Shown here: positions 1 through 41,754 of the stretch, one piece after another
How the letters are laid out: every line of letters starts with the position of its first letter
Position numbering within the stretch: the stretch's first letter is position 1
Assembly (NCBI GenBank): GCA_946186495.1
Contig: CAMHNQ010000024.1
Span: forward strand, 1 to 41,754
Reading direction: 5' to 3'
DNA length: 41,754 bases
Origin: an uncultured Bacteroidales bacterium
GTDB lineage: Bacteria > Bacteroidota > Bacteroidia > Bacteroidales > WCHB1-69
Translations under genes and position numbers: made by a program
The notes under the pieces: generated by a model
Databases searched by the model: none
What the model was told of the DNA's origin: nothing
The model's input: the letters and a program-made list of their open reading frames with translations, nothing else

Positions 1-1847
1 CCGACGCCGAGGCGGTCATCAACATCATCACCTCCGCCCATGTGAAGAGCAACCAGTTCGTCAGCTTCGGCGTCAACGGCTCCAACCAGCCGTTCGTCTC
101 CCCGTGGGTGAGCTACATGTGGACTAAGGAGAAGCTGAGCGTGAACTTCTTCGTGTCAGGACGTTACAATATGCGTCGCAATGAAGCGGAGTCCAACTCT
201 TACCAACGCCGCGACTCACAGCGGGAGGGGTTCGAATACGACACAACCTGGCACTCCCGTACAGCTCAGCTCGAGACCACCAGAGGCGCGAGCGGGAACT
301 TTTTCCTCGGCATCAATTATGAAATCGACACGACCAGCGAAATATCCGTGGATGCCGGCGGCTTCTACAATTACAGCGGCAATAATTTGTTCAAGCGGCA
401 GAACCAGACGTACTATTATCTTGACGAGGCGGAACCCTATGACTTGCTGTATATTGATACGACCACCAGCAGGACCAAAGGGCAGTCTGTCGCGACCCAT
501 GCCGGAGTTGACTATACCAAGAAATTCGACAACAAAGGACACAACCTGCGGATTGGGGTCAACGGGCGTTTCTCGCACAATGCCAGTGACCAGTGGTACA
601 ACCGCTTTTACGACACTTACTACGACCTGGACGAACACCGTTACCTGCTCACACGCAATTACCGTTATGGCGGCAGTTTGGACGCGCGTTACAACCGGCC
701 CTACAGTGAGGACGGCGAGCTCAGCTATGGCCTGCGCGCTAGCCATTTCCAGATGAACAACGACTACAAGCGCTATAACGATACCATCGGGGAACTGGTG
801 GACACCTTGCGGACGTACCATTTCAACGGTGGCTCGACGAATGCCAACGCTGATGTGAACTGGACCCACCGCTGGGGCGGTTTCACCCTCAGCACAGGAC
901 TCGGACTCGGGATGTTGCGCGATGCTTACGACTACATCAGCGACATGCCGTTCGCAGACGCCGGCGCTCCGGTCTTTTTCTCCGCACGTCCTTCCATACA
1001 CCTCACCTATCGCACCGAGAACATGCACAACTTCAAACTCAACTACACCATGCGGATGAGCCACCCTGGAGAGGAGGACTTGAGCAAGTTCCGCCGCTAT
1101 GGGGACAACAGCTACTCCACCGGTAACCTCGACGGACTGAAAAGCGGTTTCACCCACAGTCTGGAAGCCGGTTGGCAGAAGTATTTCAACAAGTTCGGCA
1201 ACATCGGCGTGGAGGCCTACGGCCGGTTGAGTACCAACGAAATCAGTTCGCTGACCGACTCCGAGTTTGACGAGTATTTGGATCGGGTCATCAGTTATTC
1301 GGTACCTTACAATATGGGGACATCATGGCGCTACGGGGCTTCGTTGAACGCCACTTACCGCCCGACGGGTTTCATTAACCTGAGACTCTATGCAAACGTC
1401 TATGACTATGGTTACAAGATGGAGTATCTGCGTGACGGCGAGTTCCAGCGTGACATGCGCGACAAGTGGTCGTGGAGTGTGCGTCTGAACTTCTGGGCGA
1501 AAGCTTTCGACTGGCTTCAGTTCACAGTCTCGGGATTCTATAACTCTCCGACCATCAGTCTGATGAGCGAGAAAAAGGCACGTTACTCACTGAATTTCGG
1601 TCTTCGCAGCGACCTGCTGAAGCGCAAGCTTTCCATTTACGTCAATGTGCAGGACATTTTCAACTGGGGCGGCCGTTACGGTTCCGGCTCCGTCAATACC
1701 AATCCTTACTATCTGAGCGACAACACGAACAAGATGCTGAACAGCCGCTACATTTCGGCAGGCATCACGCTGAGGTTCGGCAAAATGGAGTTGGAGAAGA
1801 AGGCCCAGCAAGGTGGTGTCGGAACTGGGGAAAGTATGGAGCAATAG
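1..1847 (+). CDS. TonB-dependent outer-membrane receptor, 3' part (5' end outside window)
   Basis: The frame is open from base 3 to the stop at 1845-1847, about 614 residues, so the gene begins before the window. The first residues (AEAVINIITS) match the end of the plug domain of TonB-dependent receptors, where a VINIIT motif is standard. What follows is rich in alternating aromatic and polar residues typical of transmembrane beta strands, and the last strand reads ISAGITLRFGK. This resembles the outer-membrane beta-barrel family 3 type of receptor, which moves substrates across the outer membrane using TonB energy. The substrate cannot be read from this part. GTG at 42 is an internal codon, not a start. 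The next gene converges on it with only 15 bases between. Confidence 0.85.
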   Translation, partial: DAEAVINIITSAHVKSNQFVSFGVNGSNQPFVSPWVSYMWTKEKLSVNFFVSGRYNMRRNEAESNSYQRRDSQREGFEYDTTWHSRTAQLETTRGASGNFFLGINYEIDTTSEISVDAGGFYNYSGNNLFKRQNQTYYYLDEAEPYDLLYIDTTTSRTKGQSVATHAGVDYTKKFDNKGHNLRIGVNGRFSHNASDQWYNRFYDTYYDLDEHRYLLTRNYRYGGSLDARYNRPYSEDGELSYGLRASHFQMNNDYKRYNDTIGELVDTLRTYHFNGGSTNANADVNWTHRWGGFTLSTGLGLGMLRDAYDYISDMPFADAGAPVFFSARPSIHLTYRTENMHNFKLNYTMRMSHPGEEDLSKFRRYGDNSYSTGNLDGLKSGFTHSLEAGWQKYFNKFGNIGVEAYGRLSTNEISSLTDSEFDEYLDRVISYSVPYNMGTSWRYGASLNATYRPTGFINLRLYANVYDYGYKMEYLRDGEFQRDMRDKWSWSVRLNFWAKAFDWLQFTVSGFYNSPTISLMSEKKARYSLNFGLRSDLLKRKLSIYVNVQDIFNWGGRYGSGSVNTNPYYLSDNTNKMLNSRYISAGITLRFGKMELEKKAQQGGVGTGESMEQ

Positions 1848-1862
1848 GTAATTGCCGGTACT

Positions 1863-3920
1863 CTATTTCACCAGCGTCACCGTTCCGGTCCTTTCCATAG
1901 GGGTGCCGTCGGGAAGCTTGTATTCAATGTACCAGACGTAGACATTCATGGGCGCGATGATGCCGTTGATGCGGCCATCCCAACCCTCCTGCGGATTGGT
2001 GGTCAAGAAGATGCATTCGCCGGAGCGAGTGAATATCGAGAGTCGGTAGCCGTCTAAGGAGACAAACGAGTTCAACGGCCGGAAAACGTTGTTGTTCGCC
2101 CCGAGCGGCCGGAAAGCGTTCGGCACGTACAAGGTGGGCGGTTGCACCACTGTGACTTGGTTGGAAATGCTCGTCTCCTCAAAACCGAATTGGTTGGTGT
2201 TCTCTTGAGCCTCAATATAATAGGTGAATTTGGAACCGGACTCGTAGAGGGACGAGATGTCGTCGCTGTAGTTGTTCATGGGGAGCGCCGGTGTCATCCC
2301 CACCGTGTTGAACAACTCTTCCGTCTCCACTTTCCGCATGACGAAATAGTGCGCCACTTCTCCATCCCAATTGTCGTAGCCATGCCACGACAGCACGTTG
2401 TTCTGCGCATTGTTCTCGGCATGCAGCAAAAGGTTGTGCGAGACATTCGACTGCCCGACCTCTGCGCCGCAGCTGTTGAGTACGAACGTCCGGTAGTGGT
2501 ACTGCTTTCTGTTGAAGTCCGCCGTGCTGTCGTTGAACGTATAGTTGCTCTCCCCAGGGAGATAGCTCTTCGTCGCCAGATTCTCGAAGTCAGTCCCGTT
2601 CTCGCTGCGCTGCAGGGTGATGGACTGGAACGGGAGCGAGTCGCCGCTTGTCAACACGCGGATGCGCACGTAGTTGTTGTCGATGACCGAGACGGAACGG
2701 ATGTAGGTGAAGTCCTGCGCCTCGTCTGCGGTGATGGCGAACGAGATGCGGTTGGAACTTGCCGTCACGGTCGCACCGTTGTTCACAACCCGGACGAAGA
2801 CGATATAGTCCTGGTTGAGGTCGAGTCCCTCGATCATGTAGCTTGTTTCAGTGGTGGAGCCTACGACGTTCCAGTTCTGCCCGTTGTCGCTGCTCAGCAG
2901 CACTTCGAAATGGTGGATGTCGTTGAAAAGGTTGGCGTAGGTGGTCCAGTGAAAAGATGCAGTCTTCAGGCAGGCGTCGGTGCCCTGCATCTGCAGCCCC
3001 ATGTTGCACTGCTGGTTGTTGGTCAGGGGAGATACATTGCCGCACGAGTCCATCGCGGCGATACGGTAGTAACGAGCGTCGTAGGTTGGGTCGATCACGG
3101 GGTCTATCCAGAAAGTCTGTCCATAGACGGTGTCGAACGGGATGGTGCCGTTGGGGTTGATGTAGTAGATGATGTATCCCATCATGTAGGGGTCGGTCTC
3201 ATGGAAACCGAGCATGACCTCGTTGGTTGGGGTGACGGTGACGCTGTCCAGCACCGGCGGTGACGGGCTGGTGCTGTCAACCAAGTGCACCGACCCGATG
3301 GTGGTCATGAACGGGCAGCGTTCGTTGACCCCGTAGTTGTTGTAGATGCTCACTTGGTAGGAGATGATGTTGTCGCACACGTCGGATGTGTCGGTGTAAT
3401 GCAACTGGGTGTTAGGGACTGATGCGAAGGGCGTCTGGGGGAAGTCCGCCTCGAAACCGCGCTTCTTGTAGATGTCGAAGGTGGAGCCCCAGCCGGCATC
3501 TAACGTGATGGTCGGCGATTCCCATTCGATGAAAGCCATCGTGTTGTTACTCAACGGCGTGACCGTGATGCTGATGGAACGTATCGTGTCGGAGTGGTAG
3601 TGGTTGCCGTTGGAATCCACCGCAACGATATAGCAGAAGTAGTCCGATGAGGAGGGTATGTTGTCAATGTCTTTGGATCCGTAGTCGCATAAGGTGAAGT
3701 TCTGCGTGGCACTGCTGTATCCGAACAGGCTGTCGCATAAGATGTTGTTGATGTAGAAATAGTAGGCTTTGAAATGGATGCAGTCGCCGGTGCTGCTCCA
3801 TGCCATTTTCATGCGCTGATTGTTGTTCATCAGTTTAAGGCATTGCATTTTAGGAGGTTCCCATGCGTGGCAGCCCAAAAGCAGCGACATCCATAATATG
3901 ATAAATGCGGTCTTCTTCAC
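1863..3920 (-). CDS. Secreted fibronectin-type-III-like protein with T9SS type B (CHU_C) sorting domain
   Basis: This 685-residue protein starts with a signal peptide ending LLLGC, which could also be a lipobox. The middle consists of several beta-rich repeats of about 90-100 residues with fibronectin type III character (phrases such as TSYMIEGLDLNQDYIVFVRV and LSWHGYDNWDGEVAHYFV). Residues about 594-685 are a gliding-motility-associated C-terminal domain: PNAFRP near its start, then LSIFTRSGE, GWDGRINGIIAPMNVYVW and a final TGTVTLVK. In Bacteroidota that domain sends proteins through the type IX system to the surface. The gene lies 9 bases after the M16 homologue and is the last of a four-gene operon led by an ECF sigma factor. 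The ligand is unknown. The domain call is firm; the role as a surface adhesin or sensor is inference. Confidence 0.85.
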   Translation of the reverse strand: MKKTAFIILWMSLLLGCHAWEPPKMQCLKLMNNNQRMKMAWSSTGDCIHFKAYYFYINNILCDSLFGYSSATQNFTLCDYGSKDIDNIPSSSDYFCYIVAVDSNGNHYHSDTIRSISITVTPLSNNTMAFIEWESPTITLDAGWGSTFDIYKKRGFEADFPQTPFASVPNTQLHYTDTSDVCDNIISYQVSIYNNYGVNERCPFMTTIGSVHLVDSTSPSPPVLDSVTVTPTNEVMLGFHETDPYMMGYIIYYINPNGTIPFDTVYGQTFWIDPVIDPTYDARYYRIAAMDSCGNVSPLTNNQQCNMGLQMQGTDACLKTASFHWTTYANLFNDIHHFEVLLSSDNGQNWNVVGSTTETSYMIEGLDLNQDYIVFVRVVNNGATVTASSNRISFAITADEAQDFTYIRSVSVIDNNYVRIRVLTSGDSLPFQSITLQRSENGTDFENLATKSYLPGESNYTFNDSTADFNRKQYHYRTFVLNSCGAEVGQSNVSHNLLLHAENNAQNNVLSWHGYDNWDGEVAHYFVMRKVETEELFNTVGMTPALPMNNYSDDISSLYESGSKFTYYIEAQENTNQFGFEETSISNQVTVVQPPTLYVPNAFRPLGANNNVFRPLNSFVSLDGYRLSIFTRSGECIFLTTNPQEGWDGRINGIIAPMNVYVWYIEYKLPDGTPMERTGTVTLVK

Positions 3921-3929
3921 GGGTATTGT

Positions 3930-5228
3930 TTATTCGTTTGACAAATCTTTCCCAACGACAATTCGGGTGAAATTATTGTAAGAAAAATATTTGCGTGCCA
4001 GATGTTGGATGTGTTCTGGTGTAATATGCTTGATTTCAGTAAGATATTGTTCCATTTCAGATTCGTTTAATCCGAAGCGAAGCCAGTAGGCGAATTTTTG
4101 CATGATGTTCACGGTGGTGTCGATTGCGCGTAGTTGAAGTCCGGCTATGTAGTTTTTCACCATTGCGAGTTCGTCTTTGCCAACAGGCTCGTCCTGAAGC
4201 CGTTGAAGCTCTTCAAAGCAAGAGTCCAAAGCCCGTTGGGTCTCTTCGGCTTTCACGTCGCTGCTGATGGCGAAGACAGACTGGTTCCCGAAAAAGGTGC
4301 TGGAGGACGAAATACCGTACGTGAGTCCTTGCCGCTCACGTAGATTCTGCATCAGGCGAGAACTGAAGTATCCGCCGGTGAGGGTGTTGAGAACGGAGAA
4401 GCCCCTCCTGTCAGGGTCGTTGAAGCCCATGGAAAGGCTGCAGATTACAATGGAGGATTGCAGGCATCCGGGCATGGGGTGGCAGATTGGCCGGCTCTGG
4501 TTTTCCGGGGCATGGATGCCAGGGAGTTGCGGCGCGCGTCTCCCGTTTGGAATCCCGGACCAACATTCCCGTATGAGGGCCTCCACAGTGTCGTCTGTGT
4601 TGCCGGTGACGTAAATTGTCACGTTCTCGGCGCAGAAACTGTCTCGGTGGAATGATTCCAGCTCCTGGACCGTTATGTTGTTGATAGAACTTGGTGTGGC
4701 GTATTCCGCCACTGTGGGGAACGTGTCGCGCAGCATCTCGCGCCACATCAGCCGCCATGACCAATAGTCGGTCTTTTGCTCGTTGTAAGCCAGGTTCTTC
4801 AACTCCTTGTCCTGCATGATTCGCAGGTTGGCCGTCCGGTACTCGGGGCAGGTTGCGAAGCGGGCGATGACGGGCAGGATGTCGCCCATGTTGTTCTTCG
4901 GAATGGAGATGAGCATCTGCACGTGATCCATCCCCACATTCGTTGTGACATTAGTACCGTAGTAGTCCAGCTTCTCGGCGAGCTCTTCCGGGGAAAAGTC
5001 CGGTGAGCTTTCGCGTAGCAGCGAGTAGGCGAAGTTGCAGACATGCTTTTTGGGCTGGTACAACGAACCGGTTCTCACTTGAATCAAGAGGTGTATTAAG
5101 TCCAGGTTCGGATTTTCGAAATAGTAGATGGGGATGCCGTTGTCTAGGCTGCTCTTTCTTGGTGTTGGAAGGGGGAAAATCCCAATCGGTTGTATCTTAG
5201 GGGGTTGTGATCGATCTGTTTGGCTCAT
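3930..5228 (-). CDS. M16-family (insulinase-like) peptidase homologue lacking the zinc motif
   Basis: The 432-residue protein has the M16 fold. It has the N-terminal half (LDNGIPIYYFENPNLDLIHLLIQVRTGSLYQP), the central segment with VTGNTDDTVEALIRECW, and the C-terminal half with RRGFSVLNTLTGGYFSSRLMQNLRERQGLTYGI, the usual GG-x-FSSRLxxxLRE-x-GLxYG signature. The catalytic HxxEH motif expected near residues 60-70 is absent: the aligned stretch reads KKHVCNFAYSLLRESS. It is therefore probably a non-catalytic subunit or binding protein. No active M16 partner is adjacent. There is no clear signal peptide, so it may be cytoplasmic. The start ATG shares one base with the stop of the upstream CHU_C gene (TAATG), which implies translational coupling. 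Confidence 0.85.
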   Translation of the reverse strand: MSQTDRSQPPKIQPIGIFPLPTPRKSSLDNGIPIYYFENPNLDLIHLLIQVRTGSLYQPKKHVCNFAYSLLRESSPDFSPEELAEKLDYYGTNVTTNVGMDHVQMLISIPKNNMGDILPVIARFATCPEYRTANLRIMQDKELKNLAYNEQKTDYWSWRLMWREMLRDTFPTVAEYATPSSINNITVQELESFHRDSFCAENVTIYVTGNTDDTVEALIRECWSGIPNGRRAPQLPGIHAPENQSRPICHPMPGCLQSSIVICSLSMGFNDPDRRGFSVLNTLTGGYFSSRLMQNLRERQGLTYGISSSSTFFGNQSVFAISSDVKAEETQRALDSCFEELQRLQDEPVGKDELAMVKNYIAGLQLRAIDTTVNIMQKFAYWLRFGLNESEMEQYLTEIKHITPEHIQHLARKYFSYNNFTRIVVGKDLSNE

Positions 5229-6169
5229 TAGGGTATTAATAAAACTTGTCCTTGTTGCGTTTGCTCGTTGCCGTTGCTGTCTTTGAATTTGATGATGTAG
5301 GGGTAAACGCCGTGAGGGAGGGTGCGTCCGTGCATCTTGCCGTCCCAGCCGATGCGGATGTCGCGGGCGGTGAACATGAGGTCTCCGCCACGGCTGTAGA
5401 TGAAGATTTCATAGTTTTTCGGCTCGAAATTGGCGTTCACGTAGAAGAGGTCGTTCAGGCCGTCTCCGTTTGGCGTGAAGGCCGAAGGGATGAAGAACTC
5501 GTCGTTGGCAGCAGATTCCTCCGCCGGGTTGTTTTTCGGGAAGTCGTCGGCGATGTCCTGTTGGCCGGCGTCCATCTCCTCGGTTTCGTAGGCGGATTTG
5601 GCGGGTCTGTGGGACTCGATCTTGAAATCCTCTTCAGTGACGGGTTTGCTGACTCGTTCGGGTGTCGTCAGGATGCTGTCACGGGTGAGGGGCGGTTGAA
5701 AGTTGCAGACGCTGGAGACGCCTTTGCCGGCGTAAGTCTGCCGTGCTTCGGCGACAGTGGCCTGCATCCTGCGTTCCTGGTTGGCGGCTTCTTTCGTGAT
5801 GGCTTGGTTGTTAGGGGTTGACGTGGTCTGGTATTCAGGCGTGTGGGGAGGCACGGAGGCTGGCGAGCCGTCGGCGGAGGGCACAGCGGGTGCGGCAGGC
5901 CCCGCAGGGGGCAGTGCCGGCGCCTCGATGGAGGCCGACTGACCCTGGTTGGTCGTTTTCTCGTGGTCTGTAAGTGTCTTGAAAAGTATGGGGATGGCGA
6001 TTAGCGAGGCGGCTACTCCTGCGATGAGTGCGGCACGGCCTCGCGGGGACATTTTCGGCCTGCCCCCGAACTTCTGCACGTAGCGGCTGTCGTTGACGAT
6101 GGTAGCCCACTCCTGCTCCGACACCGGGGAGGTCAAGTTCCGCAGCTCTTCTATAGGATTGTTTTTCAT
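5228..6169 (-). CDS. Single-pass membrane protein with CHU_C domain, probable anti-sigma factor
   Basis: About 313 residues from the ATG at 6169, which lies 4 bases after the sigma factor stop. An in-frame ATG at 6196 would overlap that gene by 23 bases. The N-terminus (about 45 residues, with SEQEWATIVNDSRYVQKFGG) is hydrophilic. One membrane helix follows at about residues 46-63 (AALIAGVAASLIAIPILF), then a Pro/Ala/Ser-rich linker. Residues about 222-313 form a CHU_C domain (FIPSAFTPNGDGLNDLFYV, IFIYSRGG, GWDGK, QGQVLLIP). Its place after an ECF sigma gene and its inside-helix-outside layout are those of an anti-sigma factor, but I see no recognised anti-sigma motif. A T9SS sorting domain on a protein with an internal anchor is odd. 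Confidence 0.75.
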   Translation of the reverse strand: MKNNPIEELRNLTSPVSEQEWATIVNDSRYVQKFGGRPKMSPRGRAALIAGVAASLIAIPILFKTLTDHEKTTNQGQSASIEAPALPPAGPAAPAVPSADGSPASVPPHTPEYQTTSTPNNQAITKEAANQERRMQATVAEARQTYAGKGVSSVCNFQPPLTRDSILTTPERVSKPVTEEDFKIESHRPAKSAYETEEMDAGQQDIADDFPKNNPAEESAANDEFFIPSAFTPNGDGLNDLFYVNANFEPKNYEIFIYSRGGDLMFTARDIRIGWDGKMHGRTLPHGVYPYIIKFKDSNGNEQTQQGQVLLIP

Positions 6170-6173
6170 ATCG

Positions 6174-6746
6174 TTATAGGTAAGTGTATTCTTCATTTCT
6201 CAAATATTTCCGTATCTTTTCGCGCAAAACGGAACGGGCGCGTGAAATCATCGTGCGGACATTGTTCTGGCTCTCATCCATCATCCTGGCAATCTCCTCC
6301 TGCTCGTAACCGTCGATGATGAAGAGGTTGAAAGCGGTCCGTGTCTTGGGTTTCAATCTGTTGATGAACCCCAGCAACACCTCCATCGGGATTTCGTCGT
6401 ATTCGTGGCCGTCGTCGCGAGGCAGGTCATATTCAATCTGGCTCATTGGAATGGCCTCCTTGATTTTCTTGTGCCGCAGATAATCAATACATTTGTTGAT
6501 TGTTATCCGCCGAATCCATCCCCCTAAAGAGGTGATGTCGCCGAACTCCGCAAAATGGGTCAGAACGAAGATGAAGACATCGTGGAACAGATCCCCGGCT
6601 TCGTCAGCGTCTCCCGTGTAGCGCAGGCAAATGCCCTTGACCAACGGGCCATAGTCCAAGTAGAGCCTTTTCTGGCATGCCGGATCCCCCTTTCTGCATC
6701 CTTTGATGATCTCTATTTCTTGTTCGGTCAGCATCTGATTCAACAA
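6174..6746 (-). CDS. ECF-type RNA polymerase sigma factor
   Basis: A 190-residue sigma-70 family protein of ECF size. Region 2 includes YLDYGPLVKGICLRYTGDADEAGDLFHDVFIFVLTHF and WIRRITINKCIDYLRHKK. Region 4 includes LKPKTRTAFNLFIIDGYEQEEIARMMDESQNNVRTMISRARSVLREKI, a helix-turn-helix that would contact the -35 region. Regions 1 and 3 are absent, as expected for this group. ATG at 6746 is used; an in-frame ATG four codons later is equally plausible. It heads an operon with the membrane CHU_C protein, the M16 homologue and the FN3/CHU_C protein. The likely scheme is that the next gene's product holds it inactive at the membrane. No clear promoter is visible in the 50-base gap upstream. Confidence 0.92.
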   Translation of the reverse strand: MLNQMLTEQEIEIIKGCRKGDPACQKRLYLDYGPLVKGICLRYTGDADEAGDLFHDVFIFVLTHFAEFGDITSLGGWIRRITINKCIDYLRHKKIKEAIPMSQIEYDLPRDDGHEYDEIPMEVLLGFINRLKPKTRTAFNLFIIDGYEQEEIARMMDESQNNVRTMISRARSVLREKIRKYLRNEEYTYL

Positions 6747-6796
6747 CTCAAAGACGAAATAGTTGTGAAAATGTTACAAAAAAAGTTCAGCAGGGG

Positions 6797-7411
6797 TTAT
6801 AGGTCCAAAGAGAGCTGGTTTTTCAGATGGAAACTTTTTCTGTGATAAGGGGTTAGTCCAAGGCGGTTCACGGCATTGATATGCTTCGGGGTGGGGTAGC
6901 CTTTGTTGTTTTTCCAGTCGTATTCGGGATGTTGTTCGGCCAGCCGGATCATGAGTTCGTCGCGGTGGGTTTTGGCGAGGATGGAGGCGGCCGCGATGGA
7001 GAGGTAGGTTGCGTCGCCTTTCACAATGCAGCGGTAGGGGATGCCCCAACGGTCGGTGAAGCGGTTGCCGTCCACAAGGATGAGTTCTGGGGTGACCGAA
7101 AGTTGCCCGATGGCGAGGTTCATGCCGTGGAAGGAGGCGCGAAGGATGTTCATCGTGTCGATTTCGGCGGGGGAAACCTCCACGACGGCGTAGGCGAGGG
7201 CATCCTGTACGATGGTGTCACGCAAGGCATAGCGTTTTTTCTCCGTAAGCTGTTTGGAGTCGTTGATTTCCGAATTGGTGTACCCGTAGGGGAAGATGAC
7301 TGCGGCGGCGCAGACCGGCCCGGCCAGGCAACCCCGGCCGGCTTCGTCGCACCCGCACTCCACAGTCGGGGAGGGAGAGTAGTTCGGCTTTAGACCCATA
7401 GCAGTATGCAT
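6797..7411 (-). CDS. rnhB: Ribonuclease HII
   Basis: A 204-residue protein of normal length for RNase HII, which cuts the RNA strand of RNA-DNA hybrids and starts removal of single ribonucleotides misincorporated in DNA. The family motif CDEAGRGCLAGPV starts at residue 21, with acidic metal ligands D22 and E23. NDSKQLTEKKR follows near residue 50, LVDGN with D114, and SIAAASILAKTHRDE further on with the last conserved Asp. All key residues are present. The gene overlaps the end of the DUF6427 gene by 22 bases if ATG 7411 is used; a second ATG at 7399 shortens this to 10. It is the last gene of its operon. Confidence 0.96.
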   Translation of the reverse strand: MHTAMGLKPNYSPSPTVECGCDEAGRGCLAGPVCAAAVIFPYGYTNSEINDSKQLTEKKRYALRDTIVQDALAYAVVEVSPAEIDTMNILRASFHGMNLAIGQLSVTPELILVDGNRFTDRWGIPYRCIVKGDATYLSIAAASILAKTHRDELMIRLAEQHPEYDWKNNKGYPTPKHINAVNRLGLTPYHRKSFHLKNQLSLDL

Positions 7412-8352
7412 AGTGAAATAATCAGGAAATCAATGATAAAGCGGTGTCTTTTCGGCAAGACGGCCACGGTCATGTAGATGGACAGAGGCAACACGAAATA
7501 GACAGTCGCCATCGGGAAGGGCACAAAGCCCAGCCATACAAAAAGAAACATGGAAATCATCATCAGATGCAAGTTGATGAAAGCTTGACGGATTACTATC
7601 AACTTGTTGTCCAGCAGTTGCTTGCCACGTATTATCAACACGATGGTGATGAACAGGAAATAGGCCATCGCGACATAGTCGATGATGCGCATGGTGAGAA
7701 ACTGCCTGACAGGGATGAATACGGCAAGGTCGCGCCAGGATTGCAAGAAAGTAGGCAGCGAGTTGCACATGAACGCGATGGAGAAGGCATAGAGGTAGGG
7801 GATGGCCAGACTGACGATTAGGATGACTGTGTCCTTGAGGGGAGACACGTTGTTCACAATGACCATCAGGACAAGGAACAGGACAATCCCGAACGCGCTG
7901 ATGTCTAACAAGGTGGCGATGGCGATGGTCAGCCCGAAAGTCACGAGTTTGTCTTTGATCTTGGCGGACTGGTCGCCGGGCGAGTAAATCATCATGATGA
8001 GGGCGATGAAGAAGTTGGTCAGAAGAGCGGGGGAGAGGGTGTGCAGGAACTTGCCGGTGTTGAGGAGTAGCAAGAGGAAAATACCGGGCATGAAGGTCCG
8101 GTTGTCGGCGAAGTGATGGCGGTTGCAGTGCTGGATGACCCCCACGACGGTCAGCAGCACCGAGGATAAAACCAAGATGCGGGTGGCGAGTGGACTCCAT
8201 TCCCAAAGGCGTGCGATGTATTGGAAAAGCAGCATCGACCCCTCTGTAGGCATCAAGGTCATCCGGGCAAAGACAGTCCAGGCCGCCCAGCCAGACAGAA
8301 TCGCTAAGAGGAACAACTGGAGGTTGAGGTTCTTATTCAGAAGATGGAACAT
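7390..8352 (-). CDS. DUF6427-type polytopic membrane protein
   Basis: A 320-residue protein made almost entirely of hydrophobic helices, about nine or ten, for example LFLLAILSGWAAWTVF, LVLSSVLLTVVGVI, LLDISAFGIVLFLVLMVIV and FIIDFLIISLCILLWV. The pattern and opening (MFHLLNKNLNLQLFLLAILSG) fit a Bacteroidota inner-membrane family known as DUF6427, which has no assigned function. No charged catalytic motif stands out. Its start overlaps the AMP-binding fragment gene by 16 bases and its end overlaps rnhB, so the three are probably translated in a coupled way from one transcript. The family call is from general pattern and is moderate. Confidence 0.7.
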   Translation of the reverse strand: MFHLLNKNLNLQLFLLAILSGWAAWTVFARMTLMPTEGSMLLFQYIARLWEWSPLATRILVLSSVLLTVVGVIQHCNRHHFADNRTFMPGIFLLLLLNTGKFLHTLSPALLTNFFIALIMMIYSPGDQSAKIKDKLVTFGLTIAIATLLDISAFGIVLFLVLMVIVNNVSPLKDTVILIVSLAIPYLYAFSIAFMCNSLPTFLQSWRDLAVFIPVRQFLTMRIIDYVAMAYFLFITIVLIIRGKQLLDNKLIVIRQAFINLHLMMISMFLFVWLGFVPFPMATVYFVLPLSIYMTVAVLPKRHRFIIDFLIISLCILLWV

Positions 8353-8891
8353 GTTTCAGGAAAATCAGGGATGAGCAGTTGGAATACGGGCTTGAGGGAA
8401 AAGGGGGTGCTTCGGTTGAAGTCTTTGGCGCACAGTGATTTGGTGGTGAGATGCTTGTCGGGAGGGAACAGGCATCTGATGCAGACGAGCTGTTCGGCGT
8501 CGAAATGATACAGCCCGTTGTCAACGCGGCAGAGGGCATCCTCGAAAGTCATGCGGAAATAGTAGTGCATGCGTTCCACGGTAAGGATTTCAGACAGTCC
8601 TAATTCGCGGCGGACGTCCTCGAGTTGGCTTTCGGGGAGGCGGGGCGGCAATGGGACAGACACCACCCCGGTGAACAGGCAGGCCAGCAACGCGGCGCAG
8701 GCGGTCAAGTCGGGTTCTGTGACGATACCAACCCGCTCCACACTCAATGCGTCCAGTTCGTTCATTATCGGGGCAATGCGTTGTGTCAGCTGGGCATAAG
8801 AGAAGACTTGGCCTCCGATTCTGGCTACGGTCTGATCAGCATGTTTGCGGGTTTGCCTGATGTAGGGCGCTATGACATTTTGGTAAAGCAT
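8337..8891 (-). CDS. Stand-alone N-terminal fragment of an AMP-binding (acyl-adenylate) enzyme
   Basis: A 184-residue protein. Residues about 1-110 look like the first subdomain of an acyl-CoA/amino-acid adenylating enzyme: TVARIGGQVFSYAQLTQRIAPIMNELDALSVERVGIVTEPDLTACAALLACLFTGVVSVPLPPRLPE, where ACLFTGVVSVPL mirrors the usual A-x-x-AGA-x-x-vPLnP segment. The ATP-binding SGTTGxPKG loop and everything after it are missing, so it cannot be a working ligase alone. The C-terminal 70 residues are not recognisable. The gene keeps tight spacing: 17 bases after the GNAT stop, and a 16-base overlap with the next start. That argues for a maintained gene rather than a fresh pseudogene. Confidence 0.55.
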   Translation of the reverse strand: MLYQNVIAPYIRQTRKHADQTVARIGGQVFSYAQLTQRIAPIMNELDALSVERVGIVTEPDLTACAALLACLFTGVVSVPLPPRLPESQLEDVRRELGLSEILTVERMHYYFRMTFEDALCRVDNGLYHFDAEQLVCIRCLFPPDKHLTTKSLCAKDFNRSTPFSLKPVFQLLIPDFPETCSIF

Positions 8892-8908
8892 ATGCTATGA
8901 ACGGTCTT

Positions 8909-9463
8909 TTAGAGGCTTTGGGCTTTCTTTCGGTTAAATTCGTTTCGTAACATACTGTAAATCAACACATCTTTGAATTTTCCCTGATGGAAATAGTGCT
9001 GTTTGAGACGTCCTTCCTTTTTGAATCCTAAATGTTCGAGAAGGTTGATGATACTTTTGTTGTCAGGGAATACATCACTTGTTATCTTGTTTATGTTCAG
9101 TGTGTTGAATCCATATTCAATCAGCATTTCGGAAGCTTCGGAGGCAAGGCCTATTCCTTGGTACTGTTTCGGGATGCGCAGGGTTTTCCAAGTGGCCCGT
9201 TGGTGGCGCTGGTTGATGTCGTAAAGGCCTACTGCGCCGAGGAGGACAGGTTCCTCACCGTTTTTCTCTTTGTAGAATATGGACATCGCCACGTCGCCGT
9301 TGCGGCAGATTTTTTCGTACCATTGCTGCTGGTTGTAGGACGAGATAGGGTTGTGGATGATATAGTCAGTGAGATCGGCGTCCCAGCGCTGCTCCATCAG
9401 AAAGGACAGGTCTTCAGGTTCGACAGGTTTCAGAATCAGTCGTTTACTTTCTAATATTCTCAT
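8909..9463 (-). CDS. GNAT N-acetyltransferase, RimJ/RimL-like
   Basis: A 184-residue acetyl-CoA-dependent N-acetyltransferase. It opens with the standard RimJ/RimL start (MRILESKRLILKPVEPEDLSFLMEQ). The acetyl-CoA pyrophosphate-binding motif A is IPKQYQGIGLASEASEMLI (Q-x-x-G-x-G/A). The B region reads NINKITSDVFPDNKSIINLLEHLGFKKEGRLKQHYF, where N-x-x-S-I-x-x-LEKLGF is conserved in the family. Substrate is not evident: a protein N-terminus, an amino sugar or a small molecule are all possible. It sits 29 bases after the deacetylase-like gene in the same direction, which makes a sugar amine worth considering, but this is inference only. Confidence 0.85.
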   Translation of the reverse strand: MRILESKRLILKPVEPEDLSFLMEQRWDADLTDYIIHNPISSYNQQQWYEKICRNGDVAMSIFYKEKNGEEPVLLGAVGLYDINQRHQRATWKTLRIPKQYQGIGLASEASEMLIEYGFNTLNINKITSDVFPDNKSIINLLEHLGFKKEGRLKQHYFHQGKFKDVLIYSMLRNEFNRKKAQSL

Positions 9464-9492
9464 TGCTAAAGGGTGTAAAGTTCAAAAAATGT

Positions 9493-10305
9493 TCAAAGAA
9501 TGGTTTGCTGGTATATTTCATCAAGGGTGAGGATGGGGGCTTGAAGTTGTTGGGCGAGATCGATGATTTCCATGACGAGGTCGAATGCGCCCCTCTCGCG
9601 GTTGCGCTTTGCCTCGATCATCTCTGGGGAGATGTGGTTGAACTCCTCGCGGGTCAGCGAGTCCTTTAGTTGCCGCATCCAAGGGATGCAGGGCGTGTTG
9701 AAGGCCATGTTGACGGGATGGAAGCTGATGACTTTCAACCCCGGCGAGGTGAAGTACTTCAGGTAGGGTTTGATGGACAGGCCTAACTGATTGTAGAGGA
9801 AACTGCCCTCTTCGAAAAAGACAGGGACTTGCAGCAATCTGGACTCAAGCCAGTAGGGCCTGACGAAGGGTGCCAGGGTCGTGATGGTGTTGGAGCAGCA
9901 TTTGAAGTGGAATTCGTTATGGAGCAGGTGGGCGGTGTCGGTGACGTCGAAGGCGCGGTGTGAGCGTGTGCAGGTGGCTTCTGGTGCGAATGTGAGGCAG
10001 GTCTCGATGACCTCCCGGAAAGTCTCCCCATGGGAGGAGCCGGGGAGGAAGTTCGGATGGATGCCGCGCCGGATGGTCCCGGCCTTGCACAGGTCTTCTA
10101 TGATGTCCGATTTGTGCGTCACGAATGTGGTCAGCTGGAGTAAATCCAGTGGGAGTTTCCGGAAACAGCGGTCGATGACAGCCTCTGACGCCCAGTCCAT
10201 GTCGGAGGTGAAGCAGAATACAGGCTGACTGTCCCATAGGTTGGGCCGAGAGGCACGTTCCATTAGATCCGCCATGGCGGTGTCGATTGTATTGTAATTC
10301 TCCAT
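9493..10305 (-). CDS. Polysaccharide deacetylase-like protein (WbmS type)
   Basis: About 270 residues from the ATG at 10305 (MENYNTIDTAMADLMERA). An in-frame ATG at 10374 is rejected because it lies upstream of the -7 promoter box at 10364-10371. The sequence carries the spaced acidic and histidine motifs of a carbohydrate esterase 4-like fold: CFTSDMDWASE (a metal-binding or catalytic Asp pair), GIHPNFLPGSSHGETF, TRSHRAFD and SFHPVNMAF. This arrangement recalls the WbmS group found in O-antigen clusters. A role in removing N-acetyl groups from a surface sugar is plausible. It leads an operon with a GNAT, an adenylating fragment, DUF6427 and rnhB. Confidence 0.65.
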   Translation of the reverse strand: MENYNTIDTAMADLMERASRPNLWDSQPVFCFTSDMDWASEAVIDRCFRKLPLDLLQLTTFVTHKSDIIEDLCKAGTIRRGIHPNFLPGSSHGETFREVIETCLTFAPEATCTRSHRAFDVTDTAHLLHNEFHFKCCSNTITTLAPFVRPYWLESRLLQVPVFFEEGSFLYNQLGLSIKPYLKYFTSPGLKVISFHPVNMAFNTPCIPWMRQLKDSLTREEFNHISPEMIEAKRNRERGAFDLVMEIIDLAQQLQAPILTLDEIYQQTIL

Positions 10306-10363
10306 TCTTGTAGGACTTAGATATTCAGGTTTCCACAATAAAACCTGCGCAAAAAAAACAGCG

Positions 10364-10371
10364 CAAAAATA
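10364..10371 (-). promoter_or_regulatory. -7 promoter box TATTTTTG for the deacetylase operon
   Basis: On the minus strand the sequence reads TGTATTTTTGCGC, matching the Bacteroidota TAnnTTTG consensus. It lies 59 bases before the ATG at 10305 and rules out the longer frame starting at 10374. Confidence 0.7.
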
Positions 10372-10382
10372 CATTTTTTTTG

Positions 10383-10390
10383 TATTTTCG
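10383..10390 (+). promoter_or_regulatory. Possible -7 box TATTTTCG for DUF4249-MMPL operon
   Basis: TGTATTTTCGC differs from the TAnnTTTG consensus by one base (C for T). It is 18 bases before the ATG at 10408 and back to back with the minus-strand box at 10364-10371. Confidence 0.45.
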
Positions 10391-10407
10391 CGGCCGCTTT
10401 AGTAAAG

Positions 10408-11361
10408 ATGAGAATGTCGTTAAACAAGTGCCTTTTGGGGTTGTGCCTTGCGGTTTTGTCGCTGCTTTCCGGATGCCAGCGCGAGGTGGAACTGGACCTT
10501 CCCGGCTATGAGTCGAAGCTGGTAGTGGAGGGGACCATTGAGAACGGATCCCCTGCGGTGGTCATGCTTTCTAAGAGCATCCCCTACTTCTCTGAAATCA
10601 GCTTCGCCACCCTGACGAGCGACGTGCTGGTCAACGGATCGCAGGCCCGCGTGTTCGTCACGGCCGAGACCGGAGAGTCCGAGGAACTCAAATGGACCCT
10701 GTCGCCCGATGCTCCCTATTACGTGGCTTTCATGGGAAAAGATGTGATCGGACGCGAACAGACCCGCTATACCCTCACTGTTGAGTATGACGGTAAAACA
10801 TATACTGCAGAGACCTATATTCCCAAAACCTTCGACCTCGATTCGATAGGTTTCAGCCAGTCACCGGACATGGCAGACACCATGGCCACTATCCGGGTGC
10901 TGCTCAATGACCCTGCCGGCGAGGAGAACTTCTACGCCTTTTTCTGCAAAGTGAGCTGTCCTAAGGTGCACGACCGCCTATGGGTGGCCGGACTTCCAGT
11001 CGCTTTCGACGACATCGCCTTCAGCGGCCAATCCATCAACTACGAGGTGACGCGTTCGGGATACCCCTATCTGATGGGGGGCATGCTGAGCGAGGAAGAT
11101 CAACGGAACTTCCGCCGTGTCACGTTCCGGCCTGGGGACACTGTCTATGTGAAACACACCCAGGTCGATTACAGCACCTACCAGTATCTGTTGTCGGCCG
11201 GTTCCGAAGCCGCCTATGGGAGCAGCCCTTTCACCAACCCCCTGCCGGCTTTCACTAACTTCAACAGCGACGAGGTGCTGGGGCATTGGAGCGGTTTCGC
11301 CGCCAAAACGGACACCCTCGTCTGGTGGTGTGACAATTATTGGGAATTGTTCGGGGAATAG
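10408..11361 (+). CDS. DUF4249 lipoprotein
   Basis: A 317-residue lipoprotein. The signal sequence has a hydrophobic core (LGLCLAVLSLLSGC) ending in a clear lipobox with the lipid-bearing Cys about residue 23. The segment after it (VELDLPGYESKLVVEGTIENGSPAVVMLSKS) is the hallmark of DUF4249, a Bacteroidota family usually encoded beside TonB-dependent receptors and thought to work with them at the outer membrane. Here the next gene is an MMPL exporter instead. ATG 10408 is used; ATG 10414 is a near alternative. A possible -7 box (TATTTTCG) at 10383-10390 would give a leader of about 11 bases. Confidence 0.85.
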   Translation: MRMSLNKCLLGLCLAVLSLLSGCQREVELDLPGYESKLVVEGTIENGSPAVVMLSKSIPYFSEISFATLTSDVLVNGSQARVFVTAETGESEELKWTLSPDAPYYVAFMGKDVIGREQTRYTLTVEYDGKTYTAETYIPKTFDLDSIGFSQSPDMADTMATIRVLLNDPAGEENFYAFFCKVSCPKVHDRLWVAGLPVAFDDIAFSGQSINYEVTRSGYPYLMGGMLSEEDQRNFRRVTFRPGDTVYVKHTQVDYSTYQYLLSAGSEAAYGSSPFTNPLPAFTNFNSDEVLGHWSGFAAKTDTLVWWCDNYWELFGE

Positions 11362-11387
11362 GGTTTGTAGTTCAGAGATTAGAGATT

Positions 11388-13811
11388 ATGTTTTTTGTGA
11401 AGATTTATCGTTTTTTTGAAAAGCACAACATTTTATTATATACATTGATGGCACTCAGCAGCCTGGTTTTCCTGTTCTATGGATTAAAGCTGGAGTATGA
11501 GGAGGATTTGTCGAAGCTGCTCCCGGTGTCGGAATCATCGGATGCAGGGCATGTGTTCGGGAACCTGAAGGTGAAAGACAAGATTTTCATGCAGGTGACC
11601 GGAGCTGACCCCGAGGCTCTTGCCGGGTATGTGGACGAGCTGATGGACTCTGTGCTCACCGACAGTTCCGGAATCGCCAACGTGCTCTACAAAATTGAGC
11701 CCGAAGTGGCTCTCAACGCCCTCTATTTCGCAATGGAACATGTGCCCTCTTTCGTGGACACCACCCTATACCCGCGCTTCGACGAAGCCATCGCCAGGGC
11801 GGGCGAGACGATGGCGCATAACAAGGAACTCATCATGAACGATGAGACTGGCACCGTCACGGAAATGGTCTCCACCGATCCGCTCAACTTGCGCCAGTAT
11901 CTGATGCCTGCCATCTCAGACGGGGTGGGCTTCTCCATAGTGAACGACCACCTCTTCTCGGCCGACAGCACAGTGGCACTGATATTTATATCCCCCGATT
12001 TCCAGGCTTTCAACTCGCATGCAGGACGTTTGCTGATGAAGAATATCCGGCATCATGTCAAGGTTTTCTCGGAGGCGCATCCTGACGTGGAGGTGCTGAT
12101 GCACGGAGCCGCCGTCCGTTCGGGCGACAACTCACGGGTGATGAAACGCGACATCGGCATCACAGTAGGCATCTCATTGACCATCATCCTCTGCCTTCTC
12201 AGTCTTTGCTTCAAAAGCGCCAACATCGTATGGCAGAATGTGTTGCCGGTGGCCTATGGGACTTTCTTCGCGATGGCCTGCATGTACTGGGTCAAAGGCA
12301 GCATGTCGCTCATGGCCATGGGCATCGGCTCGGTGGTGTTGGGCGTAGCCATCAGTTATTGTTTGCATGTTGTTGTACATCAACGTTATGTTGGAGAAAT
12401 TGAGCAGATGCTGAAGGAAGAGGCGCGGCCGGTTTGCCTGGGATGCCTCACTACCATCGGCGCGTTTGTCGGACTGTTGTTCACCCAAAGCGAATTGCTG
12501 AAGGACTTCGGCATGTTCGCGACGTTTGCCCTAATCGGAAACACTTTCTTCGCGCTGGTCTTCTTGCCCCATTTCCTGAAAAAGGGTGAAACCAAACGCA
12601 ACGAATCGGTGTTCAGATACATAGACAAAATCAACACCTACGCCTACGACCGAAATCCCTATATGATAGGCGGACTGTGCATACTGATATTGATTGGTGT
12701 CGTCTTTTCCCCGAAGGTGCAATTCGACAACAACTTGAAACATATTGGTTTCGAGAGCAAGGCGTTGCACAAGTCCGAGAGCCTCTATGAGGAGAAAAAC
12801 ACCCATGGGAATTTGCAGCGCTACTATGCGGTCATCGCCCCGACTTTGGACCAGGCACTGGATGCCAACAAAGGGCTCTCCGACACGTTAGAGGCCATGA
12901 AGAATGCTGGCGAGCTGGCATCCTACATGCCAATCGTGTCGATGCTCTTCCAATCGGAGGCGGAGCAGGATAAACGGATAGCGGCTTGGGATCGTTACTG
13001 GACTTCCGGGAAAGTCGGCGAGGCAATGGCTGCGGTGCGGGCTGCTGCAGTCTCGAACGACCTGCCCGCCGATATTTTCGCACCGTTCGAGAGCATGGTG
13101 ACGGCCGAGTATGCCCCCGGCAACCTCTACGGTGCAGATATCCTCCCGGAAGGGCTGTTATGCAATTTTATTGAAGAGAGTGAAGGGAAATATTTGATTT
13201 TCAACGCCGTGCAAATGAATAAGGAAAAGAAGAGCGAGATTGACGACAGGGTGGCGGCGGTGCAGCATGCCTTAGTGGTGGATCCCTTCTACTATACGGG
13301 GAATATGATAGCCTTGATACACAGTGATTTCAATACAGCATTGCTAATCTCCGCCATCTTTGTGCTGGTGGTGTTGCTCTTCTCCTTCCGGGATGTCCTC
13401 TTGGCTCTGCTCGCTTTCCTGCCGATGTTCCTCAGCTGGTATGTCGTGCAAGGCTGGATGGCCATCATCGGGTTGCCTTTCAATCTCATTAACATTGTGA
13501 TTTCCACCTTTATCTTTGGTATCGGCGTTGACTACAGCATTTTCGTGATGCAGGGCCTGATTGCCGAGCAAAACAACCAGGGCACAAGCCTGCTGCAATA
13601 TCACAAAGTGGCCATCTTCTTCTCGGCTCTGGTTCTGGCTATTGTAATGGTGACGATGCTGTGCGCCATCCATCCGGCCATCAAGTCCATCGGCATCTGC
13701 ACCCTCATAGGGATGGCCTCCACCATATTCATCACCTACATGCTGCAACCGCTCCTTTTCCGCTGGCTGATGAAGTTGCCTTTCATGCGCAAGCGTGTGG
13801 GCAAAAAGTGA
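11388..13811 (+). CDS. RND-superfamily exporter, MMPL/HAE-3 type (copy 1)
   Basis: A protein of about 807 residues starting at MFFVKIYRFFEKHN (ATG 11388), chosen because the paralogue at 19305-21725 starts with the same words. It has two repeats, each a periplasmic loop followed by a block of membrane helices, about 12 helices in total. Helix 1 is LLYTLMALSSLVFLFYGL. The first block contains VLGVAISYCLHVVVHQRY and the second VISTFIFGIGVDYSIFVMQGL, the G-x-x-x-D-Y motif where RND pumps use acidic residues for proton coupling. MMPL proteins export lipids and other hydrophobic molecules. It starts 26 bases after the DUF4249 stop with no promoter between them, so the two are probably cotranscribed. 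Confidence 0.9.
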   Translation: MFFVKIYRFFEKHNILLYTLMALSSLVFLFYGLKLEYEEDLSKLLPVSESSDAGHVFGNLKVKDKIFMQVTGADPEALAGYVDELMDSVLTDSSGIANVLYKIEPEVALNALYFAMEHVPSFVDTTLYPRFDEAIARAGETMAHNKELIMNDETGTVTEMVSTDPLNLRQYLMPAISDGVGFSIVNDHLFSADSTVALIFISPDFQAFNSHAGRLLMKNIRHHVKVFSEAHPDVEVLMHGAAVRSGDNSRVMKRDIGITVGISLTIILCLLSLCFKSANIVWQNVLPVAYGTFFAMACMYWVKGSMSLMAMGIGSVVLGVAISYCLHVVVHQRYVGEIEQMLKEEARPVCLGCLTTIGAFVGLLFTQSELLKDFGMFATFALIGNTFFALVFLPHFLKKGETKRNESVFRYIDKINTYAYDRNPYMIGGLCILILIGVVFSPKVQFDNNLKHIGFESKALHKSESLYEEKNTHGNLQRYYAVIAPTLDQALDANKGLSDTLEAMKNAGELASYMPIVSMLFQSEAEQDKRIAAWDRYWTSGKVGEAMAAVRAAAVSNDLPADIFAPFESMVTAEYAPGNLYGADILPEGLLCNFIEESEGKYLIFNAVQMNKEKKSEIDDRVAAVQHALVVDPFYYTGNMIALIHSDFNTALLISAIFVLVVLLFSFRDVLLALLAFLPMFLSWYVVQGWMAIIGLPFNLINIVISTFIFGIGVDYSIFVMQGLIAEQNNQGTSLLQYHKVAIFFSALVLAIVMVTMLCAIHPAIKSIGICTLIGMASTIFITYMLQPLLFRWLMKLPFMRKRVGKK

Positions 13812-13868
13812 GACAACCCGCCCGCTGCGTTGTTACGCAGGGCAAAGGGATCTGTGGAAATGTTGATG

Positions 13869-13876
13869 TACCTTTG
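13869..13876 (+). promoter_or_regulatory. -7 promoter box TACCTTTG for the PlsC-like gene
   Basis: An exact TAnnTTTG match 35 bases before the ATG at 13911, in the 99-base gap after the MMPL gene. A small CTGCGT-TGTT-ACGCAG hairpin at 13825-13840 precedes it and may end the upstream transcript. Confidence 0.6.
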
Positions 13877-13910
13877 AAAAGTCTATTAATCTCGAAAAAT
13901 AAGTGAAATT

Positions 13911-14753
13911 ATGAAATTTGGCGAATTTAAGGTGAAAGACGGAGTCTATATTCCGGATATCGGAATCGACTATCCGACCGACGACCCGCACCGCCGTCTG
14001 TTGACTGTCCAAGTGGAAGACTCCTCCCAAGGGCGGTTCCAGTTCGACGAGACTTATCCCTATTTGGACGATTCGTTCAAGCATACGCTGAACACGATAG
14101 CCGGCTGGTTTGTGAAATGGTGTCTGGTGGCGGTACACAACCGCTGCCATTTCGGGCTTCAGATAGAGGGGAACCTTCGAAAGTATAAGAAACAGCTTCG
14201 CGATGGGGCGATGTGTGTTTGCAATCACGTCTTCGTATTCGACGCTTTGGGGGTCAATTCAGCCTGCCAGCGATTTCGCCAGGTGCGTATTCCGATGTTC
14301 GCCAAGCATTTCAACGGGCGTGGAAGTTGGATTCTGCGGCAGGCGGGGGGCATCCCTATCCCGGAGACTCGTGAGGGTATCCGCAAATACAACGAGGCGT
14401 TCGACGAGTTTGCGCGGCGCGGTTTCTGGTTTATTGTCTTTCCAGAGGCGGTGAGATGGAACATGTACGTGCCCATCCGGCCCTTTAAACGCGGCGCTTT
14501 CACCATGGCTTACAAGTACAACCGCCCTGTCATCCCGTTTGTGTACACTTATCGTGAGCGCAAGGGCATATACCGTCTATTCGGCAAAAAGAGCGATCCG
14601 TGTGTGACGTTGCATGTCGGGGAACCCATTTGGTTCGACAAGAGCGCGAACCGCAGGGATGAACTCGACCGCGTGTGTCGGGAGGCCCATGCCGCGATGG
14701 TCCGGATGGCCGGCATTGAGGCGAATCCCTGGCCCGCTTTCGACGACGAATAA
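13911..14753 (+). CDS. PlsC-like lysophospholipid acyltransferase
   Basis: A 280-residue acyltransferase. The catalytic HX4D motif appears as CNHVFVFDAL at about residue 103. Later blocks follow the family order: FNGRGSWILRQAGGIPIPE, FWFIVFPEAVRWN (the FPEG block with Ala in place of Gly) and NRPVIPFVYTYRER. Such enzymes pass an acyl group from acyl-ACP or acyl-CoA to a glycerol-phosphate or other lipid acceptor at the inner membrane. About 90 residues precede the HX4D motif, longer than a minimal PlsC. It has its own -7 box 35 bases upstream. Its neighbours (two MMPL exporters, LolA-like, sphingolipid genes) suggest a lipid-tailoring role; the acceptor is unknown. Confidence 0.88.
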   Translation: MKFGEFKVKDGVYIPDIGIDYPTDDPHRRLLTVQVEDSSQGRFQFDETYPYLDDSFKHTLNTIAGWFVKWCLVAVHNRCHFGLQIEGNLRKYKKQLRDGAMCVCNHVFVFDALGVNSACQRFRQVRIPMFAKHFNGRGSWILRQAGGIPIPETREGIRKYNEAFDEFARRGFWFIVFPEAVRWNMYVPIRPFKRGAFTMAYKYNRPVIPFVYTYRERKGIYRLFGKKSDPCVTLHVGEPIWFDKSANRRDELDRVCREAHAAMVRMAGIEANPWPAFDDE

Positions 14754-14791
14754 GCAGCAGTGCGCGACAGGGATTGGGGTATATAGCGTTT

Positions 14792-16201
14792 CTATAGAGT
14801 TCCCTGTTTTAATTTCTCCACGTATTCGTCCACCATCTGCATCATCTCGGGAATGCGGATGCGTTGCGGGCAGTGGGCGACGCACTCGCCGCAGTGGGTG
14901 CAGTGGTCGGCCTGGCGCAGCTTCGGCACACTGCGGTCGTAGCCCACGAGGAACGCCTTGCGCATCTTCTTGAACTCGCTGTCGTCGGCGGTCCTGGCCA
15001 GATTGCCCTCCTTGATGCATTTGTTGTAGTGCGCGAAGATGCTGGGGATGTCCAGTCCGAACGGACAGGGCATACAGTATTGGCAGGCGGTGCAGGGGAT
15101 GTTCTTGAGGTCGTAGATTTTCTTGGCGATGTCCTCCAAGAAGTCGAGTTCCTCCTGGGTGAGGGGCTTCAGGGGACAGTGGGAGACGAGGTTGTCGTCG
15201 AGGTGGTCCATGTAGGTCATGCCGCTCAGGGAGGTGAGCACGTTGGGGTAGGTGCCGCAGAAGCGGAATGCCCAGGAAGCGATGCTTCGCTGCGGCTCGC
15301 GGGACTTCATCTCGTTGGCGATGTGGTCGGGCACGTTGGCGAGACGGCCGCCGAGCAGCGGCTCCATGATGACGGCGGGAATCTTCCTCTTGTCTAATTC
15401 GTTGTACAGGTACTCGGCTTCGGTGTTGTGTTCGTTGATCTCGTTGGCGAAGTGCCAGTCGAGGTAGTTCATCTCAATCTGCACGAAGTCCCACTTGTAC
15501 TCGTCGTGGCGCGACAGCAGGTAGTCGTAGGCCTTGACGTCGCCGTGGTAGGAGAAGCCGAGGTTGCGGATGACGCCCTTCTCGCGCTGCTCCAACAGGA
15601 AGTCGAGGATGCCGTTGTCGTAGTAGCGGTTGCGGAGCATTTGCATGCAGTCCTCGCCGCCGCCGATGCTGTGCAGCAACAGGTAGTCGATGTAATCGAC
15701 CTGCAGTTCCTTGAGGGAGTTCTCGAACATCTTGATGGACGCCTCGCGCGGCCACGTGGTGGGCGCGAAGTTCGACAGCTTGGTGGCGATGAAGTACTCG
15801 TCGCGCTTGTGCCGCGACAGGGCGATGCCGGTGGCGTGCTCGCTGCGTCCCTGGCAGTAAGCCGGGGAGGTGTCGAAGTAGTTGACACCGTACTCAATGG
15901 CCTTGTCAACCAGCTTGTTGACCATCTTCTGGTCGATAGGCGCGGGCGTTTCGCGGCCGGAAGTCCCTTTCGGGGCCTTGTCTTCGATGACAGGCAGGCG
16001 CATCATGCCGTAGCCCAACAGCGACACTTTGTCGCCGGTCTTGGGGTTGGTGCGGTAGGTCATCTTCCCTTTCTGTGCCTTCAGGGGCGTGGCATCGGTC
16101 CACGCGGGGTCGTTGTTCTGGCAACCGACAGCGGCCACGGCAGTCGCTGCGACACCGGCGCCCATTATTTTGAGGAAGTCTCTGCGGGATATGTCTTTCA
16201 T
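14792..16201 (-). CDS. Tat-exported aldo/keto reductase with C-terminal 4Fe-4S domain
   Basis: 469 residues from the ATG at 16201. An in-frame ATG at 16300 would put 33 extra residues before the Tat signal and run through palindromic DNA. The N-terminus, SRRDFLKIMGAGVAATAV, is a twin-arginine signal, followed by AAVGC, a possible lipobox with Cys27. The aldo/keto reductase barrel keeps the tetrad D110, Y115 (DTSPAYCQGRSEH), K141 and H177 (LLLHS). The C-terminal 100 residues hold two 4Fe-4S motifs, CTACQYCMPCPFG and CTHCGECVAHCP. It follows the membrane polyferredoxin gene, so the two may form an extracytoplasmic electron-transfer pair. The substrate is unknown. Confidence 0.9.
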   Translation of the reverse strand: MKDISRRDFLKIMGAGVAATAVAAVGCQNNDPAWTDATPLKAQKGKMTYRTNPKTGDKVSLLGYGMMRLPVIEDKAPKGTSGRETPAPIDQKMVNKLVDKAIEYGVNYFDTSPAYCQGRSEHATGIALSRHKRDEYFIATKLSNFAPTTWPREASIKMFENSLKELQVDYIDYLLLHSIGGGEDCMQMLRNRYYDNGILDFLLEQREKGVIRNLGFSYHGDVKAYDYLLSRHDEYKWDFVQIEMNYLDWHFANEINEHNTEAEYLYNELDKRKIPAVIMEPLLGGRLANVPDHIANEMKSREPQRSIASWAFRFCGTYPNVLTSLSGMTYMDHLDDNLVSHCPLKPLTQEELDFLEDIAKKIYDLKNIPCTACQYCMPCPFGLDIPSIFAHYNKCIKEGNLARTADDSEFKKMRKAFLVGYDRSVPKLRQADHCTHCGECVAHCPQRIRIPEMMQMVDEYVEKLKQGTL

Positions 16202-16234
16202 ATTGATTTCTTCATGTTGATTACTTCGTGTTGG

Positions 16235-16285
16235 CCCCACACTGCGCGACTTCGTCGCTTGTGTGGGGTTAATTGCGCTTCGCGC
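16235..16285. repeat. Two GC-rich palindromes between polyferredoxin and reductase genes
   Basis: CCCCACAC at 16235-16242 pairs with GTGTGGGG at 16261-16268, and inside it GCGAC-TTC-GTCGC forms the tip. A second small hairpin, GCGC-TTC-GCGC, follows at 16275-16285. They sit in the 170-base gap of a likely operon, with no T-tract on the minus strand. They could be a REP-like element, an RNA-processing signal or an attenuator. Confidence 0.6.
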
Positions 16286-16371
16286 GTGTTGCTTCTTCAA
16301 GGCTGCTTAAGGAATGTTTTTCATATATATACTTAATCGTTCGTAACGACCAATCACTAATCACCAATCAA

Positions 16372-17865
16372 TCACACCGTCCGTTGTTGTTCGACACCGT
16401 TGACGAAGATGGCGGTGAGCGGGCGGGCGGGGCAGACGTACTCGCAGGCGCCGCAGCCGATGCACTTGCTCTCGTTGACGGCGGGGATGAAGAGTTTTCC
16501 GGTGTCGTCGCCGCGCTTGGGTACCATCTCGATGGCTTCGGCGGGGCAGTGGCGGGCGCAGTTGCCGCAGGGAACGCCGTCGGCCACCACGATGCAGTTC
16601 CGGGCCACCCAGACCGCCTGTCCCTTCTTGATGGAGGTCTTTTCCTCCTTGGTGATTTTCACGATGGCGCCGGCGGGGCAGACATCGCTGCAGGCGGTGC
16701 ACTCGGGTCGGCACCAGCCGCGTTCGTACGACATCACCGGCTGCATGAGGTGCATCAGGTCGGTGGAGGGGCGCAGCACGTCGTTGGGGCACTGCGACAC
16801 GCAGAGCTGGCAGCCCGTGCAGTGTTTGCGGAAACGGTCGAGGGAGCCGGATCCGGCAGGCACGATGGGTGTGGTGCGCTCGGGGGCCACCTTGTCCTCG
16901 ATGAATGCGAGGCCGCCATCGACTTTCTTCTTTTCCTGGGCGAAGGCCGCCGTGCCGAGGGCTACCGCCGACCCGATCAGGAATGCGCGCTTGCCGGTAT
17001 CGACGGATTCCGTGGAGGTTGCTGGCACGGGATTGCTTTTGGCGTGCTTGTATTCAATCGCCTCTTTCGGGCATACGGCCATGCAGTTGCCGCAGGTCAC
17101 GCAACGCGAATAATCGACGAAGCCGTTCTTGCCGTCGATGCAGGAGGCCTTGCAGTTCTTGGTGCAGAGGCCGCATTTGACGCATTTCTCCTCGTCGATG
17201 TGCATCTTGAACCAGGAGAAGCGGCTGAAGAAGCTCAGGAAGGTCCCCACCGGGCAGATGTTGTTGCAGTAGGTGCGGCCGTTGCGCCATGCGAGGATGA
17301 CGATGGCCACGAAGGTGACCGCCGCGATGATGAAGGTCGGAAGGCTGCGCATCCACACCTCCTTGCTGTAGAAGGTGTATCGGTTGAAATGCTCGCTGAC
17401 GGCAGCGAGGCCGTTGTTGCACCATTGGTAGATCGGCGAGAAGAGGTTTTGCACGATGCGGCCGTAGGCGGAATAAGGGGCGAGCAACGCCACTAAGGAG
17501 CCGACACCTGCAATCAACACTACGATGAACAATCCTAAAACGGTGTAACGCAGTATGTTGTGCGCTTTGGAATAGGTGTAGCGGTTCTTCTTGAACCAGT
17601 TGTACACGTGTGCCACACCGTCCTGGAATACCCCCATGGGGCAGATAACGGAACAGTAGCATCGTCCGAATAATAAGGTGATTATCAGCAGAATGGCGAT
17701 GACGATAAAGTTGAGTGCTAACACGGAGGGAAGGAATTGCGCCTTTGCCATCCAGCCGAAGAATGTATGCAATGTCCCTGTGAAATCGAGGAACATCAAC
17801 GTGATACCGAGGAAGAAGACGGCCGCAAGGACGCGCCGGATTCGTTGTATGGTTTTCTTATGCAT
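16372..17865 (-). CDS. Membrane polyferredoxin (NapH/CcoG-like 4Fe-4S protein)
   Basis: A 497-residue protein. Four N-terminal membrane helices (for example VLAAVFFLGITLMFLDF and LALNFIVIAILLIITLLFG) frame two CxxxCP motifs, GRCYCSVICPMG near residue 68 and GRTYCNNICPVG near residue 240. These are typical of NapH-like electron-transfer proteins. After them come two ferredoxin motifs (CVKCGLCTKNCKASC; CVTCGNCMAVCP), a further hydrophobic segment (RAFLIGSAVALGTAAFAQ), and at least four more Cys clusters (CTGCQLCVSQCP; CTACSDVCP; CGNCARHCP; CIGCGACEYVCP). It probably moves electrons across or along the inner membrane. It lies 19 bases after the lipoprotein gene and before the Fe-S aldo/keto reductase, in one operon. 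Confidence 0.92.
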   Translation of the reverse strand: MHKKTIQRIRRVLAAVFFLGITLMFLDFTGTLHTFFGWMAKAQFLPSVLALNFIVIAILLIITLLFGRCYCSVICPMGVFQDGVAHVYNWFKKNRYTYSKAHNILRYTVLGLFIVVLIAGVGSLVALLAPYSAYGRIVQNLFSPIYQWCNNGLAAVSEHFNRYTFYSKEVWMRSLPTFIIAAVTFVAIVILAWRNGRTYCNNICPVGTFLSFFSRFSWFKMHIDEEKCVKCGLCTKNCKASCIDGKNGFVDYSRCVTCGNCMAVCPKEAIEYKHAKSNPVPATSTESVDTGKRAFLIGSAVALGTAAFAQEKKKVDGGLAFIEDKVAPERTTPIVPAGSGSLDRFRKHCTGCQLCVSQCPNDVLRPSTDLMHLMQPVMSYERGWCRPECTACSDVCPAGAIVKITKEEKTSIKKGQAVWVARNCIVVADGVPCGNCARHCPAEAIEMVPKRGDDTGKLFIPAVNESKCIGCGACEYVCPARPLTAIFVNGVEQQRTV

Positions 17866-17884
17866 TTATGAATGGTGATTAGGG

Positions 17885-18697
17885 TTAATGGGAAGCTTTT
17901 GTGACGTTGATGTTTGAGAGGGTGAAGCCGTTGTCGGCGTTGAGCGTCACGTGAGCGGTGACAACTGGCATGTCGTCGTAAAACAGCACTTTGCCGGTGA
18001 CGAAGTTTACGCCTGGGGTCGCCAGCACGAGCAGCGTGTCGCCGTTGATGTTGTAGCTGATTTGTTCGCCGAGCCAAAGGGCATCGTCGAAGAAGTCTCC
18101 CATATCCTTGACGGTGTTGGTCACGGTTGTTAGCTCTTTTTCTCCGTTGTAAAGGGTGATGTTCTCCCTTTTGACAGTGTAGCTCAGCTCCTTGCATAGC
18201 GCCTGTTGCATCTCGTAGGGGTCGATGGTGCCGGCGATGTAATGGGGACCCTCCTCGCGGAACCCGATTCGGTAGAACCGCTCCGTATGGACACCGGTGC
18301 CTTCGATTGAGACGCCGGTGAGCCAGAGTTCGCCAGTGGCCGCATTGTAGCGGGCTTGCGGTGTGTTGCCGTGGCGGATGTTGGAGAAGATGGTGGCTCG
18401 GCCGTCCTTGGCGACCACGATGCCAAAGCCTTCGGAGGATGTGGTTGAGTCGCATCGCACCAGACTCCACACGTGGATGTTGTTGACGGTGTCGTTGAGG
18501 ATGGGTTCGAAGTTCCCGTCGATGACGTGGCGGTCCAATGTCGCATTGACGATGTCGGGCGCGACGCCTTCACGGACGGCCTCTTCCAAGACGCCCTTTA
18601 CGGGCTTCATCTCCGTTTTTCCCCCTTTGCAGGAAACGGCAATCAAGCTGCTTATGACCAGCAGTTTACACAGGTATAGGACTCTTGTCGGTTTCAT
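17885..18697 (-). CDS. Lipoprotein of unknown function
   Basis: A 270-residue protein with a lipoprotein signal: basic start MKPTRVLYLCKLL, hydrophobic core VISSLIAVSC and a lipobox Cys near residue 23, followed by KGGKTEMK. The rest is mixed alpha/beta and beta-rich (TGVHTERFYRIGFREEGPHYIAGTIDP; GDTLLVLATPGVNFVTGKVLFYDD; VTAHVTLNADNGFTLSNINV). I do not recognise the family. It sits between the LolA-like carrier gene (29 bases upstream) and the polyferredoxin (19 bases downstream), all on one strand. A role at the periplasm or outer membrane, linked to lipid transport or to the reductase system, is possible but is inference only. Confidence 0.75.
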   Translation of the reverse strand: MKPTRVLYLCKLLVISSLIAVSCKGGKTEMKPVKGVLEEAVREGVAPDIVNATLDRHVIDGNFEPILNDTVNNIHVWSLVRCDSTTSSEGFGIVVAKDGRATIFSNIRHGNTPQARYNAATGELWLTGVSIEGTGVHTERFYRIGFREEGPHYIAGTIDPYEMQQALCKELSYTVKRENITLYNGEKELTTVTNTVKDMGDFFDDALWLGEQISYNINGDTLLVLATPGVNFVTGKVLFYDDMPVVTAHVTLNADNGFTLSNINVTKASH

Positions 18698-18726
18698 ATT
18701 TTGTTACGTTTGATTTCCTGGACAGG

Positions 18727-19257
18727 CTATTTCTTGACGATATTGGAAATCTTGTAGGTAGTCACCGTGCCGTTGAATTCCTCGAACACCAGTTCTACAG
18801 GAATGTTGTCGGATTTGCGGTAGGTGATGGTGATTCTGGAGTAGCCACGCGGAGCTGTCTTCTTCGCACGCAGCGTCACCACTTTGTTGGCACCTTTCTC
18901 TGTGACGGAGGTTTCGGCGTTGTTGTCGGTGGCCGCCTGTTTCCAGTCGCCGTTGACACAGTTCATGAGGGTGTTGCGGTGGGCGCGTATAGCGGCGTTC
19001 TTCTCCGTGTCCACCGTCGACTTCTTGCCCCGGATACTCGTACTCACGGTCTTCCCGTCGATGATGAAATAGTCGCCGGCGGGTTTGGAATAGCGGAGTT
19101 CCATCTTGTCAGTGGAGAAAAGCTTGAGGTTTCCTTCAGCTTCGATGGTTTTGCCGGAGGCTTTGATGAATTTGGATTCGGTGAAACGGGCTTCCACTTT
19201 TTGCGCGGAGGCGGCAAATGCCAGCATGGCAATGACAATGGTCAGTATTCTTTTCAT
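18727..19257 (-). CDS. LolA-like periplasmic lipoprotein/lipid carrier
   Basis: A 176-residue protein with a classic signal peptide (MKRILTIVIAMLAFAASA, then QKVEA). The body has the LolA pattern: ARFTESKFIKASGKTIEAEGNLKLFSTDKMELRYSKPAGDYFIIDGKTVST, where an early 'F.Q.K..' strand, a G.L.......R..Y..P segment and an I.DG strand are typical. The C-terminal half ends with GYSRITITYRKSDNIPVELVFEEFNGTVTTYKISNI. LolA proteins ferry lipoproteins through the periplasm, and LolA-like members occur with MMPL exporters in lipid and aryl-polyene clusters. Here it directly follows the second MMPL gene, with its own -7 box at 19291-19298. A dedicated lipid cargo is likely but not proven. Confidence 0.8.
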   Translation of the reverse strand: MKRILTIVIAMLAFAASAQKVEARFTESKFIKASGKTIEAEGNLKLFSTDKMELRYSKPAGDYFIIDGKTVSTSIRGKKSTVDTEKNAAIRAHRNTLMNCVNGDWKQAATDNNAETSVTEKGANKVVTLRAKKTAPRGYSRITITYRKSDNIPVELVFEEFNGTVTTYKISNIVKK

Positions 19258-19290
19258 ATTATAAAATATTTGTCTTGACTAAATGGGCGG

Positions 19291-19298
19291 CAAAAATA
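19291..19298 (-). promoter_or_regulatory. -7 promoter box TATTTTTG for LolA-like operon
   Basis: Minus strand reads TGTATTTTTGCCGCC, 34 bases before the ATG at 19257. It allows LolA, lipoprotein, polyferredoxin and reductase genes to be transcribed apart from the MMPL gene. Confidence 0.65.
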
Positions 19299-19304
19299 CA
19301 ATTT

Positions 19305-21725
19305 TTATTTTTCCACTTTGCGTTTCATGTATGGCCATTTCATCAGCCAGCGGAACAGCAGCGGCTGTAGCGTGTAGGTGATCAAGATGGTGGAGATCAT
19401 GCCGATCAGCGCACATTCGCCGATGGAGACGATGGTCGGATGTTTGGCGAACAGCATAGCACCCATCACGACAATCAACACCAAGGCGGAGAAGAAGATG
19501 GCCACTTTGTGGTATTCCAGCAGGCGGCTCTGCTCCTGACGCTGACTCTCGATGAGTCCCTTCATCACGAAGATGCTGTAGTCGACGCCAATACCAAAGA
19601 CAAAGGTGGAAATCACGATGTTGATCATATTGAATGACAGCCCGAAAATCGCCATCCAGCCTTGTACCACATACCAACTCAGGAACATGGGCATGAAGGC
19701 AAGGAGCGATATGAAGATGTTTCGGAAAGATACCAGCAACACCACGAACACGAAGATGGACGATATGAGCAATGCCATGCTGAAGTCTTTGTGAATCAAG
19801 GAAATCAAGCCTCCAGTGTAATACATGGGATCCACCACTACGGCATGAGGGATGGAGGCAACAAGGTCGTCCGTCTCTTTCAATTTTTCTTTTGATAACT
19901 TTGGAGCGTTGAAAATCAAGAACTTGCCATCGGTCTCTTCGATGAAGTTGCAGAGCAGGCCGTCAGGGACAATGCCGGATTCGTAAAGGTTGCCCGGTTC
20001 GTATTCCGCTTCGACCATGGCCTGGAACGGCACGAAAATATCGGGGGAAAGGTCGTTTTTCGATGCGGCGGACTTCACGGCAGCCATTGCTTGCGCCACC
20101 TTCTCCGGAGTCCAGTAACGCTTCCATGCAGCTATGCGGTTTTCCTGTTCGGCTTGCGACTGGAATAGCAGTGACGCCACCGGCGTGTAGGAACTCAGGT
20201 CGCCGGCCTTGCGTAACGAATCCAATGTGGAGGCCAGTGCCATGTTGGCGTCCAAAGCCTGGTCCAATTCATCGGCAGTGACGGCATAATACCGCTGTTT
20301 TCCGCCTTGGTCGTTTTTCTCCTCATACAGATCCCGGGACTTTTTGAAATCCTCGCTTTCATAGCCGATGTGCTTCAGGTCGTTGTCGAACTGCACCTTG
20401 CCGGAGAAAATGAATCCGATAAAGATGATGATGCACAATATTATGATAATGAACTTGTTGCGGTCATATGGATAGTTGTTGATTTTGTCAATCAGCAGGA
20501 AAGCTTTTTTGCTGTGCTTGGCATCTTTCACGTTCAGGAAATGGGGCAGGAAGACTAAGGAGAAGAAGGTGCTGCCGAGGAGCGCGAAGGTGGCGAACAG
20601 GCCGAAATCCTTCAACAGCTCGCTTTCGGTGAACATCAGGCCGAGGAACGCGCCGATAGTGGTGAGGCAGCCGAGGCAAACGGGGAGGGCTTCATCCGCC
20701 AACATCTGCTCAATATCGCCGACAAATCGCTGGTGCACAATTATATGCAGGCAATAGCTGAGCGCAACGCCCAAAATCACAGCACCCACCCCCAAAGCCA
20801 TCAGCGACATGCCGCCCTTGATCCAATACATGCAGGCCAACGCAAAGATGGTGCCGTAAAGGATGGGCAGCACATTCTGCCAGATGATGTTGTAACTCTT
20901 GAAACTGAGGCATAAGTAGACGAGAATCAGTATTAACGAGATGCCGATGGTGAGGACTATATCCCGTTTTATGGTGCTGGCATTGTTGGCCGACTCCACC
21001 ACCGCGCCATGCATCAACACCTCGACATCCGGATGTGTCTTGTTGAACTGTTGGATGCACTGGCGGAGGTGTTTGACCAGTTTCCCGCCTTCTTGGGAGT
21101 TGAAAGTCTGGAAATCGGGGGCGATGAAAATCAACGCCACGGTGCTGTCGGGGCAGAACAGATGCCCGTCGATGAGAGTGAACCCCATGCCGCCGGAAAT
21201 GTCGGGCATCAGGCACTCGCGCAGTCCCAACGGGTCCGTGGAGACCAACTCCGAAGCCATGCCGCTTTCGTCATTCATGATCATTTCGTGGTTGCGTGCC
21301 ATGGTTTCATCGGCGTGGGCAATGGCGGTGTCGAATAGGGCGTACAGGCTCGTGTCCACGAACGACGGCACGTGTGTCATGGCATAGTCGAGCGCGTTGA
21401 GGGCCATGTCCGGTTCCAGACGGTAGAGCGTGTTGGCGATGCCCTCGTCGTCGGTCAGGATTGAGTCCATCAGCTCGTCGACATATCCGACCATCACTTC
21501 GGGCTCCGCACCCGTCATCTGCATGAAGAGCTTGTCCTTCACCTTGATGTTGCCGAAAACCAAACCGCTTTCCGATTCGCTGGATTTCGGTAAAAGTTTC
21601 ATCAAATCTTCTTCGAAATGCGCTTTCGCTGCAAAAAAAGCGAAAACGACGCTGCTTGTCACTATGAGAGCGTACAAAAGGAATTTGTGCTGTGTGAAGA
21701 AACGGTAAATTTTTACAAAAAGCAT
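19305..21725 (-). CDS. RND-superfamily exporter, MMPL/HAE-3 type (copy 2)
   Basis: 806 residues from the ATG at 21725 (MLFVKIYRFFTQHK). An ATG at 21788 is rejected because it lies upstream of the -7 box at 21776-21783. The protein aligns end to end with copy 1, sharing long identical stretches such as SFVDT, DSTVALIFI, LPVCLGCLTTIGAF, LPMFLSWYVVQGWMAI and FGIGVDYSIFVM. It has two periplasmic loops and two blocks of about six helices. The neighbours differ: this copy is followed by the LolA-like gene and is divergent from the serine palmitoyltransferase gene, which suggests export of a sphingolipid or related lipid. That substrate is inference. Confidence 0.9.
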   Translation of the reverse strand: MLFVKIYRFFTQHKFLLYALIVTSSVVFAFFAAKAHFEEDLMKLLPKSSESESGLVFGNIKVKDKLFMQMTGAEPEVMVGYVDELMDSILTDDEGIANTLYRLEPDMALNALDYAMTHVPSFVDTSLYALFDTAIAHADETMARNHEMIMNDESGMASELVSTDPLGLRECLMPDISGGMGFTLIDGHLFCPDSTVALIFIAPDFQTFNSQEGGKLVKHLRQCIQQFNKTHPDVEVLMHGAVVESANNASTIKRDIVLTIGISLILILVYLCLSFKSYNIIWQNVLPILYGTIFALACMYWIKGGMSLMALGVGAVILGVALSYCLHIIVHQRFVGDIEQMLADEALPVCLGCLTTIGAFLGLMFTESELLKDFGLFATFALLGSTFFSLVFLPHFLNVKDAKHSKKAFLLIDKINNYPYDRNKFIIIILCIIIFIGFIFSGKVQFDNDLKHIGYESEDFKKSRDLYEEKNDQGGKQRYYAVTADELDQALDANMALASTLDSLRKAGDLSSYTPVASLLFQSQAEQENRIAAWKRYWTPEKVAQAMAAVKSAASKNDLSPDIFVPFQAMVEAEYEPGNLYESGIVPDGLLCNFIEETDGKFLIFNAPKLSKEKLKETDDLVASIPHAVVVDPMYYTGGLISLIHKDFSMALLISSIFVFVVLLVSFRNIFISLLAFMPMFLSWYVVQGWMAIFGLSFNMINIVISTFVFGIGVDYSIFVMKGLIESQRQEQSRLLEYHKVAIFFSALVLIVVMGAMLFAKHPTIVSIGECALIGMISTILITYTLQPLLFRWLMKWPYMKRKVEK

Positions 21726-21775
21726 ATTGAACCTTGATAATTTTCTACAAAAAAGTCTTTTATTTTTAGCGGCGG

Positions 21776-21783
21776 CAAAATTA
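21776..21783 (-). promoter_or_regulatory. -7 promoter box TAATTTTG for MMPL copy 2
   Basis: An exact TAnnTTTG match on the minus strand, 51 bases before the ATG at 21725. It lies only 13 bases from the oppositely oriented SPT box, so the two promoters share upstream DNA. Confidence 0.6.
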
Positions 21784-21796
21784 CACAAATTTTATG

Positions 21797-21804
21797 TATT
21801 TTTG
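21797..21804 (+). promoter_or_regulatory. -7 promoter box TATTTTTG for SPT-SDR operon
   Basis: TGTATTTTTGCCGC on the plus strand. It implies a start of transcription near 21811 and a leader of about 147 bases before the SPT ATG at 21958. Confidence 0.6.
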
Positions 21805-21957
21805 CCGCTCGTCAGAATGGTTGATTCAGTGGGGGTTATATATGTTAAAAAATCTGAATATCAAAAAAATGGGATTGTGGGAGTGTTGAATTCGGCCATT
21901 CAGCTCGGTCATCATTTTGATGAATATGTCTGGTTTAACGGTACGATAATTCGAAAT

Positions 21958-23148
21958 ATGAAAAATCATCTACTACAAAACAAATGTGCGCAATACAGGG
22001 CGCCGCAAATCGCCAAGGCAAAAGGGATCTATCCGTATTACAAGGCGATAGAGTCGGAACAGGATACCTTGGTGAAGATTGGTGGCAAGGATGTGCTGAT
22101 GTTCAGCTCAAACAGCTATTTGGGACTTTCCAATGACCCGCGTCTCAAAGAGGCCGCCAAGGCCGCCATCGACAAGTACGGCACAAGTTGCTCCGGTTCG
22201 CGTTTTCTCAACGGAACCCTTGACATCCATGTGGAGTTGGAGGACAAGCTCGCCAGTTTGGTCGGCAAGGACGGGGCGCTGTGTTTCAGCACGGGTTTCC
22301 AGGTCAACCTCGGCGTTGTCTCCGCATTGTGCGGCCGTAACGATTATCTGCTGCTCGACAGGCTCAACCACGCCTCCATCATTGAGGGAAGCCGATTGGC
22401 GTTCGGCAAGTCGCTGAAATATGCCCACAATGACATGGGGTCACTGGAGAAGTGCCTGCAACAGTGCGAACCTGAATCCGTCAAGCTGATTGTGGCCGAC
22501 GGAGTCTTCTCCATGGAGGGCGATATCGTCCCGCTGCCCGAAATGGTGGAGCTGGCAGAAAAATACGATGCAGAGATTATGCTCGACGACGCCCACTCCA
22601 TAGGTGTTTTGGGTCATCAGGGAAGAGGTACTGCCGACCATTTCGGCCTGACCGACAAGGTGGATCTCATCATGGGTACTTTCTCGAAGTCGCTTGGCTC
22701 GTTGGGCGGTTTCATCGCTGCCGATGCCGATATCATCAACTACTTGAAGCACAATGCCCGGTCGCTGATTTTCAGTGCCAGTATGCCGCCATCCAACGTG
22801 GCTGCGGTCAGCCGGGCCATCGATATTATGTTAGACGAGCCGGAGCGCATCCAGCATTTGTGGGATGTAAGCAACTATGCCCGCAAGCAGTTTAAGGAGC
22901 GCGGTTTTGACACAGGGTGCAGCGAAACGCCCATCATCCCGCTCTTTGTCCGGAATTCGGAGAAGGCTTTCTGGCTTTGTTCCCGTCTGCTGGAGGACGG
23001 AGTCTTCGTCACACCGGTCATTGCGCCTGCGGTGCCCGAGAAAGACGTGCTGATCCGTTTCGCCTTGATGGCTACGCATACCTACGGACAAGTGGACGAG
23101 GCCATAGACAAGATTACCAAAGCGTTCAAGATCGCGGAAATCCTGTAG
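21958..23148 (+). CDS. spt: Serine palmitoyltransferase (alpha-oxoamine synthase)
   Basis: 396 residues from the ATG at 21958, the usual length for bacterial SPT. The enzyme joins serine to a fatty acyl thioester to give 3-ketosphinganine, the first step of sphingolipid synthesis. The PLP lysine is K244 in TFSKSLGSLGG, and the cofactor-binding block is LDDAHSIGVLG (D210/D211). SCSGSRFLNGTLDIHVELE near residues 77-95 has the SGSRFLNGT form typical of SPT rather than of 2-amino-3-ketobutyrate ligase or BioF. The frame is open further upstream (ATG 21817), but the fold begins at MKNHLLQNKCAQYRAPQ. Two bases separate it from the SDR gene. Specificity for serine is inferred from motif and context. 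Confidence 0.88.
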   Translation: MKNHLLQNKCAQYRAPQIAKAKGIYPYYKAIESEQDTLVKIGGKDVLMFSSNSYLGLSNDPRLKEAAKAAIDKYGTSCSGSRFLNGTLDIHVELEDKLASLVGKDGALCFSTGFQVNLGVVSALCGRNDYLLLDRLNHASIIEGSRLAFGKSLKYAHNDMGSLEKCLQQCEPESVKLIVADGVFSMEGDIVPLPEMVELAEKYDAEIMLDDAHSIGVLGHQGRGTADHFGLTDKVDLIMGTFSKSLGSLGGFIAADADIINYLKHNARSLIFSASMPPSNVAAVSRAIDIMLDEPERIQHLWDVSNYARKQFKERGFDTGCSETPIIPLFVRNSEKAFWLCSRLLEDGVFVTPVIAPAVPEKDVLIRFALMATHTYGQVDEAIDKITKAFKIAEIL

Positions 23149-23150
23149 GC

Positions 23151-23945
23151 ATGGTTGTTTTGGTCACAGGGGTCTCTTCCGGTTTCGGATTGGAAACCGT
23201 GCGTCTGCTTTCGCAAGAGGGGCATGTCGTTTATGGCACTGTACGCCGTGATGTGGAACCGGTGCCGGGGGTTCATTATCTGAAAGTCGATGTCCGTGAC
23301 CGGAAAGCAGTGGAAAAGGTTGTAGGGCAATTGATTGAACAAGAGGGTCGCATCGATGTGCTGGTCAACAACGTCGGTATGGGTATTGGTGGGCCTGTGG
23401 AGTTTGCCACCGAGGAGGAGGTCCGGGAGCAGATGGACACTAACTTCATGGGTTTAGTGTATTTCGTGACGGCCGTGCTGCCCTATATGCGGGAGCAGGG
23501 AGGAGGCAAAATCGTGGCGCTGAGTTCTATCGGCGGCGTGATGGGGTTGCCGTTCCAAGGCTTCTATTCAGCTAGCAAGTTCGCCATCGAAGGATATTGC
23601 GAAGCGTTGCGTCTTGAAGTTCAACAGTTTGGGGTTCAAGTTGTGGTGGTACGCCCGGGCGATTTCTCGACGGGCTTCACGGCCAGCAGGAAAAAGACCG
23701 CCAACGCGGAAGCTATGCGGGTCTATCCCTTTTACGCAGAGTCGATGGGGAAAGTGGAACGCGACGAGCGGGGCGGGCTGGAACCGCAAGTCCTGGCACG
23801 CAAGATCAGCCAAATTATCCGTAAAAAGAAACCTCGTCACGGTTATGTGGTGGCTTCGCTTGAACAACGTATTTCTGTGTTCCTCAAGCGGTTGCTTCCC
23901 GCTTGCTGGTTCGCGAAAATCCTCGGCAGTTATTACAGACTGTAA
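23151..23945 (+). CDS. Short-chain dehydrogenase, probable 3-ketosphinganine reductase
   Basis: A 264-residue classical SDR. It has the nucleotide-binding TGVSSGFG at residues 6-13, NNVGMG at 73-78 (usual NNAG), N98, S126 and the catalytic YSASK with Y139 and K143. PG follows in VVRPGDFSTGF. The C-terminal 30 residues (RISVFLKRLLPACWFAKILGSYY) are basic and amphipathic and could touch the membrane, as in ketosphinganine reductases. It starts 2 bases after the SPT stop, so the two are cotranslated and the reductase very probably acts on the SPT product. General SDR activity is certain; the exact substrate is inferred from position. Confidence 0.85.
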   Translation: MVVLVTGVSSGFGLETVRLLSQEGHVVYGTVRRDVEPVPGVHYLKVDVRDRKAVEKVVGQLIEQEGRIDVLVNNVGMGIGGPVEFATEEEVREQMDTNFMGLVYFVTAVLPYMREQGGGKIVALSSIGGVMGLPFQGFYSASKFAIEGYCEALRLEVQQFGVQVVVVRPGDFSTGFTASRKKTANAEAMRVYPFYAESMGKVERDERGGLEPQVLARKISQIIRKKKPRHGYVVASLEQRISVFLKRLLPACWFAKILGSYYRL

Positions 23946-23948
23946 TCA

Positions 23949-23972
23949 CCAAGGGGAAGAATTTCCCCTTGG
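23949..23972. terminator. Hairpin between converging SDR and GNAT genes
   Basis: CCAAGGGGAA and TTCCCCTTGG form a perfect 10-bp stem around GAAT, filling most of the 30-base gap between two converging stop codons. It probably ends transcription from both sides, although no long T-tract follows. Confidence 0.6.
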
Positions 23973-23975
23973 ACG

Positions 23976-25091
23976 CTATATGTGCCGTTTGTACGCCCTC
24001 CTGCGCATGAAGGGATGCGTGGTGTATTCCCCGAACAGTAACTGTACCTTGTAGTTCTCCTCCAATTGCGGGTTCATGATGATGGTGTTGATACCCCGTT
24101 TGATGCAGTTCTCATGAAGGTATTTGAACAGCAGCACAGGAATTCCACATTGCTGATAATCAGGCCTTACACCCAAGATTAGCGCTTCCAATGTGTCGTT
24201 TTTCTTTAAGGCTTTCAGGATGTTGATGAATCCTAATGGGAAGAGACGTCCGTTGGACTTTTTCACTGCCTTGGAGAGTGACGGCACACAGAAGAGGAAA
24301 CCGATGGGTTCATCTTTCTCATTGACGGCTACTGCTGCGAAGTCCTTGTCCAGAATAGGGACATAAGTTTTCAGATAAGTGTCTATCTGTTTGTCTGTCA
24401 GTGGGGAAAATCCATATAGGGGCGCAAAAGCATCGTTGTACATGTGGAAAAGCGCCAAACCGTATTGCTTGCCGAGACTTTTCATACTCGTGGGATGCAC
24501 CACGTGCACGCTGGAGCGTTCCTCAATCAAGTGGGCGAACTGAAACATGGATGGCAGCTCAGGACTCACGTCAAGGGTTCGTTGCGTCCAATCGACCTCT
24601 TTGGTGAAGCCGAGTTTCTCCAACATGGGGCCGTAGTAGGGGTAGTTGTAGAGGCAGGTGAACGGACTTAGATGCTCGAACCCCTCAATCAGGAGGCCTT
24701 CCTTGTCCATGTCGGTGAAACCCCAAGGGCCGTGCATGTCTGTGCGTCCCCGTTGCTTTCCCCAGTCAGCCACTGTGCCGATCAGGGCTTTCAGAACCTC
24801 TTCGTCCTCAATGAAGTCTAACCAGCCGAAACGGACGATTTTTCGGTCGTCGTCGGCTTTATGGTTGATGATGGCGGCCACGCGGCCCACAATTTCGGTG
24901 CCGCGATAGGCCAAGAAGCAGTCTGCCTCGCAGAAATCGTAGGCGCCGTTTTTCGCGGGGTTGAAGGTATCGTATTCGTCGCCCTCTAACGCGGGTACCC
25001 AGTTTGCGCAATTTTTGTATAGATGAAGTGGAAAAGTCACAAACATCTTCAGCTGTCTGCGACTTTCCACCCTGATAATGTCAATATTCAT
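23976..25091 (-). CDS. GNAT-fold acyltransferase, candidate bacterial ceramide synthase
   Basis: 371 residues from the ATG at 25091 (MNIDIIRVESRRQLKMFV). The longer frame from 25127 is encoded by a simple tandem repeat and is rejected. The protein looks like two linked GNAT-type halves. The first has LAYRGTEIVGRVAAIINHKADD, then WGKQRGRTDMHGPWGFTDMDKEGLLIEGFE. The second has AVAVNEKDEPIGFLFCVPSLS and DTLEALILGVRPDYQQCGIPVLLFKYL, a motif-A-like acyl-CoA binding segment. Large GNAT proteins of this kind serve as N-acyltransferases; in Caulobacter a GNAT-family protein is the ceramide synthase. It closes an operon with acyl-ACP synthetase and ACP and converges on SPT-SDR, so N-acylation of the sphingoid base is the best guess. 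Confidence 0.7.
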   Translation of the reverse strand: MNIDIIRVESRRQLKMFVTFPLHLYKNCANWVPALEGDEYDTFNPAKNGAYDFCEADCFLAYRGTEIVGRVAAIINHKADDDRKIVRFGWLDFIEDEEVLKALIGTVADWGKQRGRTDMHGPWGFTDMDKEGLLIEGFEHLSPFTCLYNYPYYGPMLEKLGFTKEVDWTQRTLDVSPELPSMFQFAHLIEERSSVHVVHPTSMKSLGKQYGLALFHMYNDAFAPLYGFSPLTDKQIDTYLKTYVPILDKDFAAVAVNEKDEPIGFLFCVPSLSKAVKKSNGRLFPLGFINILKALKKNDTLEALILGVRPDYQQCGIPVLLFKYLHENCIKRGINTIIMNPQLEENYKVQLLFGEYTTHPFMRRRAYKRHI

Positions 25092-25104
25092 AATACTAAA
25101 AAGC

Positions 25105-25132
25105 AATAACCAATAACCAATAACCAATAACC
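25105..25132. repeat. Heptamer tandem repeat AATAACC x4
   Basis: Four exact copies of AATAACC, followed by one degenerate copy, lie between the ACP stop and the GNAT start at 25091. The length makes the spacing between two cotranscribed genes open to slippage. Confidence 0.9.
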
Positions 25133-25133
25133 A

Positions 25134-25376
25134 TTAAACGGTGGCGTGTGTACTCACGTAGTCAATCACTTCGCCCACGGTCTCGAATTTGGGCGTGCCT
25201 TCGAACTTGAAGCCGAACTTGTTCTCCACGGCGAGGCTGAGGAGCAGGATGGTGAGGGAGTCGAGTCCGACATCACGGACAAGCTGCGAATCTTCGGTCA
25301 CGGAGGACAAATCCATAGAGGGCTTGATCAGGGTCAGGATCCCTTTCAATTCGTTAAGGATAGCTTCTCTTTCCAT
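25134..25376 (-). CDS. Acyl carrier protein
   Basis: An 80-residue acidic helical protein with the phosphopantetheine site DVGLDSLT (Ser40). It opens MEREAILNELKGIL and ends VGEVIDYVSTHA, as ACPs do. It is not the fatty acid synthase ACP by context: it lies between an acyl-adenylating enzyme (3 bases upstream) and a GNAT acyltransferase. It probably carries a fatty acid loaded by the synthetase for use by SPT or by the N-acyltransferase. A dedicated ACP is also part of the Caulobacter sphingolipid locus. No phosphopantetheinyl transferase is in the window. Confidence 0.92.
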   Translation of the reverse strand: MEREAILNELKGILTLIKPSMDLSSVTEDSQLVRDVGLDSLTILLLSLAVENKFGFKFEGTPKFETVGEVIDYVSTHATV

Positions 25377-25379
25377 TTT

Positions 25380-26876
25380 TTATTGATTACGTGAAACTTT
25401 CAGTGCGCCCGTGCGTTTGAAATCCTCTTTCCGCACGGTGATTTTGCTGACTTGGTGCGTGCTTGGGAGTGTGGCGTTGACTTTGCCGACGAGCTCTTTG
25501 AAGTAGGCTTCCACCGTTTCCCAAGGCTCGTCGCCGAACTCTTCGATACGCGGCAGGATTTCGATGGCAATCACCTGCCGGCCGTCCATTTCGTCCTCTT
25601 TCACGAGGCAGTCGCGGAGTTTGTTGTCCTTGTAGAACGGCTCCTCGATGCTTTCGGGGCTGATGTTTTCGCCATTGGAGAGGATGATGAGGTTCTTGAT
25701 TCGGCCCACGATGTACATGAAGCCGTCCTCGTCGAAGCGTACGAGGTCGCCGGTTTTGACCCAGCCGTCCGGAGTGAGTGTTTCGGCGGTTTTTTCGGGG
25801 TCGCCATAATAGCCGAGGAACACGTTGTCGCCGCGGAACCACAGCTCGCCGTCCACGACCTTGGCTTCCTGTTCGGGATAGAGTTTGCCGACGGATGTAG
25901 GTCTGGTTTTAACGTCGATGTTGCCGGTGGTGAGGTTGGCGCCTTCGGTCATGCCGTAGCCGCCGAAGAGTTGGATGCCCAGTTCGTCGAACTCGCCGAT
26001 GAGTTTTGGGGGTACGTTGGCAGCGCCGGAAATGATGACTTTCAGCTCGCCGCCGAGGAACGGTTTCCCGTACATTTTGACGAGTCCGAGTAGGATTTCG
26101 CAGATGCCGGGTACGGCAACCAGCATGGTGGGCTTAATCACGGGCAGTTTGCCAATGGTGTCTTTGGTGTTGCCGACGGAATACCAGGAAGCTCCCTTGT
26201 AGAGTACCGACAAGGTGCTGTATATCAATCCGAAGACGTGGCTTAGAGGCAGCACGCAAGCATAGCGGTGGCAGCCGAGTTGGTGCCCTGGGGCATAGAG
26301 GCCGTTGAGTGCTCCGCGCATGAGGGCGCGGTGTGGCAGGATGGCGCCCTTGGGTGCTCCTGTCGTGCCGCCAGTGAAGAAGATGGCGGCGGGGTCTTCC
26401 TTGTCAACCGTGGCGACCGGCGCCGTGTGGTCGGCGAACTCGGTGACCGCTATGGTTGGGCACGGCACTCCTGCAACTGCCTCTGTGAACGCTTTTCCGT
26501 ATGCTAACAGTTTCACGCCGAACTTCATGCAGCAGCCTGCTATGGCCTCTGCGGGAAGCATGGCGGGCAGGTTGATGGCGATGAGGCCAGCTGAAGTGAC
26601 GGCGAGGAACATCTCCACCGCATCCGTCGTGGAGTTGTCAAGGATGGCGACTTTGTCCCCTTTCTGCAGACCGAGGCTGTTGAGCAGGGCGCGTTTGCGT
26701 GCAACCCGCTCACAGACTTGGCGGTATGTGTATGTGTTCACCGTGTCGGAAAGACAAGGCAAATCAGACCATTTTTGTTCAATCCAACTTACAAATTCCG
26801 ATATGGTGGGAATGTAATTCACCTGTGCGAGTTCCTCGGCAGGAAGCATGGATGGAAAATAATTGTTCTCTTTCAT
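25380..26876 (-). CDS. Acyl-CoA/acyl-ACP synthetase (AMP-forming)
   Basis: 498 residues from the ATG at 26876. An ATG at 26909 is rejected because it falls within the -7 box. All adenylate-forming motifs are present: FFTGGTTGAPKGAILPH (ATP loop), FGGYGMTEG, GDLVRFDEDGFMYIVGRIKNLIILSNGENISPESIE (hinge) and the catalytic C-terminal Lys in RTGALKVSR. The enzyme activates a carboxylic acid with ATP and passes it to a thiol. With an ACP gene 3 bases downstream, acyl-ACP is the likely product. It is the first gene of the synthetase-ACP-GNAT operon. Chain length cannot be judged from sequence alone. Confidence 0.88.
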   Translation of the reverse strand: MKENNYFPSMLPAEELAQVNYIPTISEFVSWIEQKWSDLPCLSDTVNTYTYRQVCERVARKRALLNSLGLQKGDKVAILDNSTTDAVEMFLAVTSAGLIAINLPAMLPAEAIAGCCMKFGVKLLAYGKAFTEAVAGVPCPTIAVTEFADHTAPVATVDKEDPAAIFFTGGTTGAPKGAILPHRALMRGALNGLYAPGHQLGCHRYACVLPLSHVFGLIYSTLSVLYKGASWYSVGNTKDTIGKLPVIKPTMLVAVPGICEILLGLVKMYGKPFLGGELKVIISGAANVPPKLIGEFDELGIQLFGGYGMTEGANLTTGNIDVKTRPTSVGKLYPEQEAKVVDGELWFRGDNVFLGYYGDPEKTAETLTPDGWVKTGDLVRFDEDGFMYIVGRIKNLIILSNGENISPESIEEPFYKDNKLRDCLVKEDEMDGRQVIAIEILPRIEEFGDEPWETVEAYFKELVGKVNATLPSTHQVSKITVRKEDFKRTGALKVSRNQ

Positions 26877-26906
26877 AGACTTAGAATTTATCAATAATTG
26901 AGGCCG

Positions 26907-26914
26907 CAAAAATA
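26907..26914 (-). promoter_or_regulatory. -7 promoter box TATTTTTG for acyl-ACP synthetase operon
   Basis: Minus strand reads TGTATTTTTGCGGCC, 31 bases before the ATG at 26876. It shows that the longer frame from 26909 is not translated. Confidence 0.7.
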
Positions 26915-26990
26915 CATAAAATCTTAATATATGTTAATTTCCCGCATTATTATTTGCAATGTGTTGGAATACAGGAAATTGAAAATGTTA

Positions 26991-27022
26991 AAACGGACAT
27001 GTCCTTACAGACATGTCCGTTT
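26991..27022 (-). terminator. Strong hairpin terminator after the PLP lyase gene
   Basis: A perfect 13-bp stem (AAACGGACATGTC with its complement) and a 6-base loop. Read on the minus strand it is followed by TTTTAACATTTTC, 54 bases after the lyase stop. The plus-strand side ends in six T, so it could work both ways. Confidence 0.8.
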
Positions 27023-27075
27023 TTTGGTCATCTTGTCGTTGAAGTTGCGTAAGGACAACCTCAGCGGTCGGGTCT

Positions 27076-28272
27076 TTATTTCGTGGCGTCGATGGCCTGC
27101 TTGATCAGCTGGAAGGTGCGCTCGGGGTCGTTGTCCAAGCCCATGGAGAAGCGGATGAGGCCTTCGCTCATGCCCATCTCGTGCTGGATGTCCTCGGGAA
27201 CCTCGGAAGAGGTCGATTTGCCGGAGTTGCTGAAGAGGGTCTTGAAATAGCCGAGGCTGACGGCGAGGTAGCCCACGCCCAGCTCCTGCATCTTCTCCAT
27301 GATGGCGCTGGCGCGTTCAGCGGTTTCCATGTCGATGGAGATCATGCCGCCGAAGCCGTAGCCTTCGTTCATCATCGACTTGAACAGCTCATAGTCGGGA
27401 TGCTCGGGAAGGCCAGGGTAGTTGTATTTGATGCCGGTCTCTTTGAAGCGTTTGGCGAGATACATGGCGTTCTCGCTGTGCTTCTTCATGCGGATGTGCA
27501 GGGTGTGCAGGTTCTTCTGGATGCTGGTGGAGCGGAAGGTGTCGAGCACGGGGCCGAGCAGCATGGCTGTGCCGTTGTTCACGTCTATCAGGGAGTTGAT
27601 ATATTCGGCGGAACCGCAAATGGCACCGGCCACGCAATCGTTCATTCCGTTGATATATTTGGTCATGCTGTACAAGACCACATCCGCGCCGAGGCGGTAG
27701 GGTGAGAAAATCATTGGAGTGAAAGTGTTGTCAACCAGTAATTTGGCACCTGCAGCGTGTGCGATCTTCGAAAGCTCGGGAATGTTGGCGATACGCAGCA
27801 ACGGGTTGTTCATCGTTTCGGTGTAGAGCACTTTGGTGTTCGGGCGGATGGCCTTTTTCACCGCATCGAGGTTCTGCATGTTGACAAAAGTGACTTCGAC
27901 ATTGAACTTCTTGATGTAGTTGTTCAGGAAGGCGAAGGTGCCGCCATAGACGGTCATGCTGGAAACGATATGGTCGCCGGCCTTCACTTCATGTAGCAAA
28001 GCGGTGGTGATGGCGGCTAAGCCAGAGCCAGTGGGCCAGGCCAGTTCAGTGCCCTCGATGGCAGCCAATGACTGCGCCAAGGAGAGGGTGCTGGGATTCC
28101 AGTGGCGGGAGTAGAGGAAGTAGCCCTCAGTTTCGCCATGGAAGGTGTCAGTCATGGTTTTGGCATGTTCGAACATGAAGGTGGCGCTATCGCAAATAGC
28201 TGGATTGACACCTCTGTAGGCATCTTTTTTGTCCAATTTTTCAAGATTGGTTGCAGGATCAAATTTTTCCAT
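27076..28272 (-). CDS. Cys/Met-metabolism PLP enzyme (methionine gamma-lyase or cystathionine lyase/synthase type)
   Basis: A 398-residue fold-type I PLP enzyme of the Cys/Met metabolism family. The cofactor Lys is K205 in YSMTKYINGMND, where many members read HSxTKYxxGHSD, and D181 lies in DNTFTPM. YSRHWNP at 54-60, SMTVYGGTF at 105-113 and ETMNNPLLRI at 152-161 are the other standard blocks. The reaction (gamma-lyase, beta-lyase or gamma-synthase) cannot be fixed from these motifs; the unusual GMND in place of GHSD/GHGD hints at a diverged subgroup. It is a single-gene transcript: a -7 box lies 37 bases upstream and a perfect hairpin terminator lies downstream. Confidence 0.85.
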   Translation of the reverse strand: MEKFDPATNLEKLDKKDAYRGVNPAICDSATFMFEHAKTMTDTFHGETEGYFLYSRHWNPSTLSLAQSLAAIEGTELAWPTGSGLAAITTALLHEVKAGDHIVSSMTVYGGTFAFLNNYIKKFNVEVTFVNMQNLDAVKKAIRPNTKVLYTETMNNPLLRIANIPELSKIAHAAGAKLLVDNTFTPMIFSPYRLGADVVLYSMTKYINGMNDCVAGAICGSAEYINSLIDVNNGTAMLLGPVLDTFRSTSIQKNLHTLHIRMKKHSENAMYLAKRFKETGIKYNYPGLPEHPDYELFKSMMNEGYGFGGMISIDMETAERASAIMEKMQELGVGYLAVSLGYFKTLFSNSGKSTSSEVPEDIQHEMGMSEGLIRFSMGLDNDPERTFQLIKQAIDATK

Positions 28273-28308
28273 ATTTGGTTTTAATTTTTGATGTTAAAAT
28301 CGAAGTGG

Positions 28309-28316
28309 CAAAAATA
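28309..28316 (-). promoter_or_regulatory. -7 promoter box TATTTTTG for the PLP lyase gene
   Basis: Minus strand reads GTGTATTTTTGCCAC, 37 bases before the ATG at 28272. Confidence 0.65.
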
Positions 28317-28332
28317 CACTTTTTTTCAATGC

Positions 28333-29748
28333 TTATTCGTACGTCAGTTTGCGGATTTCATAGCCTTCTTTGCGCTGGGAGGAGAGCTTGACCCTGTAGG
28401 CGGTGAGTATGAACTGGTTGTGGCCGTACCAGGGTGTGAAGAGGTCAATGACGGTCTTCTGCTTGTTGAAGAGAACCTGCGGGAGGGGCAGGTCCGTAGT
28501 GCGTAAGGGCTCTTTCACCCGGAAGGCGGTGTCAATCAGCATGGTCGTCAACGAATGGCCTTCCCGGTGGTAAATCAGCATGTCGCGGCTTTCCAGGCCG
28601 AACAGCTGCAGCTTGCTGGTGATTCTGCCCTGAAGCATCCCCTCTTCGCCGTAAGGGACTGTCACGTTGGTCAGGAATACGCCGTTTGTGTCGAAAAAGT
28701 GGATGTCGGCGCGTTCGTAACGATAGCCGTTGAAGCGAGGCTCGACGTAGTAGCCGTTGAAGTAGTTGCTGTATTCGGCGTAGTAGAGCTCGGTAACGAA
28801 GGCTATCCGGCCGTCGCCGAGATAGGAGACGGTGGGCTGGAAGGAGATGTGGGAGTAGGGGCTTATGATAACGGTTCGCGACTTCTTGGCGTTGGAAGGA
28901 ATCCGCCCGGCAGGGAGGTTGTCCGCGCAATAGATGGTGTCGGAGGGGGTGACATGGTGATTGCGGATGCTGACAGGGTGCATGTAGAAGGTCTCGTCGT
29001 CGTGGTAATAGAGCATCAGCAGCGAATGTTCGGGACCGACACGTACCCACTGGGCATTCGTGGCGGGTTCATTGAGCATGTTCGCGAAGGAGGCTTTTCC
29101 CGTGAAGTCGGTCTCGAAGTAGAGTGTCCGGTTGTTGGTGGCGAAGCAGATGACGGCCTTGCGCGACAGAGTGTCGGCGGTAGCAACCAGCACTTTTCCG
29201 GGGTTTTCGGCCGTGAAGGAGAACGGGATTGGCTTCACGGCTCCATCCGGAAGGAACCACAGGTGGTCGCCGTAGCGGCCGGTTGTGGCGAAAATCAGGT
29301 TGCGGTCCAGGATAGCCCATTTGTCCAGGAATGGTTCGGATGGGAGGCCGGAAAGTTCGCGGGACTGTAGTTGTCGCTTGTCTAAGTCGTAAAGCAGCAG
29401 GATCCCATTGCCCGTCCTGGGGGATTTTTGGCTCGGGTGCTGGAATTCGGATAAGAATACGGCGAACACCCCGTCTCCGTAGAAGCATCCTTGCCGATAG
29501 TAATTGGAAGGAAAAGTCAGTGTGGTGTCGAATCGAACGTTCATCAGTGTGTCCAGATGGCTTATGCTCAACTGTTTATCCGGTTTGACCCTTTTCTCTC
29601 CCACAATGCACAGCCCATTTCCGGCACAGGGCGTGCATTGGAGACTGGTGACTTTCCTGTCGAGGGCCAGATACAAACTGTTCGGGCAGTTTTGCGCGAA
29701 TCCGCCCGAACAGAATGCCATAGCGAGAATGAGGAGTATTTTCCGCAT
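28333..29748 (-). CDS. Secreted beta-rich protein of unknown function
   Basis: 471 residues from the ATG at 29748, chosen because the signal peptide MRKILLILAMAFCSGGFAQ starts there. After cleavage at FAQ/NCPNSLYLAL the protein is a chain of short beta strands (LLLYDLDKRQLQSRELSG; FATTGRYGDHLWFLPDG; TVSYLGDGRIAFVTELYYAEY; DIHFFDTNGVFLTNVTVPYGEEG), which suggests a beta-propeller. I do not recognise a family and see no C-terminal sorting domain. It follows the CoA-transferase subunit by 54 bases with no visible promoter, so it may be cotranscribed with it, though a functional link is not obvious. Confidence 0.7.
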   Translation of the reverse strand: MRKILLILAMAFCSGGFAQNCPNSLYLALDRKVTSLQCTPCAGNGLCIVGEKRVKPDKQLSISHLDTLMNVRFDTTLTFPSNYYRQGCFYGDGVFAVFLSEFQHPSQKSPRTGNGILLLYDLDKRQLQSRELSGLPSEPFLDKWAILDRNLIFATTGRYGDHLWFLPDGAVKPIPFSFTAENPGKVLVATADTLSRKAVICFATNNRTLYFETDFTGKASFANMLNEPATNAQWVRVGPEHSLLMLYYHDDETFYMHPVSIRNHHVTPSDTIYCADNLPAGRIPSNAKKSRTVIISPYSHISFQPTVSYLGDGRIAFVTELYYAEYSNYFNGYYVEPRFNGYRYERADIHFFDTNGVFLTNVTVPYGEEGMLQGRITSKLQLFGLESRDMLIYHREGHSLTTMLIDTAFRVKEPLRTTDLPLPQVLFNKQKTVIDLFTPWYGHNQFILTAYRVKLSSQRKEGYEIRKLTYE

Positions 29749-29802
29749 GGTGATGATTTGTGACTTGTGAATTGAACGTTGCACCAAGTCTTCGTCAGTG
29801 GT

Positions 29803-30447
29803 CTATTTCACGATATAGTCGATGTAGATGCCGGGGGTGTGGACCTGTTCCATCGGGATGGAGCCGGTGGGTACAAGTTCCTTGGTCTCCAGGATCACCA
29901 GGTCGGCGGCGGCGGCCATCATGGGGTTGAAGTTCTGGGTCGTGCCCTTGTAGATGGCGTTGCCCATCTCGTCGCAGATGCTGGCGCCGATGATGGCGAT
30001 GTCGGCGTGGAGGGGCAGTTCAAGGAGGTATTCCTTGCCATCGACCTCGATTTTGCGCTTGCCGTTCTCAACCACGGTGCCGAGACCGGTTTGGGTGAGG
30101 ACACCGCCGAGGCCTGCGCCGCCGCAGCGGATACGTTCGGCGAGGGTGCCTTGCGGACAGAACTCAATCTCCAGGGTCTTGTCGTTCAGTTGCTGGATGG
30201 TGTCCGCGTTGGTGCCGATGTGGGAGGCGTAGAGTTTCTTCACCTGCTTGTTGGAGATCAGCATGCCGATGGCCTTGTTGGGGTAGGCCGTGTCGTTGCA
30301 GATCAAGGTGAGGTTTTTAACTCCCTTGTTGGCAATGGCTTCCACCATCTTCACACCCGTGCCGGCACCTAAGAAACCACCGATCATGAGGGTCATTCCG
30401 TCTTTTACATGCGCAACAGCGTCTTCGATTGAAATCAGTTTGTTCAT
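29803..30447 (-). CDS. CoA-transferase subunit A (family I), without its subunit B
   Basis: 214 residues from the ATG at 30447 (MNKLISIEDAVAHVKDG). The opening MTLMIGGFLGAGTG is the CoA-binding loop of family I subunit A. TLICNDTAYPNKAIGMLI, ASHIGTNAD, EFCPQGTLAERIRCGGAGLGGVLT and a closing ADIAIIGASICDEMGNAIYKG.TQNFNPMMA complete the AtoD/CtfA pattern. These enzymes move CoA between short-chain acids in fermentation, using a glutamate carried by subunit B. No subunit B gene is next to it: a secreted protein follows and PepD precedes. Alone it should be inactive, so its partner must be elsewhere. A -7 box lies 46 bases upstream. Confidence 0.92.
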   Translation of the reverse strand: MNKLISIEDAVAHVKDGMTLMIGGFLGAGTGVKMVEAIANKGVKNLTLICNDTAYPNKAIGMLISNKQVKKLYASHIGTNADTIQQLNDKTLEIEFCPQGTLAERIRCGGAGLGGVLTQTGLGTVVENGKRKIEVDGKEYLLELPLHADIAIIGASICDEMGNAIYKGTTQNFNPMMAAAADLVILETKELVPTGSIPMEQVHTPGIYIDYIVK

Positions 30448-30492
30448 AATGTCTATAATATTAATATTGTTATATTCATAAGATTGAAGATG

Positions 30493-30500
30493 CAAAAATA
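30493..30500 (-). promoter_or_regulatory. -7 promoter box TATTTTTG for CoA-transferase subunit A
   Basis: Minus strand reads TGTATTTTTGCATC, 46 bases before the ATG at 30447. It supports this start over the longer open frame to 30591. Confidence 0.65.
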
Positions 30501-30620
30501 CATTTTTTTTTGTTAGGTGTGATTTTTTTTGTTCGTTGCGAATCAAGAGAGTGTTGTGTGCGAACGCTGTCCAGGTTGTAGGGGTGTTCAAGATGGCATT
30601 GTCAGCCTCTCATTGCAAAA

Positions 30621-30648
30621 AACGCAGCCCTGGACTCAGGACTGCGTT
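30621..30648 (-). terminator. Hairpin terminator after pepD
   Basis: On the minus strand AACGCAG-x-CCTG pairs with its complement around a 4-base loop with one mismatch, then runs into a T-tract at 30622-30616. It lies about 25 bases after the pepD stop. Confidence 0.75.
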
Positions 30649-30672
30649 CGTTAAAGGTTGGCTTACGGTACG

Positions 30673-32127
30673 TTACCGGACGTTTTTCAGCACCTCCACG
30701 AGGAAGTCATAGAATTTTCCTACGCTTTCGATGTTGACGCGCTCGACGGGGGAGTGCGGGTGCTCGATGGTCGGGCCGAAGGAGACCATGTCCCAGTCGG
30801 GGTAGCAGACGCCGAAGAGGCCGCATTCCAGGCCGGCGTGGATGGCCATCACCTTGGGTTCGACGCCGTATTTTTCCTTATAGACTTTCATGCAGGTGTT
30901 CATGATCGGGCTCTGCATGTTGGGGTTCCAGCCGGGATAGGAGCCGGTGAGTTCGATGCCGCAGTCGGCCAGCTCGGCGATGGCGGTCATCTTCTCGCCC
31001 AGAGCCTCTTTCGCGCTGTTCACGCTGCTGCGCAGCAGGCACTTCGCGCTCATCTCGCCGTTCTCAGCGATGAAGTTGGCTAAGTTGTTGGAGGTCTCCA
31101 CCAAGCCGGGCATGGAGTCGCTCATGCGCTGCACGCCGTTCGGGATGGCGTAGATCATGTTCAGGAACTGGCAGGCGGCCTTGGACTCGATGACCTGGGC
31201 AGGTGTCTCGACAGCAGTCACGGTGAGGCTGAGCGTCTCCTCGGTGAGGGCGAACTCCTTCTTCACAGTGCATTCGAACTCTTTTGCAAAAGCCTCGAAT
31301 TCGGCTGCTTTTGCTTCAGGAACAGTGACGATGGCCGTGGCCTCGCGCGGGATGGCATTGCGCAGGCCGCCGCCGTTGATGCAGGCGACGCAGCCGCCGA
31401 AGTCGCGCATCGTCTTCTGCAGGAAACGCGTGGCGATCTTGTTGGCATTGGCGCGGCCGAGGTTGATGTCCATGCCGGAGTGGCCGCCGTGCAAACCGGT
31501 GACGAAGAGCTTGTAACCCTTCATGCCGGCGGGCGTGGCCACGGTGGTGTAGGTGCGGTGGAAGTTGGCGTCCATGCCTCCGGCGCATCCCACGTATAGC
31601 TCGCCTTCCGTCTCGGAGTCGAGGTTGATGAGGATGTTCCCTTTCACGAAGCCGGTTTTCAGGCCGAAGGCGCCGGTCATGCCGGTCTCCTCGTCGATGG
31701 TTACAAGCACCTCTACGGGGCCGTGTTGGCAGTTCGGGTCGGTGATGGCGGCCAAGGCGGCAGCCACGCCGATGCCGTCGTCAGCGCCAAGGGTGGTCTT
31801 GTTGGCGCGCACCCAACCGTTGTCGATGATCGGCTCGATGGGGTCAGTCAGGAAATCATGGGCCTTGTCGCTGTCGGCTTGCGGCACCATGTCGCAGTGG
31901 GCCTGCAACACAACGGGTGTGCGGTTCTCGAAACCAGGCGTGGCCGGGACGGTGAACAGCAAGTTGCCGGTCTCGTCCTGCTCCACAGGGATATTGTGCT
32001 CTTTAGCCCATTCCTTGTACCATTTGATGACGGCTGTCTCGTGCTTGGAAGGGTGGGGAGCGTCGCAAATGTGCCCGAAAATGTCCCATAAACCTTTGGG
32101 ATACAGATTCAAAAGTTCTTGATTCAT
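30673..32127 (-). CDS. pepD: Aminoacyl-histidine dipeptidase (M20 family)
   Basis: 484 residues from the ATG at 32127 (MNQELLNLYPKGLWDIFGHIC), the usual length of PepD. It splits Xaa-His and other dipeptides with two zinc ions. The ligand motifs are all visible: QAHCDMVPQ, TTLGADDGIGVAAALA, TIDEETGMTGAFGL, ILINLDSETEGELYVGCAGG and AIHAGLECGLFG. No signal peptide is present, so it is cytoplasmic. It stands alone: a TACCTTTG box lies 55 bases upstream and a hairpin with a T-tract follows the stop. It fits a peptide-fermenting lifestyle together with the C69 dipeptidase. Confidence 0.95.
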   Translation of the reverse strand: MNQELLNLYPKGLWDIFGHICDAPHPSKHETAVIKWYKEWAKEHNIPVEQDETGNLLFTVPATPGFENRTPVVLQAHCDMVPQADSDKAHDFLTDPIEPIIDNGWVRANKTTLGADDGIGVAAALAAITDPNCQHGPVEVLVTIDEETGMTGAFGLKTGFVKGNILINLDSETEGELYVGCAGGMDANFHRTYTTVATPAGMKGYKLFVTGLHGGHSGMDINLGRANANKIATRFLQKTMRDFGGCVACINGGGLRNAIPREATAIVTVPEAKAAEFEAFAKEFECTVKKEFALTEETLSLTVTAVETPAQVIESKAACQFLNMIYAIPNGVQRMSDSMPGLVETSNNLANFIAENGEMSAKCLLRSSVNSAKEALGEKMTAIAELADCGIELTGSYPGWNPNMQSPIMNTCMKVYKEKYGVEPKVMAIHAGLECGLFGVCYPDWDMVSFGPTIEHPHSPVERVNIESVGKFYDFLVEVLKNVR

Positions 32128-32181
32128 TGCTATATTGTTTAAGTTTACAAATAATGATTTGTTTTGTCTCGAAAGAACCTG

Positions 32182-32189
32182 CAAAGGTA
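32182..32189 (-). promoter_or_regulatory. -7 promoter box TACCTTTG for pepD
   Basis: An exact TAnnTTTG match on the minus strand, 55 bases before the ATG at 32127. Longer open frames upstream run through it and are rejected. Confidence 0.6.
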
Positions 32190-32257
32190 AAAAATTTTTG
32201 ATTGCATTCGGTTGGAAATGCAGATTTCCATGCTTCCTCGTATCTGTATATTTTTTC

Positions 32258-32265
32258 TATTTTTG
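32258..32265 (+). promoter_or_regulatory. -7 promoter box TATTTTTG for cupin-TPR genes
   Basis: CTATTTTTGCAC on the plus strand, 72 bases before the cupin ATG at 32337 and divergent from the pepD promoter. Confidence 0.6.
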
Positions 32266-32336
32266 CACTTTTAAAAATGGGAAAGCTCAAATAGGGGGTG
32301 TGGATGTTTATTGAAGACAGTAACAAATAAAATACA

Positions 32337-32693
32337 ATGATCAAATATAGCCAAGACATTCAGGTTGAGACCGTGGAAAACAGCGGCAATATTGAAGGCC
32401 GTATTAGCAAAAAAATCGTCCTCACGCCTGCTGAAATGCTGGAGCGGGCCTCGATGTTCAACATCATCACCCTGCCCTCCGGAAGCCGGATCAAAGAGCA
32501 TCCGCACATTGAGGATGCGGAAATCTACTACATCTTGGAAGGAGAAGCTGAGGTCACCGACAATGACAGAACTGCCGTCATGCACGCCGGCGACGTGATG
32601 TTCACCGGGGACGGCGGCCGCCACAGCATCGCCAACCACAGCGGCAAGGATGTGCGATTTCTGGCCTGCATTTTGAAGGTGTATAATAAATAA
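32337..32693 (+). CDS. Small cupin-domain protein
   Basis: A 118-residue single cupin. Motif 1 is spread over SGSRIKEHPHIEDAEIYYILEGEAEV, with the two His and the Glu that hold the metal. Motif 2 is HAGDVMFTGDGGRHSIANHSG, with the third His. Such small cupins can be sugar isomerases, dioxygenases or ligand-binding regulators; the length and plain single domain do not decide. It has its own -7 box (TATTTTTG at 32258-32265), facing away from the pepD promoter, and a leader of about 65 bases. The TPR protein gene follows by 44 bases and may share the transcript. Confidence 0.88.
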   Translation: MIKYSQDIQVETVENSGNIEGRISKKIVLTPAEMLERASMFNIITLPSGSRIKEHPHIEDAEIYYILEGEAEVTDNDRTAVMHAGDVMFTGDGGRHSIANHSGKDVRFLACILKVYNK

Positions 32694-32737
32694 GGATAAG
32701 TGTTGTGTTTTCAGTTCAGATTAACAAATCTCGAAAA

Positions 32738-33607
32738 ATGATGAAAATGCGATTCCTCTTGCTGGCGATGCTCCTTTCTGTTACGGCTTTTGCGCAGAAA
32801 AAGCCTGTAGATTACTTCGAGGAGGCCAACAGGTATTATGATGCCGGGCAGTATGACAAGGCTTTGAAAGTTTACCAAAATTTTATAAGGCATTTCCCGA
32901 AAGACCAAGGCTATCCGAGAGCGTTGTACAATACTGCACACTGCCAGTTCCTGCTAAAACAGTACGGCAAATGTATCAGAACGTGTCGGAAACTGATGGC
33001 TGTCGAGGCGGACGAGAAGGATCCCTCGGGTTGGGGCATAATGGCGGATCCCTACGCCAACTACCGGCACCGGGGGGCCGATATGGCTTGCGAATGCTAT
33101 GTTATCCAACAACAATGGGATTCCGCGCTCCGCTATCTGGCATTGTCGGACACAGTGTATCCCTATGTGCATTTCTGCGGCAATGCGTATGCGGAGAACG
33201 ATGTGTCCAACGCCTTGCGCTACGCTGAAATTTACGAACACCTGGGACAGCCGGACAAGGCTTTGGAAAACCTCCTCCGAACTGTTTTCCGCGAGGGTCT
33301 CGCAGATGTTTCAAAGGTTGTTGCCGAGATACGAAAGCTGTTGTCTGGGAGGGAAGGACTTCTTCAAGAACTGGATGCGGCCATGGATGCCATGTATGAG
33401 AAAAAGTTTGAATATGTGGATAACGCGGGCGAGTCCCATACCTATACGCATCACTACATTTCTTTCCTGAATGTGGAAATCGAAGTGCCGGAAGATTATA
33501 TGTACTATTATTTTGTCTCAAACAGATTAGAGAGCGGCTTTGTCAAAGAAGAATGCATTACCTATATCAAGCAAACGTCGTTCTATAAGATGATTGCAGC
33601 GTTATAA
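32738..33607 (+). CDS. Secreted TPR-repeat protein
   Basis: 289 residues from the ATG at 32738, where the signal peptide MMKMRFLLLAMLLSVTAFAQ begins. Residues about 25-90 contain tetratricopeptide-like helices: VDYFEEANRYYDAGQYDKALKVYQNFIRHFPKD, then GYPRALYNTAHCQFLLKQYGKCIRTCRKLM. A further pair (LRYAEIYEHLGQPDKALENLLRTVF) lies near residue 180. The C-terminal 70 residues (YVDNAGESHTYTHHYISFLNVEIEVPEDYMYYYFV) are not recognised. A periplasmic scaffold role is the general expectation for the fold. No partner is evident from context. Confidence 0.75.
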   Translation: MMKMRFLLLAMLLSVTAFAQKKPVDYFEEANRYYDAGQYDKALKVYQNFIRHFPKDQGYPRALYNTAHCQFLLKQYGKCIRTCRKLMAVEADEKDPSGWGIMADPYANYRHRGADMACECYVIQQQWDSALRYLALSDTVYPYVHFCGNAYAENDVSNALRYAEIYEHLGQPDKALENLLRTVFREGLADVSKVVAEIRKLLSGREGLLQELDAAMDAMYEKKFEYVDNAGESHTYTHHYISFLNVEIEVPEDYMYYYFVSNRLESGFVKEECITYIKQTSFYKMIAAL

Positions 33608-33661
33608 GTCCGCTTTGAGACTTGTTATTTGAAACTGTAACCCCTAAACATTAAATCCTCC

Positions 33662-35383
33662 ATGAAAAAACTCCTCACAACCCTCCTCTTTGCCGCAGCC
33701 CTCTTTCCCGCTGTGGCCTGTACCAACCTGATTGTCGGCAAGAAAGCCTCCGCCGACGGCAGCGTGATGTGTACCTACAACTGCGACGGCTTCGGCTTCT
33801 CAGGGTCGCTGTTTTACAGCCCAGCTGGACGGCACGCTCCGGGCGAGCAGATTGCCATCCACGGCTGGGGTCCCACGCATGAAGGGCAGTTCGTTAAACA
33901 GGTGGAGTACACCTACAACGTGGTCGGTCTGATGAACGAAAAACAGCTGACCATCGTGGAGACCACCTTCGACGGACGCTTGGAACTCCAGAACCGCGAG
34001 GGGCTGCTCGACTACTTCTCGTTGATGCGGCTCACCCTGCAGCGCGCCGCCAACGCCCGCGAGGCCATCAAGTGCATGGCGGAGCTGGTGGAGGAGTATG
34101 GCTACAACAGCAGCGGCGAGAGCATCACCATCTGCGACCCCAACGAGGCCTGGATTATGGAGATTATCGGCAAAGGGCAGGGGAGAAAAGGCGCCGTCTG
34201 GGTGGCCCTGCGCATCCCCGACGACTGCATCTGCGCCCACGCCAACCTCAGCCGCATCCGCCAGTTCCCACAGGAACCCATAGGGGCGAAAAATTTTTCG
34301 CCCAAAATATCCCACAAATCTCTTAGCAGCAAGCACCTCCAATACATCACCCGTCCAGAAGTCGAGTGCGTCTATGCTGCCGATGTCATCGATTTCGCCC
34401 GCGAAAAGGGATTCTTCAATGGCAAAGACAACGAGTTCTCCTTCCGCGACGCCTACTGCCCCATCGATTTCGAGAACGTGCGCTACGCCGATGCCCGCGT
34501 GTGGAGCTTCTTCCGTCATCATTACGACGAGGCCGAGATGGCCAAGTACCTGCCGTATCTCAACGGCGAGTTCGACAAGTGCGACCATCTTCCGCTGTGG
34601 ATTAAGCCAGATAAATTACTATCCCTCAGAGATTTGCAGGATGATATGCGTGACCATTTCGAGGGTACGCCGTTAGATATGACCGCCGACATGACCGCTG
34701 GACCGTGGGGGATGCCGATTCGTCCGCTGCCGATGCACTTCCGCGACACGAACGGCGTCAGCTACTTCCGCGAGCGGCCAATCGCCACGCAGCAGAGCGG
34801 CTTCACAATGACCTGCCAGATGCGCTCGTGGCTGCCCGACGATGTGGGCGGCGTCACTTGGTTCAATTGCGATGATGCTGACATGGTGGCCTACGTGCCG
34901 CTCTACTGCTGCATCACACAGGTGCCCGACTGTTTCCGTCCTGAGAACAACCCGCGCACGGAGTTCAGCTTCGAGTCGGCCTTCTGGATGAACAACTGGG
35001 TTGCCAACATGGTCTATCCGCGCTATTCGATGATGGTCGGTGACCTTAGGAAGGCGCAGCGCGAGCTGGAAGACTACTACTTCGCCGACCAGGACAGCGT
35101 GGAGGCGGCGGTGACGAAGATGACCCCCGCCGACCGCCGTGACTATCTTAACAAAAAGAGTATCGACTATGCCGACAGGATGATGAAGCGGTGGGATAAA
35201 TTAGCCAAATACCTGATTGTCAAATATAATGATCAGGTGGTTCGCAAGGTCGATGAGAACGGGAATTTCCAGCGTTGGGGCTATGACACCCCTGGCTATG
35301 ACCTCCGGTTTATCAACTCCATCGGCACGGCTACGGGAGACCGCTATAAGTTGAAAGAGGTGATTGAACGGCGGGAACGATAA
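33662..35383 (+). CDS. Secreted C69-family dipeptidase with an unusual in-frame insertion
   Basis: 573 residues. The signal peptide (MKKLLTTLLFAAALFPAVA) is followed at once by C20 in CTNLIVGKKASADGSVM. Cys at that place is the N-terminal nucleophile of C69 peptidases, so export and signal cleavage would expose the active site. Other family blocks are YNVVGLMNEKQLTIVETTFDGR, EYGYNSSGESITICDPNEAWIMEIIG, CICAHANLSRIRQFP and CVYAADVIDFAREKGFF. Between RIRQFP and VECVYAADV lies a stretch of about 30 residues (near 34276-34360) that I do not expect in the family and that holds a perfect 20-bp palindrome. The protein probably splits dipeptides outside the inner membrane. Confidence 0.9.
   Translation: MKKLLTTLLFAAALFPAVACTNLIVGKKASADGSVMCTYNCDGFGFSGSLFYSPAGRHAPGEQIAIHGWGPTHEGQFVKQVEYTYNVVGLMNEKQLTIVETTFDGRLELQNREGLLDYFSLMRLTLQRAANAREAIKCMAELVEEYGYNSSGESITICDPNEAWIMEIIGKGQGRKGAVWVALRIPDDCICAHANLSRIRQFPQEPIGAKNFSPKISHKSLSSKHLQYITRPEVECVYAADVIDFAREKGFFNGKDNEFSFRDAYCPIDFENVRYADARVWSFFRHHYDEAEMAKYLPYLNGEFDKCDHLPLWIKPDKLLSLRDLQDDMRDHFEGTPLDMTADMTAGPWGMPIRPLPMHFRDTNGVSYFRERPIATQQSGFTMTCQMRSWLPDDVGGVTWFNCDDADMVAYVPLYCCITQVPDCFRPENNPRTEFSFESAFWMNNWVANMVYPRYSMMVGDLRKAQRELEDYYFADQDSVEAAVTKMTPADRRDYLNKKSIDYADRMMKRWDKLAKYLIVKYNDQVVRKVDENGNFQRWGYDTPGYDLRFINSIGTATGDRYKLKEVIERRER
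34284..34303. repeat. Perfect 20-bp palindrome inside the C69 dipeptidase gene
   Basis: GGGCGAAAAATTTTTCGCCC reads the same on both strands and lies within a stretch of coding sequence that looks foreign to the family. It resembles the core of small palindromic repeats seen in Bacteroidota genomes. Confidence 0.8.
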
Positions 35384-35416
35384 GAATACACCTTTGAAAA
35401 CGTTTCATGGGGTGGA

Positions 35417-36127
35417 CTACAGTAATCCATCTTCTACAAAGCTGAAATATTGTTCACGGTGGATGATGACGTGGTCCACTAACATGACGTCAAGCAAATG
35501 TGCAGCTTTACGGGTCTTTTCAGTGAGCTGTAGGTCCGCCTTGCTCGGCCGAATCGTTCCAGAGGGGTGGTTGTGGCATAAGATGATTTGGGTGGACTTT
35601 TTCACTACCGCTTGTTGTAGAATAATGCGGATGTCCACTTCAGTGCTGGTGATTCCTCCTTTGTTGGTTTGGATGACATCCAGGATTCGGTTTGATTGGT
35701 TCAAGTAAATCACCCAAAACTCCTCATGGTCCAGGTAGGCGATTTTGTTTTGCATAAGGTTCACCACGTCCAAGCTGCTTTTAATCACAGGTTTCGCTTC
35801 CACCTTTTCAGCTCGGATACGTCTGCCGATTTCAAAGGAGGTAAGTAAGGCCGTGGCTTTTGCTTGTCCGATACCTTTAATCGCGGATAGTTCACGCAAT
35901 GTCTTTTCTGACAGTTCGTTAAGACTGTTGTTTGACGCGGATAGCAGGCGTTTGGCCAGTTCCACGGCTGATTCAGTGGCATTTCCCGTCCGGAACAGAA
36001 TGGCGATAAGCTCTGCGTCAGAGAGCGAAGCGGCGCCGTTGCGGGCATATTTTTCCCGAGGCCGGTCTTGCACACTCCATTCTTTGATTGTCAATCTTTT
36101 GTTTTCGTAGTTTGATGTTTTGTCCAT
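35417..36127 (-). CDS. radC: RadC family protein (JAB/MPN domain)
   Basis: A 236-residue protein of normal RadC length. The N-terminal helical part has REKYARNGAASLSDAELIAILFRTG and a helix-hairpin-helix like segment ELSAIKGIGQAKATAL. The C-terminal domain carries the JAMM metal motif HxHx7SxxD exactly as HNHPSGTIRPSKAD, after LDHEEFWVIYLNQSNRILD. The historic link to DNA repair is weak and the true activity is uncertain. The gene begins 11 bases after the DUF58 stop, so both are probably on one transcript from the TACCTTTG box at 37096-37103. Confidence 0.93.
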   Translation of the reverse strand: MDKTSNYENKRLTIKEWSVQDRPREKYARNGAASLSDAELIAILFRTGNATESAVELAKRLLSASNNSLNELSEKTLRELSAIKGIGQAKATALLTSFEIGRRIRAEKVEAKPVIKSSLDVVNLMQNKIAYLDHEEFWVIYLNQSNRILDVIQTNKGGITSTEVDIRIILQQAVVKKSTQIILCHNHPSGTIRPSKADLQLTEKTRKAAHLLDVMLVDHVIIHREQYFSFVEDGLL

Positions 36128-36138
36128 TTGGTTTCAGG

Positions 36139-37074
36139 TTAGTACATTTGTGATCGTTTGAGCAGGTAGGGGAGTAGAATCTGCTCGAATCCTTGGGTTA
36201 TATCTGCTGGAATCACGTCGATTTGGTATTGTCCGCATTTGATTTTGATTTCTTGGAAATAATCGCGGACGGTTTGTTGGTAGAATTCGCGGATGTTGTT
36301 GGCGTGTACTTTCACCTCATTGCCTGTTTCCATGTCCACGAATTTGTAGAGACGGTTCTCAAAGGCGAAATCGTACTCGAGCTGTTTGTCGAAAGTGTGG
36401 AACAGGACGACTTCGTGTTTGTTGTGTCGCAGGTGACCTAATGCGAGGAGCAGGTCGTCAAGGTTGCTGCTGGACTCCAGCATGTCGCTGAAGATGATGA
36501 CTAACGAGCGGCGGTGTATCTGTTCGGCGATTTGGTGTAGTGTGTCGGTCACCATGGATTGCCGCTGCACGTCGTCGCCGATGGGCTGCAACACCTTTTC
36601 CAGCTCGCGGTAGATCATCTTATGGTGCGCGTCCCCGCCGCGTGCATGGGTGTGTAGCTCCAGCCTGTCGGAGAAGAGACTCAAGCCCACCGCGTCGCGT
36701 TGGCTTTTGAAAACCTGCATCAGTACGGCGGCGGCGTAGACGGCGAAGAAAATCTTGTTGGGCTGGGCGAGCGTGTATTTCTGCCGTTTTGGGAAGTACA
36801 TTGACGAAGAATTGTCGATAACCAAATGGCATCTCAGGTTTGTCTCTTCTTCGTACTGTTTGACAAACAGCTTGTCTGTGCGGGCATAAAGTTTCCAGTC
36901 GATATGGCGGATGGGTTCTCCGGTGTTATATGGGCGGTGTTCGGCAAATTCCACCGAAAAGCCGTGCATGGGGCTTTTATGGATGCCGGTGATGAATCCT
37001 TCCACAACCTGCTTCGCCACGAATTCCACGTGGTCGAATTGGGTGATTTGCGTCAAGTCGATTGTATATGCCAT
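36139..37074 (-). CDS. DUF58 (von Willebrand A-like) protein
   Basis: 311 residues from the ATG at 37074, directly preceded by a run of 16 A. A frame extending to 37155 would run through the promoter and is rejected. The DUF58 signature is HRPYNTGEPIRHIDWKLYARTDKLFVKQYEEETN, followed by a VWA-type metal site DNSSSM (DxSxS). DUF58 proteins usually sit with MoxR AAA+ ATPases and BatA-like VWA membrane proteins and may act in chaperone-like assembly. Here none of those partners is adjacent; radC follows instead. The MoxR ATPase must be elsewhere, if present. Confidence 0.88.
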   Translation of the reverse strand: MAYTIDLTQITQFDHVEFVAKQVVEGFITGIHKSPMHGFSVEFAEHRPYNTGEPIRHIDWKLYARTDKLFVKQYEEETNLRCHLVIDNSSSMYFPKRQKYTLAQPNKIFFAVYAAAVLMQVFKSQRDAVGLSLFSDRLELHTHARGGDAHHKMIYRELEKVLQPIGDDVQRQSMVTDTLHQIAEQIHRRSLVIIFSDMLESSSNLDDLLLALGHLRHNKHEVVLFHTFDKQLEYDFAFENRLYKFVDMETGNEVKVHANNIREFYQQTVRDYFQEIKIKCGQYQIDVIPADITQGFEQILLPYLLKRSQMY

Positions 37075-37089
37075 TTTTTTTTTTTTTTT
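37074..37089 (-). repeat. Homopolymer run of 16 A at the DUF58 start codon
   Basis: The minus strand has 16 consecutive A, the last being the A of the ATG at 37074. It occupies most of the predicted leader. Such runs are prone to length change and could tune translation. Confidence 0.85.
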
Positions 37090-37095
37090 AGGGTG

Positions 37096-37103
37096 CAAAG
37101 GTA
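37096..37103 (-). promoter_or_regulatory. -7 promoter box TACCTTTG for DUF58-radC
   Basis: Minus strand reads TGTACCTTTGCACCC, 22 bases before the ATG at 37074. The 16-base A-run lies between the expected transcription start and the ATG. Confidence 0.65.
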
Positions 37104-37130
37104 CAATTTTTTCCACAATTTGATAGGTTC

Positions 37131-38777
37131 TCATTTTTGAAGGAACAGTTGCCATTCTTGCAGGAATTTATCGTTGAATTCCGTTGTGGCCGAGTTCTCC
37201 GTGAATAGTTCTGTTACCCGGAAAACCTTTGGCTTGTTGCTTTTTTGGTATAGGATGACGCAAGGGAAGTCCGATTCGTGAAGTTTCGCCGGTGCGGTGA
37301 GGTGTTTATAATAATGGGACGTTTCGGAGTAGATGGAGAACGGGTGTCGGAGTTGTTGTCTGATTTGGCTCCATAGCTCATAGGATTGCATCCCGTTGGC
37401 GGGTTGTGGGAACACATGTCCGATATGGGTGCTGCTGTCTAAGCCTGATTGGTTCATGAGTTGGTAAAGAGCCTTCATGCATCCGGAGCATTCCAGCCCT
37501 TGGTGCAGGATGAGTATGCTTCTTTCGCCCTGCAGGTCGTCGATGGTCGTTAACCCGTTGTTTCTGGTCTGAAGCTGTCTCTCCCCAAAGTCCTGTTGGG
37601 GGACGTATCGCATGATGAGGTATGCCAGTTTGGGCTCGTTTTCGGCAAAATAGCGGTTGACATCCTCGATATAGGTTTTGTGGAGCTTGCCGTGCCAAGA
37701 GACAGGGATATTGTAAGTGAGTTGAACGATACGTTGCCCGTCGGTTGCATTGCCTTTGTCGAAGCCGCCATGGAAGAGTGAAAAAGGAAATCGGGCTGCG
37801 GTGTATGCGCTGTCTTCAAGGTTGTTTCGCGAGTAAGGTAAGACTTTTCCATTTTTGTTACGGACTGCATATTGCAGCGCCGATTTCCCTGTCAGTGTGT
37901 CGAATTGGGTGTAGAGTAGCAGGATTCCCCCGCCCAGCGGTAGGGCGACTTTCGGGTATGAGTAAGCATACAAGTCGTCCTTGACGGCATGGATGCGCTC
38001 GATCCCATATGGTACGGTCATGGTTTTCCGTATGTATTCGTCGTCAAATGGCTTCCAAAAGGGCAGGTCAATGTGGATAGTGTCCACGGCCTTGCCGTCT
38101 AAGGAGAACACCTGAAGGCGGGGGTATCTCGTGCTGAGGAAGAATACCGATTGTTGGTTGTGGGAAATGTAGCGATTAGGCTGGATCTGCACGATATGTG
38201 GCGCCTCGTAGGGCAGCTCACGTATCAGTGTCGCCGAATCGCTGCTCAGGCCTTGTTGAAACCACTTGAACCCCTTGTCATGGTCCTCCTCAAAAAAGTG
38301 GATGCTGTTCTGATGGATGTATCCCATGAAAAGGTTACGGTGACGCAAACGGTTCTCCACCAGGTAGTTTTGGTTATTGATTCGTTTATAAAGGATTAAT
38401 TCATCCTGGGTGGTCACCAGTAGGGAGTCGCCGTGGAGGCAGAGGTCGTAGATCCATAGAGAGCGGGCATAACGTTCCTTGTTGCGGCCGCACTCGGGTA
38501 GAGGGAGCGTGATCTCTGTCTGGCTGTAATCATCCATTGAGACGGCGTGGACAATGGCGCAATAGCCGTTGCCTCTGTCCTGATAACCTTGTCGTTCGAC
38601 AAAATAGAAAGAGTTGTCTTGCATGAAACATTGGAACGCTTCAGTGTTGGCAGGGGTGTGGGCACCCATGACGTCCACTATCGTGTCCAATGTGAACCGG
38701 TTGCCAATCCATTCTTGTCCTGTCGCGCCGAGGGCTGTCAAGAAGGCGCCGACGATGATGATACCACGTGTTTTCAT
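37131..38777 (-). CDS. Secreted protein with beta-rich N-terminus and thioredoxin-like C-terminus
   Basis: A 548-residue protein with a signal peptide (MKTRGIIIVGAFLTALGATGQ). Residues about 22-400 are repeated short beta strands (SLWIYDLCLHGDSLLVTTQDELILYKR; NSIHFFEEDHDKGFKWFQQG; QVFSLDGKAVDTIHIDLP), suggesting a propeller. From about residue 420 the text changes to a thioredoxin-like pattern: RSILILHQGLECSGCMKALYQLM with a CxxC at C430/C433, and later SDFPCVILYQKSNKPKVFRV, where FP before a strand matches the cis-proline position. The fold call is from pattern only. If right, it is a periplasmic or surface redox protein. It follows the small secreted protein gene by 24 bases. Confidence 0.7.
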   Translation of the reverse strand: MKTRGIIIVGAFLTALGATGQEWIGNRFTLDTIVDVMGAHTPANTEAFQCFMQDNSFYFVERQGYQDRGNGYCAIVHAVSMDDYSQTEITLPLPECGRNKERYARSLWIYDLCLHGDSLLVTTQDELILYKRINNQNYLVENRLRHRNLFMGYIHQNSIHFFEEDHDKGFKWFQQGLSSDSATLIRELPYEAPHIVQIQPNRYISHNQQSVFFLSTRYPRLQVFSLDGKAVDTIHIDLPFWKPFDDEYIRKTMTVPYGIERIHAVKDDLYAYSYPKVALPLGGGILLLYTQFDTLTGKSALQYAVRNKNGKVLPYSRNNLEDSAYTAARFPFSLFHGGFDKGNATDGQRIVQLTYNIPVSWHGKLHKTYIEDVNRYFAENEPKLAYLIMRYVPQQDFGERQLQTRNNGLTTIDDLQGERSILILHQGLECSGCMKALYQLMNQSGLDSSTHIGHVFPQPANGMQSYELWSQIRQQLRHPFSIYSETSHYYKHLTAPAKLHESDFPCVILYQKSNKPKVFRVTELFTENSATTEFNDKFLQEWQLFLQK

Positions 38778-38801
38778 AAGGCTGAGCTGATGGAGTAGGG
38801 A

Positions 38802-39362
38802 TTAGTTGCCGCTTACACTTGCCGTCAGGTTGACGCTCTCAATGTAAATCTTGAGCGTGGAGCCTGCACTGGTGTTTTTCGTCACGACGCCTCTGACGAC
38901 GAAGGTCTTGTTTTTCTTTATGGCAGGGCCAGAGTAGTTGCCGCCGATGGCAATCGTTTTGGTGAAAACCGTGGGCATGGGCGCTTTGATGTTCCCTCCC
39001 GAGGCTATGGCGGAGGCGTGCTGCTCCTGGGCTGCTTCAAATTGGCCGATCACATCGTTGATGGCGGTAGTGAAAGCCTGGAGCTTGGCACCTTCAGTCA
39101 CGTTGCTGAGGACGCCGCCGTCATAGACGTTTAGGCCGGTGCAGTTCGGTACCCGGCAGGCCGTGAATCCACTGCCATGACAGTCCAACTGTCCCACACC
39201 GGTCGCGCTTGCATCCGCAGGTGTGTAGTTCACATAGTTGTACAAGTTGAAGAATGCCGTCCAGCCACCTTGAGCCTTGTTTACGATGACGGAAGGAACC
39301 TTTTCGGCGAATGCCCCAAAGGTGAAAGCGGTTAATCCGATAATTAATAAGAATTTTTTCAT
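38802..39362 (-). CDS. Small secreted protein of unknown function
   Basis: A 186-residue protein with a signal peptide (MKKFLLIIGLTAFTFGAFA, then EKVPSV). The mature part is rich in Gly, Ser, Thr and Asn, with two Cys in FTACRVPNCTG and one in LDCHGSG. A helical middle (LQAFTTAINDVIGQFEAAQEQHASAIASGG) is followed by beta strands to the end (KTFVVRGVVTKNTSAGSTLKIYIESVNLTASVSGN). I do not recognise a family. It has an unusually long leader of about 220 bases from a TATCTTTG box at 39589-39596. It lies just upstream of the thioredoxin-like protein gene on the same strand. Confidence 0.7.
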   Translation of the reverse strand: MKKFLLIIGLTAFTFGAFAEKVPSVIVNKAQGGWTAFFNLYNYVNYTPADASATGVGQLDCHGSGFTACRVPNCTGLNVYDGGVLSNVTEGAKLQAFTTAINDVIGQFEAAQEQHASAIASGGNIKAPMPTVFTKTIAIGGNYSGPAIKKNKTFVVRGVVTKNTSAGSTLKIYIESVNLTASVSGN

Positions 39363-39588
39363 AGTTCTTTTGTTTTTTTTAGTTTGTTGAAAAAAATGTT
39401 TTTGTTGGTTTCCCTCTTTCGTCGGGACGCAGTTTCCTGCTTACGTTAATCAACTTTGTTCTCACATAGGTGGATTAAGGTTTTGTCTGTCCATAGTGGC
39501 GTCTCGTTGTTTTTGGTTAATGTTTGTCAGTCTTTTCTGTTTTCACAGTTCTGTTCAATCGGGGTCGCCAACCCTTTTTTGAACATGA

Positions 39589-39596
39589 CAAAGATA
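39589..39596 (-). promoter_or_regulatory. -7 promoter box TATCTTTG for the small secreted protein gene
   Basis: Minus strand reads GTATTATCTTTGTCATG, an exact TAnnTTTG match. It implies a leader of about 220 bases before the ATG at 39362. Confidence 0.5.
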
Positions 39597-39601
39597 ATAC
39601 A

Positions 39602-39619
39602 TTGACAAGCGTTTGTCAA
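39602..39619. promoter_or_regulatory. 18-bp dyad TTGACAA-4-TTGTCAA overlapping the -33 region
   Basis: Perfect 7-bp inverted half-sites with a 4-base spacer lie just upstream of the -7 box at 39589-39596 on the minus strand. The position suits a repressor or activator site. The plus strand continues with GCTTTTTTG, so a terminator is the alternative reading. Confidence 0.4.
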
Positions 39620-39672
39620 GCTTTTTTGAAAATTTTTTTTTCGCTGAGGCATAGTGAGTTGCGAAAAACGCC

Positions 39673-39698
39673 TTTACTAATCGATTCCGATTAGTAAA
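39673..39698 (-). terminator. Hairpin after the second ECF sigma gene
   Basis: A perfect 11-bp stem TTTACTAATCG with a 4-base loop, about 60 bases after the sigma stop on the minus strand, followed by GGCGTTTTTCG. A rho-independent terminator is likely. Confidence 0.7.
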
Positions 39699-39759
39699 TT
39701 TTCCGGCCGTGATTTCGCAGATTTTCGGAGATTGGATGCAAAAACCGAATCTTCCGGTC

Positions 39760-40338
39760 TTAGAGGACGACTTGGTGTTTGGCCATGATTTTGCGAAGGT
39801 TGATGAGGGCGTAGCGCATGCGGCCAAGAGCGGTGTTGATGCTGACATTTGTCATCTCCGCAATCTCCTTGAAGCTGTAGTCGTTGTATATGCGCATCTT
39901 CAGCACCTCTTTCTGTTCTTCGGGCAGGTATTCCACATAGTGGTTCAAGTCGGCATAGGTTTGCTCGCGGATGATTTTTTCCTCTGCGGACTCGTCTTTG
40001 GAACCGATGATGGTGAAGATGTCGAAGTCTTCGCCTCCGTCGATGGTCGGCATGCGTTGCAAACGGCGGAAATAGTCGATCTTCAGGTTGTTTGCGATGC
40101 GCATGATCCATTGGAAAAACTTGCCCTCCTCCTGGTAATGCCCGGAGCGTATGGTGTTGATGACTTTGACGAACGTGTCTTGGAATATGTCCTCTGCAAG
40201 CTCCTTGTTTTTGACTGACACCATCAAATAGGAAAACAACCGCCGTTCATACCGGAGGACAATGGTCTTTAATGCTGTTTCGTCTCCAGCTTGATAACGC
40301 GCTATCAATTCGTTATCACTTAAGGCATTCCAATTCAT
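39760..40338 (-). CDS. ECF-type RNA polymerase sigma factor
   Basis: A 192-residue sigma-70 family protein. Region 2 covers VLRYERRLFSYLMVSVKNKELAEDIFQDTFVKVINTI and FFQWIMRIANNLKIDYFRR. Region 4 covers LPEEQKEVLKMRIYNDYSFKEIAEMTNVSINTALGRMRYALINLRK with its helix-turn-helix. The linker contains GGEDFDIFTIIGSKDESAEEKI. No anti-sigma gene is next to it; it is monocistronic, followed by a strong hairpin. It is divergent from the T9SS plug gene. In Porphyromonas an orphan ECF factor controls type IX secretion genes, but nothing here proves that role. Confidence 0.93.
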   Translation of the reverse strand: MNWNALSDNELIARYQAGDETALKTIVLRYERRLFSYLMVSVKNKELAEDIFQDTFVKVINTIRSGHYQEEGKFFQWIMRIANNLKIDYFRRLQRMPTIDGGEDFDIFTIIGSKDESAEEKIIREQTYADLNHYVEYLPEEQKEVLKMRIYNDYSFKEIAEMTNVSINTALGRMRYALINLRKIMAKHQVVL

Positions 40339-40449
40339 GATTGCTCCTTTCTCTTAATATGATACTAATTTCAGAAAGTAGATGTCTCTTCGATAGCTTT
40401 ATGTTTTTGTTGTTTAATCTGTTTGATGCCTTCGTTTGATATTGAGCCG

Positions 40450-40457
40450 CAAAAATA
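40450..40457 (-). promoter_or_regulatory. -7 promoter box TATTTTTG for the second ECF sigma gene
   Basis: Minus strand reads CTTATTTTTGCGGC, 112 bases before the ATG at 40338. It is divergent from the T9SS plug promoter 59 bases away. Confidence 0.6.
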
Positions 40458-40515
40458 AGATTTTTTTCAATACATTGTACGTTCGGATTTTTTTTTCTCG
40501 TTTTCAGGAAAAGAT

Positions 40516-40523
40516 TATCTTTG
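40516..40523 (+). promoter_or_regulatory. -7 promoter box TATCTTTG for the T9SS plug gene
   Basis: GATTATCTTTGCAGG on the plus strand, 25 bases before the ATG at 40548. Confidence 0.65.
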
Positions 40524-40547
40524 CAGGTCTTTTTATTTGAATGCCAT

Positions 40548-41754
40548 ATGAAAAAATCAATGCTGACGGTTGTTGTCGCCCTTTTCTTCGAATTTGGATT
40601 TTCGCAAATGCAACAATATGAAATTCAACTTGATAACAAAGTGTACGTGGATGGTGTCGCAAGTGTGCAGCTCCTGTCGCGGGATGATCAGCTCTCAGAA
40701 CCGGTCGGCACGCTCGGCGAAACCACTTTCAGCATATCCTTTGACGACCTGAACCTGGATGTCAGGCATTTGAAGTTCACGTTCATTCACTGCACGCATG
40801 ATTGGCGGCCTTCCCAGCTGAATCCCATCGAATATATAGAGGGCTTTATGGAGGATGACATCACGACCTATGACCATTCGTTCAACACCATCGAGCCGTA
40901 CTTACATTATTATGCTGAATTTCCAAATGAAAATATATCTTTTTCAAAATCAGGGAATTATATATTGTTTGTATATGATGATACACCCGAAAACCCGGTG
41001 TTGACCCGACGTTTCATGGTTCTGGAGCCTGTTCGTGCCAAAGTGGATGCGCAGGTTCATTCTGCCATAGATGTGAGTAAGCGCTTTACCCATCAAGATG
41101 TTGAGTTTACGGTATTTACAGGTGCCTATCGCATTCGTAACCCGCAGCAGACTGTTCATGCAACGATTCAACAGAACAGTCGTTGGGACAATGCCAAGAT
41201 GGGGCTTACGTACCATTCCGGGAACGCTGCAGAACTCCATTTCGACTATCTGGATGGAAGCAACTCTTTCCCCGGGGGCGCAGAATTCCATACGTTCGAC
41301 ATCTCAACGCTCCGTTCCAATGCTGACCATATTGTGGGGATTTCTTATGTGAACCGTCACAATCATGCCTATGTTCTTCAAGATGAGGCACGTCCTTTCG
41401 CAGCATACGAAAGCCGGGGGAATATCAATGGACGGTGCTATTACCGCAACCGAGACTTGAGGAACGTCAATTCAGAGGATTATGTGTTCACCCATTTCAC
41501 TCTGAAAAGTGATTTCCCTTTCTCGGGCGGTGATGTCTATGTGTTTGGAGAGTTGACGGATTGGCAACTGAAAGATGATGCTAAATTGCGTTATAACAAG
41601 GAGTTCGGATTTTGGGAGACGGAACTGCTGATAAAGCAAGGCGTTTATAACTATCAGTATGTCTATTCCCCTTATGGCAGTGATGAGATTGATGCGACCT
41701 ATATTGAGGGTTCGCATTACGAAACTAATAATATATACAATATATATATATATT
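40548..41754 (+). CDS. Type IX secretion system plug protein (DUF5103), 3' end outside window
   Basis: The frame is open from ATG 40548 to the right edge, 402 codons. A signal peptide opens it (MKKSMLTVVVALFFEFGFSQ). Then come the DUF5103 blocks: VASVQLLSRDDQLSEPVGTL, FTFIHCTHDWRPSQLNPIEYIEGF, DDITTYDHSFNT, TYHSGNAAELHFDY, FDISTLRSN and DVYVFGELTDW. This family closes the idle outer-membrane channel SprA in the type IX system. About 20 more residues are expected at the C-terminus at least. The presence of two CHU_C cargo-like proteins in the same window supports a working system. A TATCTTTG box lies 25 bases upstream. Confidence 0.88.
   Translation, partial: MKKSMLTVVVALFFEFGFSQMQQYEIQLDNKVYVDGVASVQLLSRDDQLSEPVGTLGETTFSISFDDLNLDVRHLKFTFIHCTHDWRPSQLNPIEYIEGFMEDDITTYDHSFNTIEPYLHYYAEFPNENISFSKSGNYILFVYDDTPENPVLTRRFMVLEPVRAKVDAQVHSAIDVSKRFTHQDVEFTVFTGAYRIRNPQQTVHATIQQNSRWDNAKMGLTYHSGNAAELHFDYLDGSNSFPGGAEFHTFDISTLRSNADHIVGISYVNRHNHAYVLQDEARPFAAYESRGNINGRCYYRNRDLRNVNSEDYVFTHFTLKSDFPFSGGDVYVFGELTDWQLKDDAKLRYNKEFGFWETELLIKQGVYNYQYVYSPYGSDEIDATYIEGSHYETNNIYNIYIY

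Follow-up and report, generated by a model that had tools for sequence, protein, structure and literature searches.

Among described systems, those closest to the gene pair analysed here are Dma1/Dma2 and EcfO-Reo. As described in the cited passages, Dma1 and Dma2 are encoded next to an ECF sigma factor and combine an N-terminal sigma-binding segment, one membrane helix, a long disordered tether and an outer-membrane-directed C-terminal domain (PMC13088901), while in EcfO-Reo of B. fragilis and Phocaeicola vulgatus the sigma factor is followed by an anti-sigma factor that spans from cytoplasm to outer membrane, with a barrel anchor and a regulon that includes nigD genes (PMC9308784, PMC13114119). 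The layout of the present pair, for which the earlier note on this DNA knew of no characterised system, is thus shared by both, with a beta-barrel as outer domain. Two other comparisons concern the T9SS. In P. gingivalis, the T9SS CTD protein PorA influences SigP, an ECF sigma factor controlling T9SS genes, but it is a separate surface protein working via the two-component system PorXY, and no anti-sigma segment is described for it in the passages cited (PMC7712824). In F. johnsoniae, type B cargo proteins with PorP/SprF-like shuttles belong to the same CTD family as the protein studied here, whereas the T9SS substrates are described, in the parts cited, with a Sec signal peptide and without a sigma-linked cytoplasmic segment (PMC12618676).

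The window is the whole stretch of 41,754 nucleotides analysed, from an uncultured Bacteroidales bacterium, and all features given below lie on its minus strand. An ECF sigma factor gene occupies 6174..6734 (Sigma70_r2, E 1.5e-14, and Sigma70_r4_2, E 1.9e-12, in Pfam; TIGR02937, 91.4 bits), with the sigma2 region at about 6465-6665 and the sigma4 region at about 6231-6377. The earlier note had placed the pair at 5228..6746; its layout stands and its upper end probably does not, since the sigma gene likely begins at ATG 6734 rather than at 6746, a relative (L021) beginning with MLTE. It is followed, after a gap of 4 bp, by the gene of a predicted anti-sigma factor with a terminal T9SS type B sorting domain, hereafter B (5228..6169), delimited by domain matches, family pairing and the starts of relatives, which begin at the second Met (6169) of a frame open from 6196.

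Pfam and TIGR matches together with hydropathy confirmed the architecture reported for B, a one-helix membrane protein ending in a type B domain. Its cytoplasmic N-module (residues 10-55, including Trp30; 6032..6169) was defined from three alignments (A1, A2 and A3) and from its coupling to sigma. A single transmembrane helix follows (about residues 55-73; 5978..6034), with a mean hydropathy of 2.13 over 19 residues and positive residues preceding it, which predicts an N-in orientation by the positive-inside rule; topology was judged by hydropathy and composition alone. Net charge is likewise higher before the helix than after it in 105/107 CHU_C-type members. The low-complexity linker rich in Pro, Ala, Ser and Thr (about residues 74-235; 5492..5977) is a predicted periplasmic tether of about 160 residues, with a median of 164 and a range of 65-291 in the 107 members. 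The C-terminal domain (5231..5491) matches PF13585 (residues 236-318, E 5.1e-17, 62.2 bits for a cut-off of 27) and TIGR04131 (E 8.2e-16, 57.9 bits for a cut-off of 35), which identifies it as a T9SS type B CTD. When solved structures were searched, alignment A2 gave one credible CHU_C relative, the grappling hook protein GhpA (9flp, E 1.2e-7), and alignment A1 gave no match judged credible.

Relatives were searched in 104 genomes of the family, and 87 loci from 82 genomes were taken in which the CHU_C frame had about the length of B. An ECF sigma ORF of the same orientation lay immediately upstream in 31/31 (L021-L051, of which L021 and L025 represent a single contig) and 54/56 (L052-L107) of them, so that the association noticed earlier is not a chance one (85/87 chosen loci); the two exceptions, L100 and L107, resemble ordinary cargo. 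The genome itself holds a second pair of this type, on contig C31. Sigma genes were also upstream of N-module genes at 85/86 loci elsewhere in the order and at 30/30 in the phylum. Trp30 does not vary among 61 aligned proteins having 17-48% identity to B, nor does the corresponding Trp in any of the three alignments, and this residue is kept in 208/211 sigma/B pairs.

The profile built on A1, from N-modules of CHU_C types, also detects barrel-type proteins beside ECF sigma factors. The 86 N-module proteins from other parts of the order include 25 that match CHU_C and 34 that match OMP_b-brl_2 (E 0.001), a sample skewed to CHU_C because of the origin of the profile; among 45 scanned from the phylum and from SprA-negative genomes, 27 matched OMP_b-brl_2 and none CHU_C, which was absent from the N-module proteins retrieved from 17 SprA-negative genomes of the order. 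Both versions interleave on one sigma tree, the proteins counted as "barrel" for the tree and for the coupling analysis being those of at least 340 residues without CHU_C (the Pfam barrel match was obtained for just 34/86 and 27/45). The N-module is thus found across Bacteroidota ahead of outer-membrane beta-barrels, and CHU_C and barrel are swapped behind it. B is a variant of the Dma group and not a strict member, because CHU_C replaces the beta-barrel; it also differs by its predicted T9SS cargo targets and by a third gene, M16-like. The likeness to Dma proteins, and the possible one to Das/ECF21 sigma factors, is one of published layout, and no paper on a CHU_C version of the Dma/Reo layout was found among the open-access papers searched.

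Coupling between B and sigma was computed on a set from which duplicates had been removed, as had L245 and L255, two loci in which modules are repeated. The top score was 3.10, whereas none of 12 local re-pairings exceeded 1.54. The two best couplings join one helix-1 position of B to sigma4 positions, and positions around the Trp couple mostly with sigma2; the strongest couplings therefore resemble the pattern of class I anti-sigma domains, in which helix 1 contacts sigma4 and helix 4 contacts sigma2 according to the passages cited (PMC7406223). Of the 25 best couplings, 15 fall in the cytoplasmic part (54% of columns) and 10 in helix columns. Tests on independent tree pairs went in the same direction and were not significant (median p 0.5, 0.375, 1 and 0.125), so that common descent may account for some of the coupling. 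The pair of the window does not carry the common acidic/Arg combination. Because of the N-module, the coupling to sigma and the interleaving of CHU_C and barrel on the sigma tree, B appears to be an anti-sigma factor of Dma type in which a T9SS signal serves as the outer anchor.

The link of B to the T9SS is indirectly supported by CHU_C conservation, by relatives with PKD domains, by the lack of CHU_C in N-module proteins from SprA-negative genomes and by the motif at cargo genes described below. The source genome has SprA, 20 CHU_C matches and three PorP/SprF proteins that score above the cut-off. These three are encoded on contigs C4 and C6 and the window is C24, with no porP/sprF gene adjoining B; orphan type B proteins do exist, and three share one PorP/SprF-like shuttle in F. 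johnsoniae according to the passages cited (PMC12618676). Downstream, a Peptidase M16-like protein without HxxEH (3930..5228; PF05193, E 9.7e-32) is encoded by a gene overlapping B by stop/start. An M16-like gene comes next after B at 52/85 family loci and at 10/24 other CHU_C-type loci of the order, and at 0/80 non-CHU_C loci with at least 300 bp past B, a length present in just 10/30 phylum loci; it is probably the third gene of the operon. The next protein on the same strand (1863..3920) has fn3 (E 2e-6) and a weak CHU_C (23.2 bits, below the cut-off of 27; 27.5 bits in the whole-genome search). The order of genes through this fn3 protein is repeated in L021.

The swaps of outer domain bear on a somewhat unlikely alternative, in which B would be an anti-sigma factor with CHU_C as just a structural or generic outer-membrane anchor, the signal being envelope stress as proposed for Reo. 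It agrees with the junction of the same N-module to beta-barrels, with the induction of a Reo-type pair by antibacterial toxins, for which envelope stress is proposed by the authors in the part cited (PMC9308784), and with the effect of Dma2 on vesicles reported in the passages cited (PMC13088901); the occurrence of the M16-like gene with CHU_C types only, and of the motif ahead of T9SS cargo genes in congeners, argues against it.

This motif, of ECF promoter type (TTTGTAAC-N13-TTTCGTC; 6753..6780), lies about 18 bp upstream of the start codon of the sigma gene, and the sigma gene is thus predicted to be autoregulated. In the source genome, TTTGYAAC-N13-TTTCGTC has an exact match at the sigma gene only. 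GYAAC-N16-CGTC was found in 29/84 upstream regions of family sigma genes (shuffled mean 0.02, maximum 1), and related motifs precede the paired sigma in several lineages (33/84, 19/24 and 19/57), with 0/25 at phylum barrel loci and 2/14 at SprA-negative loci. By eye, the -10 of these related motifs varies by lineage, as self-regulation would predict.

In 15 congeners, the motif gave 59 matches, against 21 for the reversed pattern: 10 at sigma operons, 27 in a CGTY class, 6 others that were retrieved (L358-L363) and 16 beyond the set analysed. The CGTY class was picked post hoc, once the match list had been seen and its coordinates had shown a few matches ahead of CHU_C genes; of its 27 non-sigma matches, 19 precede proteins carrying TIGR04131 (type B) and 2 proteins carrying TIGR04183 (type A). 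The assigned start codon is 20-45 bp past the motif in 20/27 cases. In 7/27 the reading frame is open across the motif, so that the start codon is assumed. Three of the frames are truncated at the end of the stretch (L334, L338, L351), two are short frames related to a type A family (L339, L345), and L348 is not a cargo gene. None of L358-L363 matched the CHU_C profile (0/6, type B alone scanned), L359 being a cut frame that resembles the cargo group. The presence of the motif of the sigma gene ahead of secreted-protein genes in these 15 congeners is a new observation. In the genome of the window, matches with two mismatches were not in excess (21, control 23), and 13 stretches around the estimated starts of other CHU_C genes gave a best score of 12.2, one stretch being just over the background maximum of 11.5. 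A motif of a second lineage gave 87 matches (control 70); of its 25 exact matches, 15 had a locus, with 2 at a sigma gene, 10 before exported-like products (judged by eye from their start, the five longest frames being cut short of the C-terminus), 2 in coding sequence and 1 ambiguous. The CHU_C of B is not nearest to that of its own predicted cargo, which reaches 34% where others reach as much as 37%.

Since a motif does not by itself tell which sigma reads it, another, SigP-like ECF sigma factor could read the sigma operon as well as the promoters of the cargo genes, B being a member of its regulon. SigP does control T9SS component genes in P. gingivalis, in the passages cited (PMC7712824), but the exact motif stands at this sigma's own gene and related motifs recur ahead of paired sigma genes in several lineages with a -10 that differs by eye, and we hold this reading unlikely; it could hold even if B is an anti-sigma factor, and its probability overlaps with that of the anti-sigma reading. 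It is very improbable that B is ordinary T9SS cargo co-made with sigma, with the helix serving as signal peptide and the CHU_C portion exported and released: its CHU_C positions are conserved among relatives, and some of these carry PKD domains in the manner of secreted proteins (ahead of CHU_C in 10/10 hand-picked longer members, with 5/10 CHU_C matches below the Pfam cut-off), but a conserved cytoplasmic segment of about 45 residues with a near-invariant Trp, coupled with sigma and found also ahead of barrels, precedes an internal helix with an N-in charge bias (105/107) and no clear cleavage site seen by eye in B.

The view of B as an anti-sigma factor, already put forward in the earlier note, thus has good computational support in the near-constant pairing, the shared N-module, the sigma2/sigma4 coupling pattern and the motif at the sigma gene. 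Pairing, N-module family, topology, domain swaps and the motif at sigma and cargo genes are all computed here; that B couples transcription of T9SS cargo to the status of the T9SS is what we infer from them, with a confidence somewhat above even. At the inner membrane, the N-module would clamp sigma between its sigma2 and sigma4 regions, while the helix would cross the membrane and the disordered linker would span the periplasm. CHU_C, with B still anchored, would be engaged by the T9SS translocon or by a shuttle of PorP/SprF type, a tie comparable to the one that Dma/Reo anti-sigma factors have with the outer membrane through their beta-barrel. If this engagement changed (free or working T9SS, or competition by cargo), the change would be relayed inward by pull or proteolysis and free sigma; the direction of the response, the way in which sigma is released and a role for the M16-like protein are presumed. 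The freed sigma would read the cargo motif and transcribe a number of T9SS cargo genes besides the operon that encodes it, so that cargo supply would track T9SS capacity.

FlgM-FliA is the secretion-coupled anti-sigma system of the flagellum, in which FlgM, a soluble protein, is exported out of the cell. As in the model for B, the anti-sigma factor there bears a signal for export by the machine whose late substrates are under the control of its sigma, but the proteins and the secretion system are unrelated and B is membrane-anchored. We tentatively suggest, at rather less than even confidence, that B is a T9SS analogue of FlgM-FliA, with a type B export signal as sensor and T9SS engagement releasing sigma for cargo transcription, a signal that lineages swap for a beta-barrel.

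The Dma/Reo layout seems modular, one sigma-binding head being joined to a beta-barrel, to a type B signal, to PKD plus a type B signal or, in one case, to a type A signal. The known PorXY-SigP route concerns components of the T9SS machine. An anti-sigma factor that bears an export signal, together with a motif at cargo genes, would be a direct candidate for the way in which Bacteroidota match the production of T9SS cargo to export capacity.

In the window, an ECF sigma gene on the minus strand (best start 6734, stop 6174) precedes gene B on the same strand (conserved start 6169, stop 5228), at a distance of 4 bp if 6169 is used. The predicted anti-sigma factor B has about 45 cytoplasmic residues and one helix (about residues 55-73), followed by a Pro-, Ala-, Ser- and Thr-rich linker some 160 residues long and lastly by CHU_C, which both Pfam (E = 5.1e-17) and TIGR04131 (E = 8.2e-16) recognise. 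This bears out the description in the earlier note, which had described a sigma gene followed by a protein with a short N-terminus, a single helix, a linker and CHU_C. Positive-inside charge places the N-terminus inside in 105 of 107 CHU_C types. Elsewhere in the window, two large multi-helix membrane proteins resemble each other and, by eye, the MMPL/RND type (11340-13811, plus strand; 19305-21788, minus strand); one of these genes may have arisen by duplication of the other.

Each of the 104 genomes searched from the window's GTDB family gave a match to B, mostly via CHU_C. In 82 of them, 87 loci were picked for a frame of about B's length, and pairing was counted at these. The pair of sigma and TM-CHU_C genes, which the earlier note proposed to search for, recurs: an adjacent upstream ECF sigma ORF on the same strand is present at 31/31 and 54/56 of the chosen loci (L021 and L025, both within the 31-locus set, lie on one contig), the two loci lacking it being ordinary cargo by appearance. 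Trp30 is unchanged across 61 aligned B proteins. The window's genome holds a second sigma/CHU_C pair, on its own contig C31 with other neighbours (L111:3374-4855).

The cytoplasmic N-terminal segment with this Trp (N-module) extends beyond the family, with matches in 238 of 295 order genomes (profile A1, E 0.01) and in 104 of the 395 genomes of a phylum sample (profile A3, E 1e-4). A sigma gene lies upstream at 85/86 order loci outside the family and 30/30 phylum loci, these being high-scoring matches and no random sample. C-terminal domains among the 86 order proteins (E 0.001) were CHU_C (25), OMP_b-brl_2 (34) and PKD_4 (12). PKD precedes CHU_C in 10/10 hand-picked longer CHU_C members, with CHU_C below the Pfam cut-off in five of the ten; the combination is frequent in secreted surface proteins. 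A further outer-module type is seen in one ECF-paired protein (L239:969-1736, G156:C72), whose C-terminal T9SS type A signal scores 24.4 bits, just above the cut-off of 23. A 600-residue ECF-adjacent frame (L245, G326:C270, minus strand, 301-2091) has four tandem Trp N-module matches and might hold several sigma copies. Five phylum loci (L164, L171, L173, L175, L177) combine the N-module with a short C-terminal part in frames of about 250 residues adjoining ECF sigmas.

On a tree of 82 sigmas, including 2 outgroups, CHU_C and barrel-labelled partners (at least 340 residues without CHU_C) are intermixed; the CHU_C label must change 6 times, and well-supported branches make 3 of these changes unavoidable. 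The two pairs of the window's genome fall on separate branches. This pattern indicates repeated swapping of the outer module on one kind of sigma pair.

SprA was detected in 278 of 295 order genomes, including that of the window, which has three PorP/SprF proteins over cut-off. Of the 17 order genomes without SprA, 15 have an N-module match (E 0.01, some weak), and no CHU_C match was found among the N-module proteins fetched from the 17. CHU_C exceeds the cut-off in three of them, and since these are 74-82% complete their lack of SprA may reflect a gap in the assembly; in a fourth, which is nearly complete, a single CHU_C match falls below the cut-off. By Pfam, 0/45 N-module proteins (15 from SprA-negative genomes, 30 from the phylum sample) carried CHU_C, and 27 of the same 45 carried OMP_b-brl_2.

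An M16-like gene (3930-5228 in the window; L021:6557-7975) directly follows B at 52/85 family loci and 10/24 CHU_C-type loci elsewhere in the order, and was found at none of the non-CHU_C loci with at least 300 bp after B (0/57 order, 0/13 SprA-negative, 0/10 phylum). HxxEH is absent from the protein and from its relatives (0/54). It may be cytoplasmic, as no signal peptide is evident by eye at its start, and it could contribute to signal release.

Coupling between sigma and N-module was analysed in 211 pairs (108 CHU_C, 94 barrel-labelled, 9 short), of which 208 retain the Trp. The best inter-protein mean-field score was 3.10, against a maximum of 1.54 over 12 local re-pairings. The two top couplings join the same helix-1 position with two sigma4 positions, two further sigma4 positions pair with it in the top 25, and positions around the Trp couple mainly with sigma2. 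In class I anti-sigma domains, according to PMC7406223, a single helix 1 residue couples with two sigma4 residues and helix 4 with sigma2 regions 2.1/2.2. The correspondence is striking, yet several results speak against it: helix columns take part in 10 of the 25 best couplings, so that the cytoplasmic part is hardly enriched (15/25, from 54% of the columns); independent tree pairs, when tested, gave no significant result; and the common residue combination is absent from the window's own pair.

The sole exact match to TTTGYAAC-N13-TTTCGTC (28 bp) in the window's genome lies before the sigma gene. The related motif CAAC-N17/18-GTC occurs upstream of sigma at 33/84 family, 19/24 order CHU_C and 19/57 order barrel loci (at most 2 in any shuffle), but at 2/14 SprA-negative and 0/25 phylum barrel loci. 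Fifteen congeners yielded 59 matches to the 28-bp motif with at most one mismatch, vs 21 with the reversed pattern; the sigma gene accounts for 10 of the 59. The TTTGYAAC-N13-TTTCGTY class, defined after the list was seen, has 27 non-sigma matches, 26 of them before genes whose products begin in a hydrophobic, signal-peptide-like manner (by eye, listed N-termini) and 20 by a stricter scripted rule. NCBIfam assigned a type B domain to 19 of the 27 proteins and type A to 2, the rest being truncated or short frames (5) and a non-cargo gene (1). They form several unlike groups: besides the type A and fn3 groups, there are groups of about 585, 750, 780 and 970 residues. In 20/27 the motif lies 20-45 bp before the assigned start codon. 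Of the 22 remaining congener matches, six of other form were fetched, and none of these six matched the CHU_C profile. With a matrix built solely from 15 sigma promoters, two cargo genes of the window's own genome scored 23.4 (type A) and 16.5 (type B) upstream; the maximum was 11.5 over 122 background stretches of the window and 12.2 in 13 stretches around estimated starts of the genome's other CHU_C genes. A second lineage's motif lends the predicted targets weak support.

Most likely, sigma would be held at the inner membrane by B, itself tied to the outer membrane through T9SS engagement of CHU_C; sigma would read the promoter of its own gene and, probably, those of T9SS cargo genes. The logic is like that of FlgM-FliA. 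In F. johnsoniae, type B signals appear to direct export as well as final location and orphan type B proteins have one shuttle in common (PMC12618676); therefore B, an orphan, could use a shared shuttle. B would work in the manner of the trans-envelope anti-sigma factors Dma/Reo (PMC13088901, PMC9308784, PMC13114119), but Dma has a beta-barrel where B has CHU_C, which places B outside Dma in the strict sense. No account of an anti-sigma factor bearing CHU_C turned up in an open-access literature search. Release of sigma when the T9SS can accept substrate would match cargo supply to capacity; the opposite sign, release on T9SS blockage, would be less sensible for cargo genes.
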